From Pseudonocardia asaccharolytica DSM 44247 = NBRC 16224 (GTDB lineage: Bacteria; Actinomycetota; Actinomycetes; Mycobacteriales; Pseudonocardiaceae): a stretch of 64,000 nt of DNA. Positions within the stretch are counted from its first letter, which is position 1. Each line of letters starts with the position of its first letter. This document shows, one piece after another, positions 1 to 64,000 of this stretch. The notes beneath the pieces were generated by a model. The model saw only the letters and a program-made list of their open reading frames with translations, was not told the origin of the DNA and did no database searches. The DNA lies in NCBI RefSeq assembly GCF_000423625.1, contig NZ_AUII01000009.1, positions 62,001-126,000 on the forward strand. Reading direction: 5' to 3'. A program made the translations under genes and the position numbers.

Positions 1-62
1 CACGCCTGCTGCGCACCGGCCATCCCTATCACGCGGCCCGGGACGGCGGCAGGATAGGCGGC

Positions 63-506
63 ATGGCTACCGTCACCGCTACCGCGGAGCGCACGATCGG
101 CGCTCCCGTCGACCGGGTGCGCGCCGCCGTGGCCGACTACCGGACCACCCGCCCGTCGATCCTCACCGGGCACTACCGCGACTACGCCGTGCGCAGCGGC
201 GGCCTCGGCGCCGGGACCGATGCGGAGTGGAAGCTCGCCGCCACCCCGAGGCGGGTGCGCGACGTGCATGTGGAGGTCACCCAGCCCACCCCGGGACAGC
301 TCATCGAGCGGGACATGAACTCCAGCATGGTCACGACCTGGACGGTGAACCCGGTCGGCGCCGACTCCAGCTCGGTCACCATCACGACGAGCTGGCAGGG
401 CGCGGGCGGGATCAGCGGGTTCTTCGAGAAGACCTTCGCGCCGAAGGGGCTCAAGCGGATCTACGACACGGTGCTGGCGAACCTCGACCACGCCGTGCGG
501 AGCTGA
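63..506 (+). CDS. SRPBCC family (START-like) protein
   Basis: A 147-residue protein of the length and pattern of SRPBCC/polyketide-cyclase-like proteins: an N-terminal beta strand (TVTATAERTIGAPVDRV), an alternating strand region in the middle and a C-terminal amphipathic helix (LKRIYDTVLANLDHAV). These helix-grip folds bind hydrophobic ligands or catalyse cyclisation or dehydration; the ligand cannot be read here. There is no signal peptide, so it is probably cytosolic. It ends 6 bp before the downstream sugar kinase, so the two are likely co-transcribed, although no functional link is evident. ATG start. Confidence 0.75.
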   Translation: MATVTATAERTIGAPVDRVRAAVADYRTTRPSILTGHYRDYAVRSGGLGAGTDAEWKLAATPRRVRDVHVEVTQPTPGQLIERDMNSSMVTTWTVNPVGADSSSVTITTSWQGAGGISGFFEKTFAPKGLKRIYDTVLANLDHAVRS

Positions 507-512
507 CCGGCG

Positions 513-1499
513 TTGCGGCCGGGGATCGTCGCGGTCGCCGGCGAGGCGCTGGTCGATATCGTGCCCGCCCCGGTCGGCGGGTACTTCGAGCTCGCCCCCG
601 GCGGCAGTCCGGCCAACGTCGCCGTGGGGCTGGCCCGGCTCGGCGTCCCGACCCGGATGCTCGCCCGGCTGGCCGCCGACCCGCTCGGCGAGCGGCTGCG
701 TACCCATCTCGCGGCGAACAGCGTCGACCTCACCCATGCCGTCGCGGCGACCGAGCCGACGTCGCTCGCGCTGGTCTCGGTGGACGCCGACGGCGTCGCG
801 AGCTACGACTTCCGCATCGACGGCACCGCCGACTGGCAGTGGTCGCCCGGCGAGCTCGCCGGCGCCCTCGACCCCGGGCCCGCGGGCCCCGTCGTCGCGG
901 TGCACTCCGGCTCGCTGGCGTTGACGACCCCGCCCGGGGCCGCCGTGCTGCGCGAGCTGCTCGCCGCGGCCGCGGCCGCGGCGACGATCAGCTACGACCC
1001 GAACTGTCGGCCGCCGCTGATGGGTGATCCCGGCCGCGTCCGGGCCGGGGTGGCGGAGCTGTTGGCGACCGCTGACGTCGTCAAGGTCAGCGCGGAGGAC
1101 CTGGTGTGGCTGCTGCCCGGCCGTGCTCCCGCGGACGTGCTCGACGACTGGCTCGGCCGCGGTCCCGCCCTGGTCGCCATCACGCTCGGCGGAGACGGCG
1201 TCCTCGCGGGCACCGCATCCGGGCTGCGCGCCCGGCGGCCGGGCCGCGGCGTCGCCGTGGTCGACACCGTCGGCGCCGGCGACAGCTTCTCCGCGGCGCT
1301 GCTCGCCGGACTGCACCGCCGGGGTCTGCTGGGCGCCGCCAACCGGGCCGCCCTGCGCGCGATCGACGCGACGAGCCTGGACGACGTGCTCGACGACGCC
1401 GTCGCCGCCGCGGCGATCACCTGCTCGCGGCGCGGGGCGGACCCACCCACGGCCGGCGAGCTGGCAGGCCGGTGGCAGGCCGCGCGGCGAGGGTCGTGA
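513..1499 (+). CDS. PfkB-family carbohydrate kinase (fructokinase-like)
   Basis: 328 residues with both PfkB signatures. The N-terminal sugar-binding motif is GGSPANVAVGLARLG (about residues 30-44). The C-terminal ATP/anion-hole motif is DTVGAGDSFSAALLAGL (about 251-267), whose GAGD aspartate is the expected catalytic base. The family phosphorylates fructose, ribose, 2-keto-3-deoxygluconate or nucleosides; the residues seen do not fix the substrate, though the arrangement is most like bacterial fructokinases. The only workable start at the conserved N-terminus is TTG, 6 bp after the upstream stop. It is convergent with the GH16 gene. Confidence 0.85.
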   Translation: MRPGIVAVAGEALVDIVPAPVGGYFELAPGGSPANVAVGLARLGVPTRMLARLAADPLGERLRTHLAANSVDLTHAVAATEPTSLALVSVDADGVASYDFRIDGTADWQWSPGELAGALDPGPAGPVVAVHSGSLALTTPPGAAVLRELLAAAAAAATISYDPNCRPPLMGDPGRVRAGVAELLATADVVKVSAEDLVWLLPGRAPADVLDDWLGRGPALVAITLGGDGVLAGTASGLRARRPGRGVAVVDTVGAGDSFSAALLAGLHRRGLLGAANRAALRAIDATSLDDVLDDAVAAAAITCSRRGADPPTAGELAGRWQAARRGS

Positions 1500-1548
1500 G
1501 CGGCGGCGAACGGCCCCAGATCGATTCGCCCGCCGCCGCCCACGAGAT

Positions 1549-2394
1549 CTAGCCGAGCCGGCGCGGGGCGCGCTCGGGGTAGTCGCGCGGCTGACCGGTG
1601 GCCGGGTCGCCGGGAGCCAGCGACAGTTCCGCGGGCTCGCTCTCGGGCAGTGCCCACTGCTTGGCCCAGTCGAGATGCATCGCGGCGTCCCCGGCCGCGG
1701 GCGGGAAGTAGTCCAGCTGCATGGTCATGTTCATCGGTCGCGGCGGGAAGTGGTCGGTGTCGGTGTTCGTGTACCACGGCTCGCCGTTCACGTAGGCCGT
1801 CATCCGCTCCGGCGTCCACTCCAGCGCATACGCCGACCATTGGGTGGAGTCGTGCCGCACCGACCCGTAGTCCTGCTGGTTGTCCGTCCCGTAGTGCAGG
1901 AAGAAGCTGGTCTCCTGGCGGTCGTCGGACATGATCTCCATCCAGTCGATCTCACCGCCGACCGGGAAGTCCTCCGCCACCGGCCACAGCAGAAGCAGTG
2001 CGTTGAACCCGCCGTGTGCGGGGTCGGAGCGGACACACGCCTCCCAGCGGCCGAAGCGCTGCCCCGGATGCCAGCTCATCGCCCCGGTCGTCCCGTCGAC
2101 GGTGCCGCGGATGGTCGCGACGCCGGCGCTCACCGTGATGGCGTCCGGGGTGCGGACGCCCTGCTTGTTGTGCCCCGGCTCGGGACCGTAGGCGTGCCAG
2201 TCGGGGGGCAGCGCACCGTCCTGCTCGAAATGCGAGGCCCGGGTCGGTTCGCCCCAGCCGTAGCGGTCGGCCGCGGTGACGGTGCACTGCGACGACGGGA
2301 CGGCGGGTTCTGGCTGCTCCGAGTCCGGTACCGCACACGCCAACAGGGCGAACCCGCTGAGCACCGCGACCAGTACCCGCCGGGTATCCGACAT
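1549..2394 (-). CDS. Secreted GH16-family glycoside hydrolase (lipoprotein)
   Basis: A 281-residue exported protein. From the chosen ATG it has a short basic N-terminus, a hydrophobic segment and a lipobox ending LLAC, so it is probably lipid-anchored after signal peptidase II cleavage. The catalytic signature GEIDWMEIMSDD fits the GH16 pattern E-x-D-x-(x)-E, giving a nucleophile and an acid/base glutamate. Aromatic-rich strands before and after fit the GH16 jelly roll. GH16 enzymes cut beta-1,3/1,4-glucans, galactans or related polymers; the specificity is not readable here. An upstream in-frame ATG at 2448 would put 18 extra residues before the signal peptide and is rejected. Confidence 0.85.
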   Translation of the reverse strand: MSDTRRVLVAVLSGFALLACAVPDSEQPEPAVPSSQCTVTAADRYGWGEPTRASHFEQDGALPPDWHAYGPEPGHNKQGVRTPDAITVSAGVATIRGTVDGTTGAMSWHPGQRFGRWEACVRSDPAHGGFNALLLLWPVAEDFPVGGEIDWMEIMSDDRQETSFFLHYGTDNQQDYGSVRHDSTQWSAYALEWTPERMTAYVNGEPWYTNTDTDHFPPRPMNMTMQLDYFPPAAGDAAMHLDWAKQWALPESEPAELSLAPGDPATGQPRDYPERAPRRLG

Positions 2395-2615
2395 GCGCAC
2401 CACTGCCCCCCTCCTGTCACATCTGCCCCACCAGCCTCCACATTCCACCGCGGATCGTGATCGGAACGGAGCGAATCCACCCGCAAGAGTGGCATCCGGG
2501 CGCCGTCGATGGCCACTGTCCGTGAAGAATTACTCACACGCGGTAGTGGATGCCGCGAGCACCCACGCCCGCCTGGCCCGACGGCAGCGGGATCCTCGGC
2601 GGTCGCTGCCACGAT

Positions 2616-3029
2616 GTGCGGGTGGTGATCGTCCGATACCGGTACCGCGTCTATCCCACCCGGGGGCAGGCGCGGGCGTTCGGGTGCGCCCGGGTGGTCT
2701 ACAACGACGCGATCGGCGAGGTCATTGAGAACCCGCGGTATCTACGGTCGCGACGGCGGCTCGCCCGCGCCCAGCGAGCGTTGGTGCGGAAGCAGAAGGG
2801 TTCGGCGAACCGCCGCAAGGCGGTCCGTCTTTCGGTCCGGTCATGGACCCGTCCGCCCTGCGGCACCGCATACGATCGCGACCTGAATGCCGCCCGCAAC
2901 ATCCTGGCCGGGGGTCGCCGGGTGGCCGCCGGGCCGGCGGAGACGGCAAACGCCTGTGGAGGCGACGTCAGACCGGAGCCCGCTCCGGCGGTTGCCCGCG
3001 AAGCGGGAACCCACCGAGGTGCCGCATGA
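2616..3029 (+). pseudogene. Collapsed tnpB (IS200/IS605-type) remnant, still open in frame
   Basis: Three separate blocks of a TnpB protein are joined in one open frame of about 137 codons. First comes the N-terminal RYRYRVYPTRGQ..FGCARVVYNDA block. Next is the helical block after RuvC-I (GEVIENPRYLRSRRRLARAQ...QKGSANRRKA). Last is the C-terminal CGTAYDRDLNAARNI block. The RuvC-I aspartate and RuvC-II glutamate regions and most zinc-ribbon cysteines are missing, so nuclease activity is not expected. The stop overlaps the cupin ATG (ATGA). The element ends are not recognisable. It is either a chance in-frame decay product or a domesticated small protein; decay is favoured. Confidence 0.7.
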
Positions 3030-3520
3030 GCGGCACGGCCGGAGTCCCGGCCGGTTACGGCCGGGAGGAGACCAGGAGACCGCGGCTGGCCATCGAGCTC
3101 GACCTGACGGCGCATCCCGAGGGCGGCTGGTACCGGCGGACGTGGACCTCGCCGATGGTGGTCCAGACCGCATCCGGGCCGCGGCCCAGCGCAACCATGA
3201 TCCTGTACCTGCTCGACGGCGAGTCCCGATGGCACCGGGTCCGCTCGACGGAGTTGTGGTGCTGGCACGGCGGTTCGCCGGTCGCGCTCTGCCTCGGCGG
3301 GGACGGCCCCGTCCCTGCCGACCCCACCACGGTGGTCCTCGGACCGCCCGGACCCGGGGCGCTCCCCCAGCGCCCGGTCCCGCCGAGGCGCTGGCAGGCG
3401 GCCCGGCTCCTCGGTCCGGAACCCGCACTCGTCAGCTGCGTCGTCTCCCCCGGGTTCGACTTCGCGGACTTCGAACTGCTGCCCGGGAAACAGGTGGTAC
3501 CCGACGAACCGGACACGTAG
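3026..3520 (+). CDS. Cupin protein, DUF985 family
   Basis: 164 residues. The opening HPEGGWYRRTW motif and later IYLL-like strand (TMILYLLDGESRWHRV), followed by WCWHGGSPVALCL, are typical of DUF985 cupins, single-domain beta-barrels of unknown enzymatic role. The family's metal-site histidines are partly present (SRWHRVRS, CWHGG). The start is the ATG overlapping the end of the tnpB remnant. No strong ribosome-binding site lies just upstream, so translation may now be coupled to the remnant frame. It lies 10 bp upstream of the DUF1707 gene. Confidence 0.75.
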   Translation: MSGTAGVPAGYGREETRRPRLAIELDLTAHPEGGWYRRTWTSPMVVQTASGPRPSATMILYLLDGESRWHRVRSTELWCWHGGSPVALCLGGDGPVPADPTTVVLGPPGPGALPQRPVPPRRWQAARLLGPEPALVSCVVSPGFDFADFELLPGKQVVPDEPDT

Positions 3521-3530
3521 GGTTGCGTCC

Positions 3531-4079
3531 ATGAGCGTCTCGCCCCAGCCGCCGGAGTCACTCGATCCGCGGCGGCAGACCGCGCAGCAGCAGCTCGAGC
3601 GCGCGGTGGGTGAGGGCAGGCTGACCCTCGACGAGTTCACCGACCGCAGCGCGCTCATCTGGCGGGCCTCAACCCCCGCGGAGATCGACCGGACCGTCGC
3701 CGACCTGCCCGCCGCCGTTGTCGGGCAGACCGCCCCGGCGCGGTCCTGGCTGGTCGGCCTGATCGGTGACATCCGCAGGCGGGGCCGCTGGTCATTGCGC
3801 CGCCGGACGTCGGCGGTGCTGCTCATCGGCGATATCGAGCTCGACCTGCGCGGCGCCGTGATCACCGAAGAGGGCCCGATCGAGATCGACATCTACAGTC
3901 TGATCGGCGATGTCGAGGTGATCGCGCCGGAGGGCGTCGAAGTGGAGCTGGGCGGGTTCACCCTGCTCGGGGACCGCAGGATCGACCTGGCACCGGTCCC
4001 GCGGGTGCCGGGGACGCCGACCGTGCGGGTGCGGATGTTCTCCCTGATCGGCGACGCCAAACTCCGCAGCTCCCGCTGA
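3531..4079 (+). CDS. DUF1707 / LiaF-like C-terminal domain protein
   Basis: 182 residues. The N-terminal half (about residues 10-62) matches the DUF1707 SHOCT-like domain found in many actinobacterial proteins (RRQTAQQQLERAVGEGRLTL, then DRSALIWRASTPAEIDRTVADLP). The C-terminal half contains repeated LIGD turns (LIGDIRR, LIGDIELDL, LIGDVEVIAP, LLGDRRIDL), characteristic of the beta-helical LiaF/VraT C-terminal domain linked to cell-envelope stress responses. There is no obvious transmembrane helix, unlike most LiaF proteins. ATG start. Role is inferred from the family only. Confidence 0.8.
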   Translation: MSVSPQPPESLDPRRQTAQQQLERAVGEGRLTLDEFTDRSALIWRASTPAEIDRTVADLPAAVVGQTAPARSWLVGLIGDIRRRGRWSLRRRTSAVLLIGDIELDLRGAVITEEGPIEIDIYSLIGDVEVIAPEGVEVELGGFTLLGDRRIDLAPVPRVPGTPTVRVRMFSLIGDAKLRSSR

Positions 4080-4087
4080 CCCATCCC

Positions 4088-4136
4088 CGCGAGTCGGGGT
4101 GTTCCGAGCGCGAGTCGCGGTATTTCCGTGACCGAG
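4088..4136 (+). repeat. Dispersed GCGAGTCGCGG-type repeat, copy 1
   Basis: Two units lie head to tail: CGCGAGTCGGGGTGTTCCGAG (first, slightly diverged) and CGCGAGTCGCGGTATTTCCG (second). Similar double units occur at about 5213-5263 (inverted), 6336-6376 (inverted, inside a gene) and 26362-26400. This copy sits in the convergent gap between the DUF1707 gene and the PHP gene, and with the inverted copy at 5213 it brackets the PHP gene. Confidence 0.8.
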
Positions 4137-4147
4137 GCGGGCCGGGC

Positions 4148-5167
4148 TCACCGCCGCTGGGCGAGCAGCCGCTCCACCGGCCAGCTGTTGACGACCCGCC
4201 CCGCCGGCACCCCGCACGCGATCGCACGCGAGACCCCGTGGTCGAGCCAGTCGAGCTGGCCGGGCGCGTGGGCATCGGTGTCGACGGCGAACTCGCAGCC
4301 GGCCTCCACCGCGAGCCGCAGCAGCCGCTTCGGCGGGTCGAGCCGCTCGGGTCGCGAGTTCACCTCCACAGCGACGCCGTGTTCGGCGCACGCGGCGAAC
4401 ACGGCGTCGGCATCGAACTGCGACTCCGGCCGTGTGCGCCTCCCCGTGACCATCCGGCCGGTGCAGTGGCCGAGCACGTCGACGTGTGGGTTCGCGATGG
4501 CCCTGAGCATCCGTTCGGTCATCTCCGCGCGCGGCATCCGCAGCTGCGAATGCACGCTGGCGACGACGAGGTCGAGCTCGGCGAGCAGCTCCTCCTCCTG
4601 GTCGAGGGCGCCGTCGGGGAGGATGTCGACCTCGATGCCGGTCAGCACCCGGAACCCGTCGAGCTCGGCGTTCAGCTCGGTGATCTGCTCGATCTGGGCC
4701 CGCAGCCGCTCGGCCGACAGCCCGTTGGCCACCGTCAGCCGGGGCGAGTGATCGGTGATCACCAGGTACTCGTGGCCCAGCTCGCGGGCGGTCTCGACCA
4801 TCTCGCGCAGCGGCGAACCGCCGTCGGAGGCGTCGGTGTGGGTGTGGCAGTCCCCGCGCAACGCCGCCCGCAGCCCGGCGGCCGCCTCGTCGAGCGGCGT
4901 CCCCTCCGTCGCCTCGAGCCGCCGCAGATAGACCGGCACCTCACCGGCCAGCGACTCCGCCACGCAGCGGGCCGTCACCTCGCCGACGCCGCGCATCTGC
5001 CGCAGCTCGCCCGACTCGACGAGCCGGATGAGCTCGTCGGGCGTTCGGCGGCGCAGCGCCGCAGCGGCGCCCCGGAAGGCGCGGACGCGGTAGGTCGACT
5101 CGTGGGCGCGCTCCAGCAGAAAGGCGATGCGCCGCAGGTCGGCCACCGGGTCGCGAGGGTCGGTCAC
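4148..5167 (-). CDS. PHP-domain phosphoesterase with N-terminal helix-hairpin-helix
   Basis: 339 residues. The N-terminus (about 1-90) is a helical HhH region like the 8-kDa and thumb parts of family X DNA polymerases (RAFRGAAAALRR, GVGEVTARCVAESL). It is followed directly by a PHP domain: CHTHTDASDG supplies the first metal-binding histidines, ITDHSPR the next, with later metal ligands in EVDILPDG, VASVHSQL, LGHCTGR and DTDAHAP. There is no polymerase catalytic palm, so it resembles PolX lacking its polymerase core, a common actinobacterial arrangement. It is probably a metal-dependent phosphoesterase or nuclease. It is flanked by inverted dispersed repeats. Confidence 0.85.
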   Translation of the reverse strand: MTDPRDPVADLRRIAFLLERAHESTYRVRAFRGAAAALRRRTPDELIRLVESGELRQMRGVGEVTARCVAESLAGEVPVYLRRLEATEGTPLDEAAAGLRAALRGDCHTHTDASDGGSPLREMVETARELGHEYLVITDHSPRLTVANGLSAERLRAQIEQITELNAELDGFRVLTGIEVDILPDGALDQEEELLAELDLVVASVHSQLRMPRAEMTERMLRAIANPHVDVLGHCTGRMVTGRRTRPESQFDADAVFAACAEHGVAVEVNSRPERLDPPKRLLRLAVEAGCEFAVDTDAHAPGQLDWLDHGVSRAIACGVPAGRVVNSWPVERLLAQRR

Positions 5168-5212
5168 GACCGCGATCGTGCCACCGCGGCCGTCGGCGAG
5201 CGCGATGCCTCG

Positions 5213-5263
5213 TCGCGGAAGTACCGCGACTCGGCCACGGAAATACCGCGACTCGCGGACGAG
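5213..5263 (-). repeat. Dispersed GCGAGTCGCGG-type repeat, copy 2 (inverted)
   Basis: Read on the minus strand this is CCGCGAGTCGCGGTATTTCC, then a second unit GCCGAGTCGCGGTACTTCCG. It lies between the starting end of the PHP gene and the stop of the malonyl-CoA synthetase gene, inverted relative to the copy at 4088. Confidence 0.8.
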
Positions 5264-6706
5264 TTACAGGCGGCGCTTCTGCACCTTGCCCATGTCGTTG
5301 CGCGGCAACGCCTCGACGAACCGGATCTCCCGCGGGCGCTTGTGCGGGGCGAGCAGCGCGGCGACGTGGTCGATCAGTGTCCGCGCGGTGGGCGGCTCAC
5401 CGGCCGGGACGACGACGGCGACGACGCGCTCGCCGAGATCGTCGTCCGGGACCCCGATCACCGCGGCCTCGGCGACGCCCGGGTACTCCAGCAGCGCGTT
5501 CTCGATCTCCCCGGCCCCGATCTTGTATCCGCCGGACTTGATCAGATCCGATGCCATCCGGCCGACCAGCGCGAGTGACCCGGACAGCGTCCAGCGTCCG
5601 ATGTCACCGGTCGCGAACCAGCCGTCGGGAGTGTGGGCGGCGGCGGTGGCGTCGGGCCGGTTGAGGTAGCCGGAGAACAGGCCGGGGCCGCGCACCTCGA
5701 CCGCGCCCAGCTCGTCGTCGCCCACCGGGGCGTCCGGGTCGGCGGCCAACGGGGCCAGCCGGACCTCGGTTCCGGGGAGCGGGCGCCCGACGGTGCCGGG
5801 CTCGGCCTCGTCGTCGGCCCGGGCCGCGGTGAGGATGAGCGTCTCGGTCAGCCCGTAGCGCTCTCGGACGGCGAGCCCGGTGGCCTTCTCGATCCGCGCG
5901 TGGTCGACGGCGGTCAGCGCCGCCGAACCCGACACCAGCAGGCGGGCGCGCCCGATCGCCGCAGCGGCGTCCGGGTCCGCGGCGAGCTCGTCGGCGAGCC
6001 GGTGGTAATGCGTGGGGACGCCGAACACCATCGTCGCGCCGCTGCTGACCGCGGCGGCGAGGCCGGCGGCGTCGAACCCGCCGAGGTGATGCAGCGAGCC
6101 GCCCCGACGCAGCGGGCCGAGCACCCCGAGCACCAGCCCGTGGACGTGGAACAGCGGCAGCGCGTGGGCGAGCCGGTCGCGGTCGGTCCAGGCCCAGACG
6201 TCGGCGAGCGCGTCGAGGTTGGCCGCGATCGCGGCGCGGGTGTGAACCGCGCCCTTCGGCGGGCCGGTCGTGCCGGAGGTGTAGATGACGAACGCCGGGG
6301 CGTCCGGCGCCGGCTCGTGCGGCGGAGCGCTGCACGACGCCCCGACTCGCTCGCGGAAAAACCCCGGCTCGCGGGAGAGGTGGGTGAGCGGGGCGGGGAG
6401 CTCGGCGTCGGGGGCGGCCAGCACCGTGTCGGGGGCGGCGTCGGAGACGACGTGCTCCAGTTCGCGCTCGCCGATCCTCGGATTGATCGGGACCACGGGC
6501 ACACCGGCCATCAGCGCGGCGACGACCCCAACGGCGGTCGGCAGCGTCGGCGTCGCCCACACCGCGACGCGGGCGCGACCGGCGAGGGCCCCCGCCAGCT
6601 CGGTTGCGGCGGTGGCCAGCTGCGCGTAGGTCAACTCCCCGTCGGGGAAGGTCAGGGCGGGGCGGTCGGACGGGTCGAGCAGGGCTGGGAGAAGCGGCTG
6701 GCTCAC
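5264..6706 (-). CDS. matB: MatB-type malonyl-CoA synthetase (AMP-forming)
   Basis: 480 residues of the ANL adenylate-forming superfamily. The phosphate loop is YTSGTTGPPKGA; PLFHVHGLVLG and the A10-type stretch LIKSGGYKIGAGEIENALLE with the C-terminal lysine motif NDMGKVQKRR are all present. HVHGL together with GGYKIGAGEIE is typical of actinobacterial MatB, which activates malonate or methylmalonate to the CoA thioester. The start is GTG, its bases shared with the stop of the upstream FAD oxidase (GTGA overlap), so the two are translationally coupled. The stretch SREPGFFRERVGAS, just before the adenylation core, is encoded by a dispersed repeat (6336-6376) and looks like an insertion. Confidence 0.85.
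   Translation of the reverse strand: MSQPLLPALLDPSDRPALTFPDGELTYAQLATAATELAGALAGRARVAVWATPTLPTAVGVVAALMAGVPVVPINPRIGERELEHVVSDAAPDTVLAAPDAELPAPLTHLSREPGFFRERVGASCSAPPHEPAPDAPAFVIYTSGTTGPPKGAVHTRAAIAANLDALADVWAWTDRDRLAHALPLFHVHGLVLGVLGPLRRGGSLHHLGGFDAAGLAAAVSSGATMVFGVPTHYHRLADELAADPDAAAAIGRARLLVSGSAALTAVDHARIEKATGLAVRERYGLTETLILTAARADDEAEPGTVGRPLPGTEVRLAPLAADPDAPVGDDELGAVEVRGPGLFSGYLNRPDATAAAHTPDGWFATGDIGRWTLSGSLALVGRMASDLIKSGGYKIGAGEIENALLEYPGVAEAAVIGVPDDDLGERVVAVVVPAGEPPTARTLIDHVAALLAPHKRPREIRFVEALPRNDMGKVQKRRL
6336..6376 (-). repeat. Dispersed repeat copy embedded in the matB reading frame
   Basis: On the minus strand it reads CCCGCGAGCCGGGGTTTTTC, then CGCGAGCGAGTCGGGGC, matching the diverged unit at 4088. 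It contributes about 14 codons in frame to the malonyl-CoA synthetase without a stop. Confidence 0.65.
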
Positions 6707-8163
6707 CCCACTACCTTGCCCGGGTTGAGGATGTCGTGCGGATCCAGGGCCGCCTTGACCGCGCGCTGCAGCGCCAGCACCCCCGGGCCGAGCTCCTTGT
6801 GCATCCCGGCCCGTTTGAGCAGGCCCACGCCGTGCTCGCCGGTGACCGTGCCGCCCAGCGCGATCGCCGCGTCGACGATCTCGTCGAACGCCACCTGGGC
6901 GCGCGCCTTCGCGGCCTGGTCCCGGTGCGGAACGATGATCAACGGATGCAGGTTGCCGTCGCCGGCGTGCGCGACGTTGGCGATGAAGGTGTCGTTGCGG
7001 GCCGAGATCTCCTCGACCCGCTCGAGCATCTCGGCCAGCCGCCCGCGGGGCAGGCACACGTCCTCGGTGAGCAGGGCGTCGCCGCGCTGCTCGAACGCCG
7101 GGTAGGCGAGCCGCCGCGCCTCGAACAACGCCTCGGCCTCGACCGGATCGGTCGACATGATCGCCTCGCTCGCCCCGGCGCCGACGAACGCGGCGTGGAA
7201 CGCCTCGGCCTCCGCGGTCGCGGCAGGCTCGGGCAGGTCGGTCTGCGCGAGCAGCAGCGCGGCCGCGTCCTCGGGCAGCCCGGCGCGGCGCCATTCGTTC
7301 ACCGCGCGCAGGCAGTGCCGGTCGATCAGCTCGAACGCGGCGGGCTGCAGTCCCTGCGCGGTGACCGCGGCGACGGCGGCGCCGCATTCGGCGAGCGTGT
7401 CGAAGAACCCGACGACGGTCCGCGGTGGAGTGGTGCGCAGCGGCCGCAACCGCACGGTGATCTCGGTGATCACGCCGAGGGTGCCCTCGGAGCCGACCAT
7501 CAGCCCGGCCAGGTCGTAGCCCGCCACGCCCTTGGCGGTGCGCCGGCCCAGACGGACCACCTCCCCGGCGGCCGTGACGACCTCGAGCGCGAGCACATAG
7601 TCGCGGGTCACGCCGTACTTCACGCAGCACAGGCCGCCGGCGTTGGTCGCGACGTTGCCGCCGATCGTCGACCACGGGGCGCTCGCCGGGTCCGGCGGGT
7701 ACCACAGCCCGCGCTCGGCGCAGGCCGCGCGCAGATCGTCGTTGACCACGCCTGGCTGTACCACCGCGAGCCGCTCGGCCTCGTTGATCTCGACGATGTC
7801 GCGCATCCGCTCGGTGCACAGCAGTACGCAACCCTCGACGGCGTTGGCGCCGCCGGAGAGCCCCGTGCCGGCCCCGCGGGTGACGACAGGGACCCGGTGC
7901 CGCGCGCAGGCGGCGACGACGGCGGCGACCTCGGTGGTGCCCCGCGGACGGACCACCACGACCGGATGGCCGTGGTCGGCCCATTCGGCCTCGTCGTGCA
8001 CGTAGGGGGCGACGGTGTCGGGATCGGTGAGCAGGCGATCGGCCGGCAGCGCGGCACGCAGCTCGGCGAGCACCGCCTCGGCGGCGGGATCGTGTGGCCC
8101 GGCCTCGGTGAGCGTGGCCTGCGGATGCTGGTCCCCGAACGGTCGGGTGGACGGCGCTGGCAC
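6703..8163 (-). CDS. FAD-linked oxidase, GlcD / D-2-hydroxyacid dehydrogenase family
   Basis: 486 residues with an N-terminal PCMH-type FAD domain: VTRGAGTGLSGGANAVEG (about 94-111), then PDPASAPWSTIGGNVATNAGG, the pyrophosphate-binding signature. The C-terminal FAD-oxidase domain ends VTGEHGVGLLKR..., with the AHAGDGNLHP metal/substrate motif. The family oxidises glycolate, D-lactate or other D-2-hydroxyacids with an FAD cofactor. The gene overlaps matB by 4 bp, so a shared role in small hydroxy- or dicarboxylic-acid use is plausible but inferred. ATG start. Confidence 0.85.
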   Translation of the reverse strand: MPAPSTRPFGDQHPQATLTEAGPHDPAAEAVLAELRAALPADRLLTDPDTVAPYVHDEAEWADHGHPVVVVRPRGTTEVAAVVAACARHRVPVVTRGAGTGLSGGANAVEGCVLLCTERMRDIVEINEAERLAVVQPGVVNDDLRAACAERGLWYPPDPASAPWSTIGGNVATNAGGLCCVKYGVTRDYVLALEVVTAAGEVVRLGRRTAKGVAGYDLAGLMVGSEGTLGVITEITVRLRPLRTTPPRTVVGFFDTLAECGAAVAAVTAQGLQPAAFELIDRHCLRAVNEWRRAGLPEDAAALLLAQTDLPEPAATAEAEAFHAAFVGAGASEAIMSTDPVEAEALFEARRLAYPAFEQRGDALLTEDVCLPRGRLAEMLERVEEISARNDTFIANVAHAGDGNLHPLIIVPHRDQAAKARAQVAFDEIVDAAIALGGTVTGEHGVGLLKRAGMHKELGPGVLALQRAVKAALDPHDILNPGKVVG

Positions 8164-8266
8164 GACGTCAACCTAGCCAATGCGGCCGACACCGCGCTGT
8201 CCACGATCCGCCGCGGCGCCCGTCCAACCCAGTGACCACATCCGCGACCTGCTACGGAGGCCTCAC

Positions 8267-8387
8267 GTGGGTTTCGTCAAGTTCATGACCCGGTCCGGCC
8301 GGACGGCTGCTGCGCATCGTCGTCGGCCTGGTCGCCCCGCTGTTCCGGGCCGATCTCCGCGGGCGCCCGAGGCCGCAGGCCGGCTGA
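8267..8387 (+). pseudogene. Frameshifted DUF2892 (YgaP-like membrane) remnant
   Basis: From a GTG the frame encodes VGFVKFMTRSGR. The natural continuation, GRLLRIVVGLVAPLFRADL, lies in the +1 frame and ends at a stop at 8385-8387. Together these resemble the first half of DUF2892 inner-membrane proteins, which usually begin MGFVKFM...GR..RI..G. A frameshift plus truncation is the simplest reading. Identification rests on a short stretch, so confidence is limited. Confidence 0.4.
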
Positions 8388-8420
8388 CGACCGGTCGGCC
8401 GCGCGGACGGGCGGGCCGCG

Positions 8421-8558
8421 TTGTCCCGGTTGCGTTTCGACGAGCGGATGATGCTGGCGCTGCACGACGGCGAGGGCTGGACGGCGCGCCGCATCGGGGA
8501 GGTCCGGGCCGGCGAGCCGCCGGAGGACATCCTCCTGTCGCTGCACGCCCTCGACTGA
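8421..8558 (+). CDS. Possible small ORF, 45 residues, unknown
   Basis: A TTG-initiated frame encodes LSRLRFDERMMLALHDGEGW..RIGEVRAGEPPEDILLSLHALD and stops 2 bp before the stop of the convergent renalase-like gene. The composition (acidic and amphipathic, no GC-frame artefact) looks coding. No family is recognised and no strong ribosome-binding site is seen. It could equally be the tail of the decayed upstream gene. Confidence 0.35.
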   Translation: MSRLRFDERMMLALHDGEGWTARRIGEVRAGEPPEDILLSLHALD

Positions 8559-8559
8559 T

Positions 8560-9504
8560 TCAGTCGCTGCGCCGCCGGCGAGCCAGCTCTCGGCCGAGCA
8601 GGGTGCCGGACCGCCAGGCCGTCTCGATCCGCGGGCTGCCCCAGCCGTCACCGGCCAGCCCGATGCCGTCGTCGCCGAACAGGAACGGCTCGTCGCGTCC
8701 GATCTCCGGCGCGGCGCACGGCCACCAATGGATGTCCGTCCACACTGTATAACTTGCGAGTCCGAGTAGGTCGCGAACCGCACCGACCACCGCGGCCACC
8801 GCGGCGTCGGGGTCGCTGTCGTAGCGGCGGGCGAGCGCCGCGGTGGAGTGCGCGACGAGCACCGGCGCGCCGTCGCCGCGGCGGTCACCGTCGTCGGCGA
8901 CGAGCGAGAGCACGGGATGGTCGTTGACGAACGCGGCCGGCAGGTCGGCCCACTCACGCTCCGGGAAACCCGCGGCGACGGCGAGCACCGGGTGCCAGGC
9001 TCGACCGGTCACGCACGCCGCGGCGGGCGAGGCCGGATCGAGCAGACGGACGGCCTGCGGGTCCGGCATGGCGAGCACCACGGCGTCGGCGGGTTCGCCG
9101 TCGACCACCGGGCCGGGGCCGACGCGGCGCACCTCGTGGCCGAGTTGAAGGTCGAGTCCCGCGGCGAGATCGGCGACCAGGCTGCGCAGCCCGCCCGGGG
9201 CGGCCCAGCGCATCGGACCCGGTGAGTGCCCCCTGCCCCCGGCGTCCAGGACGGCGAGCTCCGCGGTCCACGGCCGGGCGAGGCCACGCGCCTGCCAATG
9301 GGCAACGACGTCGGCGAACTCGCGGTCGCGCACGGTGAAGTACGCGGCGCCGTAGTCGACGACCCGCCCGTGCAGCTCTCGGCTGGCCATCCGCCCGCCG
9401 ACAACCGGCGCCCGATCCAGCACACGCACGGCCACCCCGGCCGCCCGCAGCTCGAGGGCGCAGGCGACCCCGGCGATGCCGGCTCCGACGACCACCACGG
9501 ACAT
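8560..9504 (-). CDS. FAD-dependent oxidoreductase, renalase-like
   Basis: 314 residues. An N-terminal dinucleotide-binding motif VVVVGAGIAGVACALELRAAG is followed by VRVLDRAPVVGGRMASR, the GG-R-x signature of the amine-oxidase/renalase group. A C-terminal FAD-contacting segment LFGDDGIGLAGDGWGSPRIETAWRSG completes the fold. Bacterial renalases oxidise misreduced dihydropyridine nucleotides; that specificity is a family inference. No signal peptide. It stands downstream of a long palindrome (9564-9611) that separates it from the monooxygenase gene on the same strand. Confidence 0.8.
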   Translation of the reverse strand: MSVVVVGAGIAGVACALELRAAGVAVRVLDRAPVVGGRMASRELHGRVVDYGAAYFTVRDREFADVVAHWQARGLARPWTAELAVLDAGGRGHSPGPMRWAAPGGLRSLVADLAAGLDLQLGHEVRRVGPGPVVDGEPADAVVLAMPDPQAVRLLDPASPAAACVTGRAWHPVLAVAAGFPEREWADLPAAFVNDHPVLSLVADDGDRRGDGAPVLVAHSTAALARRYDSDPDAAVAAVVGAVRDLLGLASYTVWTDIHWWPCAAPEIGRDEPFLFGDDGIGLAGDGWGSPRIETAWRSGTLLGRELARRRRSD

Positions 9505-9563
9505 GGTCCGGTCAGCCTAGAGGAGATCCACGCGGGCCCCGCCGAATAACCCCAGGTGAAACG

Positions 9564-9611
9564 CCCTGTGAGTGCGTAACAGTGTTCTAACACTGTTACG
9601 CACTCACAGGG
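9564..9611. terminator. 48-bp perfect palindrome, dispersed family copy A
   Basis: The left arm starts CCCTGTGAGTGCGTAACAG and the right arm mirrors it; the arms are 23 bp with a CT centre. It begins 3 bp after the stop of the minus-strand monooxygenase gene and would form a very stable hairpin in that transcript. There is no U-tract, as is common for actinobacterial terminators. A near-identical copy is at 33320-33365 and a half copy at 17130-17140. Confidence 0.8.
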
Positions 9612-9614
9612 GGA

Positions 9615-11081
9615 TCAGACCAGCAGCTCGTGGTCGGCCGGATCGATCCTGCGGGTGCGCCTGCGGAAGCTGAACGTGGAGCCGGGCCAGAGCGTGCGGT
9701 TGCGACCGTGCTCGTCGAGGTACCAGCTCACACAGCCGCCCTGGCTCCACACCGCGTTCTCCAGCCGGGACTGGATCTCGGCGTTGAACGCGTCCTGCCG
9801 CTCGGCGACGGTGTCGATCGCCGTGGCTCCGTGTCGGTCGACGACACGCAGCGCGTCGAGAATGTAGTTCAGCTGCGACTCGATCATGTAGATCATCGAG
9901 CTGTGCCCGAGGCCGGTGTTCGGACCGACCACGAGGAACAGGTTCGGGAAGCCCGCGACGGTCGTGCCGAGCAGCGCCTGGCTGCCGTCGCGCCAGGCGT
10001 CGACGAGCTTGACGCCGCCGCGGCCCGTGACCGCCACCTGCGCCATCCCGTCGCCGACCTTGAATCCCGTGCCGAAGATGATCGTGTCGACCTCGTGCTC
10101 GACGCCGTCTGCGGTCACCACGCCGTTCTCGGTGATCCGGGCGATGTCGCCGGTCTCGACCGTGACGTTGTCCCGGCGCAGCGTCGGGTAGTAGTCGTTG
10201 GAGAGCAGGATGCGCTTGCAGCCGATGGTGAAGGTCGGGGTGAGTTCGGCCTTGAGCGCGGGCGCGCCGGCGAAGGCGCGGTCGAGGCAGCGGCGGCCGA
10301 AGCGCGCGATCAGCGTCATGAACCGCGGGTTGAGGAAACCCGCGACGAGCATCTCGTGCTGCCAGTAGAGCTTCCAGCGGATCAGCTTCTGCAGCACCGG
10401 GAACCGCGCCGTCAGCCGACGGGTGCGGTCGCTGATCGGGCGGTCGGGTTTGGGCAGCACCCAGGGCGCGGTGCGCTGGAACAGCGTCAGGGATGCGACG
10501 CCGGGTGCGATGGCCGGGACGAACTGGATCGCACTGGCCCCGGTGCCGATCACGGCGACCCGCCTGTCCCGCAGGTCGTGCGAGTGGTCCCACCGCGCGG
10601 AGTGGAAGGCGGTGCCGGCGAACCGGTCGAGCCCGTCGATCTCCGGGATCGACGGCACGTGCAGCGCTCCGGTACCCCAGATGACGAACCGGGCGCGGAC
10701 CGTCGAGCCGTCCGCGATCCGGACCTCCCAACGCGAGCCGTCCCATTCCGCGCCGACGACCCGGGCTCCGAAGTGGATGCGATCGCGCAGCCGGTAATGA
10801 TCGGCGATGTCCTCGAGGTAGTCCCAGATCTCCGGCTGCCGCGCGAACGTGCGGGTCCAGTTCGGATTCGGCCGGAAGGAGAAGGAGTACAGATAGGACT
10901 CGACGTCGCAGGCGCAGCCGGGGTAGTCGTTGTCCCGCCAGGTGCCGCCGAGGGCGTCGTCCTTCTCCAGGATCACGTAGTCGGGCCGGCCGGCCTCATC
11001 GAGTTTCACCGCGGCGCCGAGGCCGGCGAACCCGCTGCCGACGATGACGATCTCGACGTCCGAAGGGACCCGTTCGGCCAT
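9615..11081 (-). CDS. Class B flavin monooxygenase, Baeyer-Villiger type
   Basis: 488 residues. Two Rossmann motifs are visible: VIVGSGFAGLG (FAD, about 12-22) and VIGTGASAIQ (NADPH, about 185). Between them FAGTAFHSARWDHSHDL fits the BVMO fingerprint F-x-G-x-x-x-H-x-x-x-W-[P/D]. GTWRDNDYPGCACDVESYLYSFSF is also typical. Such enzymes insert oxygen next to a ketone, making esters or lactones, with NADPH and O2. It is divergent from a TetR regulator with an operator in between, so it is probably derepressed by a substrate-like ligand. The ATG at 11081 is preferred; an in-frame ATG at 11102 lies inside the operator. Confidence 0.88.
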   Translation of the reverse strand: MAERVPSDVEIVIVGSGFAGLGAAVKLDEAGRPDYVILEKDDALGGTWRDNDYPGCACDVESYLYSFSFRPNPNWTRTFARQPEIWDYLEDIADHYRLRDRIHFGARVVGAEWDGSRWEVRIADGSTVRARFVIWGTGALHVPSIPEIDGLDRFAGTAFHSARWDHSHDLRDRRVAVIGTGASAIQFVPAIAPGVASLTLFQRTAPWVLPKPDRPISDRTRRLTARFPVLQKLIRWKLYWQHEMLVAGFLNPRFMTLIARFGRRCLDRAFAGAPALKAELTPTFTIGCKRILLSNDYYPTLRRDNVTVETGDIARITENGVVTADGVEHEVDTIIFGTGFKVGDGMAQVAVTGRGGVKLVDAWRDGSQALLGTTVAGFPNLFLVVGPNTGLGHSSMIYMIESQLNYILDALRVVDRHGATAIDTVAERQDAFNAEIQSRLENAVWSQGGCVSWYLDEHGRNRTLWPGSTFSFRRRTRRIDPADHELLV

Positions 11082-11101
11082 CGCCCGCCCCTCCAGTCTC
11101 A

Positions 11102-11130
11102 TTACCGAACGGTAAGTTACCACGGGTAAG
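11102..11130. promoter_or_regulatory. Tandem TetR operator between BVMO and TetR genes
   Basis: Two adjacent inverted repeats sit in the 72-bp divergent gap: TTACCG-AA-CGGTAA (11102-11115) and TTACC-ACG-GGTAA (11117-11129). Four TTACC half-sites with about 14.5 bp between centres suggest two TetR dimers. The TetR protein encoded next door is the obvious ligand (inferred). Confidence 0.75.
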
Positions 11131-11153
11131 TTCCCTGGGATAGGGTCTCCGCC

Positions 11154-11753
11154 GTGGAGACCAGGGCCCCCCGCCAACGTGTCGGCCGGGCCGAGCGCGA
11201 GCGGCAGATCCTCGACGCCGCCGTGGCCGTATTCTCCGAGCGGGGATACCAGAACGCGTCGATGGACGCCGTCGCCAAGCAGGTCGGCGTCACCAAACCC
11301 GTGCTGTACAGCCATTTCGGCTCCAAGGAGGGGCTGCTGCTGGCCTGCATCACGCAAACCCGCACCCAGCTGCTCGAGGTCACCTCCGTCGCGGCGGCCG
11401 CCGCCGACGGTCCGGAGGACATGCTGCGCCGCGGCACGAAGGCGTTCTTCGACTTCCTCGACGTCCAGCGCCCCGCGTGGGCGCTGCTGTGCTCGGAGTC
11501 GGCGATCTCGGCCGCCACCTGCTCCGCGCTCGAGGAGATCCGCCGCCAGCAGACCGACTTCATCGCCGGGATGCTCGCGGTGCAGGTTCCCGACGCCGAC
11601 CCGCACCGGCTCATCGGCTGGGCCAACGTGATCGTCGGGGCTTGTGAGCGGCTGGCCGTGTGGCGCGGCCGCGACCCACGGCTCACCGGCGAGCAGGCCA
11701 CCGAGTACCTGATGGACCTGGTCTGGACGGGGCTTGCGCCAAGGCGCCCGTGA
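11154..11753 (+). CDS. TetR-family transcriptional regulator
   Basis: 199 residues. The N-terminal HTH is classical: RQILDAAVAVFSERGYQNASMDAVAKQVGVTKPVLYSHFGSKEGLL (about 18-63). The C-terminal ligand domain is helical and unassigned. GTG start, 72 bp from the divergent monooxygenase start. It presumably represses that gene and itself through the tandem operator between them. The 3' end lies about 35 bp before the right end of a decayed TnpB element. Confidence 0.9.
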   Translation: METRAPRQRVGRAERERQILDAAVAVFSERGYQNASMDAVAKQVGVTKPVLYSHFGSKEGLLLACITQTRTQLLEVTSVAAAAADGPEDMLRRGTKAFFDFLDVQRPAWALLCSESAISAATCSALEEIRRQQTDFIAGMLAVQVPDADPHRLIGWANVIVGACERLAVWRGRDPRLTGEQATEYLMDLVWTGLAPRRP

Positions 11754-11786
11754 GCAGCGAGTAGCGCGGAGGCAGAATGCCATCCG

Positions 11787-12602
11787 TTGACTTCCTCCCC
11801 ACGCTTGGAAGCGGGGATTCCCAACCTCGCGGTGGGGATCTTCCTGTTTCAGCGACGGTCGCCCGCCGGGGCTTTCGCCCTGGCCGGTCTTACCCCGTCT
11901 CCGCAGGCGAGCACGGCCAGCCCGGCCGCTTTGATGTTGACCGCCGCATTCACGTCCCGGTCGTGGACCGCGCCGCACCGCCACGTCCACTCCCGCACCG
12001 CCAGCGGCAACTTCTCGGCGATCGCCCCGCACGCCGAGCAAGTCTTGCTGCTCGGATACCGGCGGTCGATCGCGATCACGGTGCGGCTGTATCAGTCGGC
12101 CTTGTACTCCAGCATCCGCCGCAACTGCGACCACGACGCGTCGCTGATCGCGCGGGCCGGACGGTGGTTGCCCACCAGATTGCGGACGTTCAGGTCCTCG
12201 ATGACCACCGTTTGGTTCTCACGGATGATCCTCGTGGACAGCTTGTGCAGGAAGTCGTGGCGACGATCCCGGATCCGGCAGTGAATCTTCGCTACCTTCG
12301 CACGGGCCTTGGCCGGTTCGCCGGTCCCTTCTGCGTGCGGGCCAGCCGACGCTGCGCCAACGCCAACCGCTTGCGGTCGCACCGTTCGTGCCGCGGGTTG
12401 GCGATCTTCTCCCCGGTGGAGAGGGTGACCAGGCTGGTGATCCCGGCGTCCATCCCTACCGTCTGCTCGTTGGTCGGGTAGCAGCGGTAGCGGTACGCCC
12501 GCTTCACCACCCGGGACCCCATACTCACATGGTAGGGCTTCATTCAGTGAAAGGAGGGAGCGGCGTTTCCTCCCCACGGCTGAAGCCGGGGCTTCCACGC
12601 CG
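11787..12602 (-). mobile_element. Decayed IS1341-type (TnpB-only) element
   Basis: Element ends can be aligned with the intact copy at 47843-49144. On the minus strand the left end contains GGAAGCCCCGGCTTCAGCCG then GGGGAGGAA (about 12566-12600). The right end contains GGGAATCCCCGCTTCCAAGCG then GGGGAGGAAGTCAA (11787-11820). Only a broken tnpB lies inside and no tnpA. The left end finishes about 10 bp before the ATG of the siderophore-interacting protein gene. Confidence 0.75.
11849..12543 (-). pseudogene. tnpB: Frameshifted tnpB, IS200/IS605 family
   Basis: TnpB segments lie in three frames on the minus strand. The 5' part has RAYRYRCYPTNEQTVGMDAGITSLVTLSTGEKIANPRH (N-terminus fused by deletion to the RuvC-I region MDAGITSL). 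The middle part has DRRHDFLHKLSTRIIRENQTVVIEDLNVRNLVGN (RuvC-II) and then a stop after LEYKAD. The 3' part has [12 protein letters not shown]...[15 protein letters not shown] (zinc ribbon plus RuvC-III). At least one large N-terminal deletion and two frame breaks make it non-functional. Confidence 0.85.
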
Positions 12603-12610
12603 CAGACTCG

Positions 12611-13354
12611 ATGACGACGACGGCACCACGGCTGCTGCAGGTCCGGCGCAGCGAGCGGATCACCCCGCGGATGATCCGGATCACCCTGACCGGCGACGAG
12701 CTGACGGGTTTCCCTGGCTGCGGCCCGGACCGCAGAGTCAAGATGTTCTTCCCGGTCGAAGGCCAGGAGCGTCCGGCCGTCCCCCGCGCCAGCACCGGCG
12801 GGCCGGTGTGGCCCGCGGGCGAGGCTCGCCCCACGATCCGCACGTACACCGTCCGGCGCTTCGACGAGGGCGCCGGGGAGCTCGACGTCGACTTCGTGCT
12901 GCACTCCGGCCACGGCCCCGCCGCGGCGTGGGCGCGCGACGCCCGACCCGGCGCGTGGGTGGGGGTCTCCGAGCCCGGCGGACGCTGGACGCTCGACCCG
13001 GCGGCGGAGTTCCACGTCGTGATCGGCGACGAGACGGCGATGCCCGCCGTCGCCACGGTGCTGGAAGCGATTCCACCGCAGGTCCCCGCGGTGGCCTATC
13101 TGGAGGTCGCCGACACCGACGAGGAACAGCGACTCCCCGGGTCGGCGCAGGTGCACTGGGTGCACCGGGGCGCCCGTGCCGCCGGCGAACCCATGGTCGA
13201 TGCGGTGCGCGCCGCGACGTATCCGGACGGGCGCGGGCAGGCGTGGCTGGCGGGCGAGTCAGCGGCGGTCAAGGAGCTGCGCGGACACCTGATCGGCGAG
13301 CGCGGCTTCGACCGCCGCGCCGTCTACGCGACGGGCTACTGGCGCGCTCGCTGA
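12611..13354 (+). CDS. Siderophore-interacting protein (FAD/NAD(P)H ferric-siderophore reductase)
   Basis: 247 residues of the SIP/ViuB family. The N-terminal FAD barrel carries RTYTVRRFD (the RxYTxR FAD motif), followed by the SIP NAD-binding half with VIGDETAMPAVATVLE, WLAGESAAVKELRGHL and the terminal GYWR motif. It should reduce ferric siderophores in the cytosol to release iron. The ATG is about 10 bp downstream of the left end of the decayed TnpB element, and no Shine-Dalgarno sequence is visible. Its native upstream region may have been displaced, so expression is uncertain. Confidence 0.88.
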   Translation: MTTTAPRLLQVRRSERITPRMIRITLTGDELTGFPGCGPDRRVKMFFPVEGQERPAVPRASTGGPVWPAGEARPTIRTYTVRRFDEGAGELDVDFVLHSGHGPAAAWARDARPGAWVGVSEPGGRWTLDPAAEFHVVIGDETAMPAVATVLEAIPPQVPAVAYLEVADTDEEQRLPGSAQVHWVHRGARAAGEPMVDAVRAATYPDGRGQAWLAGESAAVKELRGHLIGERGFDRRAVYATGYWRAR

Positions 13355-13373
13355 GCGCTCCGCCCGCCGGCCG

Positions 13374-14897
13374 TCAGGCCGGATCCACCACCGCGAAGCC
13401 ATCCCGAAGCTCGACCCGGACCCGACGCCCGACCACCTCCCTGCTGGCCTTCTCCCCGTAGAGCGAGAGCACCTGCACGCTGGCCGCGTCGCCGGGAGCG
13501 GTCTGCACGGCGAAGCGCTCGCCGGCGGCGGTCCGCGCGACGAGGAAAGCCCGGTCCGGACCACCCTCGCGACCGTGCTCGACCGTCGCGGTCTCCACGA
13601 CAGCCTCGCCCTCGACCGGTGAGATGACCCGCGGCGCCGGGCCGGCGGTGGCCACCGGCTCCGGGTCGCCGATGTATCCGCGGGGGTGCGGGTCGCGGCC
13701 GAGCAGCACCGCGTGCTGCTGCGTGAGATAGCCGCCGTTGGCCTGAACGAGCGCGGTCCGCGCCCCGGAACGCAGCCGCCCGGCCGCGGCCACGAGCGCA
13801 TGCAGGCTGTAGTTGCTCAGCGGTCCGCCGAAGGCTGAATGTCCGCCGGTCACGGTCGGCACCGCGGCGGAGGGCAGCCCGAGGTGGCGGATCGCGATCT
13901 TCGGGACGACCGGGAAGCAGCTGTAGACATCGATGACGTCCAGCTCGTCGACGGTGAGACCGCCCGCCGCCAGGCACCGGTCGAGCACCGACGCGAGCGC
14001 CGCGGAGTCGCCGAACGACGGCCGCTGCAGCACGTCCGCGGCGTCGACGGCACCCGCGCCGCCCCACACGTGCACGATCTTCTCCTCGGGGACGCCGTAC
14101 TCGCGGGCGGCGGCGAGCGAAGTGAGCACGACCGCGGCGGCCTGGTCGACCAACGGCATCGCGTTCATCGCCAGCGGATAGGGCTCGCAGACCATCCGGT
14201 TGCCGGGCGCCACCTCGGCGATCTCGGCCGCGGTGCGCACCCGCGGGTCCCATGCCGCGGGATTGGCCGCCGCGACCTGCGAGAACCCCGCATAGAGCGC
14301 GGCCGACCAGGCAGCGGCCTCGGCGGGGGTGTGGCCGAGCCGGTGGGCCAGCGCGTTCTCGAACAACGGATAGACCCTGGTGGGCAGCACGAGACCGGCG
14401 GCCCGCATGGCCGGGCTGCCCAGCACGTCGGGGTCGAAGCAGGCCGGGCCACCGGGCTCGGCGCTCCAGCTCAGATCACGGGCCGGGTCGACCCCCGCCC
14501 TGGCCAGCACGGCGACGCTCGCCTGCGCCTCTCCGCCGACGATCGCCGATACCCGGGACTCCCCGGCCGCGATCCGCGCCGCGGCGCGGTCGACCAGTTC
14601 GGCCGGGTGATGCCCGCCGACCGGAACTCCGCCACGGTACCTCGGATCGGCGCCGAGCCGCTCGGCGAGCATGCTCGCAAGATCGGCGTAGGTCCAGCTC
14701 ACGACGTGCACGGTGTCGATCGCGTCGAGGTCGCGCACCAGCCGGCAGCTCGCGTCGGGGGTGGCGTCGGCCGCGGCGGCGCACAGCGCGTCGAGGATGA
14801 GCCGGACCGGCTCGCGGGCCCCCGCGACCGTCCGCTCCCGGTTGCCCCGGACCTGGCCGATCCCCACCAGCACCGGCAGCTGCCCTGCATCGCGCAT
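13374..14897 (-). CDS. Thiolase-like / acetyl-CoA acetyltransferase family protein
   Basis: 507 residues. It has the divergent SCP-x-like thiolase arrangement of mycobacteria and relatives: VLVGIGQVRGNRERT at the N-terminus, a GGEAQASVAVL segment where classical thiolases carry the nucleophilic Cys, DVYSCFPVVPKIAIRHLGL and GGHSAFGGPLSNYSLHALVAAAGRL near the C-terminal His site. A beta-rich tail (about 420-507) resembles the OB-fold added in this subfamily. The usual N-terminal catalytic Cys is not evident, so activity may differ from true thiolysis. ATG start. Convergent with the SIP gene. Confidence 0.75.
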   Translation of the reverse strand: MRDAGQLPVLVGIGQVRGNRERTVAGAREPVRLILDALCAAAADATPDASCRLVRDLDAIDTVHVVSWTYADLASMLAERLGADPRYRGGVPVGGHHPAELVDRAAARIAAGESRVSAIVGGEAQASVAVLARAGVDPARDLSWSAEPGGPACFDPDVLGSPAMRAAGLVLPTRVYPLFENALAHRLGHTPAEAAAWSAALYAGFSQVAAANPAAWDPRVRTAAEIAEVAPGNRMVCEPYPLAMNAMPLVDQAAAVVLTSLAAAREYGVPEEKIVHVWGGAGAVDAADVLQRPSFGDSAALASVLDRCLAAGGLTVDELDVIDVYSCFPVVPKIAIRHLGLPSAAVPTVTGGHSAFGGPLSNYSLHALVAAAGRLRSGARTALVQANGGYLTQQHAVLLGRDPHPRGYIGDPEPVATAGPAPRVISPVEGEAVVETATVEHGREGGPDRAFLVARTAAGERFAVQTAPGDAASVQVLSLYGEKASREVVGRRVRVELRDGFAVVDPA

Positions 14898-15097
14898 CGC
14901 GTGACGCTAGTACAGACGGACCAGCCCGTGCCCTCGGGCCGGACGCCCGTCCGGGCCGTCGCTGCCGGTCTCCCGTCGGGTCCGCCCGATCGGCAGGGAG
15001 CGCGGCCTGGGCCGCGCGGTGGACGCCTCGCGAGTCCACCGGCTGATCTCATCCGGAGCGTCCGATCGCCGCGACCCGGGTCCGGCAGAGTGGAGCC

Positions 15098-15595
15098 ATG
15101 CAGACCGCGCTTCCGTTGCGCCCGCCCGCCCATCAGGTGAACCCCCGCGCGATCCGGTGGTGGCAGCTGCGGGCCGTCGTCGCGCTGATTCTGCTGACCG
15201 TCCCGCAACTCTCCGCGCTGGTGGTACTCGCCGACTCCGCCCCGGGCTGGCTGGTCGGTACCACGATCGCGACCGCTGTGACCGTCGCCGGGTATGCGCT
15301 GATCGTCCCTCCGATCCTGTTCCGGATCCATCGCTGGGAGGTCACCGACCAGGCGGTCTACACCCTTTCGGGTCTGCTGGTCCGGGAATGGCGGATCGCC
15401 CCGATCTCGCGGGTTCAGACGGTGGACACCGAACACGGGCCGTTGCAGCAGCTGCTGCGGCTGGCCAGCGTCACCGTGACGACGGCGTCCGCACGTGGTC
15501 CGGTGAAGATCAACGGGCTGGCCGCGGCCGACGCCGCCGAGCTCGCCCGGATGCTCACCGAGACCACCCAGGCCACCCCCGGGGACGCGACGTGA
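15098..15595 (+). CDS. PH-domain (DUF304/bPH2) membrane protein, YdbS-like
   Basis: 165 residues with two predicted membrane helices (about 25-45 and 55-75) followed by a bacterial PH domain (WEVTDQAVYTLSGLLVREWRIAPISRVQTVDTEHGPLQQLL). The pair YdbS-YdbT is widespread in Gram-positive bacteria; YdbS/YdbT of Bacillus affect resistance to certain antimicrobial peptides, but the molecular role is unsettled. The stop overlaps the GTG of the next gene (GTGA), so it is coupled to the larger partner. The 200 bp upstream holds only short GC-rich inverted repeats and no gene. Confidence 0.8.
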   Translation: MQTALPLRPPAHQVNPRAIRWWQLRAVVALILLTVPQLSALVVLADSAPGWLVGTTIATAVTVAGYALIVPPILFRIHRWEVTDQAVYTLSGLLVREWRIAPISRVQTVDTEHGPLQQLLRLASVTVTTASARGPVKINGLAAADAAELARMLTETTQATPGDAT

Positions 15596-17184
15596 CCGAG
15601 TCCCCCCACCACGCCCGGCAGGCAGGTGTCGCTCCGGATGAACCGCGGCGAGACGACCCACCCTGGCGCCGTCTGCACCCGCGGATGCTCGTGGTCACTC
15701 CGCTGGACACCATCGTGCGGCTGCTGCCGGTGTTCGCGATCGTGCTGCTCACCGGGCGTGGTGACCCCGTCCGGGTGTGGATCGCACTCGGCATCACCGG
15801 CCTGCTGATTCTGCTGGGTGCCATCCGCTGGCTGACCACTCGCTACCGCATCACCGCTGATCGCGTCGAGCTGCACAAGGGCTGGCTGAACCGGCAGCGC
15901 ACCTCGGTGCCCCGCGACCGCATCCGCACCGTCGATCTCACTGCCAAGCTGGTGCACAGGATCTTCGGGCTGAGCGTCGTGCGGGTGAGCGCCGCCGCTG
16001 GTTCGCACGCCGGGCTTCATCAGCTCGACCTCGACGCGGTCGACACCGCGGAGGCCGAGGGGTTGCGCCGGGAGCTGCTGGCGCTTCCCGTACCCGCGCC
16101 CGACGGCTCGGCCGAGGCTCCGGCTCCCGCGGCGCCGCCCGCCGAGGAGCTGGCCCGGCTGGACCCGTCGTGGGTGCGCTACGCGCCGCTCACGGTCTCC
16201 TCGCTGGCCGGGATCGGCTTGGTGCTCGGGGCGGTCTGGCGGCTGTTCGACGACCTTGGCGTCGATCCGCGGGACGTCCCCACCGTCGACACGGCCGCGG
16301 ACCGCCTCGCCGAGGCCCCCGTCTGGGTCGGGACGGCGGTGGTGGGCGTGGTGCTGCTGGTGATCGCCGTCGTCGGCTCGGTGCTGCTGTTCATCGAGCG
16401 CTGGTGGAACTACCGGCTGACCCGCGAGGCCGACGGGACGCTGCGGGTGCGGCGCGGGCTGCTGACCCGGCGATCGCTGTCGGTGTCCGGGCGACGGCTG
16501 CGCGGGGTCCTGGTCAGCGAGCCACTCCTGCTGCGGGCCGGTCGCGGGGCGCAGGCGCGGGCCGTGTCGACCGGGTTGGCCGAGGACACCCACGGTGGTG
16601 CGCTGCAGCCCCCGGCCCCGCGCGCCGAGGCCGGCCGGGTTGCGGCGGTGGTGCTGCACGAGGATCCGTCCATGATCGTCGGGGCTCCGCTGCGGCGGCA
16701 TCCGCGGGCGGCGCTGACCCGCAGGCTGACCAGGGTCCTCGGGTCGGCGGTCGGGCTCATCGCGGCGGCGTGGCTGGTCGCGGCGCTGCTCCCCGGCCTC
16801 GCCTGGCTCGGGCCGGTGTCGCTGGCGCTGCTGCCGATCGCCCTGCTGCTGGGGCTCGATCGCTACCGCAGCCTCGGCCACGCCCTGACCGCCCGCTATC
16901 TGGTCGCGCGGCAGGGCAGCCTGCACCGGCGAACCGTCGCGCTGCAGCGCACCGGCGTGATCGGCTGGACGTTCCGGCAGAGCGTGTTCCAGCGGCGGGC
17001 CGGGCTGGTGACCGTGCAGGCCGTGACCGCGGCCGGCGACGGCGGCTACCGGGTGCTCGACATCGCCGCCGCCGACGGGGCGGCCCTGGCCGACGCGACC
17101 ACCCCCGATCTGCTCGACCCGGTGCACCACACTCACAGGGGGGTCAGCGCCTCCGGCGGCGGGTACCGAACAGGCCCCGGTTGA
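15592..17184 (+). CDS. PH-domain membrane protein, YdbT-like
   Basis: 530 residues with three bPH2/DUF304 units, each preceded by paired membrane helices (about 40-80, 205-275 and 365-405). YRITADRVELHKGWLNRQRTSVPRDRIRTVDL is the clearest repeat, matched by LRVRRGLLTRRSLSVSGRRLRGV and LVARQGSLHRRTVALQRTGVIGW. GTG start, coupled to the smaller YdbS-like gene. Its last 13 codons run over the half palindrome at 17130 and the 3' end of the opposite ATPase gene (41-bp tail-to-tail overlap), which suggests that the original stop was lost. Confidence 0.8.
   Translation: MTESPHHARQAGVAPDEPRRDDPPWRRLHPRMLVVTPLDTIVRLLPVFAIVLLTGRGDPVRVWIALGITGLLILLGAIRWLTTRYRITADRVELHKGWLNRQRTSVPRDRIRTVDLTAKLVHRIFGLSVVRVSAAAGSHAGLHQLDLDAVDTAEAEGLRRELLALPVPAPDGSAEAPAPAAPPAEELARLDPSWVRYAPLTVSSLAGIGLVLGAVWRLFDDLGVDPRDVPTVDTAADRLAEAPVWVGTAVVGVVLLVIAVVGSVLLFIERWWNYRLTREADGTLRVRRGLLTRRSLSVSGRRLRGVLVSEPLLLRAGRGAQARAVSTGLAEDTHGGALQPPAPRAEAGRVAAVVLHEDPSMIVGAPLRRHPRAALTRRLTRVLGSAVGLIAAAWLVAALLPGLAWLGPVSLALLPIALLLGLDRYRSLGHALTARYLVARQGSLHRRTVALQRTGVIGWTFRQSVFQRRAGLVTVQAVTAAGDGGYRVLDIAAADGAALADATTPDLLDPVHHTHRGVSASGGGYRTGPG
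17130..17140. repeat. Half copy of the dispersed palindrome
   Basis: CACTCACAGGG lies a few bases beyond the stop of the minus-strand ATPase gene, exactly where whole copies sit at 9564 and 33320. The opposite arm is missing and the YdbT-like reading frame now occupies it. Short match, but the position and context agree. Confidence 0.55.
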
Positions 17185-18706
17185 TCTCCCGGCCCAGCGC
17201 GCTGGCGGCCGAGCGCAGGAAGGACTTCACCACCGGCGAGCCGAGCACCTCGGCGACCACGCCGGGCTCCTCCCGCTCCGCGCGACGAGACTCGGGCGCG
17301 GCGGCAGCCGGCGGAGCGGGGGCCTCGGCGATCTTGGTGGTGAGTCGCTCGTATGCCGACTCCCGGTCGACGGTCTCGCCGTACGTGGCATACAGCGGGG
17401 AGCCCTTGGCCGCCGCCGTCACGGCGTCGTCGCCGATCGCGGCCATGAGCGACCGCGGCGCCCGCATCCGGACCCAGGCGACCGGCGTCGGCGCACCCCG
17501 CTCGGACAGCACCGTGACGATCGCCTCGCCGATGCCCAACGACGTCAGCGCCTCGTCGAGGCGGTAGTGCTTCGTCGTCGGGTAGGTCTTGACCGTCCTG
17601 GCCAGCGCCGCCTGATCCTCCGGGGTGAACGCCCGCAGCGCGTGCTGGATCCGCGCGCCGAGCTGGGACAGCACCGCGTTCGGCACATCGGTGGGCAGTT
17701 GCGTGCAGAAGAACACCCCGACGCCCTTGGACCGGATCAGTTTCACGGTCTGCTCGATGCGTTCCAGAAACGCCTTCGACGCGTCGGTGAACAACAGATG
17801 CGCCTCGTCGAAGAAGAACACGAGCTTGGGCTTGTCCAGGTCGCCCGCCTCGGGGAGCTCCTCGAACAGCTCGGCGAGCAGCCACATCAGGAAGGTGGAG
17901 AACAGCCGCGGGTTGGTGGTCTGATCGGCCAGCTCGAGCAGGGTCACGACGCCCCGGCCGTCGACCACCCGCATCAGCTCGGCCGGATCGAACTCCGGCT
18001 CACCGAAGAAATCCTCGCCACCCTGGGCCTCCAGGTTGACCAGCGCCCGCAGGATGACCCCCGCCGTCGCCGACGACACCCCGCCGATCCCCTTGAGGTC
18101 AGCCTTGCCCTCGTCGGAGGTCAGGTGCTGGATGACGGCGCGCAGGTCCTTGGTGTCCAGCAGCGGCAGCCCCCGCTGGTCGGCCCAGTGGAAGATCAGT
18201 CCGAGGGTCGACTCCTGGGTGTCGTTGAGATCGAGCACCTTCGACAGCAGGATCGGGCCGAACTGGGTGAGCGTCGCCCGGATCGGAACGGCCGAGCTCT
18301 TCCCGCCCAACGACACGAACTCGACGGGGAACGCGGCGGGCGCCCAGTCGTCGCCGGTGTCCGCGGCCCGGCTCTCGATCTTGGCGTTCGGTACGCCCTG
18401 CCTGGCCAGCCCGGACAGATCGCCCTTGATATCGGCGAGCAGCACCGGAACCCCGGCCGTGGCGAGCTGCTCGGCGAGCCCCTGCAGGGTCTTGGTCTTC
18501 CCGGTTCCGGTGGCACCGGCGACGAGGCCGTGCCGGTTCAGGGTGGCGAGGGGGATGCGCACCCGCGCGGCCGGATCGACCGCCCCGTCGATCAGAACGG
18601 TGCCGAGCTCGAGGGCCGCCCCCTCGGTCGTATAACCGGCGGCGATCTGCTGTGTGGGACTCGTCTGTGCGGGACTCTGCTGGGCCGCGTTCGGGTTCTC
18701 CCCCAC
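17144..18706 (-). CDS. HerA-like / DUF853 ATPase
   Basis: 520 residues. Walker A is GATGTGKTKTL (about 64-74) and Walker B is KLVFFFDEAHLLF (about 270-282). The DUF853 signatures DIKGDLSGLARQG and FFCTQLPTDVPNAVLSQLGARIQHALRAFTPED are clear. The family resembles HerA/FtsK-type hexameric motor ATPases; the cellular task is unknown. The C-terminal tail is Ala/Pro-rich, then basic (RRRRR). It is divergent from orn, with only 31 bp between the starts. Confidence 0.85.
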   Translation of the reverse strand: MGENPNAAQQSPAQTSPTQQIAAGYTTEGAALELGTVLIDGAVDPAARVRIPLATLNRHGLVAGATGTGKTKTLQGLAEQLATAGVPVLLADIKGDLSGLARQGVPNAKIESRAADTGDDWAPAAFPVEFVSLGGKSSAVPIRATLTQFGPILLSKVLDLNDTQESTLGLIFHWADQRGLPLLDTKDLRAVIQHLTSDEGKADLKGIGGVSSATAGVILRALVNLEAQGGEDFFGEPEFDPAELMRVVDGRGVVTLLELADQTTNPRLFSTFLMWLLAELFEELPEAGDLDKPKLVFFFDEAHLLFTDASKAFLERIEQTVKLIRSKGVGVFFCTQLPTDVPNAVLSQLGARIQHALRAFTPEDQAALARTVKTYPTTKHYRLDEALTSLGIGEAIVTVLSERGAPTPVAWVRMRAPRSLMAAIGDDAVTAAAKGSPLYATYGETVDRESAYERLTTKIAEAPAPPAAAAPESRRAEREEPGVVAEVLGSPVVKSFLRSAASALGREINRGLFGTRRRRR

Positions 18707-18737
18707 GTCCGGGGAGCCTAGCGCTTAATGTGGCGGA

Positions 18738-19376
18738 ATGAACGATCGTCTGGTGTGGATCGACTGCGAGATGACCGGGCTGGATCTCCGGCGCGACGCC
18801 CTCATCGAGATTGCCGTGCTGGTGACCGACGGCGAGCTGAACGTGCTCGGCGAGGGCGTGGACGTCGTCATCCACGCCGACGAGTCTGCGCTTCGCGGGA
18901 TGCCGGAGGTGGTGCGGGACATGCACGCCCGCTCCGGGCTGACCGACGAGGTGCGCAGCTCCACGGTGCGCCTCGCCGAGGCCGAGCAGCTCGTGCTGGC
19001 CTATATCCGCAGCCACGTTCCCGAGCCCCGCACCGCGCCGCTGGCCGGAAACTCCATCGCGACCGACCGCGGCTTCCTGGCCCGCGACATGCCTGAGCTC
19101 GACGCTCACCTGCACTACCGGGCGGTCGACGTCTCCTCGCTCAAGGAGCTCGCCCGGCGGTGGTACCCGGACGTGTACAACGCCAAGCCGGAGAAGACGC
19201 TGGCCCACCGCGCCCTCGCCGACATCCGGGAGTCGATCCGAGAGCTGTCCTACTATCGAAGGACGATGTTCGTGGCGGCGCCCGGCCCGAGCGCGGAGGA
19301 GGTCAAGGCGGTCGTTGCGGCGCTCGCCGAACCGCAGCCGGGGTCCCCTGTCGAGGGGGACGCGGCCGGGCGCTAG
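18738..19376 (+). CDS. orn: Oligoribonuclease
   Basis: 212 residues of the DEDDh exonuclease family, which finishes RNA decay by hydrolysing two- to five-nucleotide fragments and linearised cyclic dinucleotides. ExoI is [10 protein letters not shown] (first Asp and Glu), the middle acidic residue is in [12 protein letters not shown], and ExoIII is [12 protein letters not shown] with the catalytic His and Asp. The C-terminal 30 residues are an actinobacterial-style extension. ATG start. A perfect 18-bp palindrome follows the stop, then tRNA-His. Confidence 0.95.
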
Positions 19377-19388
19377 GATCGTTCTCGA

Positions 19389-19406
19389 CACCGACCGCGG
19401 TCGGTG
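19389..19406 (+). terminator. 18-bp perfect palindrome after orn
   Basis: CACCGACCGCGGTCGGTG is fully self-complementary and lies between the orn stop and tRNA-His. It may be a short terminator or a processing hairpin separating the mRNA from the tRNA. Confidence 0.5.
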
Positions 19407-19411
19407 CTGAT

Positions 19412-19485
19412 GGTGGGTGTAGCTCAGCTGGTAGAGCACCTGGTTGTGGTCCAGGAAGTCGCGGGTTCGAGTCCCGTCACTCACC
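19412..19485 (+). tRNA. tRNA-His (GTG anticodon)
   Basis: Acceptor GTGGGTG pairs with CACTCAC, and the extra 5' G (19412) faces C73, the histidine identity base pair. The anticodon GTG is at 19446-19448, between CTGG and CCAG stems. The D arm AGCTCAGCTGGTAGAGC and T arm GCGGGTTCGAGTCCCGT are canonical. CCA is not encoded. Confidence 0.96.
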
Positions 19486-19581
19486 CGGTGCGGTTCCCAC
19501 CGCCCGGTGCCTCCGAGACGCTGTGCTAGCGTTCCGCAGGCGTCGAGCGGTGGGGCGCAGCAGCACAACAAGTCAAGATCT

Positions 19582-19654
19582 GCGCCGCTAGCTCAATTGG
19601 CAGAGCAGCTGGCTCTTAACCAGCGGGTTCGGGGTTCGAGTCCCTGGCGGCGCA
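19582..19654 (+). tRNA. tRNA-Lys (CTT anticodon)
   Basis: Acceptor GCGCCGC pairs with GCGGCGC, followed by discriminator A. The anticodon CTT at 19615-19617 lies in the loop CTCTTAA between CTGG and CCAG. D and T arms are canonical. CCA is not encoded. About 96 bp separate it from tRNA-His. Confidence 0.96.
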
Positions 19655-19747
19655 CAACTCAGCAGACCACGGGGTTGGTCCGTTTCCGGTTCACGAGTGA
19701 GGAATCGTTGTCGGATCGGAAACCCTTGCGCCCATGATCGGTAATAA

Positions 19748-19785
19748 GGGACATACGCCGCAGACGTGCGGCGTATGCCCCCTTT
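19748..19785. terminator. Bidirectional hairpin terminator
   Basis: The stem CATACGCCGCA/TGCGGCGTATG, extended by GGG/CCC, has a GACG loop and is followed by TTT on the plus strand and TTATT on the minus strand. It sits between the plus-strand tRNA genes and the 3' end of the minus-strand prk gene, and could end both transcripts. Confidence 0.8.
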
Positions 19786-19841
19786 CTGGTGATCACCGGA
19801 CGGGCAGGTGTGACAGCCGCCGCCCACAACGGGTGCGGACC

Positions 19842-20726
19842 TCACCGGCTCCTCATCGCGGCGTTCCGCCGCTCGATCAGCCGCAGGATCATCGGCGTGA
19901 AGATGAGCTGCATCGCGAGGTCCATCTTCCCGCCCGGGCACACGATGGTGTTCGCCCGCGACATGAACGAGTCGTGCAGCATGGCGAGCAGATACGAGAA
20001 GTCGATTCCGTGCGGGTCACGGAACCGGATGATGAGCATCGACTCGTCCAGCGTCGGGATGGTCCGGGCGATGAACGGGTTGGACGTGTCCACCACCGGC
20101 ACCCGCTGGAAGTTGACGTCCGTACGGGAGAACTGCGGGCAGATGTAGTTCACGTAGTCGGGCATCCGGCGCAGGATCGTCTCGGTCACCGCCTCGGTGG
20201 AGTACCCGCGCGCGGTCTTGTCCCGTTGGAGCTTCTGGATCCATTCCAGGTTGATCACCGGGACGACACCGATGCGCAGGTCGGCGTGCCGGGCGACGTC
20301 CACCTCGTCGGTCACGACCGCACCGTGCAGGCCCTCATAGAACATCAGGTCCGAGTCCGCGGGCAGATTCTCCCAGGGCGTGAACGTGCCCGGCTCCTGC
20401 CCGTAGGGCGCCGCCTCCTCCTCGTTGTGCAGGTAGCGCCGCACCTTGCCGGTGCCGCTCTCGCCGTACGTCCGGAACAGCTCCTCGAGCTCGCCGAACA
20501 GGTTCGCCTCCGGCCCGAAGTGGCTGAAGGCATCGTCGCCGCGGGCGTGCGCGTCGGCCATCGCGGCCCGCATCTCGGCCCGGTCGTGGCGGTGGAAGCT
20601 GTCGCCCTCGATGAACGCCGCGTCCACGCCCTCCCGACGGAAGATCTGCTCGAACGTACGCATGACCGACGTCGTCCCGGCGCCCGAGGAACCGGTGACC
20701 GAGATGATGGGGTGCTTCTGTGACAC
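19842..20726 (-). CDS. prk: Phosphoribulokinase
   Basis: 294 residues of the bacterial (octameric, class I) type. The P-loop is GSSGAGTTSV (about 12-21), then IEGDSFHRHDRAEM, YGESGTGKVRRYLHN, FYEGLHGAVV and PQFSRTDVNFQRVPVVDTSNPF, all diagnostic of CbbP. It phosphorylates ribulose 5-phosphate to ribulose 1,5-bisphosphate, the CO2 acceptor. It lies 13 bp downstream of fbp on the same strand, so they form one operon. No RuBisCO genes are in the window; they would have to be elsewhere. Confidence 0.92.
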   Translation of the reverse strand: MSQKHPIISVTGSSGAGTTSVMRTFEQIFRREGVDAAFIEGDSFHRHDRAEMRAAMADAHARGDDAFSHFGPEANLFGELEELFRTYGESGTGKVRRYLHNEEEAAPYGQEPGTFTPWENLPADSDLMFYEGLHGAVVTDEVDVARHADLRIGVVPVINLEWIQKLQRDKTARGYSTEAVTETILRRMPDYVNYICPQFSRTDVNFQRVPVVDTSNPFIARTIPTLDESMLIIRFRDPHGIDFSYLLAMLHDSFMSRANTIVCPGGKMDLAMQLIFTPMILRLIERRNAAMRSR

Positions 20727-20739
20727 GTGTCGCCCTTCC

Positions 20740-21813
20740 TCAGACAGCCGTCGCGCGGAAGAGGCCGCGGGTCCCGTACAGCGGAGAGTCGAAGGCGCGC
20801 TCGTTGTGCTCGCGGTGGTACCGCTCGATCCGCTCGACCTCCTCGGTCACCCCGAAGATCAATGCGATGCGCTGGTGCAGCCCGCCCGGAACGACCTCGA
20901 GCACCTGACCCCACCCGGTGCTCGCTGCGCCGCCCGCCTGCTCCACGAGAAACGCCACCGGATTCGCCTCGTACAGCAGCCGCAGCCGCCCCGGTTTCGC
21001 CGGGTCCTTCGAGTCCCGGGGATAGAGGAAAACCCCGCCCCGGGTGAGGATGCGGTGCGCCTCGGCGACGAGCGACGCAACCCAGCGCATGTTGAAGTCC
21101 TTCGCGCGGGGACCGGTTCGGCCGGCGAGGCATTCGTCGACGTAGCGCTCCACCGCCGGTTCCCAGAAGCGCCGGTTCGAGGCGTTGATCGCGAACTCGC
21201 TGGCGGTGGCCGGGAGCCGGATCGACGGGTGGGTGAGGATGAACTCCCCGAGCTGGGGCTCGAGGGTGAAGCCGTGCACGCCGGTCCCGACCGTGAGGAC
21301 CAGCATGGTCGAGGGGCCGTAGATCGCGTATCCCGCGCAGACCTGCTCGGTGCCGGGTTGCAGGTAGTCCTCCGCGGTCGCGTCCACGCCGGGGTGGGGG
21401 GCCCGCAGGATCGAGAAGATGCTGCCGACCGCGACGTTGACGTCGATATTGGACGAGCCGTCGAGCGGGTCGAACACCAGCAGGTATTTTCCGCGCGGGT
21501 ACTGCGCCGGGACGAAGTAGGGCTCGTCCATCTCCTCCGACACCATGCCCGCCACGTATCCGCCCCACTCGTTGGCGCGCAGGAACAGCTCGTTGGCCAG
21601 CACGTCGAGCTTCTGCTGGGCCTCGCCCTGGACGTTCGTCCGGTCTGCGGCGCCGAGCACCCCGCCGAGCGCCCCCTGGGCGACCCGCTTGGAGATCGCC
21701 TTGCAGGCGAACGCGACATCGAGGATCAGCCCGTTCAGATCCCCGCTGGCGTCCGGATGGTGCCGCCGCTGCTCGATGAGGAACTGGGCGAGCGTCGTGC
21801 GGTCGGCGAGCAT
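20740..21813 (-). CDS. fbp: Fructose-1,6-bisphosphatase, class I
   Basis: 357 residues of the class I (type FBPase/CbbF) family. The metal-binding signature [22 protein letters not shown] is complete, followed by [12 protein letters not shown] and the C-terminal [13 protein letters not shown]...[18 protein letters not shown]. It dephosphorylates fructose 1,6-bisphosphate, and probably serves the Calvin cycle given the adjoining prk. The ATG at 21813 follows a GAGGGAGA ribosome-binding site. Class I enzymes are unusual in actinobacteria, which mostly use class II (GlpX); with prk this points to an acquired or retained cbb module. Confidence 0.92.
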
Positions 21814-22059
21814 GATTCTCCCTCGGGCCGGCGGACAGGTGACCGGTGGGCAGGCCGGTCCTTGCCCGGGGACCGAACCGCCCAGACGAGGGTCCTGGCG
21901 AGAGGCGCGCCGGCCATCCCCCAGCGGGGTGGGCATGTGGGTGGGGCCGCGTGCCGTCCCTCACTCGCACCATCGAGATCGCGGGTGTCCGATGCTCGCC
22001 GAGGATGCGCGAGGGTCGACGGCTCGGTCCGGGGCCCGCCGACACCCCGGGAGGGACGG

Positions 22060-22380
22060 GTGGTCGCAGCCATCCAGGCGTACCCCTGGTGGCTGGGCGG
22101 CACCGGACGCCCGGTGACCCGGTTCGTCGAGGGTGTTCCCGGGCTGGTCGCCAAGGACGATGCGGAGGGCGTGTTCGCCGCGGCCCTGCCCGACGGGCGG
22201 GCGCTGGCGATCAAGATCCTGGACGGTTCGCTGCGGCCGGTTCCCGCGGTCGTCGCGGCGGCCCTGCGGCAGCTCGGCGTCGACGCGCCGGCGCTCGGCG
22301 AGATCGGCCGCGTCGACGTGCTGGGGCACGGCGTCCCGGTGGGCCGCGTCGGGGCCGCCGGCTACGCCTCTTCGGCGTAG
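22060..22380 (+). pseudogene. C-terminal fragment of asparaginase (AnsA-type, PF06089)
   Basis: The 106 codons from a GTG encode AAIQAYPWWLGGTGRPVTR, then VPGLVAKDDAEGVFAAALPD and RALAIKILDGSLRPVPAVVAAALRQLG. This is the C-terminal third of the actinobacterial asparaginase family, including the AKDGAEGV-like motif. The N-terminal two thirds are absent. Its last 19 bases overlap the end of the opposite dedA gene. The 245 bp between here and the fbp start hold no gene. Confidence 0.75.
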
Positions 22381-22991
22381 GCCTCCACCAGGCGTTTGGT
22401 GCGCCTGCGCACGATCCAGCCGATCGTCAGGCCGACGGCGAGCGCGACGGCCAGCCCGATCCAGGAGAACCGCGAGAGCCACGTCTCGGCGACGATGCCG
22501 AGGTAGTACACCGCGGCCGTGGTCCCCCCGGCCCAGACGATCCCGCCCGCCACGTTGGCGGCCAGGAAGTGGCGGTAGACCATCCGCAGGGCGCCGGCGA
22601 GCGGGCCCGCGAAGATCCGCAGCAGCGCGATGAACCGGCCGAAGAACACCGTCCAGACGCCCCACCGGTTGAACACCCGCTGGGCGGCGGCGACGTGTGC
22701 CGGCCCGAAATGCCGCGGGAACCGGCGTCCTGCCCAGTCAAACAGCCGCATCCCGAAGCGCCGCCCGATGAAGTAGCCGATCGAGTCGCCGATCACCGCG
22801 CCCGTGATCGCGGCCGCGCCGATCCACACCGGCGAGACGTCGAGCTCGTGGCGCGACGACAATAGGGCCGCGCTGACCAGGACGATCTCACCGGGCAGCG
22901 GAACGCCGAGGCTTTCCACCCCGACGACCACACCCACGACGATGTAGACCGCCAGCGGCGGGATCAGCTGCAGCAGATGATCCACCGACAT
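22362..22991 (-). CDS. DedA-family membrane protein
   Basis: 209 residues. The DedA/SNARE-associated (VTT) core is clear: VGVESLGVPLPGEIVLVSAALL, GAVIGDSIGYFIGRRFG and the amphipathic re-entrant stretch FFGRFIALLRIFAGPLAGALRM, plus four or five hydrophobic segments. The family includes undecaprenyl-phosphate and phospholipid transporters needed for envelope maintenance. ATG start at 22991 with AAAGGAGCAA upstream. The region upstream holds only a decayed ABC transporter fragment. Confidence 0.88.
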   Translation of the reverse strand: MSVDHLLQLIPPLAVYIVVGVVVGVESLGVPLPGEIVLVSAALLSSRHELDVSPVWIGAAAITGAVIGDSIGYFIGRRFGMRLFDWAGRRFPRHFGPAHVAAAQRVFNRWGVWTVFFGRFIALLRIFAGPLAGALRMVYRHFLAANVAGGIVWAGGTTAAVYYLGIVAETWLSRFSWIGLAVALAVGLTIGWIVRRRTKRLVEAYAEEA

Positions 22992-23034
22992 TGTCCGTTG
23001 CTCCTTTACCGCCGACGCTCCGCCGGCCAGTCTG

Positions 23035-23392
23035 CCCGAGCGGTGGATCACGGCCTCGGCCGCCGTCGGCCGAACCTTGTCGAGGGAGTCGGTCAGCTCG
23101 CGCAGCCGCGCCTCGTCCAGCGCCCTTCGGATCTCCGCATCGGTCACGTCGGGGTGCGCGAAACACAGGTTGTCGCGGATCGTGCCGGGCACGATCGGCG
23201 TCTCCCGCTCGGCGCAGGCCAGACCCGCCCGCACCTGCTCGGTCGATGCCGGACACCACCGGAGCCAGCTGCGGCCCGGAGGCCTCGGTGACCTCTGTGC
23301 CGACCTCCCGGGGGCGCCGCGCGGCCACGATCCCCGACTGCAGCGTCGTGGCGTTCTGGGTGAGCTCCGTGATCGGTCGGCGGCTGAGCCGC
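23035..23392 (-). pseudogene. Degraded ABC exporter fragment
   Basis: Minus-strand pieces in two frames match the middle of a type I ABC exporter. ELTQNATTLQSGIVAARRPREVGTEV looks like the end of the membrane domain, and TPIVPGTIRDNLCFAHPDVTDAEIRRALDEARLRELTDSL is the Q-loop region of the nucleotide-binding domain. Walker A, the signature motif and Walker B are missing. Confidence 0.6.
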
Positions 23393-24520
23393 TCAGCTCA
23401 GCGGAACCACCAGGATCCGGTCGTCCTCCGTGGTGGGTGAGCCGCGGCCGTCGCGGTTGCTGGTGGTGATCCACAACGCCGAGCCGTCCGGGGTCGCGAC
23501 GACCGTGCGCAGCCGGCCGAACTCGCCGGTGAACAGCGGTGCCGGCGTGCCGACCCCGCCGGCACCGTCCGCGAGCGGGACCCGCCACAGCCGTTGGCCA
23601 CGCAGCGCACCTGCCCACAGCGAACCGCCCGCGTAGGCGAGTCCGCTGGGTGAGGCGACGTCTGTCTCCCAGGTGAGCAGCGGGTCGGTGAGCCCGGCCC
23701 GGTGCCCGATGCCCTCGACCGTCGGCCAGCCGTAGTTCGCGCCCGGGGTGAGGAGATTGATCTCGTCCACCCTGTTCTGCCCGAACTCGGCGGCGTACAG
23801 CCTGCCCTCGGGGCCGAACGCCAGGCCCTGAACATTGCGGTGACCGTAGGTGAACACCGCCGTGCCGAACGGGTTGCCCGCGGCGGGTGCGCCGTCGGGA
23901 GTGATCCGCAGGATCTTGCCGCCGAGATCGTCGAGATCCTGTGCCGGATCGCGACGGCCGGCGTCACCGGTCGCGACGTAGAGCAGGCCGTCGGGGCCGA
24001 ACGCGAGCCCGCCGCCGTTGTGGATCGAGGCCGCCGGGATGCCGGAGACGAGGACCTGCTGCGCCGCGCCGTCGATGGTGCCGTCCGGGGCGGCCCGCAA
24101 CCGGACCACCCGGTTGTCGGTCACCGAGGTGTAGTAGACGAAGACCGCCCGGTCCGTGCGGAAGTTCGGCGACACCGCAATGCCGAGCAGCCCGCCCTCG
24201 CCGCGGACCGCCACCCCCGCCACCGTCCCCACCGGGGTGACGGCGCCGTCGGGGGACACCCGCAGCAGCCGGGCCGACTCCCGCTCGGTGACCAGCGCCG
24301 AACCGTCCGGGAGAAACGCGAGGCCCCACGGGACCTCCAGGCCGGTCACGAGCGTTCGGGGCGTGCCGACCGGACGCTGCGGGAGCAGGGACCCGCTCGG
24401 CGCCGTGGCGGCGACCTCGACGGCCGAACCGGCCCCGGATGACGTCGGCGGCGTCGCACCGGCGCACGCGGCGAGCACGAGCGAAAGGCCGAGGACGATG
24501 CCGGCAGCTGCGATGCGCAC
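23393..24520 (-). CDS. PQQ-type sugar dehydrogenase (GDL/sorbosone family) lipoprotein
   Basis: 375 residues. The signal peptide ends in lipobox LAAC (about residue 19). The six-bladed propeller of soluble glucose/sorbosone dehydrogenases follows: [57 protein letters not shown] (catalytic-His and calcium region), [24 protein letters not shown] and [11 protein letters not shown]. Members oxidise aldose sugars outside the membrane, some with PQQ. No PQQ biosynthesis genes are in the window, so the cofactor is unproven. Confidence 0.88.
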
Positions 24521-24830
24521 GCTCGCACGCTATCGGTCCGGGCATGGGATCTGGGTGGACGCCCGGATCCTCAGCGTTGCGGTGTCGAGGGCACCCACCC
24601 GTAGCTGCGGTGGACGGCGCGACCCCAGTTCTCGTGCTCGCGTCGGTGCAAGCGCAGCCGCGGACCCGCGAAGCACGGTTGCCGGGGCGCGGCCGCTGAG
24701 CTCGGTGAACAGCGGCGCCAGCCCGTCGGTGACGAGCCGGGCGACGATCTCGTCGATAATGGCGAACGCTGCCCGTTGCCGCCGTCATCTCCGGTTTACC
24801 GTCGGACCGAGACCCGAGCGGAGACGATCA
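24521..24830. other. 310-bp gap with possible unidentified gene debris
   Basis: Between the sugar dehydrogenase start and glpK the minus strand shows coding-like stretches in two frames: [22 protein letters not shown] (about 24770-24705) and [18 protein letters not shown] (about 24640-24585). Neither is recognised, and no intact frame joins them. The promoter and ribosome-binding site of glpK must lie in the last part; GGAGACGATCA precedes its ATG. Confidence 0.35.
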
Positions 24831-26348
24831 ATGGCTGAGTTCATCGGTGCGGTCGACCAAGGCACGACCAGCACCCGTTTCATGATCTTCGACCACGGCG
24901 GCAACGAGATAGGTCGCCACCAGCTCGAGCACGAGCAGATCCTGCCGCGAGCGGGCTGGGTCGAGCACAACCCGGTCGAGATCTGGGAGCGCACCTCGGC
25001 GGTGCTCCAGTCCGCGCTCAACACGACCGGCCTGAGCTCTCGCGACCTCGCCGCGCTGGGCATCACCAACCAGCGTGAGACCGCGGTGGTCTGGGACCGG
25101 CGCACCGGGCGGCCGTTCTACAACGCCATCGTCTGGCAGGACACCCGCACCGACCGGATCGCCGCCGCGCTCGACCGCGACGGCCGCGGCGACGTCGTCC
25201 GGCGGAAGGCGGGCCTGCCCCCCGCGACCTACTTCTCCGCCGGCAAGGTCCAGTGGATCCTGGAGAACGTCGACGGCGTACGCGAGGCCGCCGAACGCGG
25301 CCACGCGATCTTCGGCAACACCGACAGCTGGCTGATGTGGAACCTCACCGGCGGCCGGGACGGCGGCGTGCACGTCACCGACGTGACCAACGCCAGCCGC
25401 ACCATGCTGATGGACCTCGAAACCCTGGACTGGGACGACGAGCTGCTCGGGTTCTTCGGCATCCCGCGCCAGATGCTGCCCGAGATCAAACCCAGCTCCT
25501 CGCCCGACCCGTACGGCCTGACCCGTGCCGCGGGCCCGCTGAGCGGCGAGGTGGCGCTCACCGGCGATCTCGGCGACCAACAGGCCGCGACCGTCGGCCA
25601 GGTGTGCTTCGCCCCCGGCGAGGCCAAGAACACCTACGGCACCGGCAACTTCATGCTGCTCAACACCGGTACCGAGCTGGTCCGCTCGAAGGCCGGGCTG
25701 CTGTCCACGGTCTGCTACCGGTTCGGCACCGAGCCCGCGGTCTACGCGCTGGAGGGCTCCATCGCCGTCACCGGCTCGGCGGTGCAGTGGCTGCGCGACC
25801 AGCTGGGCATCATCTCCGGAGCGGCGCAGTCGGAGTCGCTGGCCCGGCAGGTCTCCGACAACGGCGGAGTGTACTTCGTGCCCGCGTTCTCCGGGCTGTT
25901 CGCGCCCTACTGGCGCTCCGATGCGCGCGGCGCGATCGTCGGGTTGTCCCGGTACAACACCAACGCGCATCTGGCCAGGGCCACCCTCGAGGCGATCTGC
26001 TACCAGAGCCGGGACGTCGCCGAGGCCATGGCGGCCGACTCCGGGGTGCAGCTGGAAGTGCTCAAGGTCGACGGCGGCGTCACCGCCAACGAGCTGTGCA
26101 TGCAGATCCAGGCCGACGTGCTCGGCGTGCCGGTCAGCCGTCCGGTCGTCGCCGAGACCACCGCGCTGGGCGCGGCCTACGCGGCCGGGCTCGCCGTCGG
26201 GTTCTGGTCCTCGACCGACGAGCTGCGGGAGAACTGGAACGAGGCCAGGCGGTGGGTCCCGCGGTGGACCGCCGAGCAGCGCAAAACCGGGTACGCCTGC
26301 TGGAAGAAGGCCGTGCAGCGCACCCTGGACTGGGTCGACGTCGGCTGA
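24831..26348 (+). CDS. glpK: Glycerol kinase
   Basis: 505 residues, the usual GlpK length. FGGY-family motifs are intact: [15 protein letters not shown] (ATP), [13 protein letters not shown], the substrate loop [34 protein letters not shown] and the C-terminal signature [13 protein letters not shown] preceded by [13 protein letters not shown]. It phosphorylates glycerol to glycerol 3-phosphate. No glpF or glpD is adjacent. ATG start with a GGAGACGA ribosome-binding site. A dispersed repeat follows the stop. Confidence 0.95.
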
Positions 26349-26361
26349 GGACCGGCCGATG

Positions 26362-26400
26362 CCCGCGAGTCGCGGTATTTCCGAGCGCGAGTCGCGGGGG
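26362..26400 (+). repeat. Dispersed GCGAGTCGCGG-type repeat, copy 4
   Basis: CCCGCGAGTCGCGGTATTTC, then CGAGCGCGAGTCGCGGGGG: two GCGAGTCGCGG units about 22 bp apart, identical in the core to the second unit at 4109. It sits just after glpK and upstream of the MoxR ATPase gene. Confidence 0.8.
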
Positions 26401-26448
26401 CCGAGCTTCCGGTTGACGCGGGGTTCGCCGAGAAGGTCGGATGAGGTG

Positions 26449-27369
26449 ATGACGCCACCCCACCCGACCGCCGCACCCGCCGGCGCGCACCGCGACGCGA
26501 TCGCCCGTGACGTGGTCGGCCGGCGCCGGGAGCTGGACCTCGTGCTGGCCGCCGTGTCGGCGGGGCGGGACATCCTGCTGGAGGGCCCGCCTGGCACGTC
26601 GAAGTCGACGATCCTGCGGGCGATCACCACGAACTGGGACGTGCCGTTCGTCCTGGTCGAGGGTAACGCGGAACTGACGCCGGCCCGGCTCGTCGGGCAC
26701 CACAACCCGGCGCGGGTGCTGCGCGAGGACTACAGCGCCGAGAACTTCGTCCCCGGCCCGCTCGTGGAGGCGATGCAGTCCGGCGGGTTCCTCTACATCG
26801 AGGAGCTCAACCGGGCCCCGGAGGACACACTGAACACGCTGCTGGCGGCGATGGCCGAACGTGAGGTGGCCGTGCCGAGGGTCGGGCTGATCGCCGCGCT
26901 GCCGACGTTCCGGGTGCTGGCCTCGATGAACCCGTTCGACAATGTCGGGACCGCACGGATCTCCGACAGCGTCTACGACCGCTGGTGCCGGCTGGCCATC
27001 GGCTACCAGGACGCCGCCGAGGAACGCGCCATCGTCGCGGTGCGCACCGGCGGGAACGGCGCCGCGGACCAGCAGCTGATCGCGGACGCGGTGGCGCTCA
27101 CCAGGGCCACCCGCACGCACCCCGACCTGCGCCGGGGCAGCTCGGTGCGCGGCGCGATCGACCTGGTCGCGATCGCGGTCGAGCTCGCCGAGCTGGGCTC
27201 CTTCCCGCAGCGGGAGCGGCTGATCCTCGAGGCGGCCCTGCTCGCGCTGTCGGCCCGGATCGGCATGGACGAGACCGTCGACGCGACCCCGGAGCAGGTG
27301 ATCACCGAGATCTGGGAGAACCATTTTTTCTCCGCCCCCGGCGGGCAGCGCCGGGTCCGCACCGGCTGA
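26449..27369 (+). CDS. MoxR-family AAA ATPase
   Basis: 306 residues. Walker A is LLEGPPGTSKSTIL (about 43-56), Walker B is GGFLYIEELNRAPEDTLNTLLAAMAEREV, sensor 1 is FRVLASMNPFD, and the arginine-finger region follows ISDSVYDRWCRL. MoxR ATPases act as chaperones that load cofactors or remodel complexes together with a VWA-domain partner, which is encoded immediately downstream. The ATG at 26449 is preferred over the GTG 3 bp earlier. Confidence 0.88.
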   Translation: MTPPHPTAAPAGAHRDAIARDVVGRRRELDLVLAAVSAGRDILLEGPPGTSKSTILRAITTNWDVPFVLVEGNAELTPARLVGHHNPARVLREDYSAENFVPGPLVEAMQSGGFLYIEELNRAPEDTLNTLLAAMAEREVAVPRVGLIAALPTFRVLASMNPFDNVGTARISDSVYDRWCRLAIGYQDAAEERAIVAVRTGGNGAADQQLIADAVALTRATRTHPDLRRGSSVRGAIDLVAIAVELAELGSFPQRERLILEAALLALSARIGMDETVDATPEQVITEIWENHFFSAPGGQRRVRTG

Positions 27370-28349
27370 ACGTCGACAACGCCGTCACGCTGCCCGGAGC
27401 CGGCGATACCCGACGCGGACTCGCACCGCTGCGCCGCAGGCCGAAACAGCTGGCAGAAGCCCCCGCACTGTTCCAGACGGGCCCGGGCGCGCCGCTGGTC
27501 GTCGAGCTCGGCGACACCCGCGGGACCGGCGACCTCACGGCGCCCGCAGGCGGGCAGGGTGTCGTCGCCACCGCGCAGGCCGCCACCCAGCGCGACATCA
27601 CCGAGCTGCTCGAGGACCGGCCTCCCGATCGCGAGGTCGCCGCGATGGCCCAGCACATCGCGCGCAGGCTGTCGATCCGTCGTCGTCCCCGCGACCCGCG
27701 GGCCCAGCGTGGCGCAGGCACACTCGCCTCGGTCCCGTACCGCTACCGCTCCGACGACATCGACCTCGACAAGACCATCGACGTGCTCACCGAGCGCCCC
27801 GTCCCGGAGGACACCGACATCATCGTGCGCGAGCGGATGCGTTCCCGGCGCGCCGCGGTGTTGATCGTGGACGTATCCGGGTCGATGCGCGGGGAGAAGG
27901 TCCGGATCACGGCGGCAACCGTCGCCGCACTGGCCGCCGAGCTGGCCGACGACCAGCTCGCGCTGGTGGCGTTCTGGTCCGACGCCGCGCTGCTCAAGCG
28001 GCTCGAGGCCGCGGTGGCGCCGGCGAAGCTGCTCGACCAGCTTCTGCGCATCCCGGCCCGCGGACTGACCAACGTCCATTTCGGACTCGCCGTCGCGCAC
28101 GCCGAGCTCGCGGGCTCCGCCGCCCGGCAGCGCACCGCGATCCTGCTCACCGACGCCGTGCACAACGCGGGCCCCGACCCCCGCACGCTCGCCCGCCGCT
28201 TCCCCGAACTGCATGTCCTGCTGCAGACCGACGGCGAGCACGACGTTCCGCTGGCCACCGACCTCGCCCGCCTCGGCCACGGCCGCCTCGCACCCGTCCG
28301 TACCCATCGTGACGCGGCACCGGCCCTCAACCGTCTCCTGGCGGGTTGA
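27366..28349 (+). CDS. VWA-domain protein, MoxR partner
   Basis: 327 residues if read from the point where the frame overlaps the MoxR stop. The C-terminal von Willebrand factor A domain is complete: LIVDVSGSMRGEKVRITAATVAALAAEL has the DxSxS metal site, with GLTNVHFGLAVA and AILLTDAVHN following. The N-terminal third (GDLTAPAGGQGVVATAQAATQRDITELL) looks coding, yet the frame has no ATG, GTG or TTG there. The only overlap-type start is CTG in GGCTGAAC, with CTGA replacing the usual ATGA. The first ATG (about 27645) would remove about 93 residues. Start uncertain. Confidence 0.75.
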   Translation: MNVDNAVTLPGAGDTRRGLAPLRRRPKQLAEAPALFQTGPGAPLVVELGDTRGTGDLTAPAGGQGVVATAQAATQRDITELLEDRPPDREVAAMAQHIARRLSIRRRPRDPRAQRGAGTLASVPYRYRSDDIDLDKTIDVLTERPVPEDTDIIVRERMRSRRAAVLIVDVSGSMRGEKVRITAATVAALAAELADDQLALVAFWSDAALLKRLEAAVAPAKLLDQLLRIPARGLTNVHFGLAVAHAELAGSAARQRTAILLTDAVHNAGPDPRTLARRFPELHVLLQTDGEHDVPLATDLARLGHGRLAPVRTHRDAAPALNRLLAG

Positions 28350-28350
28350 C

Positions 28351-28521
28351 GTGCACCAGGTGGGCGGACTCGTCGATATCTCCGACATCAGGGCAGCGGC
28401 CGAGCGGATCAGCAGGCATGTCCTGCGCACCGCGACGCTGCCGAGCCCGGGGCTGAGCGCGCATCTGGGTGTGCCGGTGACCGGCGAGCTGGAGCTTCGG
28501 GTGGCTTCGCCTCATGAGCGC
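28351..28521 (+). pseudogene. N-terminal fragment of a PLP-dependent serine/threonine dehydratase
   Basis: From a GTG the frame encodes VDISDIRAAAERISRHVLRT, ATLPSPGLSAHLGVPV and TGELELRVASPHER. This parallels the first 50 residues of threonine dehydratase-like proteins (DIRAA..RI...V.RTPL..S..LS..LG..V..K.E), then stops before the PLP-lysine motif. The rest of the gene is gone. Confidence 0.55.
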
Positions 28522-28530
28522 CGGGTAACG

Positions 28531-29013
28531 CTATCGCGGTATGCGACGCGCACGGGCGCGCTCGCGCACGATGAGGACGACGATCGCGACGTCGATCGCG
28601 GCGAGGAACGGCAGCACCACCGAGCCGGTCTGCGTGGCGCGGAAGATCTCGTATCCCGCGAACGCCCCCAGCACGACGATCGCGATCGGGTAGGCGGGCG
28701 ACCACCGGCGCAGCAGCGCCACGACCAGCGCGACCTTCACGATGCCGTGCAGGGCGAGATAGAGCACCGCGAACGTCCGGTTACCGGAGGCGAACTCGGC
28801 GGTGCCCGCCACGAAGTGGCGGGCGAGCGAGCCGTCGGGCGGCCCGAGCAGGTCGTGCGCCAGCACCTCGCCCACCAGCCGGTGCACCGTCGCGCCCGAG
28901 ACCAGCAGCAACACGACGGCCCCGATCAGCTCCGCGGCCCCGTCGATCCCCTTGATCAGCAGCGCGAACCCGAACAGCCGATCGGTGGCGTTCGCGGCCC
29001 GAGGTTCGTTCAC
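28531..29013 (-). CDS. DUF2127 membrane protein
   Basis: 160 residues with four hydrophobic helices (about 10-32, 65-90, 95-117 and 125-147) and the DUF2127 pattern FGFALLIKGIDGAAELIGA, LHGIVKVALVVALLRRW, AYPIAIVVLGAFAGYEIFR. Function unknown. The GTG start shares bases with the stop of the upstream YncE-like gene (GTGA), so the two are translationally coupled, hinting at a shared envelope role. Confidence 0.8.
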   Translation of the reverse strand: MNEPRAANATDRLFGFALLIKGIDGAAELIGAVVLLLVSGATVHRLVGEVLAHDLLGPPDGSLARHFVAGTAEFASGNRTFAVLYLALHGIVKVALVVALLRRWSPAYPIAIVVLGAFAGYEIFRATQTGSVVLPFLAAIDVAIVVLIVRERARARRIPR

Positions 29014-30173
29014 CGGGTGATCCCGGTGTGCCCCAGCGAGTACCGGCCCGGCTGCGGCCACACGCAGAGCCCGTGCGGGCCGGCGCCGACGGGGATCTTC
29101 TTGATCAGATGCCCGTCACCGGTGGACAGCACGTACACCGTCGCGTCGTACCGCCCGGACAGCCACAGCTGGCTGCCGTCGGCGGTCACATTGCCCATGT
29201 CCGGGCTTCCGCCACCCGGGATCCGCCACTTCGTCAGCACCGCGCCGGTGTAGGCGTCCAGCACGCTGACGCTGCCCTCGTGCCGATTGGTGACGAAGAG
29301 CCGGGTGGCGTCGCGGGACAGGTAGAGCCCGTGCGCACCGTGTCCGGTGGGGATCTCGCGCAGCACCTTCGTCGCCGCGGCATCGAGCACCCAGAGACCG
29401 TTCTGCTGGCTGTCGGCGATGTAGAACACCGAACCGTCCGGGGCGAGTTTGATGTCCTGCGGCCCCATCCTGGAGTTGCGGACCGGCATGTCGATCATCC
29501 GCAGCAGCTTCCGGTTCACCACGTCGACGACGGCGATGCGGCCGGCGAACTCGCAGGTGAAAACGGCGGTCCGGCCGTCAGGGGTGAACTCGGCGTGGTC
29601 GATGCCCGCACAGTCCGGGGTGAGCAGCTGGCCCTGCTCGGCCCAGGTATGCGGGTCGTAGAAGACCAGCCGCTTGCGCGCCTCGGCGACCGAGATGGCC
29701 GACGTCCCGTCCAGCGTGAAGTACAGGTTGTAGGGATCGATCACCGGGATGCTCGGGCCCGGCAGCCCGGTCCGCGGGTCGAACGGGGTGAGCTTGTTGC
29801 CGGTGTCGTCGCTGGCGTAGAGGGTCCGCATGTCATATGACGGGACGACGTGCTGCAGCTCCCCACCGAGCCGGTACTTCCCGACCACCGCGTAACTGGC
29901 CGGGTCGATCACCCATACGTCTCCCGACTTGGTGTGCGGCACATACACCAGCGGTCTCGCGGCTCTCGCGGCGTCGGACAGCATGCCGGCGCCCGCGCTC
30001 GCATAGATGTTGTGTCGGTCGAGCACCGGCGGCATCCCGGGTGGCGGGGCGGTCGCCGGGGCGGCGGTCGCGGGTACCTGTGCCGCGGGACCCGGCGGCG
30101 GCGCCGGGCCCGCCGCGCAGCCGGCGAGCAACAGCGCGGCCGCGATCAGCCACGGCGTTCGGGATGATCTCAT
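29010..30173 (-). CDS. YncE-like beta-propeller lipoprotein
   Basis: 387 residues. The signal peptide ends in lipobox LLAGC, then a Pro/Ala-rich linker (about 20-50). It continues as a seven-bladed YVTN-type propeller: VWVIDPASYAVVGKYRLGG, IAVVDVVNRKLLRMIDMP, LWVLDAAATKVLREIPTGHGAHGLYLSRD, VSVLDAYTGAVLTKW, VYVLSTGDGHLIKKIPVGAGPHGL. Such proteins are exported binding scaffolds, role unknown. ATG at 30173; a GTG lies directly before it. Confidence 0.85.
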   Translation of the reverse strand: MRSSRTPWLIAAALLLAGCAAGPAPPPGPAAQVPATAAPATAPPPGMPPVLDRHNIYASAGAGMLSDAARAARPLVYVPHTKSGDVWVIDPASYAVVGKYRLGGELQHVVPSYDMRTLYASDDTGNKLTPFDPRTGLPGPSIPVIDPYNLYFTLDGTSAISVAEARKRLVFYDPHTWAEQGQLLTPDCAGIDHAEFTPDGRTAVFTCEFAGRIAVVDVVNRKLLRMIDMPVRNSRMGPQDIKLAPDGSVFYIADSQQNGLWVLDAAATKVLREIPTGHGAHGLYLSRDATRLFVTNRHEGSVSVLDAYTGAVLTKWRIPGGGSPDMGNVTADGSQLWLSGRYDATVYVLSTGDGHLIKKIPVGAGPHGLCVWPQPGRYSLGHTGITR

Positions 30174-30197
30174 CACCTGCGCCCCCAGACCGGTCGA

Positions 30198-31742
30198 TCA
30201 GCGCTCCGCTGCAGTCATGTGCTCGGCGCGCAGCTGCCTCTTGAGGAGTTTGCCGGACTCGGTGCGCGGCAGCAGAGCTCGCTCGCTCCACGTCCGCGGA
30301 CATTTGTACCCGGCGAGATGCAGGCGCACATGCATGTCGAGGTCGTCCGGATCGAGCGCGCGGCCCGGACGGGGCACCACCACCGCGTGCACTGATTCGC
30401 CCCATTCGGCCGACGGCACCCCGAACACGGCGGCGTCGTCGACGTCGGGGTGGGCGTACAGCACCGCCTCGATCTCGACGGGATACACGTTCATCCCACC
30501 GGTGATGATCATGTCGCCGAGCCGGTCGCAGATGTAGAGGTAGCCCTCCTCGTCGAGATAGCCGACGTCGCCGACGGACTTCCAGCCGTCGCGATCCCCG
30601 GCGGGGCCGTGACCGTGGTAGCCGCGGTAGGTCGACGACGACCGGACGAACAGCTCCCCGGCGACTCCGCTCGCCGCCGGTTTCCCGTTCGCGTCGAGCA
30701 CCGCGACCTCGACGCCGGGCACCGGCAGCCCGCAGGAACCGGGCTTGCGCAGCTGGTCCTCCGGGGCGAGCACGGTGTCGACGCCGAGCTCGGTGGAGCC
30801 GTAGACCTCGAAGAGGAAGCCGCCACCGAACCGCGCGATCACCTCCTGTTTGAGGGCATACGGCATGGGCGCCGCGTTGACCACCAACGACCGCATCGAC
30901 GAGAGGTCGGCGTGTCTGAGCGCCTCGGCGGGTAGCGAGACGATCCGCTTGAGCGGTGTCGGCGCGGTGAACGTGTTCGTCACCCGATGCTCGCGGACCA
31001 GCTCGAGCCAGCGCCGGACGTCGAAGCGGCGCATGAGCACCACCGTGGCGCCGAGCGTGTGGTTCAGGCTCGCCCAGGCCAGCGGCCCGGAGTGGTAGAG
31101 CGGCCCGGTGGTCAGATGTACCTCGTTACCGGGCCGTAGCCGCAGCGTCCGCACCAGCGCGGCGGTCATCTCCGGGTCGGGCGGCCCGCGGAGCGCGCCC
31201 TTGGGTTTCCCGGTCGTCCCCGAGGTGTAGATCATCGAGCCGCCCGGTCGCGCGGGGGCCCCAGGTTCGGTCTCCGTGCCGCCGGCCAGCACATCGTCCC
31301 AGGCCAGCGCCCCGGCGGTGCCGAGACGGGGCTCGCCGCCGAAGACGAGGACATGCCGCACCACGGGCAGCGACGCCCGGATCTCCGCGACCCGATCGGC
31401 CTGCTCCGCGTCGACCACGACGAGCACGGCCTTGCTGTCGGCGATCACGTAGCGCATCTCGTCGGCGGTGAACCGGTAGGCCAGCGGCACCGCCATCAGC
31501 TGGATCTTGCGCGCGGCGTGCAGGAACGTGATCACCTCACGACTGTTCGGGCCGCACCACACCGCGCGGTCGCCCGGCCGGAACCCGAACCCGAGCAGGC
31601 CGTGCGCGAGCCGGTTGACCAGCGCGTTGAGCTCGCCGAAGCCGATGGCCCCGTGGTCGTCGATGATCGCGGGGCGCCCGGGATCCGCGGCCGCGTGGCC
31701 GGCGAGCGCATCGGGGACGGGGGCGGTGGGATCGGCGACCAT
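30198..31742 (-). CDS. Acyl-CoA synthetase (AMP-forming), FadD-like
   Basis: 514 residues of the ANL superfamily. YTSGTTGKPKGAL is the phosphate loop, FEVYGSTELGVDTVL carries the A5 Tyr-Gly-Thr-type motif, SVGDVGYLDEEGYLYICDR is the A7/A8 hinge, and GGMNVYPVEIEAVLYAHPDV with the terminal ESGKLLKRQLR lysine completes it. It activates a carboxylic acid as acyl-CoA; substrate unknown. ATG at 31742 follows a good AGGAGG ribosome-binding site. It lies downstream of gnd on the same strand, but about 100 bp separate them. Confidence 0.88.
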   Translation of the reverse strand: MVADPTAPVPDALAGHAAADPGRPAIIDDHGAIGFGELNALVNRLAHGLLGFGFRPGDRAVWCGPNSREVITFLHAARKIQLMAVPLAYRFTADEMRYVIADSKAVLVVVDAEQADRVAEIRASLPVVRHVLVFGGEPRLGTAGALAWDDVLAGGTETEPGAPARPGGSMIYTSGTTGKPKGALRGPPDPEMTAALVRTLRLRPGNEVHLTTGPLYHSGPLAWASLNHTLGATVVLMRRFDVRRWLELVREHRVTNTFTAPTPLKRIVSLPAEALRHADLSSMRSLVVNAAPMPYALKQEVIARFGGGFLFEVYGSTELGVDTVLAPEDQLRKPGSCGLPVPGVEVAVLDANGKPAASGVAGELFVRSSSTYRGYHGHGPAGDRDGWKSVGDVGYLDEEGYLYICDRLGDMIITGGMNVYPVEIEAVLYAHPDVDDAAVFGVPSAEWGESVHAVVVPRPGRALDPDDLDMHVRLHLAGYKCPRTWSERALLPRTESGKLLKRQLRAEHMTAAER

Positions 31743-31841
31743 CGGACGACCTCCTGCACGCGACGACGGGTGCCACCCCACTGTGGTGCATCACCGCGCC
31801 CCGGGGAACTCCTCGCGGACCCGGCGGTGAGCCGGGCCCGC

Positions 31842-33281
31842 TCAGCCGTCGGTGCGGACCTCGACGCCGTCCTGGGCCCAACGGGTGTGGAAGCTGCCCT
31901 CGGCGTCGAGCCGCCGGTAGGTGTGCGCCCCGAAGTAGTCCCGCAGCCCCTGGATGAGGTTGGCCGGGCCGCGCTCGCGACGGTAGCCGTCGTAGTAGGA
32001 CAGCGACGAGGAGAAGGCCGGGATCGCGACCCCGTGCTCGGTGGCCATCATGACCACCCGCCGCCAGGCGTCCTGCGCGTTCGCCACCGCCTCGGTGAAA
32101 TACGGCACCATCAGCAGGTTGTCCAGGTCAGGGTGCTCGGCGTAGGCGTCGCGGATCCGGTTGAGAAACTGCGCCCGGATGATGCAGCCGCCCCGCCAGA
32201 TCGTGGCCATCGCGCCCAGATCGAGGTTCCATCCGTTGGCGATCGAGGCGGCACGCATCTGCGCGAAGCCCTGCGCGTAGGCGACGACCTTGCTCGCGTA
32301 CAGCGCCTCGCGGATGTCGTCGACCAGGTCCGGACGGTGCTCGCCGCGGCCCGGCGCCGGGCCGGCGAGCGTGGCCGCCGCGGCCCCGCGCTCGTCACGC
32401 AGCGCCGAGAGGGTGCGCGCGAACACCGCCTCGGTGATGGCGGTCAGCGGGACGCCGAGCTCGAGCGCGTCGATGGCCGTCCAGCGCCCCGTGCCCTTCT
32501 GCTCGGCCTGGTCGACGATGACGTCGACGAGCGGGCCGCCGGTGCGCTCGTCGGTCTTCACGAGCACCTTCCCGGTGATCTCGATGAGGAACGACTCCAG
32601 GTCCCCGGTGTTCCATTCGGAGAAGATCGAGCCGATGGCCGGGGCGTCGAGCCCGGCGACGTGGGTGAGCAGGTCGTAGGCTTCGGCGATCAGCTGGATA
32701 TCGGCGTACTCGATGCCGTTGTGCACCATCTTCACGTAGTGCCCGGCCCCGTCGGGGCCGACGTGGGTGCAGCAGGGCGTGCCGTCGACCTGCGCGGCGA
32801 TGGACGCCAGGACCTCCTCGACCTCCGCATAGGCCGCCGGGTGCCCGCCGGGCATGATGCTCGGCCCGAGCAGTGCCCCTTCCTCACCGCCGGACACCCC
32901 GATCCCCATGAACCGCAGGCCGTGGCGCGCGCAGTCCTCGGTGCGCCGCTTCGTGTCGGCGAAATGCGAGTTGCCGGCGTCGATGATGATGTCGCCCGGA
33001 TCGAGCAGCGGTACCAACTCGCCGATCACCCCGTCGACCGGGGCGCCCGCCTTGACCATGACGATGATCCGCCGGGGTTTCTCCAAGACCGCGACGAAGT
33101 CCTCCAGGGTCTCCGCCCCGGTGAACGTGCCCTCCTGCCCGTGGGCCTCGATGAACTCGGTCGTCCGCGCGGTCGTTCTGTTGTGCACGGCGACCGGGAC
33201 GCCGTGGCGCGCGATGTTGCGGGCCAGGTTGGCCCCCATCACCGCGAGCCCAGTGACCCCGATCCGGCTCTGTCCCGTCAT
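31842..33281 (-). CDS. gnd: 6-phosphogluconate dehydrogenase, decarboxylating
   Basis: 479 residues, the long NADP-dependent type. GVTGLAVMGANLARNIARHG is the N-terminal Rossmann motif, with NRTT selecting NADP. MGIGVSGGEEGALLGPSIMPGG is the substrate-binding signature, and the catalytic Lys lies in GAGHYVKMVHNGIEYAD. The helical C-terminal domain runs to YRRLDAEGSFHTRW. It converts 6-phosphogluconate to ribulose 5-phosphate and NADPH, the product used by the prk encoded elsewhere in this window. A long palindrome lies 39 bp upstream of its start. Confidence 0.96.
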   Translation of the reverse strand: MTGQSRIGVTGLAVMGANLARNIARHGVPVAVHNRTTARTTEFIEAHGQEGTFTGAETLEDFVAVLEKPRRIIVMVKAGAPVDGVIGELVPLLDPGDIIIDAGNSHFADTKRRTEDCARHGLRFMGIGVSGGEEGALLGPSIMPGGHPAAYAEVEEVLASIAAQVDGTPCCTHVGPDGAGHYVKMVHNGIEYADIQLIAEAYDLLTHVAGLDAPAIGSIFSEWNTGDLESFLIEITGKVLVKTDERTGGPLVDVIVDQAEQKGTGRWTAIDALELGVPLTAITEAVFARTLSALRDERGAAAATLAGPAPGRGEHRPDLVDDIREALYASKVVAYAQGFAQMRAASIANGWNLDLGAMATIWRGGCIIRAQFLNRIRDAYAEHPDLDNLLMVPYFTEAVANAQDAWRRVVMMATEHGVAIPAFSSSLSYYDGYRRERGPANLIQGLRDYFGAHTYRRLDAEGSFHTRWAQDGVEVRTDG

Positions 33282-33319
33282 CGTCGCTCCCTCGTTGCGC
33301 TGTGCGTCCTCGCGGTCAT

Positions 33320-33365
33320 CCTGTGAGTGCGTAACAGTGTCCTAACACTGTTACGCACTCACAGG
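33320..33365. terminator. 46-bp palindrome, dispersed family copy B
   Basis: 21-bp perfect arms starting CCTGTGAGTGCGTAACAGTG with a 4-nt centre (CCTA); one base differs from copy A at 9564. It lies 3 bp beyond the stop of the minus-strand SCO1664-family gene, the same placement as copy A beyond its gene. Confidence 0.8.
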
Positions 33366-33368
33366 GGG

Positions 33369-34163
33369 TCAGAAGGCGGGCCAGGGGATGGCGGGCCCGT
33401 AGCCGGAGGGCTCGGGGTAGCACCGCTGCCGCAGCAGGGCATCCACCCGGGCCGACAACGCCGCGACCTCTCGGCGGGTCACGTGCTCGCCCAACGTCTC
33501 GCACAGCCCGCCGTCGAGCGCGGCGCGCAGCTTGCGCAGCCCGGCCAGCACGTCGTCGGGCAGCTGTTGGCCGATCCAGCCCCACAGCACGGTGCGCAGC
33601 TTGTCCTCGGCGTGCAGCGTCAACCCGTGGTCGACGCCGTAGATCCGGCCGTCGGCCCCAGCGAGCACGTGCCCGCCCTTGCGGTCGGCATTGTTGACGA
33701 TGACGTCGAACACGGCCATCGCCCGCAGCTCGGGCAGATCGGCGTGGGCGAGCACCGCGGGTTCGCCGAGCCGGTCGCGGGCGCGCAGCACCGCGAGCCA
33801 TCCGGGCGGGAGGTCCGAGGGCGAACAGACGTCGACGAGCTCACGCTCGTCGTCGGTCTCCACCCAGACCTGCACCATTCCGGGTCCGAACGGGCCGTCG
33901 CGCAGCAGCGTCGGCGGGACGACGTGCCAGCCGGCGGCCTCCGAGACCAGGAAGCTGGCGACCTCGCGGCCGGCCAGGGTCCCGTCCGGGAAGTCCCACA
34001 GCGGGCGCTCGCCGCGGATCGGTTTGTAGACGCAGCGCAGGTCGACGCCGTCGAGGGCGATGGCGCCGAAGAGGGTGGCGTTCGAGGCGTCGACCAGCCG
34101 TCCGGTGATCTCGATCCGGCCGTCGCGCAGCGCTCCCGGCACCGCCGGGTCGAGGGGGTCCAA
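33369..34163 (-). CDS. SCO1664-family protein (PI3/PI4-kinase-like fold)
   Basis: 264 residues of the TIGR03843/SCO1664 family, distantly related to phosphatidylinositol kinases. CVYKPIRGERPLWDFPDGTLAGREVASFLVSEA gives the Lys-Pro nucleotide-binding strand, and AVFDVIVNNADRKGGHVL with IYGVDHGLTLH provides DxxxxNxDRxxxN-like and metal-binding D-H-G motifs. The substrate is unknown. TTG start (LDPLDP...), 10 bp after the DUF3090 stop. The order DUF3090-SCO1664 with MSMEG_4193 upstream is a conserved actinobacterial block. Confidence 0.85.
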   Translation of the reverse strand: MDPLDPAVPGALRDGRIEITGRLVDASNATLFGAIALDGVDLRCVYKPIRGERPLWDFPDGTLAGREVASFLVSEAAGWHVVPPTLLRDGPFGPGMVQVWVETDDERELVDVCSPSDLPPGWLAVLRARDRLGEPAVLAHADLPELRAMAVFDVIVNNADRKGGHVLAGADGRIYGVDHGLTLHAEDKLRTVLWGWIGQQLPDDVLAGLRKLRAALDGGLCETLGEHVTRREVAALSARVDALLRQRCYPEPSGYGPAIPWPAF

Positions 34164-34173
34164 GTGCGTGAAT

Positions 34174-34740
34174 CTAGTCCGCCATCGCGGACCGCTGGTG
34201 GTACCCGTTCAGCCGGACGCACACGTGGCCCTGGGGATCGAGCGGCTCGGCGCACAGCGGGCACGGCGCTCGCCCCGCGGACACGACCATCTCGGCGCGT
34301 TCGGCGAACGCCCTGGCCTGAACCGGTGAAAGGAACACCCGCACCGCGTCCGGGCCCTCGTCGGTGTCGTCGAGCACGACCGACTCGTCGATCTCCTCCT
34401 CGGTCACCGCGAGCAACTCGACGACGATCGATCGGGAGTCGGCGTCCCAGCCAAGGCCCATCGTGCCGACCCGGAACTCCTCCTCGAGCGGGACGACGAG
34501 CGGGTCGGTGTCCTGGTCGGACTCGTTGTCCGGCAACTCGGTCCCGAACCGGCGGGCGATCTCGGCCAGCAGAGCGCTGATGCGCTCGGCCAGTACCGAG
34601 ACCTGCTGCTTCTCCAGCAGCACGCTGACGGTTCTGGCGTCCTCCATGGCCTGGAGGTAGAAGGACCGGTCGCCGGGTTCACCGACGGTCCCGGCGACGA
34701 ACCGCTCGGGCTGGCGGAAGACATGGATGACGCGTGACAT
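34174..34740 (-). CDS. DUF3090 family protein
   Basis: 188 residues of TIGR03847/DUF3090. The N-terminus VIHVFRQPERFVAGTVGEPGDRSFYLQA is diagnostic. A C-terminal cysteine cluster CPLCAEPLDPQGHVC looks like a zinc site. Function unknown; conserved next to SCO1664-family and MSMEG_4193-family genes, so the three probably act together. ATG at 34740 (an upstream ATG at 34779 adds an unconserved leader). Confidence 0.88.
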   Translation of the reverse strand: MSRVIHVFRQPERFVAGTVGEPGDRSFYLQAMEDARTVSVLLEKQQVSVLAERISALLAEIARRFGTELPDNESDQDTDPLVVPLEEEFRVGTMGLGWDADSRSIVVELLAVTEEEIDESVVLDDTDEGPDAVRVFLSPVQARAFAERAEMVVSAGRAPCPLCAEPLDPQGHVCVRLNGYHQRSAMAD

Positions 34741-34800
34741 GGCACCTCCGAGGGTAGGCCACCAGCGCGCGCCGGGCACGCCTCTGCACGGCCCCGCCCG

Positions 34801-35505
34801 TCATGTCGATCCCCCGACGACGGCGTCCGAGCTGCGCTTGGCGGCCCGGCGCCGCCGCGGCTTGGGCGGGATCAGCGCGGCGAGCGCCCCCGGACCGTCG
34901 CCGAGGTCGTTGACCCTGGCGACGAACGGCCGGGTCTCGGTGTAGTGCACCACGCTCACCGAGCAGGTATCGACGATGATCCGCTGAAAGTTGTCCAGAT
35001 GCGTGGCCAGCGCGTCGGCCAGCACCGCCTTGATCACGTCGCCGTGGCTGCAGGCCAGCCACAACGCGTTCGGCCCGTGTTCGACGGCGATCCGGGCGGC
35101 GTGCGCGCGGACCGCGGCCACGGCGCGGGCCTGCATCCCGGCCAGTCCCTCACCCTCGGGGAACACCGCGGCCGACGGGTGGGCCTGCACCACCTTCCAC
35201 AGCGGCTCCTTGGCCAGCGACTTGAGCGTGCCGCCGGTCCACGAGCCGTAGTCGACCTCGTTGAACCGCTCGTCGAGGACCGGGGCGAGCCCGCGCGCGG
35301 CGGCCAGTGGCGCCACGGTCTGCTGACAGCGCGTCATCGGCGAGGTGACGATCTCCGCGATCGGCAGCGGCGCCAGCCGCTCGACCACCCGCTCGGCCTG
35401 GGCCCGGCCGGTCTCATCCAGCTCGACACCGGGGCTGCGGCCGGCCAGGACGCCTGCCGCATTGGCCGACGACCGGCCGTGCCGCAGCAGGATGAGGGTG
35501 GTCAC
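34801..35505 (-). CDS. Histidine-phosphatase family protein, MSMEG_4193 type
   Basis: 234 residues. LILLRHGRSSANAAG is the RHG catalytic motif with the phospho-accepting His, LDERFNEVDYGSWTG holds the conserved Glu, and LWLACSHGDVIKAVLADAL gives the second catalytic His. It is the TIGR03848 subgroup, constant neighbour of DUF3090 in actinobacteria. It probably removes phosphate from an unidentified small metabolite. GTG start at 35505. Basic C-terminal tail. Confidence 0.88.
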   Translation of the reverse strand: MTTLILLRHGRSSANAAGVLAGRSPGVELDETGRAQAERVVERLAPLPIAEIVTSPMTRCQQTVAPLAAARGLAPVLDERFNEVDYGSWTGGTLKSLAKEPLWKVVQAHPSAAVFPEGEGLAGMQARAVAAVRAHAARIAVEHGPNALWLACSHGDVIKAVLADALATHLDNFQRIIVDTCSVSVVHYTETRPFVARVNDLGDGPGALAALIPPKPRRRRAAKRSSDAVVGGST

Positions 35506-35528
35506 GTTGATCGAGCCTACGTCCCGGG

Positions 35529-36350
35529 TCAGATCGGGGCGACCGCGCCGATCCCGAGTGCCGCGAACAACGCCACACCGAGGGCGATCCGATAGGCGAC
35601 GAACACGTAGACGGTGTTGGTCTCCACGAACCGCAGCAGCCAGGCGATGGCCGCGTACCCGACGACGAACGCGATCGCCGTCGCCACCACCATCTGGATC
35701 CCGCTCGGTCCCCCGGGCTCGAACACGTCCGGCAGCTGGAAGATCCCGGCGCCGACGACGGCGGGAATCGCCAGCAGGAACGAGTAGCGCACCGCGGCCG
35801 GCCGGGTCAGCCCGAGGGCGAGCCCCGCGGTGATCGTCCCGCCCGACCGGGAGACGCCCGGGACCAGGGCCAGCGCCTGCGCGAACCCCAGCAGCACGCC
35901 GTCGCGCACGGTGAGCTGGTCCAGGGGACGCCGCTGCGTCCCGAGATGCTCGGCGAGCCCGAGCAGCACGCCGAAGACGACCAGCGTGGTGGCGACCAGC
36001 CACAGGTTGCGGGCGACCGTCTCGATCTGGTCCTTGAACAGCACGCCGAACACCACGATCGGGACGCTGCCGACGATCACCAGCCAGGCCAGCCGATAGT
36101 CCGGGCTCGCCCGCACCTGCCGGTCGCGCAGGCCGCGGAACCAGGTCACGACCAGCCGACCGATATCGCGGGCGAAGTAGATGAGCACCGCGAGCTCGGT
36201 TCCCAGCTGGGTCACCGCGGTGAACGCCGCACCCGGATCGTTGCCGAAGAAGGCCCCCGAGGCGATCCGCAGATGCGCCGAGGAAGAGATGGGCAGGAAC
36301 TCCGTCAGCCCTTGGAGCAGGCCGAGGACCAGCACCTCGAGCCAACTCAC
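35529..36350 (-). CDS. uppP: Undecaprenyl-diphosphatase (bacitracin resistance)
   Basis: 273 residues with about eight membrane segments. Both active-site motifs are present: [21 protein letters not shown] (about 10-30) with the conserved Glu and Ser, and [20 protein letters not shown] (about 167-186) with the catalytic Arg. It recycles the lipid carrier for peptidoglycan by removing one phosphate from C55-PP at the membrane surface. GTG start at 36350. It begins the conserved block that continues through MSMEG_4193, DUF3090 and SCO1664 genes. Confidence 0.93.
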
Positions 36351-36431
36351 GAACAGGCCTCCGAACGGGACACGGTCACGGCGAGGCACCGTACTCGGAC
36401 GGCCGCGGGGCCCACCAATAGGCTGCGACGC

Positions 36432-37376
36432 GTGCGACACAGGCGGGTCGGAGCCAGTGGTCTTCAGGTATCCCGGATCGGGCTGGGCACGATGACCTGG
36501 GGTGACGGCGTCGACACCGAGGCCGCCACCGAGCAGCTCGTCGCGTTCGTCAACGGGGGCGGCACCTTCGTCGAGACCGCCGACATCTACTCCGACGGCC
36601 ACTCCCAGGAGATCCTCGGCAAGATCATGGCGAGCAGCGTCCGGCGCGAGGACCTGGTGATCGCCGGCCGGGGTGGGCTGCCCGCCGGGGTGCTCGGTGA
36701 GGGTGCCGCGCGCGGCACCCTCCTGCATGCGCTCGACGCGACGCTGCGCCGACTCGGTATCGATCACCTCGACCTGTGGCAGCTCCCCGGCTGGGACGTC
36801 GAGGTGCCCCTGGAGGAGATGCTGTCGGCCGTGCAGGTGGCGGTGCTGACCGGACGGGTGCGCTACGCCGGGCTGGTGGCGCCGTCGGGCTGGCAGCTCG
36901 CGACCGTCGCCGAACGGGCCCGCGTCCTGAGCAGCGTCACGGTTCCGATATCGGCGCAGGTGGAGTACTCGCTGCTGGCACGCAGCGCCGACGCCGAGCT
37001 GATCCCCGCGGCCCGGCACCACGGCGTCGGGTTGATCGCCTGGGCCCCGCTCGGACGCGGCGTCCTCACCGGCAAGTACGTCAACGGCACCCCGGCCGAC
37101 TCCCGCGGTGCTTCCCCGCTGCTGGCCCCCTATGTCGAGGCCCGGCGCAATGAGCGGTCGGCCAGGATCGTGCACGCCGTGCTGACCGCCGCCGACGGGC
37201 TGGGCACCTCTCCGCTGGCTGTCGCGCTGGCCTGGGTCCGCGACCGGCCCGGGATCGCCACCGCGGTCGTCGGTGCCCGAGACGCCGCACAGCTCTCGGC
37301 GTCGATGGCAACCGAGACGATCGAGCTGCCCGCCGAGATCCGGTCCGCGCTGGACGACGTGAGCGTCCCGGTCTGA
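36432..37376 (+). CDS. Aldo/keto reductase
   Basis: 314 residues of the AKR TIM-barrel family. [22 protein letters not shown] opens the barrel. The catalytic Asp-Tyr lie in [18 protein letters not shown], the Lys position is less canonical (DLVIAGRGG), and [17 protein letters not shown] is the typical strand. It should reduce a carbonyl with NADPH; substrate unknown. The normal catalytic Lys appears replaced by Arg/Gly near residue 80, worth checking. GTG start, divergent from uppP with an 81-bp gap. Confidence 0.82.
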
Positions 37377-37513
37377 ACGACTGGCCGGAACTGGCCCCTG
37401 GCAGCGCTGCGTCACCACGCCTATGGTGTGGGGCAACCCCGCGTTCACGTGGGGTTTGGCTCGCAGCCGGGCCCGGCGGCGCCCGGCCGCAGGACCTGGC
37501 GGGAGGTGGGCCC

Positions 37514-37753
37514 GTGGGAGCACCCAGCGCGACCGCGGAGGACGCGGGGGATCTGAGCGAAGGGGAGTGGGAATACCGCCCCGTCCAGTTGCCCGGTGAT
37601 GTGTCCCGGGTGACCGCGGCGGTGCGGCTGAGCATCCACGCCGAGTTCGGCGGCTGGGAGCTCGCCCGGGTGCGCCTCTACCCCGGCGGAGTTCGCAAGG
37701 TCGTGTTGCGTCGTCGTCGCTCCAACCAGATGCTTCCGGAGCTCTCGGTCTGA
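37514..37753 (+). CDS. DUF5703 family small protein
   Basis: 79 residues. [50 protein letters not shown] is the entire DUF5703 domain, found almost only in actinobacteria and often near the SCO1664/DUF3090 block. Function unknown. GTG start with GGGAGGTGGG ribosome-binding site. The 150 bp after it hold nothing recognised. Confidence 0.82.
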
Positions 37754-37903
37754 CCGCGACCGGCGCGTCCTCCCGACGAGACGGACCCGGATTCGGACAG
37801 CACTGCCATCGCGCGGGAGGTACACCCGGGCGGACCTTCGCAATGCGCACCCGGGCGCATCTCCAGGGAGTTCGGCCTTCTTCCCGGACGCGCTGGGCTC
37901 CGG

Positions 37904-38887
37904 TCAGGGGATGAGCACGATCTTGCCGGTCGTCTCCCGCGACCCGAGCCTGCGCAGCGCCTCCTTGGCCTCGGTCAACGGCAGTTCGGCCCCCACAAGC
38001 GGATCGATCTTGCGCTCGTCCCACAGCGCGCCCAGGGCGTCCTGCCACTGCGGGATCAGTCCCGGGTTCATCTGCCGGTAGTAGCCCCAGTGCACGCCGA
38101 CGACCGCATAGTTCTTGATCAGGATGTGGTTGGTCGGGGCCTCGGCGAACCGGCCCGCGACGAACCCGATGACCAGGATCCGGCCCTCGAACGCGACGAC
38201 CTTGCGCGAGGCGTCGAAGACGTCGCCGCCCACCGGATCGAAGATGACGTCGGCGCCGCGCCCGCCGGTGAGGTCCTTCACCGCGGCGACCAGGTCGGTA
38301 TCGCGGTAGTCGATGACCTCGTCGGCACCCAGTTGGGTGACCAACGCGCATTTCTCCGGCCCGCCCGCGGTGCCGATGACGCGGGCGCCCACGGCCTTAC
38401 CCAGCTGTACCGCCGCGCTGCCCACCCCGCCCGCCGCCGCGTGCACCAGCAGCGTCTCGCCCGCACGCAGGTTCGCCCGGTGGTGCAGCGCACAGTAACC
38501 GGTCTGATAGGTGACGAACATCCCGGCGGCCTTCGCCGCGCTCATCCCGTCCGGCCACGGCAGGGTCGAGGGGGCGTCGAGCACGGCCAGCTCGGCGAAC
38601 CCGCCCCGGCCGCTCGGCGGGCTGCCCAGCACCCGGTCGCCGACGGCCGCCGCCGCGCCCGTGCCCGCGGCGACGACCTCACCGGCGACCTCCAGCCCCG
38701 GCGTGAACGGCAGCGGCGGGCGCTCCTGGTACTTGCCCTGGCAGACCAGGATGTCGGGGAAGTTGCAGGCGACGGCGTGCACCCGCACGAGCACCTGGCC
38801 GGGCCCGGGCTGCGGATCGGGCAGGTCGTCGTGCCAGGTCAGGACGTCCTTCGGTTCCCCGAGCTCGTGAACCTGCCAGCCCCGCAT
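37904..38887 (-). CDS. NADPH:quinone oxidoreductase-like MDR protein
   Basis: 327 residues of the zinc-less medium-chain reductase group. [30 protein letters not shown] and [31 protein letters not shown] (NADPH Rossmann AAGGVG) are characteristic, ending in [17 protein letters not shown]. Probably reduces a quinone or enone. The ATG overlaps the stop of the SDR gene (ATGA), so they are coupled. This pair plus the M20 gene form a three-gene run of unknown pathway. Confidence 0.87.
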
Positions 38888-39657
38888 CAGTGATCCTCCC
38901 AGTCCACCAGGGGCGGTGCGATCCCGCCCTTCGGGCCCGGCACACCCCGGAACCCGTACGGCGCGGGCTCCCGGCCCGGCTGGACGAACCAGCACTCACC
39001 CGGCCCGCCACGCTCCAAAATCCCCTCGATCGCGCCCGCCACGTCGTCGGCGGACAGCAGCGGGAAGTCCCCGAACTGCGCCTTCGCGTTCGCGATCAGC
39101 GGGGTGTCGGCGAAGCCGGGGCACACCGCGTTGACCCGGATGCCCTCGGGCGCCAGGGTCGGCGCCACCGACCGGACGTAGCCGACGACGGCGTGCTTGG
39201 TCAGCGTGTACAGCGCGTCGCCGGGCATCGGTACCAGGCCGGCGAGCGACGCCGTCGCGACGATGTGCCCACCGCCCGCGCGCCGCAGCGCCGGCACCGC
39301 CGAGGTCAGGCCGAACACCACGTGGTCGACGTTCACGCCCATGATCCGCCGGTACCGGGCGAGGTCGAGGTCCTCGACCCCCGACTGGCCCGCGGTGACC
39401 CCGGCGTTCAACAGCACGATGTTGAGCCGGCCGAAGGTGTCCTCGGCGACGTCGATCGACATCGCCATCGTGTCGTGCTGGGTCACATCACCGGGCAGCG
39501 CGAGCCCGCCCACCTCCTCGGCGAGACTGCGCGCACCCGCCTCGTCCTGGTCGGCGACGGCCACGACCGCCCCCGCGGCGGCGAGCCTGCGCACCGCCGC
39601 CGCGCCGATGCCCGATGCCCCGCCCGTGACCAGCGCAGCCTTGCCGATGAGGTCCAT
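38887..39657 (-). CDS. Short-chain dehydrogenase/reductase
   Basis: 256 residues, classical SDR. TGGASGIGAAAVRRLAAAG is the cofactor motif, LLNAGVT the NAG motif, SLAGLVPMPGDALYTLTKHAV gives the catalytic Ser and YxxxK. NAD is favoured by Asp in VADQDEAG. Substrate unknown. Starts 10 bp after the M20 hydrolase stop and is coupled to the quinone oxidoreductase gene. Confidence 0.88.
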   Translation of the reverse strand: MDLIGKAALVTGGASGIGAAAVRRLAAAGAVVAVADQDEAGARSLAEEVGGLALPGDVTQHDTMAMSIDVAEDTFGRLNIVLLNAGVTAGQSGVEDLDLARYRRIMGVNVDHVVFGLTSAVPALRRAGGGHIVATASLAGLVPMPGDALYTLTKHAVVGYVRSVAPTLAPEGIRVNAVCPGFADTPLIANAKAQFGDFPLLSADDVAGAIEGILERGGPGECWFVQPGREPAPYGFRGVPGPKGGIAPPLVDWEDH

Positions 39658-39667
39658 CAGCCGCTCC

Positions 39668-40984
39668 TCAGCACGTCCGCAGGAACCTGTCGAGCACCCG
39701 GGTGCCGAACATCAGCGCGTCGATGGGGACGCGTTCGTCGATGCCGTGGAACAGCGAGGCGAAGTCGAGGTCGGGCGGCAGCCGGAGCGGGGCGAACCCG
39801 TAGCAGCGCATGCCCAGGTCGACGAAGTGCTTGGCGTCGGTGCCCCCGGAGAGCATGTACGGGATCGCCGCGGCGGTCGGGTCCTCGGTGCGCAGCGCCG
39901 CGGCCATGGCCTCCACCAGCGGGCCCTCGAACGGCGTCTCCACCGGGGGAAGGTTCGTGACCCATTCGCGGGTGACATCCGGTCCGAGCAGCTCGTCGAC
40001 CTCCCGCAGGAACGCCTCCTCGCGCCCCGGCAGCACCCGGCAGTCCACCACGGCCTCGGCCGTCGACGGAATCACGTTGGCCTTGTAGCCCGCCTGCAAC
40101 ATGGTCGGGTTGGCGGTGTCGCGGACCGTCGCGCCGACGATCCGCGCCAGCGGCCCGAGCTTCGCGAGCGCCCCCTCCAGGTCGTCCTCGGGGAACTCCA
40201 GGCCCGTGAGCTCGCGCAGGTGGGCGAGGAAGTCCCGGACCGTATCGGTGAGCACCAGGGGGAAGGTGTGGTTGCCCAGCCGGGCCACCGCCTCGGCGAC
40301 CCGGGTCACCGCGTTGTCGTCGTGCAGGAACGAGCCGTGCCCCGGCCTGCCCTTGGCGCGCAGCCGCATCCAGGCGATGCCCTTCTCGGCCGACTCGATG
40401 AGGTAGACGCGCTGGTCCTCGCCCAGCGTCAGGGAGAACCCGCCGACCTCGCCGACCGCCTCGGTGCACCCGGCGAACAGGTCCGGCCGGTTCTTGACCA
40501 GCCACTGCGCGCCGTACTTCCCGCCCGCCTCCTCGTCGGCGACGAACGCGAAGACGATGTCCCGCGGCGGCACCACGCCGTCGCGCTTGAACCGCCGCGC
40601 GACGGCGATCATCATCGCGACCATGTCCTTCATGTCGACCGCGCCGCGGCCCCACACGTAGCCGTCCTGCACCGCGCCGGAGAACGGATGTACCGACCAT
40701 TCGCTCGGATCGGCCGGGACCACATCGAGATGTCCGTGGACGAGCAGCGCACCTCGCTCGGGTTCGGCGCCCGCCAGCCGGGCGAACACATTCGTCCGGC
40801 GCGGCGCCCCCGATTCGAGCACCTCGACGTCGTAACCGACCTCGGTCAGCTTCGCGGCGACGTACTCCGCGGCCTCCTGCTCGCCGATCACCGTCTCCGG
40901 GTCGCCGGTGTTGGAGGTGTCGATCTGGATCAGCTCCGAGGTCAGCTCGACGACCTCGTCCTCGGCTGCAGTGGGGCGGGTCAT
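39668..40984 (-). CDS. M20-family metallohydrolase
   Basis: 438 residues. LLVHGHLDVVPAD supplies the first zinc-ligand His and Asp; WGRGAVDMKDMVAMM gives the bridging Asp; DEEAGGKYGAQWL carries the catalytic Glu pair; SGGTDAKHFVDLG holds the final His. Length and motifs fit the ArgE/DapE/CPG2 group that removes acyl groups from amino acids or small peptides. ATG start. Upstream (41 kb) is tRNA-Leu on the other strand. Confidence 0.87.
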   Translation of the reverse strand: MTRPTAAEDEVVELTSELIQIDTSNTGDPETVIGEQEAAEYVAAKLTEVGYDVEVLESGAPRRTNVFARLAGAEPERGALLVHGHLDVVPADPSEWSVHPFSGAVQDGYVWGRGAVDMKDMVAMMIAVARRFKRDGVVPPRDIVFAFVADEEAGGKYGAQWLVKNRPDLFAGCTEAVGEVGGFSLTLGEDQRVYLIESAEKGIAWMRLRAKGRPGHGSFLHDDNAVTRVAEAVARLGNHTFPLVLTDTVRDFLAHLRELTGLEFPEDDLEGALAKLGPLARIVGATVRDTANPTMLQAGYKANVIPSTAEAVVDCRVLPGREEAFLREVDELLGPDVTREWVTNLPPVETPFEGPLVEAMAAALRTEDPTAAAIPYMLSGGTDAKHFVDLGMRCYGFAPLRLPPDLDFASLFHGIDERVPIDALMFGTRVLDRFLRTC

Positions 40985-41074
40985 GCGGATCTTCCTACCA
41001 TCGCGGGTGCGGTTACGGACCCCCCGTGGCCGTCGGCTATCCTTCCTTCGTCGCGGTCACCGAGCCGCGTGTGG

Positions 41075-41158
41075 GTCCGAGTGGCGGAATGGCAGACGCG
41101 CTAGCTTGAGGTGCTAGTCCCCGAGTAGGGGGTGGGGGTTCAAGTCCCCCCTCGGACA
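41075..41158 (+). tRNA. tRNA-Leu (GAG anticodon)
   Basis: Acceptor GTCCGAG pairs perfectly with CTCGGAC, discriminator A. The anticodon GAG at 41108-41110 lies between GCTAGC/GCTAG stems. A long class II variable arm (TCCCCGAGTAGGGGG) precedes the T arm GGGGGTTCAAGTCCCCC. 84 nt, CCA not encoded. Confidence 0.95.
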
Positions 41159-41271
41159 CAACCATGAAGGCCCCTGGGTCACCGTGCGGCCTCTTGGCCC
41201 ACCTTCATTTGCGGCTGGTGACACGTCCGAGCAGGGGTCATGCCCTGGCCCGACCCGGCCTGAACCCGCGC

Positions 41272-41380
41272 TCAGAGCAGGTCGAGGGCGCGGGCCCGCA
41301 GCGCGGCGAACGCGTCTTCGTCGTCGTCGAACGTCGTCAGCACGATGACCTGGACATCGGGCTGTTCGACGCGCAGCCGA
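41272..41380 (-). pseudogene. Receiver-domain fragment of a NarL/LuxR-type response regulator
   Basis: On the minus strand LRVEQPDVQVIVLTTFDDDEDAFAALRARALDLL then a stop, matching the alpha3-beta4-alpha4 part of NarL-family receivers (LTTFDDDEYVFAALRAGA). The phospho-acceptor Asp region, the rest of the receiver and the HTH are absent. The gap 41159-41482 otherwise holds nothing recognisable. Confidence 0.65.
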
Positions 41381-41482
41381 CGGGCGGGGCATAACGAGGA
41401 ACGCCTGAGCCTGTCACATCCGGGTCGGCTACCTCGTCCTTGAGGTGTTGGCGCGCAACCGCACGCCGTGGAAGGAGTATCG

Positions 41483-41953
41483 ATGACCACCCGGCTCAAT
41501 GTCCTCGAGGCCCAGCCCGAGGCCTACCAGGCCATGCTCGGGCTGGAACGCTACCTGGCCACCAGTCCGCTGCCGAAGCGGACCCTGGAACTGGTCAAGC
41601 TGCGGGCCAGCCAGATCAACGGCTGCGCCTTCTGCGTGGACATGCACAGCCACGACCTCAGGGCCGACGACGAAACCGACGAGCGGCTGTTCTCCGTGGT
41701 CACCTGGCGCGAGGCGCCGTGGTTCACCCCGGCCGAGCGGGCCGCGCTGGCCCTGACCGAACAGGCCACCCGGCTCGACCCGCAGGGCGTCACCGACGAG
41801 GTCTGGACCGAGGCCACCGAACATTACGACCCACCCACCCTCGCCGCGCTGGTCACCGCGATCGCGACGATCAACGCCTGGAACCGCTTCGGGGTGGCCC
41901 TGAGGCTCGAGCCGGGATCACAGCGGAAGGGTGCGGCGACGGCGTCCGTTTGA
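41483..41953 (+). CDS. AhpD-like carboxymuconolactone decarboxylase-family protein
   Basis: 156 residues. The family motif is complete: ELVKLRASQINGCAFCVDMHSHDLRA gives the CxxC redox pair and the downstream His. Length fits the AhpD/YciW-like single-domain group that often has alkylhydroperoxidase or thiol-disulfide activity. ATG with a GAAGGAGTATCG ribosome-binding site. Convergent with the aldolase gene, separated by an inverted repeat. Confidence 0.88.
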   Translation: MTTRLNVLEAQPEAYQAMLGLERYLATSPLPKRTLELVKLRASQINGCAFCVDMHSHDLRADDETDERLFSVVTWREAPWFTPAERAALALTEQATRLDPQGVTDEVWTEATEHYDPPTLAALVTAIATINAWNRFGVALRLEPGSQRKGAATASV

Positions 41954-41976
41954 ACCCTGCGGCCCACGCCCCAGCG

Positions 41977-42036
41977 CATTATGGAGCCACAACGTTCACC
42001 AGGCCCGCCCACCCGGTGCGTTGTGGAGCCATAATG
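41977..42036. terminator. Inverted repeat between convergent genes
   Basis: Arms CATTATGGAGCCACAACG (41977-41994) and CGTTGTGGAGCCATAATG (42019-42036) are complementary except for two central bases, with a 24-nt loop. It lies between two gene ends and is best read as a bidirectional terminator. Each arm is also a near-palindrome (TTATGG-AG-CCACAA), so protein binding is an alternative. Confidence 0.6.
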
Positions 42037-42061
42037 TCGCCCGGGCGGGGCGGCCCTGCGG

Positions 42062-43099
42062 TCAGTGCCCTTCGGCCTTCTTCGTCGCCATCTCGATGGC
42101 AACGTCGATGATCATGTCCTCCTGGCCACCGACGAGTCCGCGCTCACCGCAGCGGCGCAGGATCTCGTGCGCAGGCACCTTGTAGCGCTCGGCTGCGGTC
42201 TCGGCGTGCAGCAGGAACGAGGAGTACACCCCGGCCCAGCCCTGGACGATGGCGTTGCGGTCCATCTTCGGCCAGCGGCCGAGGTACGGGCGGACGACCT
42301 CCTCGGCCGCCGCGAGTAGCCCCGGCACGTCGAGCCCGGTGTCGATGTCCAGCCGGTCGAACACCGCGGCGAGCACCTCGGTCGGCGAGTTTCCGGCGCC
42401 CGCGCCGAGCGCGCACAACGAGCCGTCGACGTAGCGGACGCCGACCTCGTATGCGATCACCGAGTTCGCCACGCCGAAGCTCATGTTCTGGTGGCCGTGG
42501 TAGCCGACCCACGCCTCGTCGCCGACCTCGGCGACCAGCGCCTCGAACCGGGCCCGGGCGTCGCGCATGAGCAGCGCGCCCGCCGAGTCGGTCACGTAGG
42601 GTGCCTGGCATCCCGCGTCGACCATGATCCGCGCCTGCTTCGCCAGGTCCTCCGGCGGCGTGCGGTGGGCCATCATGAGGAACCCTGCGGTCTCCATGCC
42701 GAGGTCGCGAGCCGCGGCGAAGTGCTGCGGGGAGACGTCGGCCTCGGTGCAGTGGGTGGCAACGCGGACCATGTCGGCTCCGGCGTCGCGGGCCTTCTTG
42801 AGGTCCTCGACGGTGCCGATCCCCGGGACGAGCAGTACGGCGATCTTCGCCTGCTTCGCCTCCTCGCGAGCGGCGGCGATGAGGGTCGTCTCGTCGGTGT
42901 GGGAGAAGCCGTAGTTGAACGAGCTGCCGCCGAGGCCGTCGCCGTGGGTCACCTCGATGACCTCGACGCCAGCCCGGTCCAGAGCTCGCACCGTGTCGCG
43001 GACCTGCTGCTCGGTGAACTGGTGGGCCATCGCGTGGCTGCCGTCGCGCAGCGTGGTGTCGACGATGCGGACGTCGTGCGCGAGCGTTGGACGAGTCAT
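42062..43099 (-). CDS. 4-hydroxy-2-oxovalerate aldolase
   Basis: 345 residues of the DmpG/BphI/HsaF family. [17 protein letters not shown] carries the HMGL-like Arg-Asp metal site, [10 protein letters not shown] the catalytic region, and [17 protein letters not shown] the metal-binding HxH. The C-terminal communication domain ([21 protein letters not shown]) is present. It splits 4-hydroxy-2-oxoacids into pyruvate and an aldehyde channelled to the partner dehydrogenase encoded by the overlapping upstream gene (ATGA). Which ring-cleavage pathway it serves cannot be told; no hydratase or dioxygenase genes are adjacent. Confidence 0.94.
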
Positions 43100-44034
43100 G
43101 CCGGATCCTCCTGCTTCGCCTTGGCCATCAGCTCGCCGACGCGGGCGGCCGAGGCCGTCATGATGTCGAGGTTGCCCGCGTACGGCGGCAGGTAGTCGCC
43201 GTTGCCCTTGACCTCGAGGAAGATCGCGACGCGGCCGTGGGGGGTGGAAGCCGGCGGGGCGGGAGAGACACTGCCCGACCAGACGTCGCGTGGTTCGTCG
43301 AACTGCGGCTCGGCGCGCAGCGTGTAGCCGGGAACGTACTGCTGCACCTCGGCGACCATCTCGTGCACCGACGCGGTGATCGCGTCGGTGTCGGCGTCCG
43401 GCCCGATCATGCAGAACACGGTGTCGCGCATGATCATCGGTGGTTCGACCGGGTTCAGGATGATGATCGCCTTGCCCCTGGCCGCTCCCCCGACCTGCGC
43501 GACCGCCTGGCCTGTGGTCTGGGTGAACTCGTCGATGTTGGCCCGAGTTCCGGGGCCCGCGGACCGCGAGGAAACCGAGGCGACGATCTCCGCGTAGGGC
43601 ACCGGTGTCACCCGCGAGACCGCGTGCACCATCGGGATCGTCGCCTGCCCGCCACAGGTGATCATCGAGACGTTCGGGGAGTCGAGATGGGCGCGCAGGT
43701 TCACCGGCGGGCACACCATCGGTCCCAGATGCGCAGGCGTCAGGTCGACCGCCTGGATACCCGCCTGCTCGTAGCGCGGCGCGTTGGCGATGTGCGCCTT
43801 CGCCGACGTGGCCTCGAAGACGATCTCGGGGAGCGGGTCCTGGCGGAGCAGCCAGTCCACTCCCTCGGCCGACGCGGTGATCCCCTGCTTCCGGGCCCGC
43901 GCAAGGCCGTCGGACTCGACGACCCCGACCACGTATGCGACCTCGAGCGCGGAACTGTGCTGCAACTTCGCCAGCAGATCGGTACCGATGTTGCCCGGCC
44001 CTACGATGGCGGCCGTGACTCTCGTGGAGCTCAT
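43096..44034 (-). CDS. Acetaldehyde dehydrogenase (acetylating)
   Basis: 312 residues of the DmpF/BphJ/HsaG family. [17 protein letters not shown] is the NAD motif, [20 protein letters not shown] contains the catalytic Cys, and [30 protein letters not shown] follows. It turns the aldehyde from the aldolase into acyl-CoA without releasing it. First gene of this two-gene operon. Divergent from the IclR-type regulator. Confidence 0.94.
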
Positions 44035-44108
44035 GGCATGCAGCGTGCGGCCCCGGGACCTGCGCGGGGAACCCCCGTATTCCAGTCAGCGGAACGAGGT
44101 GAGCGGAC

Positions 44109-44915
44109 TTGGGCGGTCGGCCCGCGCCGGCGCATGACGGCGGAACCCGTTCCGTTGAACGAAACGGCCCCCCGAAGTCAGTTATCGGACGCACGATGAC
44201 GCTGCTCACCGCGTTCCGCTCGGGCGACAGCGAGCTGAGCCTTGCGGAGCTCTCCCGCCGCACCGGCATCCCCAAGCCGACCGCGCATCGGCTGCTGGCC
44301 GAGCTCGCCGGCTGGAACATCGTCGAGCGCACCCCCGACGGCATCCGGCTGGGCATGGGCCTGTTCGAGCTCGGCCAGCTCGCCCCGCTGCAGCGTGGCC
44401 TGCGCGAGGCCGCCGTCCCCTTCCTCGCCGACCTGTTCGAGGCCACCCACGAGACCGTCCACCTCGCGGTACCCGACGGCGTCGACGTCGTCTACGTGCA
44501 GAAGCTGGCCGGGCGGCGCGGACCGAAGGTCGGCTCGCGGGTCGGCGGACGCATGCCCGCCTACTGCACGGGGGTGGGCAAGGCGCTGCTCGCCTTCGCC
44601 CCGCCCGAGCGCCTGGCCGCCGTCCTCGCCGCCGGGCTGGAGCGCCGCACCCCGCGCACCACCGTCGCCCCGGGCCTGCTCGATCAGGAGCTCGCCCGCA
44701 TCCGGGAACGCGGGGTGGCCGAGGAGCACGAGGAGTCGACGGTCGGGATCGCCTGCGTCGCCGCGCCGGTCCTGGGCCGCGGCGGACGCGCGGTCGCCGC
44801 CATCTCGATCACCGGCTGGGCCAACCGGCTCGACACCGGACGGCTCGCGCCGGCCGTGCGCACCGCCGCGCTGGGGCTGTCCCGGGTGCTGCGAACGGGA
44901 TCGGACCAGCTCTAG
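44109..44915 (+). CDS. IclR-family transcriptional regulator
   Basis: 268 residues from TTG. The winged HTH is LAELSRRTGIPKPTAHRLLAELAGW (about 45-69). The IclR effector domain contains RMPAYCTGVGKALLAF and VAAPVLGRGGRAVAAISITG. It likely controls the divergent aldolase/dehydrogenase operon. Start choice is uncertain: TTG at 44109 puts a likely operator (44147-44167) inside the gene, whereas the ATG at 44196 leaves it upstream but trims the first helix of the HTH domain. Confidence 0.88.
   Translation: MGGRPAPAHDGGTRSVERNGPPKSVIGRTMTLLTAFRSGDSELSLAELSRRTGIPKPTAHRLLAELAGWNIVERTPDGIRLGMGLFELGQLAPLQRGLREAAVPFLADLFEATHETVHLAVPDGVDVVYVQKLAGRRGPKVGSRVGGRMPAYCTGVGKALLAFAPPERLAAVLAAGLERRTPRTTVAPGLLDQELARIRERGVAEEHEESTVGIACVAAPVLGRGGRAVAAISITGWANRLDTGRLAPAVRTAALGLSRVLRTGSDQL
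44147..44167. promoter_or_regulatory. Probable IclR operator
   Basis: Arms CCGTTCCGTT and AACGAAACGG flank a single G; 9 of 10 pairs are complementary. Actinobacterial IclR regulators commonly bind CGTTC/GAACG-rich palindromes of this form. It lies 113 bp from the acetaldehyde dehydrogenase start and overlaps the regulator's 5' end. Confidence 0.6.
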
Positions 44916-44919
44916 CGAC

Positions 44920-44951
44920 GCCCGGGCCGACGCGGCCGCGTCGGCCCGGGC
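44920..44951 (+). terminator. 32-bp perfect palindrome after the IclR gene
   Basis: GCCCGGGCCGACGCGG is followed by its exact complement, 4 bp past the IclR stop. A 16-bp all-GC stem without loop bases would still fold as a strong hairpin; probable terminator. Confidence 0.7.
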
Positions 44952-45210
44952 AGGCTACCCGAGCACGGCCGCGGCGTTGGGGGATCTGCTGGGCTGGGAG
45001 CGGGGCGAGGCCCGCCGCCGGGTGGGCGCCGCCGGCCCGGCGAGCCTGCGGCACGTCGAGACCATCGCCAAACTCTTGGCCACCCCCGGCCGCCGGACGG
45101 CTCACCCCCGAGGTGTGGGCCGGGGCCGAGGCCGAGCTGGCCGAGTTCACCCCGCCGAAATGGCTCGACCCGCAACAGACACCCCGCCGAAAACCCCGCC
45201 CCACCTGATG
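44952..45210 (+). pseudogene. DUF222 / 13E12-repeat HNH protein remnant
   Basis: One frame reads STAAALGDLLGWERGEARRRVGAAG and LRHVETIAKLLA; after a frameshift another reads RLTPEVWAGAEAELAEFTPP then KWLDPQQTPRRKPRPT and stops. Both pieces follow the DUF222 helical domain of actinobacterial HNH (13E12-type) proteins. The HNH nuclease half is absent. Identification is from pattern only. Confidence 0.5.
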
Positions 45211-45266
45211 GTGTAGCCGCACCCATGGACGAAGCACAGCTTGGCGAAGGGTGCCGGCGGGGCGTC

Positions 45267-46367
45267 CTATGCGTCGAAGTCGACGGTCACCTCGTCGGAG
45301 ACCGGCAGGGTCTGGCAGGTAAGCACGAACCCGGCGTCCACCTCGTCGTCCTCGAGGGCGAAGTTGCGCCGCATCAGCACCTCGCCCTCGGTCACCATGG
45401 CCCGGCAGGTGCCGCACACTCCGCCCTTGCAGGCGAACGGCAGGTCGCCGCGCACCTTCTGCGCGGAGTCCAGCAAGCTGTCGGACTTGGGCAGCGTGAG
45501 CGTGGTGGCCCTGCCGTTGAGGATGACCGTGACCGCGCTGGTCTCCCCCTCGACGGCGGCGTCCGGACGGTGCAGCTCGGGCGGCGGCTCATCGACGTAG
45601 AACAGCTCGCGGTGCACCCGCTTGCGCTCGACGCCGAAACCGAGCAGCACCTCGACCGCGGCGTCGGTCATGCCGAGCGGGCCGCACAACCACCAGTCGT
45701 CCACGTCGCGAACCGCGACCAGCGCGCCCAGCAGGGTGCGGACCTTGTCCGCATCGAGCCGGCCGGTGAAGATCTCGGCCTCCATCGGCTCCCTGGACAG
45801 CACGTGCAGCAGGTGCAGCCGCGGGCCGTAGGCGTTCTTGAGGTCGGCGAGCTCCTCGGTGAACATCACCGTGTCGGTGCGCCGGTTGCCGTAGATCAGC
45901 GTGACGCGGGTGTCGTCGCACGCCGCCAGCACGCTCGCCGCGATCGACAGCACCGGGGTGATCCCCGAACCGGCCGCGATCAGGCCGTGGTGGGAACCGG
46001 TCTCGATCTCGGGGGTGAACGACCCCGACGGCGGGGCGGTCTCGACCTCATCGCCGGGCGCCAGCCGGTCGACCAGCCACTCGGAGAACAACCCGCCGTC
46101 GATCCGGCGGACCCCGATCTTCGGCAGCGCCCCGGCCGGGGCGCAGATCGAGTACGAGCGCCGCTCCTCGCGTTCGTCGGCGAACCGCCGCAACGTCAGG
46201 TACTGACCCGGCCGGAACACGAAGGTCTCCTGCAGATCCGCGGGAACGTCGAAGATGACGGCCACGGCGTCCGCGCACAGCCGCTCGACGTCGGCCACCC
46301 GCAGCGTGTGGAATCCGCCGCCGGGGCGAGCGGCCTGCGCCGCCGTCGCGGTCTCGGTGGTCGTCAT
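45267..46367 (-). CDS. paaE: Phenylacetyl-CoA epoxidase reductase subunit PaaE
   Basis: 366 residues. N-terminal FAD-binding ferredoxin-reductase domain (FRPGQYLTLRRF, RRSYSICAP), then the NAD(P)H domain (AGSGITPVLSIAASVL), and a C-terminal plant-type [2Fe-2S] ferredoxin whose cysteines lie in CKGGVCGTCRAMV and VLTCQ. It passes electrons from NADPH to the PaaAC di-iron oxygenase. Last gene of paaABCDE; starts 1 bp after paaD. Confidence 0.95.
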   Translation of the reverse strand: MTTTETATAAQAARPGGGFHTLRVADVERLCADAVAVIFDVPADLQETFVFRPGQYLTLRRFADEREERRSYSICAPAGALPKIGVRRIDGGLFSEWLVDRLAPGDEVETAPPSGSFTPEIETGSHHGLIAAGSGITPVLSIAASVLAACDDTRVTLIYGNRRTDTVMFTEELADLKNAYGPRLHLLHVLSREPMEAEIFTGRLDADKVRTLLGALVAVRDVDDWWLCGPLGMTDAAVEVLLGFGVERKRVHRELFYVDEPPPELHRPDAAVEGETSAVTVILNGRATTLTLPKSDSLLDSAQKVRGDLPFACKGGVCGTCRAMVTEGEVLMRRNFALEDDEVDAGFVLTCQTLPVSDEVTVDFDA

Positions 46368-46368
46368 G

Positions 46369-46914
46369 TCACAGCTCCTTCATGTGCTCGAACGGCTCGC
46401 GGCAGCCGGTGCACCTGCGCAGCGCGGTGCACGCCGTCGGCCCGAATCGAGAGAGCTCCTCGGTGGCCGGCGAGCCGCAACGCGGGCAGCGCACCGTCGC
46501 CGCGGGCGCCGTCAGGGTCAGCGGCACCGGCCCCGTGCGGGACGGGCCGACGCGGTCCGGCGGAGCGATCCCATGTTCAGCCAGCTTGCGGCGCCCCTCC
46601 TCGGAGATCCAGTCGGTACTCCAGGGCGGGGCGAACACGATGCGCACCTCGACCCGCGCGAACCCGGCCGCGCCGAGCGCAGCCCGCAGGTCGTCGCGCA
46701 TGACCTCGACCGCCGGGCAGCCCGAGTAGGTCGGCGTGATCGTGACGGTGACCGCCTCGCCCGTCACCTCGACCTCGCGCACGACCCCGAGGTCGTCGAG
46801 GGTGAGCATCGGCATCTCCGGGTCGACCACGGCCGCGACGGCGCTGCGCGCTCGTGCGTGTTGCGTCGCGCTGGAGCGCGACTTCGCGCTCACGGGCGTG
46901 CAGCGCACTACCAT
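46369..46914 (-). CDS. paaD: Phenylacetate degradation protein PaaD
   Basis: 181 residues. The MIP18/DUF59 core is VVDPEMPMLTLDDLGVVREVEV and TPTYSGCPAVEVMRDDL; a C-terminal zinc ribbon has CPRCGS and CTGC, as usual in PaaD. It is thought to help mature the iron centres of the epoxidase. The ATG overlaps the paaC stop by 7 bp. Confidence 0.93.
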   Translation of the reverse strand: MVVRCTPVSAKSRSSATQHARARSAVAAVVDPEMPMLTLDDLGVVREVEVTGEAVTVTITPTYSGCPAVEVMRDDLRAALGAAGFARVEVRIVFAPPWSTDWISEEGRRKLAEHGIAPPDRVGPSRTGPVPLTLTAPAATVRCPRCGSPATEELSRFGPTACTALRRCTGCREPFEHMKEL

Positions 46915-47831
46915 GTCGCCCCCGGGTGCTGGCGGGCCAGGCTCTGCATCTCGGCGAGCACGTGGCCCAGGTACTCGGTGTGCAACCCCTGCCGGCCGCC
47001 GCGGCCGCCGATCATCCCGACCGGCGGCACCTGCGGGCGGGTGAGCGTTGCGCGCGTCAGGACCTCGTCCAGGATCGCGTCCACCTCCGTGCGGCTCTGC
47101 GCCGGATCGACGGCCACACCGGCATCGACCAGCCGCCGCTCCACCTCGGAGGCCCGGAACAGCTCCTCGTGGTACGGCCACACCGTGTCGAACGCCGCCT
47201 GTATCCGCCGGTGCGACTCCGCGGTGCCATCGCCGAGGCGCAGCGTCCACCGCGCGGCGTAGTCGCGGTGGTACGCCAGCTCCTTGACGCCCTTGCCCGC
47301 GACCGCCGCGACCACCGGGTCGCGCGAACCGAGCAGCCGGTGCAGCAGCGCCAGTCGCCAGGTCGAGAACAGCAGCAGCCGGGCGATCGCGCGGGCGAAA
47401 TCCAGGTCGTCGGGCAGCTCGGCCAGCGCCACGTTGCGGAACTCCGACTCCCCACGCTGATAGGCCAGAGCGTCCTCGTCCCGCCCCGCGTCCTCCACGT
47501 GGCCGGCGCGGGCCAGCAGCACCCGGGCCTGGCCGAGCAGATCCAGCGCGATGTTGGCGAGCGCGACCTCCTCCTCCAGTTCCGGCGCGTTGCTCACCCA
47601 TTCCGCCAGCCGCTGCGCGCACACCAGCGCGTCATCGCCGAGCATCAGGCAGTACTCGGCCAGGTCCGCCGCGTCGACGCCGTCCGGAACCGGCGCGGTG
47701 ATCTCGGCCTGCACGTCCTCCACGCCCGAGCCGAACGCCCAGCGCGGGTCGTCGTGCGTGACGGTATCGGCGAGCGACTGGTAGGCGTTGGTCGCGTCGT
47801 GCTCCGCGACGTCGGTGTGGTGGCGGTTCAC
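46908..47831 (-). CDS. paaC: Phenylacetyl-CoA epoxidase structural subunit PaaC
   Basis: 307 residues. Ferritin-like helical protein: CLMLGDDALVCAQRLAEWVSNAPELEEEVALANIALDLLGQARVLL and ELAYHRDYAARWTLRLGDGTAESHRRIQ are standard PaaC. It is the non-catalytic partner of PaaA in the epoxidase core. GTG start, with GGAG 7 bp before it. The left end of a TnpB element begins about 12 bp upstream, so this gene has been cut off from paaAB by the insertion. Confidence 0.94.
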   Translation of the reverse strand: MNRHHTDVAEHDATNAYQSLADTVTHDDPRWAFGSGVEDVQAEITAPVPDGVDAADLAEYCLMLGDDALVCAQRLAEWVSNAPELEEEVALANIALDLLGQARVLLARAGHVEDAGRDEDALAYQRGESEFRNVALAELPDDLDFARAIARLLLFSTWRLALLHRLLGSRDPVVAAVAGKGVKELAYHRDYAARWTLRLGDGTAESHRRIQAAFDTVWPYHEELFRASEVERRLVDAGVAVDPAQSRTEVDAILDEVLTRATLTRPQVPPVGMIGGRGGRQGLHTEYLGHVLAEMQSLARQHPGATW

Positions 47832-47842
47832 CAGAGTGCTCC

Positions 47843-49144
47843 GAGGAAGCCCCCGGCTTCGGCCGCGGGGAGGAATCGGAGCCGCTGATTACTCAAGTCA
47901 ACCTCCGAGGTAAGTTCGATGTCGTGCGCACGGCGTACAAGGTCCGGGCCTACCCCGACTCTGGGCAGGCGGCCCTGCTGGCCCGCACGTTCGGCTGCGT
48001 GCGCCTGGTCTGGAACCGCACCCTCGCCGAGCGGCAGCGCCGCCACACCACCGAGCGGCGCGACACCTCCTACCGGGAGACCGACGCGAACCTGACCGCG
48101 TGGAAGAAGACCGCCGAGCTGGCGTTCCTGAACGAGGTGTCCTCGGTGCCGCTGCAACAGACGCTGCGCCACCAGCACAACGCCGTCCAGGCCTTCTTCG
48201 CCGGCCGCACCCGGTACCCGCGGTTCAAATCCTGCCGCGGCCGCCAGTCCGCGCACTACACCCGCTCGGCGTTCCGCCTCAAACCCGACGGGCTGTGGCT
48301 GGCCAAGACCACCGCCCCGCTGCGGGTGGCCTGGTCTTGGCCCGAGATCGACCCGGTCATGCTGGATCCGACCATGGTCGTGGTGTCCCGGGAGCCGGAC
48401 GGACGCTGGTTCGTGACCTTCCTGGTCGACACTCCCGACCCGGCCCCGGCCCCGCCGACCGGCGAGACGGTCGGGATCGACCTCGGGGTGACCGACTTCG
48501 CGGTGCTGTCGACCGGGGAGCGCATCCCCAATCCCCGCCACCTGGTGAAGCGGGAACGCGGGCTGCGCCGCCAGCAGCGCCGGCTGGCGTGCTGCCGGCC
48601 CGGCTCGACCAATCGGGCCAAGGCCAAACACAAGCTGGCCCGCTTGCACGCCCGGGTGCGGGACGCCCGCCGCGATTTCCTGCACCAGACCTCCACCGCG
48701 CTGGTCCGCCGGTTCAACCGCATCGGCATCGAAGACCTCGGCGTGGGGAACATGGTGCGCAACCGGAGCTTGGCCCGCGCGATCTCCGACACCGGCTGGG
48801 CCGAGTTCCGGTCCATGCTGGAGTACAAGGCGCAGCGGGCCGGCCGTCAGGTCGTGGTGGTCAGCCGCTGGTACCCGTCGAGCAAGACGTGCTCGGCGTG
48901 CGGGCATCTGCTCGCCGCCCTCGCGCTCGGGACACGGCAGTGGACCTGTCCCGGCTGCGGCACCCGGCACGACCGGGACCTCAACGCCGCGCAGAACATC
49001 GACACCGCGGCCGGGCTGGTCGTGGCTGCCTCCGGAGGGGTGGTGAGACCCGACCAGGCAACTGGTGGGCGCGCCCCGGTGAAAGAGGAATCCCCACAGG
49101 TGACTGCGGGAATCCCCCGCCTTCAGGCGCGGGGAGGAAGTCAA
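47843..49144 (+). mobile_element. IS1341-type (TnpB-only) element inserted in the paa operon
   Basis: Left end GGAAGCCCCCGGCTTCGGCC then GCGGGGAGGAA (47843-47876), right end GGGAATCCCCCGCCTTCAGG then CGCGGGGAGGAAGTCAA (49108-49144). Both are shared with the decayed copy at 11787-12602. It carries one intact tnpB and no tnpA. It separates paaB from paaC and lies antisense to the operon. Confidence 0.85.
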
Positions 49145-49174
49145 AGGTGCGGCACCTCCTCCGGGATCGCGTAG
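47924..49174 (+). CDS. tnpB: TnpB RNA-guided nuclease, IS200/IS605 family
   Basis: 416 residues and apparently intact. RuvC-I Asp lies in VGIDLGVTDFAVLS (about residue 186), RuvC-II Glu in IGIEDLGVGNM (about 270), RuvC-III Asp in CGTRHDRDLNAAQNI (about 350-352); the four zinc-ribbon cysteines are in CSACG and CPGCG. TnpB proteins are ancestors of Cas12 and cut DNA guided by a right-end (omega) RNA. GTG start. The reading frame runs through the right end and stops inside the 3' end of paaB on the opposite strand. Confidence 0.92.
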   Translation: MRTAYKVRAYPDSGQAALLARTFGCVRLVWNRTLAERQRRHTTERRDTSYRETDANLTAWKKTAELAFLNEVSSVPLQQTLRHQHNAVQAFFAGRTRYPRFKSCRGRQSAHYTRSAFRLKPDGLWLAKTTAPLRVAWSWPEIDPVMLDPTMVVVSREPDGRWFVTFLVDTPDPAPAPPTGETVGIDLGVTDFAVLSTGERIPNPRHLVKRERGLRRQQRRLACCRPGSTNRAKAKHKLARLHARVRDARRDFLHQTSTALVRRFNRIGIEDLGVGNMVRNRSLARAISDTGWAEFRSMLEYKAQRAGRQVVVVSRWYPSSKTCSACGHLLAALALGTRQWTCPGCGTRHDRDLNAAQNIDTAAGLVVAASGGVVRPDQATGGRAPVKEESPQVTAGIPRLQARGGSQRCGTSSGIA

Positions 49175-49431
49175 AAGGTCGGATGCCGGTAGACCTTGTC
49201 GCCGGACGGCGCGAAGAACGGGTCCTTCTCCGCCGGGCTCGACGCGGTGATGTCCTCGGCGCGCACCACCCAGATCGACACGCCCTCGTTGCGCCGGGTG
49301 TAGAGGTCGCGCGCGTTGTGCAGCGCCATCTCCGCGTCGGCGGCATGCAGCGAGCCGACGTGCACGTGGTTGAGCCCGCGCTTGCCGCGCACGAACACCT
49401 CGTACAGCGGCCAGGATCCTCGCTCGGTCAT
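49141..49431 (-). CDS. paaB: Phenylacetyl-CoA epoxidase subunit PaaB
   Basis: 96 residues: [41 protein letters not shown] and [10 protein letters not shown] are diagnostic. PaaB bridges two PaaAC dimers in the epoxidase. The ATG overlaps the paaA stop (ATGA). Its own stop codon coincides with the last bases of the TnpB element right end (GTCAA), so the element may supply it; the protein nevertheless reaches the normal EEVPHL-type end. Confidence 0.94.
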
Positions 49432-50384
49432 GCCGCCACCCTTCCCGTCCGCTTCGCGGTCTGCTTCTCGGCGTACGCCCGGGCCGCCTCGCGGACCCAC
49501 GCGCCGTTCTCGTGCGCCCGGCGCCTGTGCGCCAGCCGCTGCGCGTTGCACGGTCCGGAGCCGGAGATCACGGCCTTGAACTCGTCCCAGTCGGGCTCGC
49601 CGAAGTCGTAATGACCCCGCTCCTCGTTCCACCGCAGGTCCGGGTCGGGCAGCGTGACACCGAGCGCCTCGGACTGCGGGACGGTCATGTCCACGAAGCG
49701 CTGGCGCAGCTCGTCGTTGGTGTGCCGCTTGATCCGCCACGCCATCGACTGCCGGGTGTTGGGCGAGTCGCCGTCCGGGGGGCCGAACATCATCAGCGAC
49801 GGCCACCAGAACCGGTTGGTCGACTCCTGCACCATCTCCCGCTGCGCCTCGGTGCCGTTCACCATCGCCAGCAGCAGCTCGTAGCCCTGCCGCTGGTGGA
49901 ACGACTCCTCCTTGCAGATGCGGATCATCGCCCGCGCATACGGGCCGTAGGAGCAGCGGCACAGCGGCACCTGGTTGCAGATCGCGGCGCCGTCGACGAG
50001 CCAGCCGATCACCCCGACGTCGGCGTAGGACAGCGTCGGGTAGTTGAAGATCGAGGAGTACTTCTGCTTGTTCGCGATGAGCTTCTCGGTGAGCTCCGCG
50101 CGGTCCACCCCGAGCGTCTCGGCGGCGGCGTAGAGGTACATCCCGTGGCCGGCCTCATCCTGCACCTTGGCCAGCAGGATCGCCTTGCGGCGCAGACTCG
50201 GCGCGCGAAGGATCCAGTTGCCCTCCGGCTGCATGCCGATGATCTCCGAGTGCGCATGCTGCGCGATCTGGCGGATCAGCGTCCTCCGGTAGGCCTCGGG
50301 CATCCAGTCCCGGGGCTCGATCCGCTGGTCCGCTGCGATCGTCTGCTCGAAGACCGCGGAAAGCTCCTGCTCGGTAGCGGCCAA
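49428..50384 (-). CDS. paaA: Phenylacetyl-CoA 1,2-epoxidase catalytic subunit PaaA
   Basis: 318 residues. Di-iron ligands are visible in [26 protein letters not shown] (E-x-x-H) and [14 protein letters not shown] (E-x-x-H). It epoxidises the ring of phenylacetyl-CoA with O2. First gene of paaABCDE. TTG start, six bases after GGAGG, the best ribosome-binding site nearby. A probable PaaR operator is 14-32 bp upstream of the start. Confidence 0.95.
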
Positions 50385-50397
50385 CTCAGCCTCCTAC

Positions 50398-50416
50398 AAC
50401 CGAATGTTCGTTCGCC
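50398..50416. promoter_or_regulatory. Probable PaaR operator, paaA side
   Basis: AACCGAATGTTCGTTCGCC differs at only two positions from AACCGAACGATCGTTCGCC upstream of paaZ (52051). The core CGAAyGwTCG is palindromic. It lies just upstream of the paaA start and within reach of the paaR gene, whose TetR-type product should bind it (inferred). Confidence 0.75.
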
Positions 50417-50475
50417 TGATGATGACGCACTCCGCCGCCGGGTGCAAGGCGAAACCCCGAACGATCGGTCGCGAA

Positions 50476-51135
50476 TCAGTCGCGCGCGAGAACGCCCTCG
50501 AACACGGTGCGCACCACGTCCTCCGGCAGCGCATCGGCGCCGGGGCGCCCGGGGCGATACCACTCGACGATGGAGTTGACGGTGCCGGACAGCAGCTTGG
50601 CCGCGACCGCGGGGTCCACGTCCGCGCGCACCTGCCCCGCGCCGGCGGCCTCCCGGACCAGTTCGGCGATGGCGGCGTCGAAGCTGCGGCGGCGCTCCAG
50701 GGCCCAGCGCTCGGTCTCGGTGTTGCCGCGCACCCGTAGCAGCAGCGTCACGTACGGCAGCTCCGCCTGCAGCACCTCGACCTGGCGGCGCACGATGTAG
50801 CGGAGCCGGTCGACCGGCCTCCCGGACGTCGCGTGCCGCTCGTCGAGTATCGCGAACAGGCCGTCGAGCGAGCGTTCGAGCGCCGCGCGCAGCAACTCTT
50901 CCTTGCCGCTGACGTGGTGGTAGAACGAGGACTTCGTGATGCCCGCGGCGCGCGAGAGGTCCTCCATCGAGGTGGCGTCGTAGCCGCGGGTGTTGAACTC
51001 GGCGACCGCGACGGCGAGCAGGGAGGCGACATCGTAGACCGGGCGGCGCGCCCCCGCCGCGCCTCGCGCCCGGCGGCTTCGAGGCCGTGCCGGGCCGATC
51101 CGCGGCGCGGTGCCGGACGCTGCATCGGCGCTCAT
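50476..51135 (-). CDS. paaR: TetR-family regulator, probable PaaR
   Basis: 219 residues. The HTH SLLAVAVAEFNTRGYDATSMEDLSRAAGITKSSFYHHVSGKEELL follows a 30-residue basic, Arg/Ala-rich leader. Its place between paaG and paaA, with matching operators ahead of both paa arms, makes it the likely phenylacetyl-CoA-responsive repressor. ATG at 51135. The leader gives two more candidate start points but ATG is the first conserved-looking. Confidence 0.82.
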   Translation of the reverse strand: MSADAASGTAPRIGPARPRSRRARGAAGARRPVYDVASLLAVAVAEFNTRGYDATSMEDLSRAAGITKSSFYHHVSGKEELLRAALERSLDGLFAILDERHATSGRPVDRLRYIVRRQVEVLQAELPYVTLLLRVRGNTETERWALERRRSFDAAIAELVREAAGAGQVRADVDPAVAAKLLSGTVNSIVEWYRPGRPGADALPEDVVRTVFEGVLARD

Positions 51136-51169
51136 GCCGCCTCCGCCGGAACGAGCGCGTCGGCGGGGC

Positions 51170-52027
51170 TCATACGCCCTCGAACGTCGGCCGCTGCTTG
51201 GCCAGGAACGCCTCGACGGCACCGGCGTGGTCGCGAGTCCGCCCGAGGCGGGCCTGCGCGGCGGCCTCGGCGGCGAGGGTCTCCTCCAGCGGGGACACCG
51301 CGCCGATCGCGACCGCCCTCTTGATCTCCGCGTACGCGGCGGTGGGCCCCGCGGCCAGTGTGCGCGCCAGGTCCAGTGCGGAGTCGAGTACCTGGTCCGC
51401 CGGCGCGACGGCACGTACCAGGCCCCACCGGGCGGCCTGCTCGGCGGTGAACGACTCGCCGAGCAGCAGGAGCTCCAGCGCCCGCGACGCACCGAGCGAA
51501 TGCACCAGGGACGCCGACAGTCCCGAGTCGGCCGTCAGACCGATCGCGGAGAACGCCGTCGCGAACACGGCGCCCTCGGCGGCGACCCGCAGATCGCAGG
51601 CCAGCGCGAAACCGAGCCCCGCCCCGACGCAGACGCCGTTGATCGCGGCGACGACCGGCTTGGGCATCCCGGTCAGCCCCCGGACGATCGGGTTGTAGTG
51701 CCGCTCCACGGTGTCGAACGTCGAACCCGCCCCGGCACGCAGCGCCTCGGCATGCTCGCCGAGGTCCTGCCCGACGCAGAACGCGTTTCCCGAACCGGCA
51801 AGCACCACGGCGCGCACCGACGCATCGGCCGCCACCTGCTCCACGGCGGCGACCAGCGCCTGTTTCAGCTCCAGGGTCAGCGCGTTGCGGCGGGCGGGCC
51901 GGTTCAGCGTCAGCACCGCGACCGCGGGAACCGTCGCGTCCTTCTCGACCAGCACCGCGTCGCCGGCCACCGGCCGGTTCGCGCTCTCGGATTCGGCTCT
52001 GTCGTCTTCGGCTCTGTCGTCGGCCAC
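51170..52027 (-). CDS. paaG: Enoyl-CoA hydratase/isomerase, PaaG-like
   Basis: 285 residues of the crotonase fold. RNALTLELKQAL, AGSGNAFCVGQDLGEHAEAL (oxyanion loop) and NGVCVGAGLGFALACDLRVA (second oxyanion site) are clear; the acidic catalytic position follows in TADSGLSASL. In this locus it is the likely ring-1,2-epoxyphenylacetyl-CoA isomerase, giving the oxepin substrate of PaaZ. GTG start, divergent from paaZ; operator in the gap. Confidence 0.85.
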   Translation of the reverse strand: MADDRAEDDRAESESANRPVAGDAVLVEKDATVPAVAVLTLNRPARRNALTLELKQALVAAVEQVAADASVRAVVLAGSGNAFCVGQDLGEHAEALRAGAGSTFDTVERHYNPIVRGLTGMPKPVVAAINGVCVGAGLGFALACDLRVAAEGAVFATAFSAIGLTADSGLSASLVHSLGASRALELLLLGESFTAEQAARWGLVRAVAPADQVLDSALDLARTLAAGPTAAYAEIKRAVAIGAVSPLEETLAAEAAAQARLGRTRDHAGAVEAFLAKQRPTFEGV

Positions 52028-52050
52028 CGGGACATGCTAGCGTACCAAGC

Positions 52051-52068
52051 AACCGAACGATCGTTCGC
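52051..52068. promoter_or_regulatory. Probable PaaR operator, paaG/paaZ side
   Basis: AACCGAACGATCGTTCGC contains the perfect palindrome CGAACGATCGTTCG. It lies between the divergent paaG (start 52027) and paaZ (52174) genes, and matches the site at 50398. Confidence 0.8.
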
Positions 52069-52090
52069 CGCAGGGAGATTTCGCCACGCC

Positions 52091-52177
52091 ATGAGCGATA
52101 CCGCCACGAAACCGGCCGCGCTCGACGAGACCACGCGGAGCGCCGCGCTCGCGTTGACTGGAGGGGAGACGGGATGA
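52091..52177 (+). CDS. 28-residue leader ORF coupled to paaZ
   Basis: From ATG the frame encodes MSDTATKPAALDETTRSAAL, then ALTGGETG, and stops in the ATGA that opens paaZ. A GGAGGGGAGACGGG run at its end serves as the paaZ ribosome-binding site. No family is known for it. It could be a short regulatory leader peptide or an incidental frame; the exact start-stop overlap argues for translation. Confidence 0.45.
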   Translation: MSDTATKPAALDETTRSAALALTGGETG

Positions 52178-54204
52178 CCATGCTACGGAGCTACGTGCAG
52201 GGGAGCTGGCACACCGCACCGGACGAGGGCAGACCGCTGTACGACGCGGTGACCGGCGCGGAGGTGGCCCGGCTGTCCTCCGCCGGCGTCGACTTCGCCG
52301 CCGCCCTCGAGCACGGCCGCCGCGTCGGCGGGCCCACGCTGCGGGAGCTGACGTTCCACCAGCGCGCCGCGCTGCTCAAGGCGCTCGGACAGCACCTGCG
52401 CGAGCATCGCGAACAGCTCTACGCGGTCTCCGCGCAGACCGGCGCCACCCTGTTCGACTCCAAGTTCGACATCGACGGCGGCATCGGCGTGCTGCTGGCA
52501 TACGCCTCCAAGGGCCGCCGGGAGCTGCCCAACGACACCGTCCACGTCGAGGGCGCGGTCGAGCCGCTGAGCAAGGCCGGCACGTTCGTCGGCCAGCACA
52601 TCTGCACCCCGCTGCGGGGGGTCGCCGTGCAGATCAACGCCTTCAACTTCCCGGTATGGGGACCGCTGGAGAAGCTCGCCCCGGCGTTCCTCGCCGGCGT
52701 CCCGAGCCTGATCAAGCCGGCCAGCCCGACCGCCTTCCTCACCGCCAAGCTCGTCGAGCTGATCGTGGAGTCCGGGCTGCTGCCCGAGGGGACGCTGCAG
52801 TTCGTCGCCGGCGGGGTCGGCGACCTGTTCGACCACCTCGGCGAACAGGACACGGTCGCCTTCACCGGCTCGGCATCCACCGGGGCCAAGCTGCGCACCC
52901 ACCCCGTGATCGTCAACCGCGCCGTGCGCTTCACCGCCGAGGCCGACTCGCTGAACCTGTCGATCCTCGGCCCCGACGCCACCCCGGGCACGCCCGAGTT
53001 CGACCTCTACGTCAAGCAGCTCGTGCAGGAGATGACGGTCAAGGCCGGGCAGAAGTGCACCGCCATCCGCCGGGCGTTCGTCCCCGAGCCGCATCTCGAC
53101 GCCGTGGTCGAGGCCGTGTCGGCCCGGCTGGCCCGGACCACGGTCGGCAACCCGGCCAACAGCGAGGTGCGGATGGGCGCGCTGGCCGGCCTCGAACAGC
53201 GCGAGGAGGTCCGGCGCAGCCTCAAGGCCCTCGCCGACGCCGGCCGCATCGTCCTCGGCGACCCGGAGAAGGTCGACGTGGTCGACGCCGACCCGGACCG
53301 CGGCGCGTTCATCTCCCCGATCCTGCTGGTCGCCGACCCGGACCGCGCCGAACCGCACGAGGTGGAGGCGTTCGGGCCCGTCTCGACCGTCATGTCCTAC
53401 CGCGACACCGCACACGTGGTCGAGCTCGCGGCCCGCGGCCATGGCAGCCTCGCCGGCTCGGTCGTCACCGCGGACCCGGCGTTCGCCCGCGAGGTCGTGC
53501 TCGGCGTCGCCCCGTGGCACGGGCGGCTGCTGGTGCTCAACGAGCGCAACGGCAAGGAGTCGACGGGCCACGGCTCGCCGCTGCCGGCGCTGGTCCACGG
53601 CGGCCCCGGCCGCGCGGGCGGCGGCGAGGAGATGGGCGGCATCCGCGGGGTGCTGCACCACATGCAGCGCACGGCGGTCCAGGCCGATCCCGACACCCTC
53701 ACCGTGGTCACCGGCCGGTGGGTGCAGGGCGCGCAGCGGCACGAGACGCCCGTCCACCCGTTCCGCAAGCACCTCGAGGAGCTGCGGATCGGCGACACGA
53801 TCGTCGCCGGTCCCCGCCGGGTCACCCAGTCCGACGTCGAGCACTTCGCCGAGTTCACCGGCGACACCTTCTACGCCCATATGGATGCCGAGGCCGCCGC
53901 GGCCAACCCGCTGTTCGGTGAGCGCGTCGCGCACGGCTATCTCGTCGTCTCGCTGGCCGCCGGGCTGTTCGTCGACCCCGACCCGGGCCCGGTGCTGGCC
54001 AACTTCGGCGTCGACAACCTGCGGTTCCTCACGCCGGTGAAGTTCGGTGACGAGCTGACCGTGACGCTGACCTGCAAGCAGCTCACCCCGCGGGACACCT
54101 CGGACTACGGCGAGGTCCGCTGGGACGCCGACGTGACCCGCCAGGACGGCGAGTCCGTCGCCCGCTACGACGTACTGACCCTGGTGGCGAAGAAGGAAGC
54201 GTGA
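52174..54204 (+). CDS. paaZ: Bifunctional oxepin-CoA hydrolase / aldehyde dehydrogenase PaaZ
   Basis: 676 residues. N-terminal aldehyde dehydrogenase domain (about 1-510): INAFNFPVWGPLEKLAPAF, FTGSASTGAKL, the catalytic Glu in ETAEADSLNL-like FTAEADSLNLSILG and Cys in KAGQKCTAIRRAFV. C-terminal MaoC/hot-dog hydratase (about 540-676): DVEHFAEFTGDTFYAHMD and RVAHGYLVVSLAAGLF. It hydrolyses the oxepin ring and oxidises the resulting aldehyde. Coupled upstream to a leader ORF, downstream to paaK. Confidence 0.95.
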   Translation: MTMLRSYVQGSWHTAPDEGRPLYDAVTGAEVARLSSAGVDFAAALEHGRRVGGPTLRELTFHQRAALLKALGQHLREHREQLYAVSAQTGATLFDSKFDIDGGIGVLLAYASKGRRELPNDTVHVEGAVEPLSKAGTFVGQHICTPLRGVAVQINAFNFPVWGPLEKLAPAFLAGVPSLIKPASPTAFLTAKLVELIVESGLLPEGTLQFVAGGVGDLFDHLGEQDTVAFTGSASTGAKLRTHPVIVNRAVRFTAEADSLNLSILGPDATPGTPEFDLYVKQLVQEMTVKAGQKCTAIRRAFVPEPHLDAVVEAVSARLARTTVGNPANSEVRMGALAGLEQREEVRRSLKALADAGRIVLGDPEKVDVVDADPDRGAFISPILLVADPDRAEPHEVEAFGPVSTVMSYRDTAHVVELAARGHGSLAGSVVTADPAFAREVVLGVAPWHGRLLVLNERNGKESTGHGSPLPALVHGGPGRAGGGEEMGGIRGVLHHMQRTAVQADPDTLTVVTGRWVQGAQRHETPVHPFRKHLEELRIGDTIVAGPRRVTQSDVEHFAEFTGDTFYAHMDAEAAAANPLFGERVAHGYLVVSLAAGLFVDPDPGPVLANFGVDNLRFLTPVKFGDELTVTLTCKQLTPRDTSDYGEVRWDADVTRQDGESVARYDVLTLVAKKEA

Positions 54205-55556
54205 TGACGACTCCGACGATGACGTCGAGCGGCACCCCGACGAACCGGAGGCTGGGCGAGGCGCCCGACGCGGACCTGCTGGATCCGGCCGAGCGGATGT
54301 CGGTCGACGAGCTGCGCGCCCTACAGCTTCGGCGGCTGCAATGGACGCTGCGGCACGCCTACGAGAACGTGTCCTTCTACCAGAAAAGCTTCGACGCCCA
54401 CGGCGTGCATCCCGACGACTGCCGCGAGCTCGCCGACCTGGCGAAGTTCCCCACCACGTCGAAGGCCGATCTGCGCGACAACTACCCCTTCGGCATGTTC
54501 GCCGTGCCGCCGGACCAGGTGCGGCGCGTCCACGCCTCCTCCGGCACGACCGGCCGTCCCACGGTCGTCGGCTACACCGAACGCGATCTCGACGTCTGGG
54601 CGACGGTGGTGGCCCGTTCGATCCGCGCCGCGGGCGGGCGGGCGGGGCATCGGGTGCACAACGCCTATGGCTACGGCCTGTTCACCGGCGGGCTGGGCGC
54701 GCACTACGGCATCGAGCGGCTCGGCGCGACCGCGATCCCGGTCTCGGGCGGGATGACGCCGCGACAGGTCCAGCTCATCCAGGACTTCCGCCCCGACATC
54801 ATCATGGTGACGCCGTCCTACATGCTCACGATCATCGACGAGTTCGCCAAGCACGGTCTCGACCCCGCCACCTCGTCGCTGCGGGTCGGCATCTTCGGCG
54901 CGGAGCCGTGGACCGAGGAGATGCGCGCCGAGATCGAGGAGCGCATGGACATGCACGCCGTCGACATCTACGGGCTTTCCGAGGTCATGGGTCCGGGCGT
55001 CTCGCAGGAGTGCGTGGAGAGCAAGGACGGCCTGCACATCTGGGAGGACCACTTCTATCCCGAGGTGGTCGACCCGATCGACGGCGTGCCGCTGCGCGAC
55101 GGCGAGGAGGGCGAGCTGCTGTTCACCTCGCTCACCAAGGAGGCGCTGCCGATCATCCGCTACCACACCCGCGATCTCACCCGCCTGCTGCCGGGCACCG
55201 CACGGCCGGGAATGCGCCGGATGCAGAAGATCACCGGCCGTAGCGACGACATGATCATCCTGCGCGGGGTGAACCTGTTCCCCACCCAGATCGAGGAAAT
55301 CGTGCTGCGCACCGCCGGGCTCGCACCGCATTTCCAGCTCGTGCTCAGCACCCAGGGCCGGATGGACGCGCTCACCGTTCGCGTCGAGTCCCGGCCCGGC
55401 TGCCCGGCCGAGCGCCGCACGGCGGCGGCCGCGGAGCTGGTCACGGGCGTCAAGCAGAGCATCGGGGTCAGCGTGCGGTGCGAGATCGTCGACCCCGAGA
55501 CCCTGGAACGCTCGGTGGGCAAGCTGCAGCGGCTGAAGGACCTGCGGTCGAGATAG
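54204..55556 (+). CDS. paaK: Phenylacetate-CoA ligase
   Basis: 450 residues. VRRVHASSGTTGRPTVVGYT is the phosphate loop of PaaK, with AYGYGLFTGGLGAHYG, VDIYGLSEVMGPGVSQEC, RYHTRDLTRLLPG and GRSDDMIILRGVNLFPTQIEE, all PaaK-specific. It makes phenylacetyl-CoA, the pathway entry and the inducer. The ATG shares bases with the paaZ stop (a GTG 3 bp before is also possible). Confidence 0.95.
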   Translation: MTTPTMTSSGTPTNRRLGEAPDADLLDPAERMSVDELRALQLRRLQWTLRHAYENVSFYQKSFDAHGVHPDDCRELADLAKFPTTSKADLRDNYPFGMFAVPPDQVRRVHASSGTTGRPTVVGYTERDLDVWATVVARSIRAAGGRAGHRVHNAYGYGLFTGGLGAHYGIERLGATAIPVSGGMTPRQVQLIQDFRPDIIMVTPSYMLTIIDEFAKHGLDPATSSLRVGIFGAEPWTEEMRAEIEERMDMHAVDIYGLSEVMGPGVSQECVESKDGLHIWEDHFYPEVVDPIDGVPLRDGEEGELLFTSLTKEALPIIRYHTRDLTRLLPGTARPGMRRMQKITGRSDDMIILRGVNLFPTQIEEIVLRTAGLAPHFQLVLSTQGRMDALTVRVESRPGCPAERRTAAAAELVTGVKQSIGVSVRCEIVDPETLERSVGKLQRLKDLRSR

Positions 55557-55603
55557 CGGCCACCCACCGGCGAGCGCCGCTCGGCGGCCCGGACACTGGC
55601 GCG

Positions 55604-56014
55604 GTGACCAGTACCGAGCGCGAGATCTGGAACACCCGCGAATGCGCCGAGGCGTGGGGGGTGAAGACCGGGACATGGCTGAGCTACGTGTCCCGCGGTC
55701 AGGCACCCCAGCCGTTGCCGGACAAGGACGAGAGGGGAGGCAACCGCTGGGACGCCGAGGAGGTCCGTCGGTTCCCCCGCCCCGGCGCCGGACGGTCGCG
55801 CTCGGGCGCCGGCCCGCGGGCCGAGGCGCTGCTCGCCGAGATGCGCGAGACGGCCGCGAGGATGGAGGAGCTCCGGTCGCGGCAGCGCACCCTGCTCATG
55901 GCCGGGCGGCGGCAGGGCCTGGAGATCCTCGCCATGTCCCGCGCGCTCGGCATCTCCCGGCAGACCGCCTACAGCTGGCTCGCCGGGAGTGAGGACGGCG
56001 ACCCACGCCCGTGA
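55604..56014 (+). CDS. Small HTH protein, actinobacterial
   Basis: 136 residues. The N-terminal half (IWNTRECAEAWGVKTGTWLSYVSRGQAPQPL) looks like a MerR/AlpA-like winged DNA-binding motif. A basic coiled stretch follows, and a second HTH-like element lies at the end (ILAMSRALGISRQTAYSWL). Such proteins are common and uncharacterised in actinobacteria. GTG start at 55604, 47 bp after paaK; probably a separate unit. Confidence 0.65.
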   Translation: MTSTEREIWNTRECAEAWGVKTGTWLSYVSRGQAPQPLPDKDERGGNRWDAEEVRRFPRPGAGRSRSGAGPRAEALLAEMRETAARMEELRSRQRTLLMAGRRQGLEILAMSRALGISRQTAYSWLAGSEDGDPRP

Positions 56015-56033
56015 GAGCGGGGTCCGCCGCGGG

Positions 56034-56291
56034 TCAGCGCCAGGTCCGATACCGCCGCCGCGGAGCGGGTTCGCGCAGCTGGGAGCATTCGGAACAGGGC
56101 ACGCCGTCGGGGGAGGTCATGGACGCGGCGGTGATCACATGGCCGCACAGCGCACGGTAGTACCCGGAACCGACGACCAACTCGGTGTCGAGCACCTCGT
56201 GGGACCGGTCGTCGATGCAGCACGTGACCGAAACGGTCTCCGGTGGCAGTGGACCCACGGGTGTGGGTCGCTCTCGCTCAGCTCTGGCCAC
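56034..56291 (-). CDS. Small Cys/His-containing protein, unknown
   Basis: 85 residues from a GTG. VSVTCCIDDRSHEVLDTELVV, YYRALCGHVITAASMTSPDG and VPCSECSQLRE follow a pattern of small actinobacterial proteins with CGH...C..C that could bind zinc. Function unknown. An in-frame GTG at 56303 would add 4 residues. Convergent with the HTH gene. Confidence 0.5.
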   Translation of the reverse strand: MARAERERPTPVGPLPPETVSVTCCIDDRSHEVLDTELVVGSGYYRALCGHVITAASMTSPDGVPCSECSQLREPAPRRRYRTWR

Positions 56292-56490
56292 GGCCTTTCC
56301 CACTGCGCAGTCTCGGATGAACGGACGTGCCGGGGCTGTGCGGTGACATCCCCGGCTCCCTGTGAGTTTCCCGCGCACGCCTTGCATTCGCAAGGTCATC
56401 TGCAAGAACATCTGCACGAACCAGGCGGTTGGGGATCCCGCGAGCAGCGGCAACCCGACAGCACCGCCCGAACTGGACTTCGGAGGGACG

Positions 56491-56730
56491 ATGCAGCATC
56501 CCCGCGCCAACGGCGTTCCCGCTGATCAGCTGGGGCCGCTGCCCTGGCGCAAGAGCCAGGCGAGCAACCCCAGCGGTGACTGTGTGGAGGTGGCGGAGCT
56601 GGCCGGCGGAAAGATCGCGGTCCGCAACTCACGCGATCCGCACGGTCCGGCGCTGGTCTACACCCGGGCGGAGATCGCCGCGTTCATCCGGGGCGCCAAG
56701 GCCGGTGAGTTCGACGACCTGGCCGCCTGA
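56491..56730 (+). CDS. DUF397 protein
   Basis: 79 residues: WRKSQASNPSGDCVEVAELAGGKIAVRNSRDPHGPALVYTRAEIAAFIRGAKAGEFDDL is a complete DUF397 domain. In Streptomyces and relatives DUF397 proteins pair with XRE/DUF5753 regulators (BldB/WhiJ- or Scr1-type systems) and modulate development. ATG with CGGAGGGACG. The partner XRE gene follows but is broken. Confidence 0.88.
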   Translation: MQHPRANGVPADQLGPLPWRKSQASNPSGDCVEVAELAGGKIAVRNSRDPHGPALVYTRAEIAAFIRGAKAGEFDDLAA

Positions 56731-56755
56731 CCGGCGGCAATCCGAGGATGAGGTC

Positions 56756-57130
56756 GTGAAGGGCGCGTCCGGCCGCCGGCCGAGCTCCGATGAGGTCGCG
56801 ACCGGCCCGCAGACCGGGTCCACCGTCCTGCGGATCGTGCTCGGCACCCAGCTGCGACGGCTCCGGGAGGCCAACGGGATCAGCCGCGAGGCCGCGGGCG
56901 AGGCGATCCGCGCGTCCCATGCCAAGACCAGCCGGCTGGGGCTCGGACGGGTCGGGTTCAAGGAACGCGACGTCGCCGACCTGCTCACCCTCTACGGCAT
57001 CACCGACGCGCGCAACGTCATTCTCGTCGACCCCGGCGTCCAGTTCACCGAGGAGATCGACCGGAGGGTGCACCTGCGGCGGAGCCGCCAGAAGATGCTG
57101 ACCCAGCCCGGCGCGCCGCAGCTGTGGGCC
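56756..57130 (+). pseudogene. Truncated XRE/DUF5753 regulator, partner of DUF397
   Basis: GTG-initiated. The HTH (VLRIVLGTQLRRLREANGIS, REAAGEAIRASHAKTSRLGLG) is intact to DLLTLYGITD. It then jumps directly to EEIDRRVHLRRSRQKMLTQP and LWAIVDEAA, skipping roughly 70 residues of the DUF5753 domain. The rest is lost where the sequence runs into a fragment of another gene on the other strand. Likely non-functional. Confidence 0.75.
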
Positions 57131-57457
57131 ATCGTCGACGAGGCGGCGGCGTACGGGTCGTCCTCGTCGGAGAGGTGGTGCAGGATCCCGGCCGTGAGCA
57201 CGGCGAACGGCTGACCGAGGTCGATGAACTCCGTGGTCGCGGGATGGCCGAAGATGGAGCCGATGTCGATGATCTGCCGGATCCCCGCCTCGCGGACGAG
57301 GTACTGTACACCGCGGCGCAGCACATTCCGGTTGTCCTTGGCGATCTGGGCCGCCTGCGGCACGACGTCGAGGAAGGCGCCGGTCGACCTCGAAATGTTC
57401 CTTACCGCCGAGCACATAGTCGTAGACCCTTGCGATCGAGGCCTTGGTCAGGTCCAC
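57131..57457 (-). pseudogene. Broken DUF574 (SAV2177-type) SAM-dependent methyltransferase
   Basis: From a GTG the minus strand encodes DLTKASIARVYDYVLGGKEHFEVDR in one frame. After a frameshift it continues as AFLDVVPQAAQIAKDNRNVLRRGVQYLVREAGIRQIIDIGS in another. It then skips the SAM-binding middle and reads QPFAVLTAGILHHLSDEDDPYAA before ending at the junction with the XRE fragment. Several deletions; not functional. The 230 bp between its start and the next gene hold nothing recognised. Confidence 0.75.
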
Positions 57458-57690
57458 GCCGGGGGTGCGTTCGGCGCCCCCGCTCCGGGCTCCGAACCGT
57501 GCTGCTCCGCGTCCCCCACCACGATCTGACCTCCCTCGACGGAGTGCTGGACCGGATCCCGCGAGCCAGCGAGAGCCTAGCGTGATCTACTGTTCCGTCC
57601 TTCTTTGAGCCAAGATCCGATCTTCGTTCCATCCGAAAACGAATTCACGGTAGTCTTGTCACTACTCTCAGTCAGGAGGGCAGGTCCGCC

Positions 57691-58317
57691 ATGGCGAGTG
57701 GGGTGCTTGATCGGCTCGCCGTCGGCGTGCTCGAGGGCATCGGCCGCCGCCTCTGGGGTTTCCCGCCGCTGTTGATGCCGCCGGTCGTCGAGGAGCTCGG
57801 ACCCGTACGGTCGGTCGCCTGGTTCGCCACGAACATGCCCCCATACCAGCGGACCCTGCGCCGGATCGGCCCGCTGCGCACGCATCTGGTGTGTGTGACC
57901 GTGTCGCTGCTCAACGGTTGCCGGTACTGCGCGGTCGGCCACGCCCGTGCGCTGGAACTGATCTACCTACGAGATCGCGGCCGCCTGTTCCCCCGCGAAG
58001 CCGAGGCGCTCGCCGGATGGATCGGCCTTCCGCCTGCGGCGCTGCGCGAACGCCTCTCCTCGGTGCTGCACCGTGCCGACCTGCCGGTCGAGGTGCTCTG
58101 GGTCGACCGGACGCTCGCCATGGCCACCGGCGCACAGCAGCCGATCGACCCGACGGAGGCCCGGATCGCCCATCTCGTCCGGATGCTCGGGGTGCTCAAC
58201 GCCGTCGGCGTCGCCAGCGCCACCCCGCCCGACGAGGCGCACGACCCGATCAACAAGGACGACGCGCTGAAGCGCGAGCACCAGCGGCTGCGCTCGGGAG
58301 CGGGCGTGACCGGCTGA
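57691..58317 (+). CDS. AhpD-like (CMD-family) protein
   Basis: 208 residues. The motif LLNGCRYCAVGHARALEL gives the CxxC and the His typical of AhpD-like alkylhydroperoxidase/carboxymuconolactone decarboxylase proteins. The remainder is helical and has no other signature. ATG with an AGGAGGGCAGG ribosome-binding site. It is the second CxxC/AhpD-like protein in the window but is not closely similar to the one at 41483. Confidence 0.72.
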   Translation: MASGVLDRLAVGVLEGIGRRLWGFPPLLMPPVVEELGPVRSVAWFATNMPPYQRTLRRIGPLRTHLVCVTVSLLNGCRYCAVGHARALELIYLRDRGRLFPREAEALAGWIGLPPAALRERLSSVLHRADLPVEVLWVDRTLAMATGAQQPIDPTEARIAHLVRMLGVLNAVGVASATPPDEAHDPINKDDALKREHQRLRSGAGVTG

Positions 58318-58407
58318 CTGCCCGGTCGCCGCGTGAGCGGCGCAAGCCTCGCTGCGCGGCGCATGAGCCGCTCAAGCGTCACCGGGAAGGTCGCGCAGAA
58401 TGAAGCC

Positions 58408-59016
58408 GTGACCGTAGCCGACTGGAACCGCCGATACGACGACGCGCAGCGACGGGGCGCCTCGGTGTGGAGCACCGGGCCCAACGCGCTCGTCGCCGAA
58501 CTGCTCGCCGACGTCCCCCCGGGCACCGCGGTGGATCTCGGGGCAGGCGAGGGCCGTAATGCCCTGTGGCTCGCCCGCCGGGGCTGGACCGTCACCGCCG
58601 TCGACTTCTCCGAGACGGGGTTGCGGCGCGGCCGGGACGCGGCCGAGGCCGACGGCCTCACCATCGAGTGGGTGTGCGCCGACGCCACGACATGGCAACC
58701 GCCGCAGCCGGTCGACCTGGTGCTGGTCGCCTACCTCCAGCTGCCCTCGGCCGTGCTCGGACCCTTGCTGCGGGCCCTGCCGGGCTGGCTCGCCCCGGGC
58801 GGCCGGCTGCTCGTGCTCGGGCACGACCGCGACAACCTCGTCCGCGGTGTCGGCGGTCCACCCGATCCGGACGTGCTCCACTCCGTCGACCAGTTGGCCC
58901 AAGCCACCGACGGGCTCGACGTGCAGCGGTGTGCGCAGGTCACTCGAACCGTCGCCACGCCGGAGGGCGAGCGCGCCGCCATCGACACCCTGCTGTGGGC
59001 CCGCCGGCTCGCCTGA
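58408..59016 (+). CDS. Class I SAM-dependent methyltransferase
   Basis: 202 residues from GTG. AVDLGAGEGRNALWLARRGWTVTAVDFSETGL is motif I and II of the Rossmann methyltransferases (tellurite-resistance TehB-like group), and DLVLVAYLQLP is motif III/IV. Substrate unknown. An earlier GTG (58333) would add 25 unconserved residues. Convergent with the VIT1 gene. Confidence 0.82.
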   Translation: MTVADWNRRYDDAQRRGASVWSTGPNALVAELLADVPPGTAVDLGAGEGRNALWLARRGWTVTAVDFSETGLRRGRDAAEADGLTIEWVCADATTWQPPQPVDLVLVAYLQLPSAVLGPLLRALPGWLAPGGRLLVLGHDRDNLVRGVGGPPDPDVLHSVDQLAQATDGLDVQRCAQVTRTVATPEGERAAIDTLLWARRLA

Positions 59017-59070
59017 CTCCCGTTCCCTGTCGCGATCACGGCGCGGCGGGTCGAGCCGCAGGGCCGTGGA

Positions 59071-60186
59071 TCAACCAACGGCCGCCCCGAGCAGCGTTCC
59101 GAGACCGAAGGTCGCCGCCGCGGCGATCAGGCCGAGCACCGTCTGGCGCAGCCCCGAGCGCAGCATCCCGCGCCCGGTGAACAGGGTCGTCGCCGCGCCG
59201 AGGACGAACAGCCCGAGCGCGCCGGCCGCCGCGCTGACCAGCACTCCCGGCCAGGTGCCGAGCCAGAAGAAGGGCAGCACCGGTATCACGGCCCCGATCG
59301 CGAACAACCCGAACGACGTCAGCGCCGCGGTCCACGGGTTGCCGCCGCGTTCGTCGGGATCGATGCCGAGCTCCTCACGAGCCAGCACGTCGAGGGCGAT
59401 GTCCGGATCGTCAAGCACCTGTTTGGCGACCGAGTACGCCTCCTCCTCGGGCAGCCCGCGAGCCTGGTAGATCAACCGCAGCTCCTCGATCTCCTCCTCG
59501 GGGTTGGCGGCGATCTCGTCGGCCTCCAGCTCGAGCTGTCGTTCGACCAGCTCCCGGGAGCTCTGCACCGACACCCACTCCCCCAGCGCCATCGAGAACG
59601 CCCCGGCCAGCAACCCGGCCAGCCCGGTGATCATGACTGTGCTGGCGGCGACCCCGCTGCCCGCCACCCCGACGACGAGGCTCAGGTTGGACAGCAGGCC
59701 GTCGTTGGCACCCAGGACCGCAGCGCGCAGCGCGTTGCCCCCCGGCGTCCGGTGCCGACCCTCGAAGCGGGCCAGCGCAGGCCCCGGAACGCCACCGCGG
59801 ATCTGCCCAAGGAGAAACGCGTGCGAGCGTTCGTCGCTTCGCATCGTCGTCGCCGCGGTCTCCGGCTGGTCGTCGTACATCGCGCGAGCGGCGACCTCGG
59901 ACTGGGCCACCGTCGGGACCAGCACCCCGGCGCCGAACCGGCCGGCCAGCCAGATGAGCAGCCGGGTACGCGTCGAAGGGCGATCGTGACGGACAGGCCG
60001 ACCGGCACGGGCCAGCCGATCGGCCCAGAAGCGGGCGTGCCGCTCCTCGACGTCGGCGAGGTTGCGGTACACCTGTGCCAGCTCCGGGCTCTCCTCGGCG
60101 TCCGCCATCGCCCGGTACAGCGCCGCGCCGTCGATCTCGTCCTGGTGGTTGCGCCGGTACCGGCGCAGATCGGCGTCGCTCGTCAT
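59071..60186 (-). CDS. Ferritin-like / VIT1 (CCC1) fusion membrane protein
   Basis: 371 residues. The N-terminal rubrerythrin-like domain (about 1-150) has ExxH-type metal ligands: HQDEIDGAALY, DVEERHARFW, QSEVAARAMYDDQ and DERSHAFL. The C-terminal VIT1/CCC1 domain has GNALRAAVLGANDGLLSNLSLVVGVAG, GLLAGAFSMALGEWVSVQSSRELVERQ and three more membrane segments. The combination is known for membrane-bound ferritins that move Fe(II)/Mn(II). ATG at 60186; an upstream ATG is 9 bp away. Confidence 0.87.
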   Translation of the reverse strand: MTSDADLRRYRRNHQDEIDGAALYRAMADAEESPELAQVYRNLADVEERHARFWADRLARAGRPVRHDRPSTRTRLLIWLAGRFGAGVLVPTVAQSEVAARAMYDDQPETAATTMRSDERSHAFLLGQIRGGVPGPALARFEGRHRTPGGNALRAAVLGANDGLLSNLSLVVGVAGSGVAASTVMITGLAGLLAGAFSMALGEWVSVQSSRELVERQLELEADEIAANPEEEIEELRLIYQARGLPEEEAYSVAKQVLDDPDIALDVLAREELGIDPDERGGNPWTAALTSFGLFAIGAVIPVLPFFWLGTWPGVLVSAAAGALGLFVLGAATTLFTGRGMLRSGLRQTVLGLIAAAATFGLGTLLGAAVG

Positions 60187-60298
60187 GGGCCTCATTATCC
60201 GGTTGTCTCCCGATCTCGGCCGGACCTCCACATCACCGGCGGACCGTCGTACGCTTCCCCTCACACGGCGGCCGGCCTGCTGACGAGGAGGGGGGCGT

Positions 60299-60703
60299 AT
60301 GGCCGCACTGGACCACCCGCTGCTCGAGCGGCTCCGGGATGCAATGCCCAACGACCCCGAGATGCAGATCGTCGGGAAGTTCATGCGCTGCGACGTGTTG
60401 CTCAGCAGCGGCGACAAGCGCTATCTGCTGCGTTTCGACCACGGCCGGCTGACGGAGATCGTCGAGGATCCGCACCCGGCGCTGGCGTGGAACTTCGCGC
60501 TCAAGGCCGGGCCCGGGACCTGGGAGCGGTTCCTGCAGGATCCCCCGCCGCCGGAGTTCCACGACGTCTGGGCCGCGGCGTGGCTCGGGCACCTGACGCT
60601 GGAAGGCGACATCAAGGTGTTCATGCAGAACCACTTCGCCTTCTGGCGCACGCTCAAGCTGCTGCGTATCCAGGCACAGGCCACATCGGGCGCCGCTGCT
60701 TAG
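60299..60703 (+). CDS. SCP2-like small protein, copy 1 of tandem cassette
   Basis: 134 residues. The pattern fits SCP2-type sterol-carrier folds in length and strand order: VGKFMRCDVLLSSGDKRYLLRFDHGRLTEIVEDPHPALAWNFALKA, then WERFLQDPPPPEFHDVWAA and GDIKVFMQNHFAFWRTLKL. Copy 2 (61627) shares W-x-FAL-[KR]-A, WE-[KR]-F-[LV]-Q, PPP, DVWA/DIWA, GD-[IV]-KV and QN. There is no enzyme motif, so it probably binds a hydrophobic ligand. ATG with GAGGAGGGGGG. Followed 40 bp later by a hydrolase. Confidence 0.7.
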   Translation: MAALDHPLLERLRDAMPNDPEMQIVGKFMRCDVLLSSGDKRYLLRFDHGRLTEIVEDPHPALAWNFALKAGPGTWERFLQDPPPPEFHDVWAAAWLGHLTLEGDIKVFMQNHFAFWRTLKLLRIQAQATSGAAA

Positions 60704-60743
60704 GAGGCGGCCGCGCGGAGGAGGGCGCCGCACAGAGGAGGCC

Positions 60744-61610
60744 ATGGTGGCACCCAAGATCTCGCCCGTGACCGGGCACTACGTGGACGTCGACGTCGCC
60801 GACGTCACCTACCAGGTGTTCTACCTGCACAACGGCACCGGGATCCCGCTCCTGTGCCAGCACACCGCCGGATGCCACAACCACCAGTACCGCAACCTGT
60901 TGCGTGACCCCGCCGTGACCGAGCGGTTCCAGGTCATCGCCTACGACCTTCCGTATCACGGCAAGTCCGACCCGCCGAACGGCGAACAGTGGTGGACCAG
61001 GCAGTACGACCTCACGGCCGAGTTCTTCCAGGAGTTCGTCGTCAACTTCGCCCGGACGCTGGAGCTCGACCGGCCGGTCTTCATGGGCTCGTCCATGGGC
61101 GGTGTTGTGGCGCTCCACCTGGCCCGCGACCACTCCGAGAAGTTCCGGGCGTTGATCGCGCTGGAGGCAGCGGACTACACGCCCGGGTTCTACCTGGACT
61201 GGTGGCACCATCCGGCTGTCGAGGACGGCTCGGTCGCCGCGTCGGTCATCGAAGGGCTGATCGCGCCACAGACCTCGGAGCTGGACCGTCGCCTCACGAT
61301 GCACTACTACGCACAGGCCGCGCCGGGCGTGCTCAAGGGCGACCTGTACTTCTACTCCGTCGAACACGACATGCGGGAGACGGTCTCCGAGATCGACACC
61401 TCGAAGGTTCCGCTGTATCTGCTCACCGGCGAGTACGACTACCTCTCGACGCCGACCCAGACGATCGCGACGGCCGAGAAGATCGTCGGGGCGAAGGTGG
61501 AGACCATGTGCGAGATCGGGCACTTCCCGATGAGCGAGAACCACGACACGTTCATGACCTACCTACGGCCGATCCTGGACGAGATCGCCGAACGACACAA
61601 GGAGCCATGA
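60744..61610 (+). CDS. Alpha/beta-hydrolase, copy 1 of tandem cassette
   Basis: 288 residues. The nucleophile elbow is GSSMGG (Ser about 117), catalytic Asp in TGEYDYLSTP, His in CEIGHFPMSEN. The oxyanion strand reads LLCQHTAGC, an HTAG variant also present in copy 2. It has no signal peptide. The paralogue at 62063 matches along its length: YHGKS, LIALEA, APQ, KGDLYFYSVEHD. Substrate unknown; ester, lactone or C-C hydrolysis are all possible. ATG with AGAGGAGGCC. Confidence 0.85.
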   Translation: MVAPKISPVTGHYVDVDVADVTYQVFYLHNGTGIPLLCQHTAGCHNHQYRNLLRDPAVTERFQVIAYDLPYHGKSDPPNGEQWWTRQYDLTAEFFQEFVVNFARTLELDRPVFMGSSMGGVVALHLARDHSEKFRALIALEAADYTPGFYLDWWHHPAVEDGSVAASVIEGLIAPQTSELDRRLTMHYYAQAAPGVLKGDLYFYSVEHDMRETVSEIDTSKVPLYLLTGEYDYLSTPTQTIATAEKIVGAKVETMCEIGHFPMSENHDTFMTYLRPILDEIAERHKEP

Positions 61611-61626
61611 CGGAGGGAGATCGCAG

Positions 61627-62049
61627 GTGACCACGTTCGACTCACGGTGGATGAACTCCTGGATGGACACGGTCAACTCCGATCTGGTCATGCCGCGCAT
61701 CGGCAGATATTTCACGGCCGGCTTCCTGCTCGGCATCGGAGATGAGGAATGGGTCGTGTCGATGCAGCGCGGACAGATCGAACGCATCACCGACAATCTC
61801 AGCATCGAGACGCCATGGAGCTTTGCCCTGCGGGCGCCGCGTGAATCGTGGGAGAAGTTCGTACAGAAGATTCCGCCGCCGATGTACAACGATATCTGGG
61901 CGATGGCACACCCCCTCCACGGCCGGCTTCGGATGGACGGCGATGTCAAGGTGCTGTGGCAGAACATTCGGGCCCTGACCTGGATGCTCGCATGCATGCG
62001 CCAGGTCGGCGATCGCGAAGTGGTTGAACAGAGGGCGACCCGGGTCTGA
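61627..62049 (+). CDS. SCP2-like small protein, copy 2
   Basis: 140 residues from GTG, 16 bp after the first hydrolase, with GGAGGGAGATCGCAG before it. It aligns with copy 1 from MPRIGRYFTAGFLLGIGDEEW through GRLRMDGDVKVLWQNIRALTWML. Overall divergence is high, so duplication is old or the two cassettes were acquired separately. Codons here use more A/T in third positions than the first copy. Confidence 0.7.
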   Translation: MTTFDSRWMNSWMDTVNSDLVMPRIGRYFTAGFLLGIGDEEWVVSMQRGQIERITDNLSIETPWSFALRAPRESWEKFVQKIPPPMYNDIWAMAHPLHGRLRMDGDVKVLWQNIRALTWMLACMRQVGDREVVEQRATRV

Positions 62050-62062
62050 AAGGGAAGCAGCC

Positions 62063-62923
62063 ATGACTGCACTCCACGAGCCGGTGACCGGCAGGTACGT
62101 CTACGTCCCCCATGGGGGTCACGAGTACCGGATCTACTACGAGGAGGCCGGCGATGGGATTCCGCTGGTCTGCCTGCACACCGCCGGAACCGATGCGCGC
62201 GAGTGGCGACACCAGTTGAACGATGCGGACATCACGTCGCACTACCGGGTCATCGCCTTCGACATGCCTCGGCACGGCAAGTCGATTCCTCCGGTAGGGT
62301 TCGAGCGCGAAGAATATCGGCTGACCGCCACATTCTACTCGGAGTTCGTGATGGCGTTCTGTGACGCGCTCGAACTCGAGCGTCCGGTGGTCATGGGCAG
62401 CTCGATGGGCGGGAACATCTGCCTGCACATCGCACTGAACTTCGAGGAGAAGATCCGGGCGCTCATCGCCATCGAGGCGTGCGACCACTCGCCCGGCTGG
62501 TACATCTCCTGGCTCGAGCATCCACACGTTCACGGTGGCGAGGCCTGCGCGACGTCGGTCTACGGGCTCATGGCACCACAAAGCCCCGACGAGTACCGCT
62601 GGGAAACCTGGTGGTACTACGCGCAGGGCGGGCCGGGGATTTTCAAGGGTGACCTGTACTTCTACAGCGTGGACCACGATTTCCGGAAGCTGAACGAAAA
62701 GATCACCGGAAATGTACCCCTGTACCTCATGACCGGCGTCTACGACTTCGCGTGCACGCCCGAGATGACCGAGGCCACCGCCCAGAAGATCAAGGGCGCC
62801 GAGAGCATCATCATGGAGGAGATCGGCCACTTCCCGATGTCGGAAAACCCGGTGACGTTCAAGCGGTACCTGATGCCGGTGCTCGAGACGATTCGGGGCG
62901 TGGGCTCGGGCGGCGGAGCGTGA
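62063..62923 (+). CDS. Alpha/beta-hydrolase, copy 2
   Basis: 286 residues. Catalytic Ser in GSSMGG (about 114), Asp in TGVYDFACTP, His in EEIGHFPMSEN; the HTAG oxyanion variant is LVCLHTAGTD. Paralogue of the hydrolase at 60744. ATG with AAAGGGAAGCAG, 13 bp after its SCP2-like partner. Last gene of the four-gene plus-strand operon; convergent with the ABC permease gene. Confidence 0.87.
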   Translation: MTALHEPVTGRYVYVPHGGHEYRIYYEEAGDGIPLVCLHTAGTDAREWRHQLNDADITSHYRVIAFDMPRHGKSIPPVGFEREEYRLTATFYSEFVMAFCDALELERPVVMGSSMGGNICLHIALNFEEKIRALIAIEACDHSPGWYISWLEHPHVHGGEACATSVYGLMAPQSPDEYRWETWWYYAQGGPGIFKGDLYFYSVDHDFRKLNEKITGNVPLYLMTGVYDFACTPEMTEATAQKIKGAESIIMEEIGHFPMSENPVTFKRYLMPVLETIRGVGSGGGA

Positions 62924-62984
62924 GATCACGGGCCACGAGCGGCCCGGGCGCGGCGGCGCGCAGGGCGCCCGCCGCAGCGGAGGC

Positions 62985-63716
62985 TCAGGCGTCGCGGCGC
63001 TGGGCGACCAACAGCCCGACGACCAGCACCGCAAGGGAGACGGCCGCGAAGTAGGCCAGCGCACCCCACGGCCCGTAGGGGATCTCGGGCACCGACTCGG
63101 TCATGGTGAGGAACCGGTTGGCGGCGGTGAACGGCAGCCAGTCCTGGATGTCCCGTCCGACGTTCGGGATCAGCTGCACCAGCTGTTCCAGCAGTAACGG
63201 CCAGACGAGCAGGATCGACACCGCGGCGGCGCTCTGCCGGACCAGGATGCCGATGCCCAGGGCGAAGATCGCGGCGAACAGATAGGTGAGCCCGGCACCC
63301 GCCACCATCCGCCAGTCCGCCGCGGTGCGCAGGCCGAGGTCGACCGATGGGCGGATCAGCGCCCCGGTGCCCCAGCTCAGAAACGCGGCGGCCAGCCCGA
63401 CCAGCCCCGTGACCACGGCGACCACGGTGGTCTTGGCCACCAGCGCGCGGGTCCGGGACGGGACGGCGAGGAAGGTGGCGCGGATGGTGCCGAACCGGTA
63501 CTCCGTGGTGACGGCCAGCGCGGCCATCACCATCATGATCATCATTCCCAGCGCGTTGCCGATCTGGGTGGACGAGACGTCCATCGGGACGTCACCGTCG
63601 GCCAGCCCCGCGTAGAGCGCGGCGATCCCCACGACGGCAGTGAGCGCCAGCCCGGTGCACCACCACGGCGAACGGGTCGAGGTGAGCTTGATCCGCTCGA
63701 CGGCCAGCGTGCTCAT
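62985..63716 (-). CDS. ABC-2 type transporter permease
   Basis: 243 residues with six hydrophobic segments. The N-terminal VERIKLTSTRSPWWCTGLAL and EYRFGTIRATFLAVPSRTRALVAKTTVVAVV loop are typical of ABC-2 permeases found beside an ATPase in actinobacteria (drug or lantibiotic exporters of the CcmA/NatA style). The ATG overlaps the stop of the ATPase gene. Cargo unknown. Confidence 0.83.
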   Translation of the reverse strand: MSTLAVERIKLTSTRSPWWCTGLALTAVVGIAALYAGLADGDVPMDVSSTQIGNALGMMIMMVMAALAVTTEYRFGTIRATFLAVPSRTRALVAKTTVVAVVTGLVGLAAAFLSWGTGALIRPSVDLGLRTAADWRMVAGAGLTYLFAAIFALGIGILVRQSAAAVSILLVWPLLLEQLVQLIPNVGRDIQDWLPFTAANRFLTMTESVPEIPYGPWGALAYFAAVSLAVLVVGLLVAQRRDA

Positions 63717-64000
63717 GACGTCGCTCCCACGGGGTTGTTCTCATTGCGGTGCCGGCCGTTCCCGGAACCGGATGCGTACTCCACGTCATCGCCGGTGATC
63801 TGCATGAACGCTTCTTCCAGCGAGCCGCGCCGCGGCGAGAGTTCGTGCAGCGCGATCCCGTTCGCGGCGGCGGTGTCACCGATCTGCTCGGCGGTCACGC
63901 CGGTGACGAGCAATGCCGGTGGCCCGTCGCCGGGATCGGCCACCACGCTCGCACCGTTCGCGGTCAGCAACACGCTGAGCCTGTCGGACCGGGGGCTGCG
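63713..64000 (-). CDS. ABC transporter ATP-binding protein, C-terminal part (runs off the window)
   Basis: About 95 codons, partial at the 5' end. LLTANGASVVADPGDGPPALLVTGVTAEQIGDTAAANGIALHELSPRRGSLEEAFMQITGDD is the C-terminal regulatory region of ABC-2 type exporter ATPases, with the SLEEAFMQIT motif. Walker motifs lie outside the window. The stop overlaps the permease ATG. Confidence 0.8.
   Translation of the reverse strand, partial: RSPRSDRLSVLLTANGASVVADPGDGPPALLVTGVTAEQIGDTAAANGIALHELSPRRGSLEEAFMQITGDDVEYASGSGNGRHRNENNPVGATS

Follow-up and report, generated by a model that had tools for sequence, protein, structure and literature searches.

A dispersed palindromic repeat at gene 3′ ends in Pseudonocardia and some other Mycobacteriales

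Introduction

Long palindromes directly behind a stop codon raise the question of what they are: fortuitous hairpins, transcription terminators, or copies of an element that moves. This question is posed by the window—the whole stretch of 64,000 nucleotides of Pseudonocardia DNA that was analyzed. A sequence-only reading had described two near-identical palindromes and one half copy here, each placed 3 bp after the stop of a minus-strand gene, and had proposed insertion at gene ends or a mobile terminator-like element. In the following, we describe these palindromes, their relatives within and beyond the host genome, and the explanations that might account for them.

The palindromes of the window

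Both palindromes are real (Table 1). The one at 9564–9611 indeed has 23-bp arms, its 48 bp being a 46-bp unit plus one more C/G pair, and the one at 33320–33365 differs from it by a single loop base. Folded as RNA, both give a hairpin of 21 bp closed by four loop nucleotides (−38.3 kcal/mol, z about −10). None of the shuffled sequences folds as stably as either of them, the shuffled-window control is devoid of a palindrome of comparable size, and no Rfam match is found at the two sites. The 3-bp placement after a minus-strand stop holds for both—for copy 1 if counted from the 48-bp palindrome, as the gap to the 46-bp unit is 4 bp. The FMO-like domain of the monooxygenase next to copy 1 (ORF 9615–12134, minus strand) begins only at ORF residue 361, and hence the true start of this gene lies further in. 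The minus-strand ORF next to copy 2 (33369–34163) has no Pfam match.

Table 1 Features of the two palindromes and of the putative half copy (window coordinates)
Feature	Position	Strand	Remarks
Copy 1, 46-bp palindromic element	9565–9610	.	sequence CCTGTGAGTGCGTAACAGTGTTCTAACACTGTTACGCACTCACAGG
42-bp core with feet, copy 1	9567–9608		
TGA stop of the flavin monooxygenase gene	9615–9617	− (TCA on +)	4 bp from the 46-bp unit of copy 1
Copy 2, 46-bp palindromic element	33320–33365	.	one loop base unlike copy 1
TGA stop of ORF 33369–34163	33369–33371	−	3 bp from copy 2
Putative half copy, unpaired CTGTGAGTG	17130–17138	−	5 bp after a minus-strand stop

The case is different for the half copy at 17130. 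It amounts to CACTCACAG(G) with the partner arm absent, and unpaired 9-mers of this type occur three times in 1.23 Mb of the genome, versus about six predicted from base composition. It is probably a chance occurrence, though it lies close behind a stop. The half-motif was discarded as an independent signal because unpaired 9-mers are not above chance; hence, the repeat unit is the whole palindrome.

Two further features of the window stand apart. A perfect 32-bp GC-only palindrome at 44920–44951 (GCCCGGGCCGACGCGGCCGCGTCGGCCCGGGC), 4 bp from a predicted stop, lies outside the family, and a stretch at 48111–48705 on the minus strand matches Rfam RF02743 (Sernc389, a Saccharopolyspora antisense sRNA) above the gathering score with 83.9 bits.

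A uniform repeat in the host genome

The draft genome of the host (5.05 Mb) carries about 140 copies of the palindrome: an 18-base half arm gives 133 + 137 hits, the reversed control none. In the 1.25 Mb that were read completely, 40 copies share at least 41 of the 46 consensus positions and none shares 34 to 40, so that the set consists of uniform copies and at most two decayed ones. This gap in identity points to recent amplification or homogenisation. The length of the unit is fixed—a 42-bp core generally and 46 bp in the host species—and its asymmetric centre is seen in both orientations (TTCTAA/TTAGAA). Copies are single units, nearly always kilobases apart. In the flanks of the 40 copies, no direct repeat of 2–10 bp above shuffled pairing and no inverted complementarity past the 46 bp is seen (extensions of single copies are not significant), and the ends of the unit are therefore sharp. 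Rfam gives only sub-threshold matches of microRNA-precursor hairpins at the elements, none above the gathering score. A minority stem type also exists: a 42-bp palindrome on contig C3 of the same genome (L062, 5819–5860) bears a kindred foot and an unrelated stem (CGTGAGCGTTGGGTAGCGCTGGAGCGTTACCCAACGCTCACG), with a stop inside.

Placement at gene 3′ ends

The gene-end statistics for the host refer to the same 1.25 Mb and to a simple GC-based ORF finder in place of full annotation. For 33 of the 40 copies, the nearest stop is no more than 30 bp away, versus 18% of random intergenic positions, and 18 of 40 fall between convergent genes, whose gaps make up 20% of the intergenic positions sampled. 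The same holds for other species: about 77% of 183 copies are at gene 3′ ends, versus 10–18% of random intergenic positions. Of these 183, 38% start 0–8 bp past the stop (random 2%) and 18% at 9–18 bp (random 3%), while 21% have the stop within the unit (random 5%); in 33 copies, the TGA of the foot is the stop in use. Copies are, hence, not scattered at random relative to genes, the outcome by which the sequence-only reading would have been refuted.

The exact 3-bp spacing does not hold up as a rule. Measured from the 46-bp unit to the nearest stop, only 9 of the 40 host copies show an offset of +3/+4, whereas in 19 the stop is inside the palindrome: 10 at −7, with the TGA within the foot (CC-TG-TGA-G), 7 at −15, with a TAA within the unit, and 2 at −26. 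Four more lie at −1 to +1 and one at +19; the remainder is scattered. Where the stop is inside the unit, the element encodes the C-terminus of the protein (e.g., ...PVSA). Of the earlier proposal, it is thus the dispersed gene-end family that stands, with insertion preferred over a chance hairpin, and the fixed distance that falls.

Orthologous gene ends in congeners

Comparison with congeners supports an arrival by insertion. TsaD of the host ends in DLP-CECVTAF, with the tail CECVTAF encoded by the element, 13 native residues lost and the native 3′ end missing; the tsaD genes of the congeners examined end ...DLPADSSLPVTEVLVG or in close variants. Malate synthase (GlcB) ends natively in ...QRAKSSS in congener G032 and in ...QMAKKTRPVSA in the host. 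For HlyIII, the native end is IWLALF or IWLALFPG, and the host protein reads IWLAL followed by the TGA of the element; at this junction, the close relative G013 carries a 42-bp element of its own hybrid type and G024 one of its own type, with none in G032 and G018. Since native sequence is missing at the tsaD and HlyIII junctions, these are not simple clean insertions.

The monooxygenase of copy 1 ends in RIDPADHELLV in the host, followed by the element. The closest congeners, G032 and G013, have no element here, and G017 and G022 bear a short spacer only. G040 and G044 carry elements with different stems—CGTGAGTGGCGTTATTGGCTATAGCCAATAACGCCACTCACG, 2 bp past the stop, in the former and TGTGAGCGGCGATGGTCGCCATGGCGACCATCGCCGCTCACG, whose TGA is the stop, in the latter. 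At its stop, the empty site of G017 has the sequence CTGTGAGTG, possibly a foot-like target or a remnant.

At four such ends taken together, elements occupy 8 of 98 sites in congeners, versus 1.2 expected from copy numbers and rough gene densities. This means either that elements of common ancestry had their stems replaced or that certain sites are preferred. No cleanly matched pair of empty and filled sites was found at the strain level.

A separate observation concerns the tsaD–groES junction (C3:301266, L076): groES follows the element here, and several congeners apparently have a convergent gene after tsaD. It looks as if one end point of a deletion or rearrangement fell on a palindrome.

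A wider family with common feet and variable stems

More generally, the family follows the pattern YGTGMGYG-N26-CRCKCACR—exactly 42 bp with an 8-bp foot at each end. Exact matches, which leave out diverged copies, number 0–496 per genome in 62 congeners, versus 0–2 for the reversed control, and the copy number is hence dynamic within one genus. Relatives within the genus have foot and length in common and differ in the stem. In a sample of 180 genomes from the order, counts clearly above background are confined to a single further genus of this family (12–199 copies in each of its six sampled genomes) and one genome from another family (148 copies); a stricter scan places palindromes of this kind in Rhodococcus/Rhodococcoides, Actinomycetospora, Amycolatopsis, and Sciscionella.

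The stems change while their pairing is kept. Across 160 distinct sequences, stem positions 10–18 are paired in 78–90%, versus 27–53% under independence, with all four Watson–Crick types present. Some copies of G013 are hybrids of two half-families with only 12–14 of 20 pairs, and a perfect stem is therefore not indispensable.

Several matches lie at the margin of this distribution. A single copy in a different family of the order (G195:C208:2496–2537, CGTGAGTGCGTAAGAGTGTTCTAGCACTCAACGCCACTCACG), with a stem much like that of the host species, reflects transfer or contamination. Well-paired 41-bp hairpins with similar feet and preceding A runs in Enterococcus ureasiticus and E. caccae (L172 5204–5244 and L185) are probably convergent AT-tailed terminators outside the family. 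A search for carriage of the family by phages (50,697 records) or plasmids (72,556 records) gave no match. A loose foot pattern does fit 27 viral contigs, mostly without a paired stem (9–14 of 20–22 pairs; two at 16/20), and these look like chance matches.

Search for a mobiliser

RAYT genes (Y1_Tnp, PF01797) are absent from all element-rich congeners tested, and the only clear Y1 gene in the host belongs to an ordinary IS200/IS605 element to which the palindromes are not linked. RAYT or IS200 as a mobiliser is therefore unsupported: the mover is not a resident RAYT-type Y1 transposase. The IS200/IS605-type pair itself, on contig C16 (L332), looks intact and consists of TnpA (Y1) and a divergent TnpB-like gene. 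As for a parent element, 1.25 Mb of the host genome contain no unpaired arms able to bound a longer one.

Competing explanations

We favor, with a probability of roughly 0.6, that the palindromes are a REP/MITE-like, non-autonomous dispersed repeat, which inserts at gene ends or survives there. It is carried by high copy number, fixed length, placement at gene 3′ ends, and stem turnover under retained pairing; in addition, congeners differ in presence and absence at orthologous gene ends, and some proteins have C-termini encoded by the element. Against it count the lack of a target-site duplication, of any linked or identified transposase, and of a clean empty/filled pair between strains, as well as the native sequence lost at the tsaD and HlyIII junctions. 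The same gene ends occupied by different stems could also be elements long shared, with only the stem replaced.

Mechanistically, copies would have inserted at or just before the stop codon, at times with loss of native sequence. They might be retained there because the unit brings stop codons with it, a TGA in the foot and a TAA deeper inside, which would make a gene-end site harmless—and perhaps also because the unit is useful there. Once transcribed, it would place a 21-bp hairpin at the mRNA 3′ end, which may block exonucleases or aid termination. A bolder and rather doubtful extension of this repeat reading would be a RAYT-independent palindrome family of Mycobacteriales that is directed to stops by an overlap of CTGTGA(G) with the native ...TGA, rewrites the last codons, and carries stems proper to each species. 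If true, short pieces of DNA would be propagating specifically from one gene end to the next, altering the final codons of proteins on the way.

The strongest competitor, to which we give an appreciable though clearly lesser chance, is a dedicated terminator or mRNA 3′-end stabiliser, inherited vertically and acting bidirectionally between convergent genes. Homogenisation by gene conversion within each genome would then give each species its own stem. The very stable hairpin, the enrichment between convergent genes (18/40), the strong conservation of pairing under changing sequence, and the occupation of orthologous gene ends across several species with different stems all fit such a role. However, a U-tract past the stem is absent—the copies listed have G/C-rich sequence there—and in many copies the stem runs into the coding end and the stop codon. 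The ordinary terminators of the genus, by contrast, have loops of 3–5 nt, often A/T tails, and mostly start 14–28 nt past the stop. Nor does a terminator need a fixed length of 42 bp, and both the range of 0–496 copies within one genus and the poorly paired inner stems in some G013 copies speak against it. As to whether ordinary hairpins are lost where an element sits between convergent genes, the 15 cases available are too few for a comparison.

Less probable still is a protein-binding DNA site—serving chromosome organisation or as an uptake-like signal—whose feet are four helical turns apart and for which gene ends are the least harmful location. Conserved feet at exactly constant spacing around a variable centre would be expected of such a site, and a constraint on the feet only would allow for the G013 hybrids. 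Yet it leaves unexplained why the centres of other species are self-complementary and why centres within one genome are near-identical, and it comes with no candidate protein. Chance GC-rich hairpins or an assembly artefact can practically be dismissed: hairpins do occur at gene 3′ ends in all bacteria examined (PMC1590033, PMC6060812), but 270 near-identical half arms versus 0 in the control, the fixed length, and recurrence in dozens of independent genomes rule this out, in line with the earlier judgment that the hairpin is not random.

Comparison with known systems

No account of the motif, or of REP-like repeats in the genera concerned, turned up in the open-access literature searched, and the REP survey PMC3733652 is silent on these taxa in its main text; novelty is not thereby proven. 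The family would, hence, add an actinobacterial group for which no description was found to the range of dispersed palindromes of the REP kind, and it attains copy numbers in the hundreds per genome although the transposase to which REP mobility is ascribed is missing. Its tight link to stop codons, the C-termini that it encodes in core genes such as tsaD, and the repeated occupation of the same gene ends by different stems make two questions testable: by what means a repeat moves if there is no RAYT, and whether it targets gene ends or is just tolerated there. On the practical side, the 42-bp pattern is a simple marker for gene-end annotation in these genera.

REP/REPIN elements are GTAG- and CGTC-tagged palindromes (PMC3733652, PMC3116915, PMC8266576), and "double foot" forms of REPs are on record (PMC6006769). 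The present family resembles them as short, high-copy palindromes outside genes, often near gene 3′ ends and with a genome-specific stem. It differs by lacking the GTAG/CGTC tag and bearing YGTGMGYG feet at both ends, and by consisting of single symmetric units instead of one-sided tags and dimers—inverted pairs (REPIN/BIME) were not found among the copies. Moreover, element-rich genomes are without a Y1/RAYT gene, the family is limited to some Mycobacteriales, and the stop codon is often within the unit.

With MITEs, the family shares the non-autonomous, dispersed nature, the inverted terminal motifs, and the fixed length; its units are, however, far shorter than usual and almost wholly palindromic, with no target duplication and, in the 1.25 Mb read, no parent insertion sequence found with such ends. 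Intrinsic terminators are likewise stable GC-rich stem-loops at gene ends, frequent between convergent genes, but the family is without a U-tract, overlaps the stop, has a fixed length, and is near-uniform in sequence per genome. The attC sites of integrons are imperfect palindromes that start at or near a stop codon. In contrast to these, which form cassette arrays, the family is dispersed, its feet are unlike attC core sites, and its length is short and fixed. Altogether, the family works like REPs or MITEs, yet fails their defining features: the GTAG/CGTC tag, RAYT, and the target duplication.
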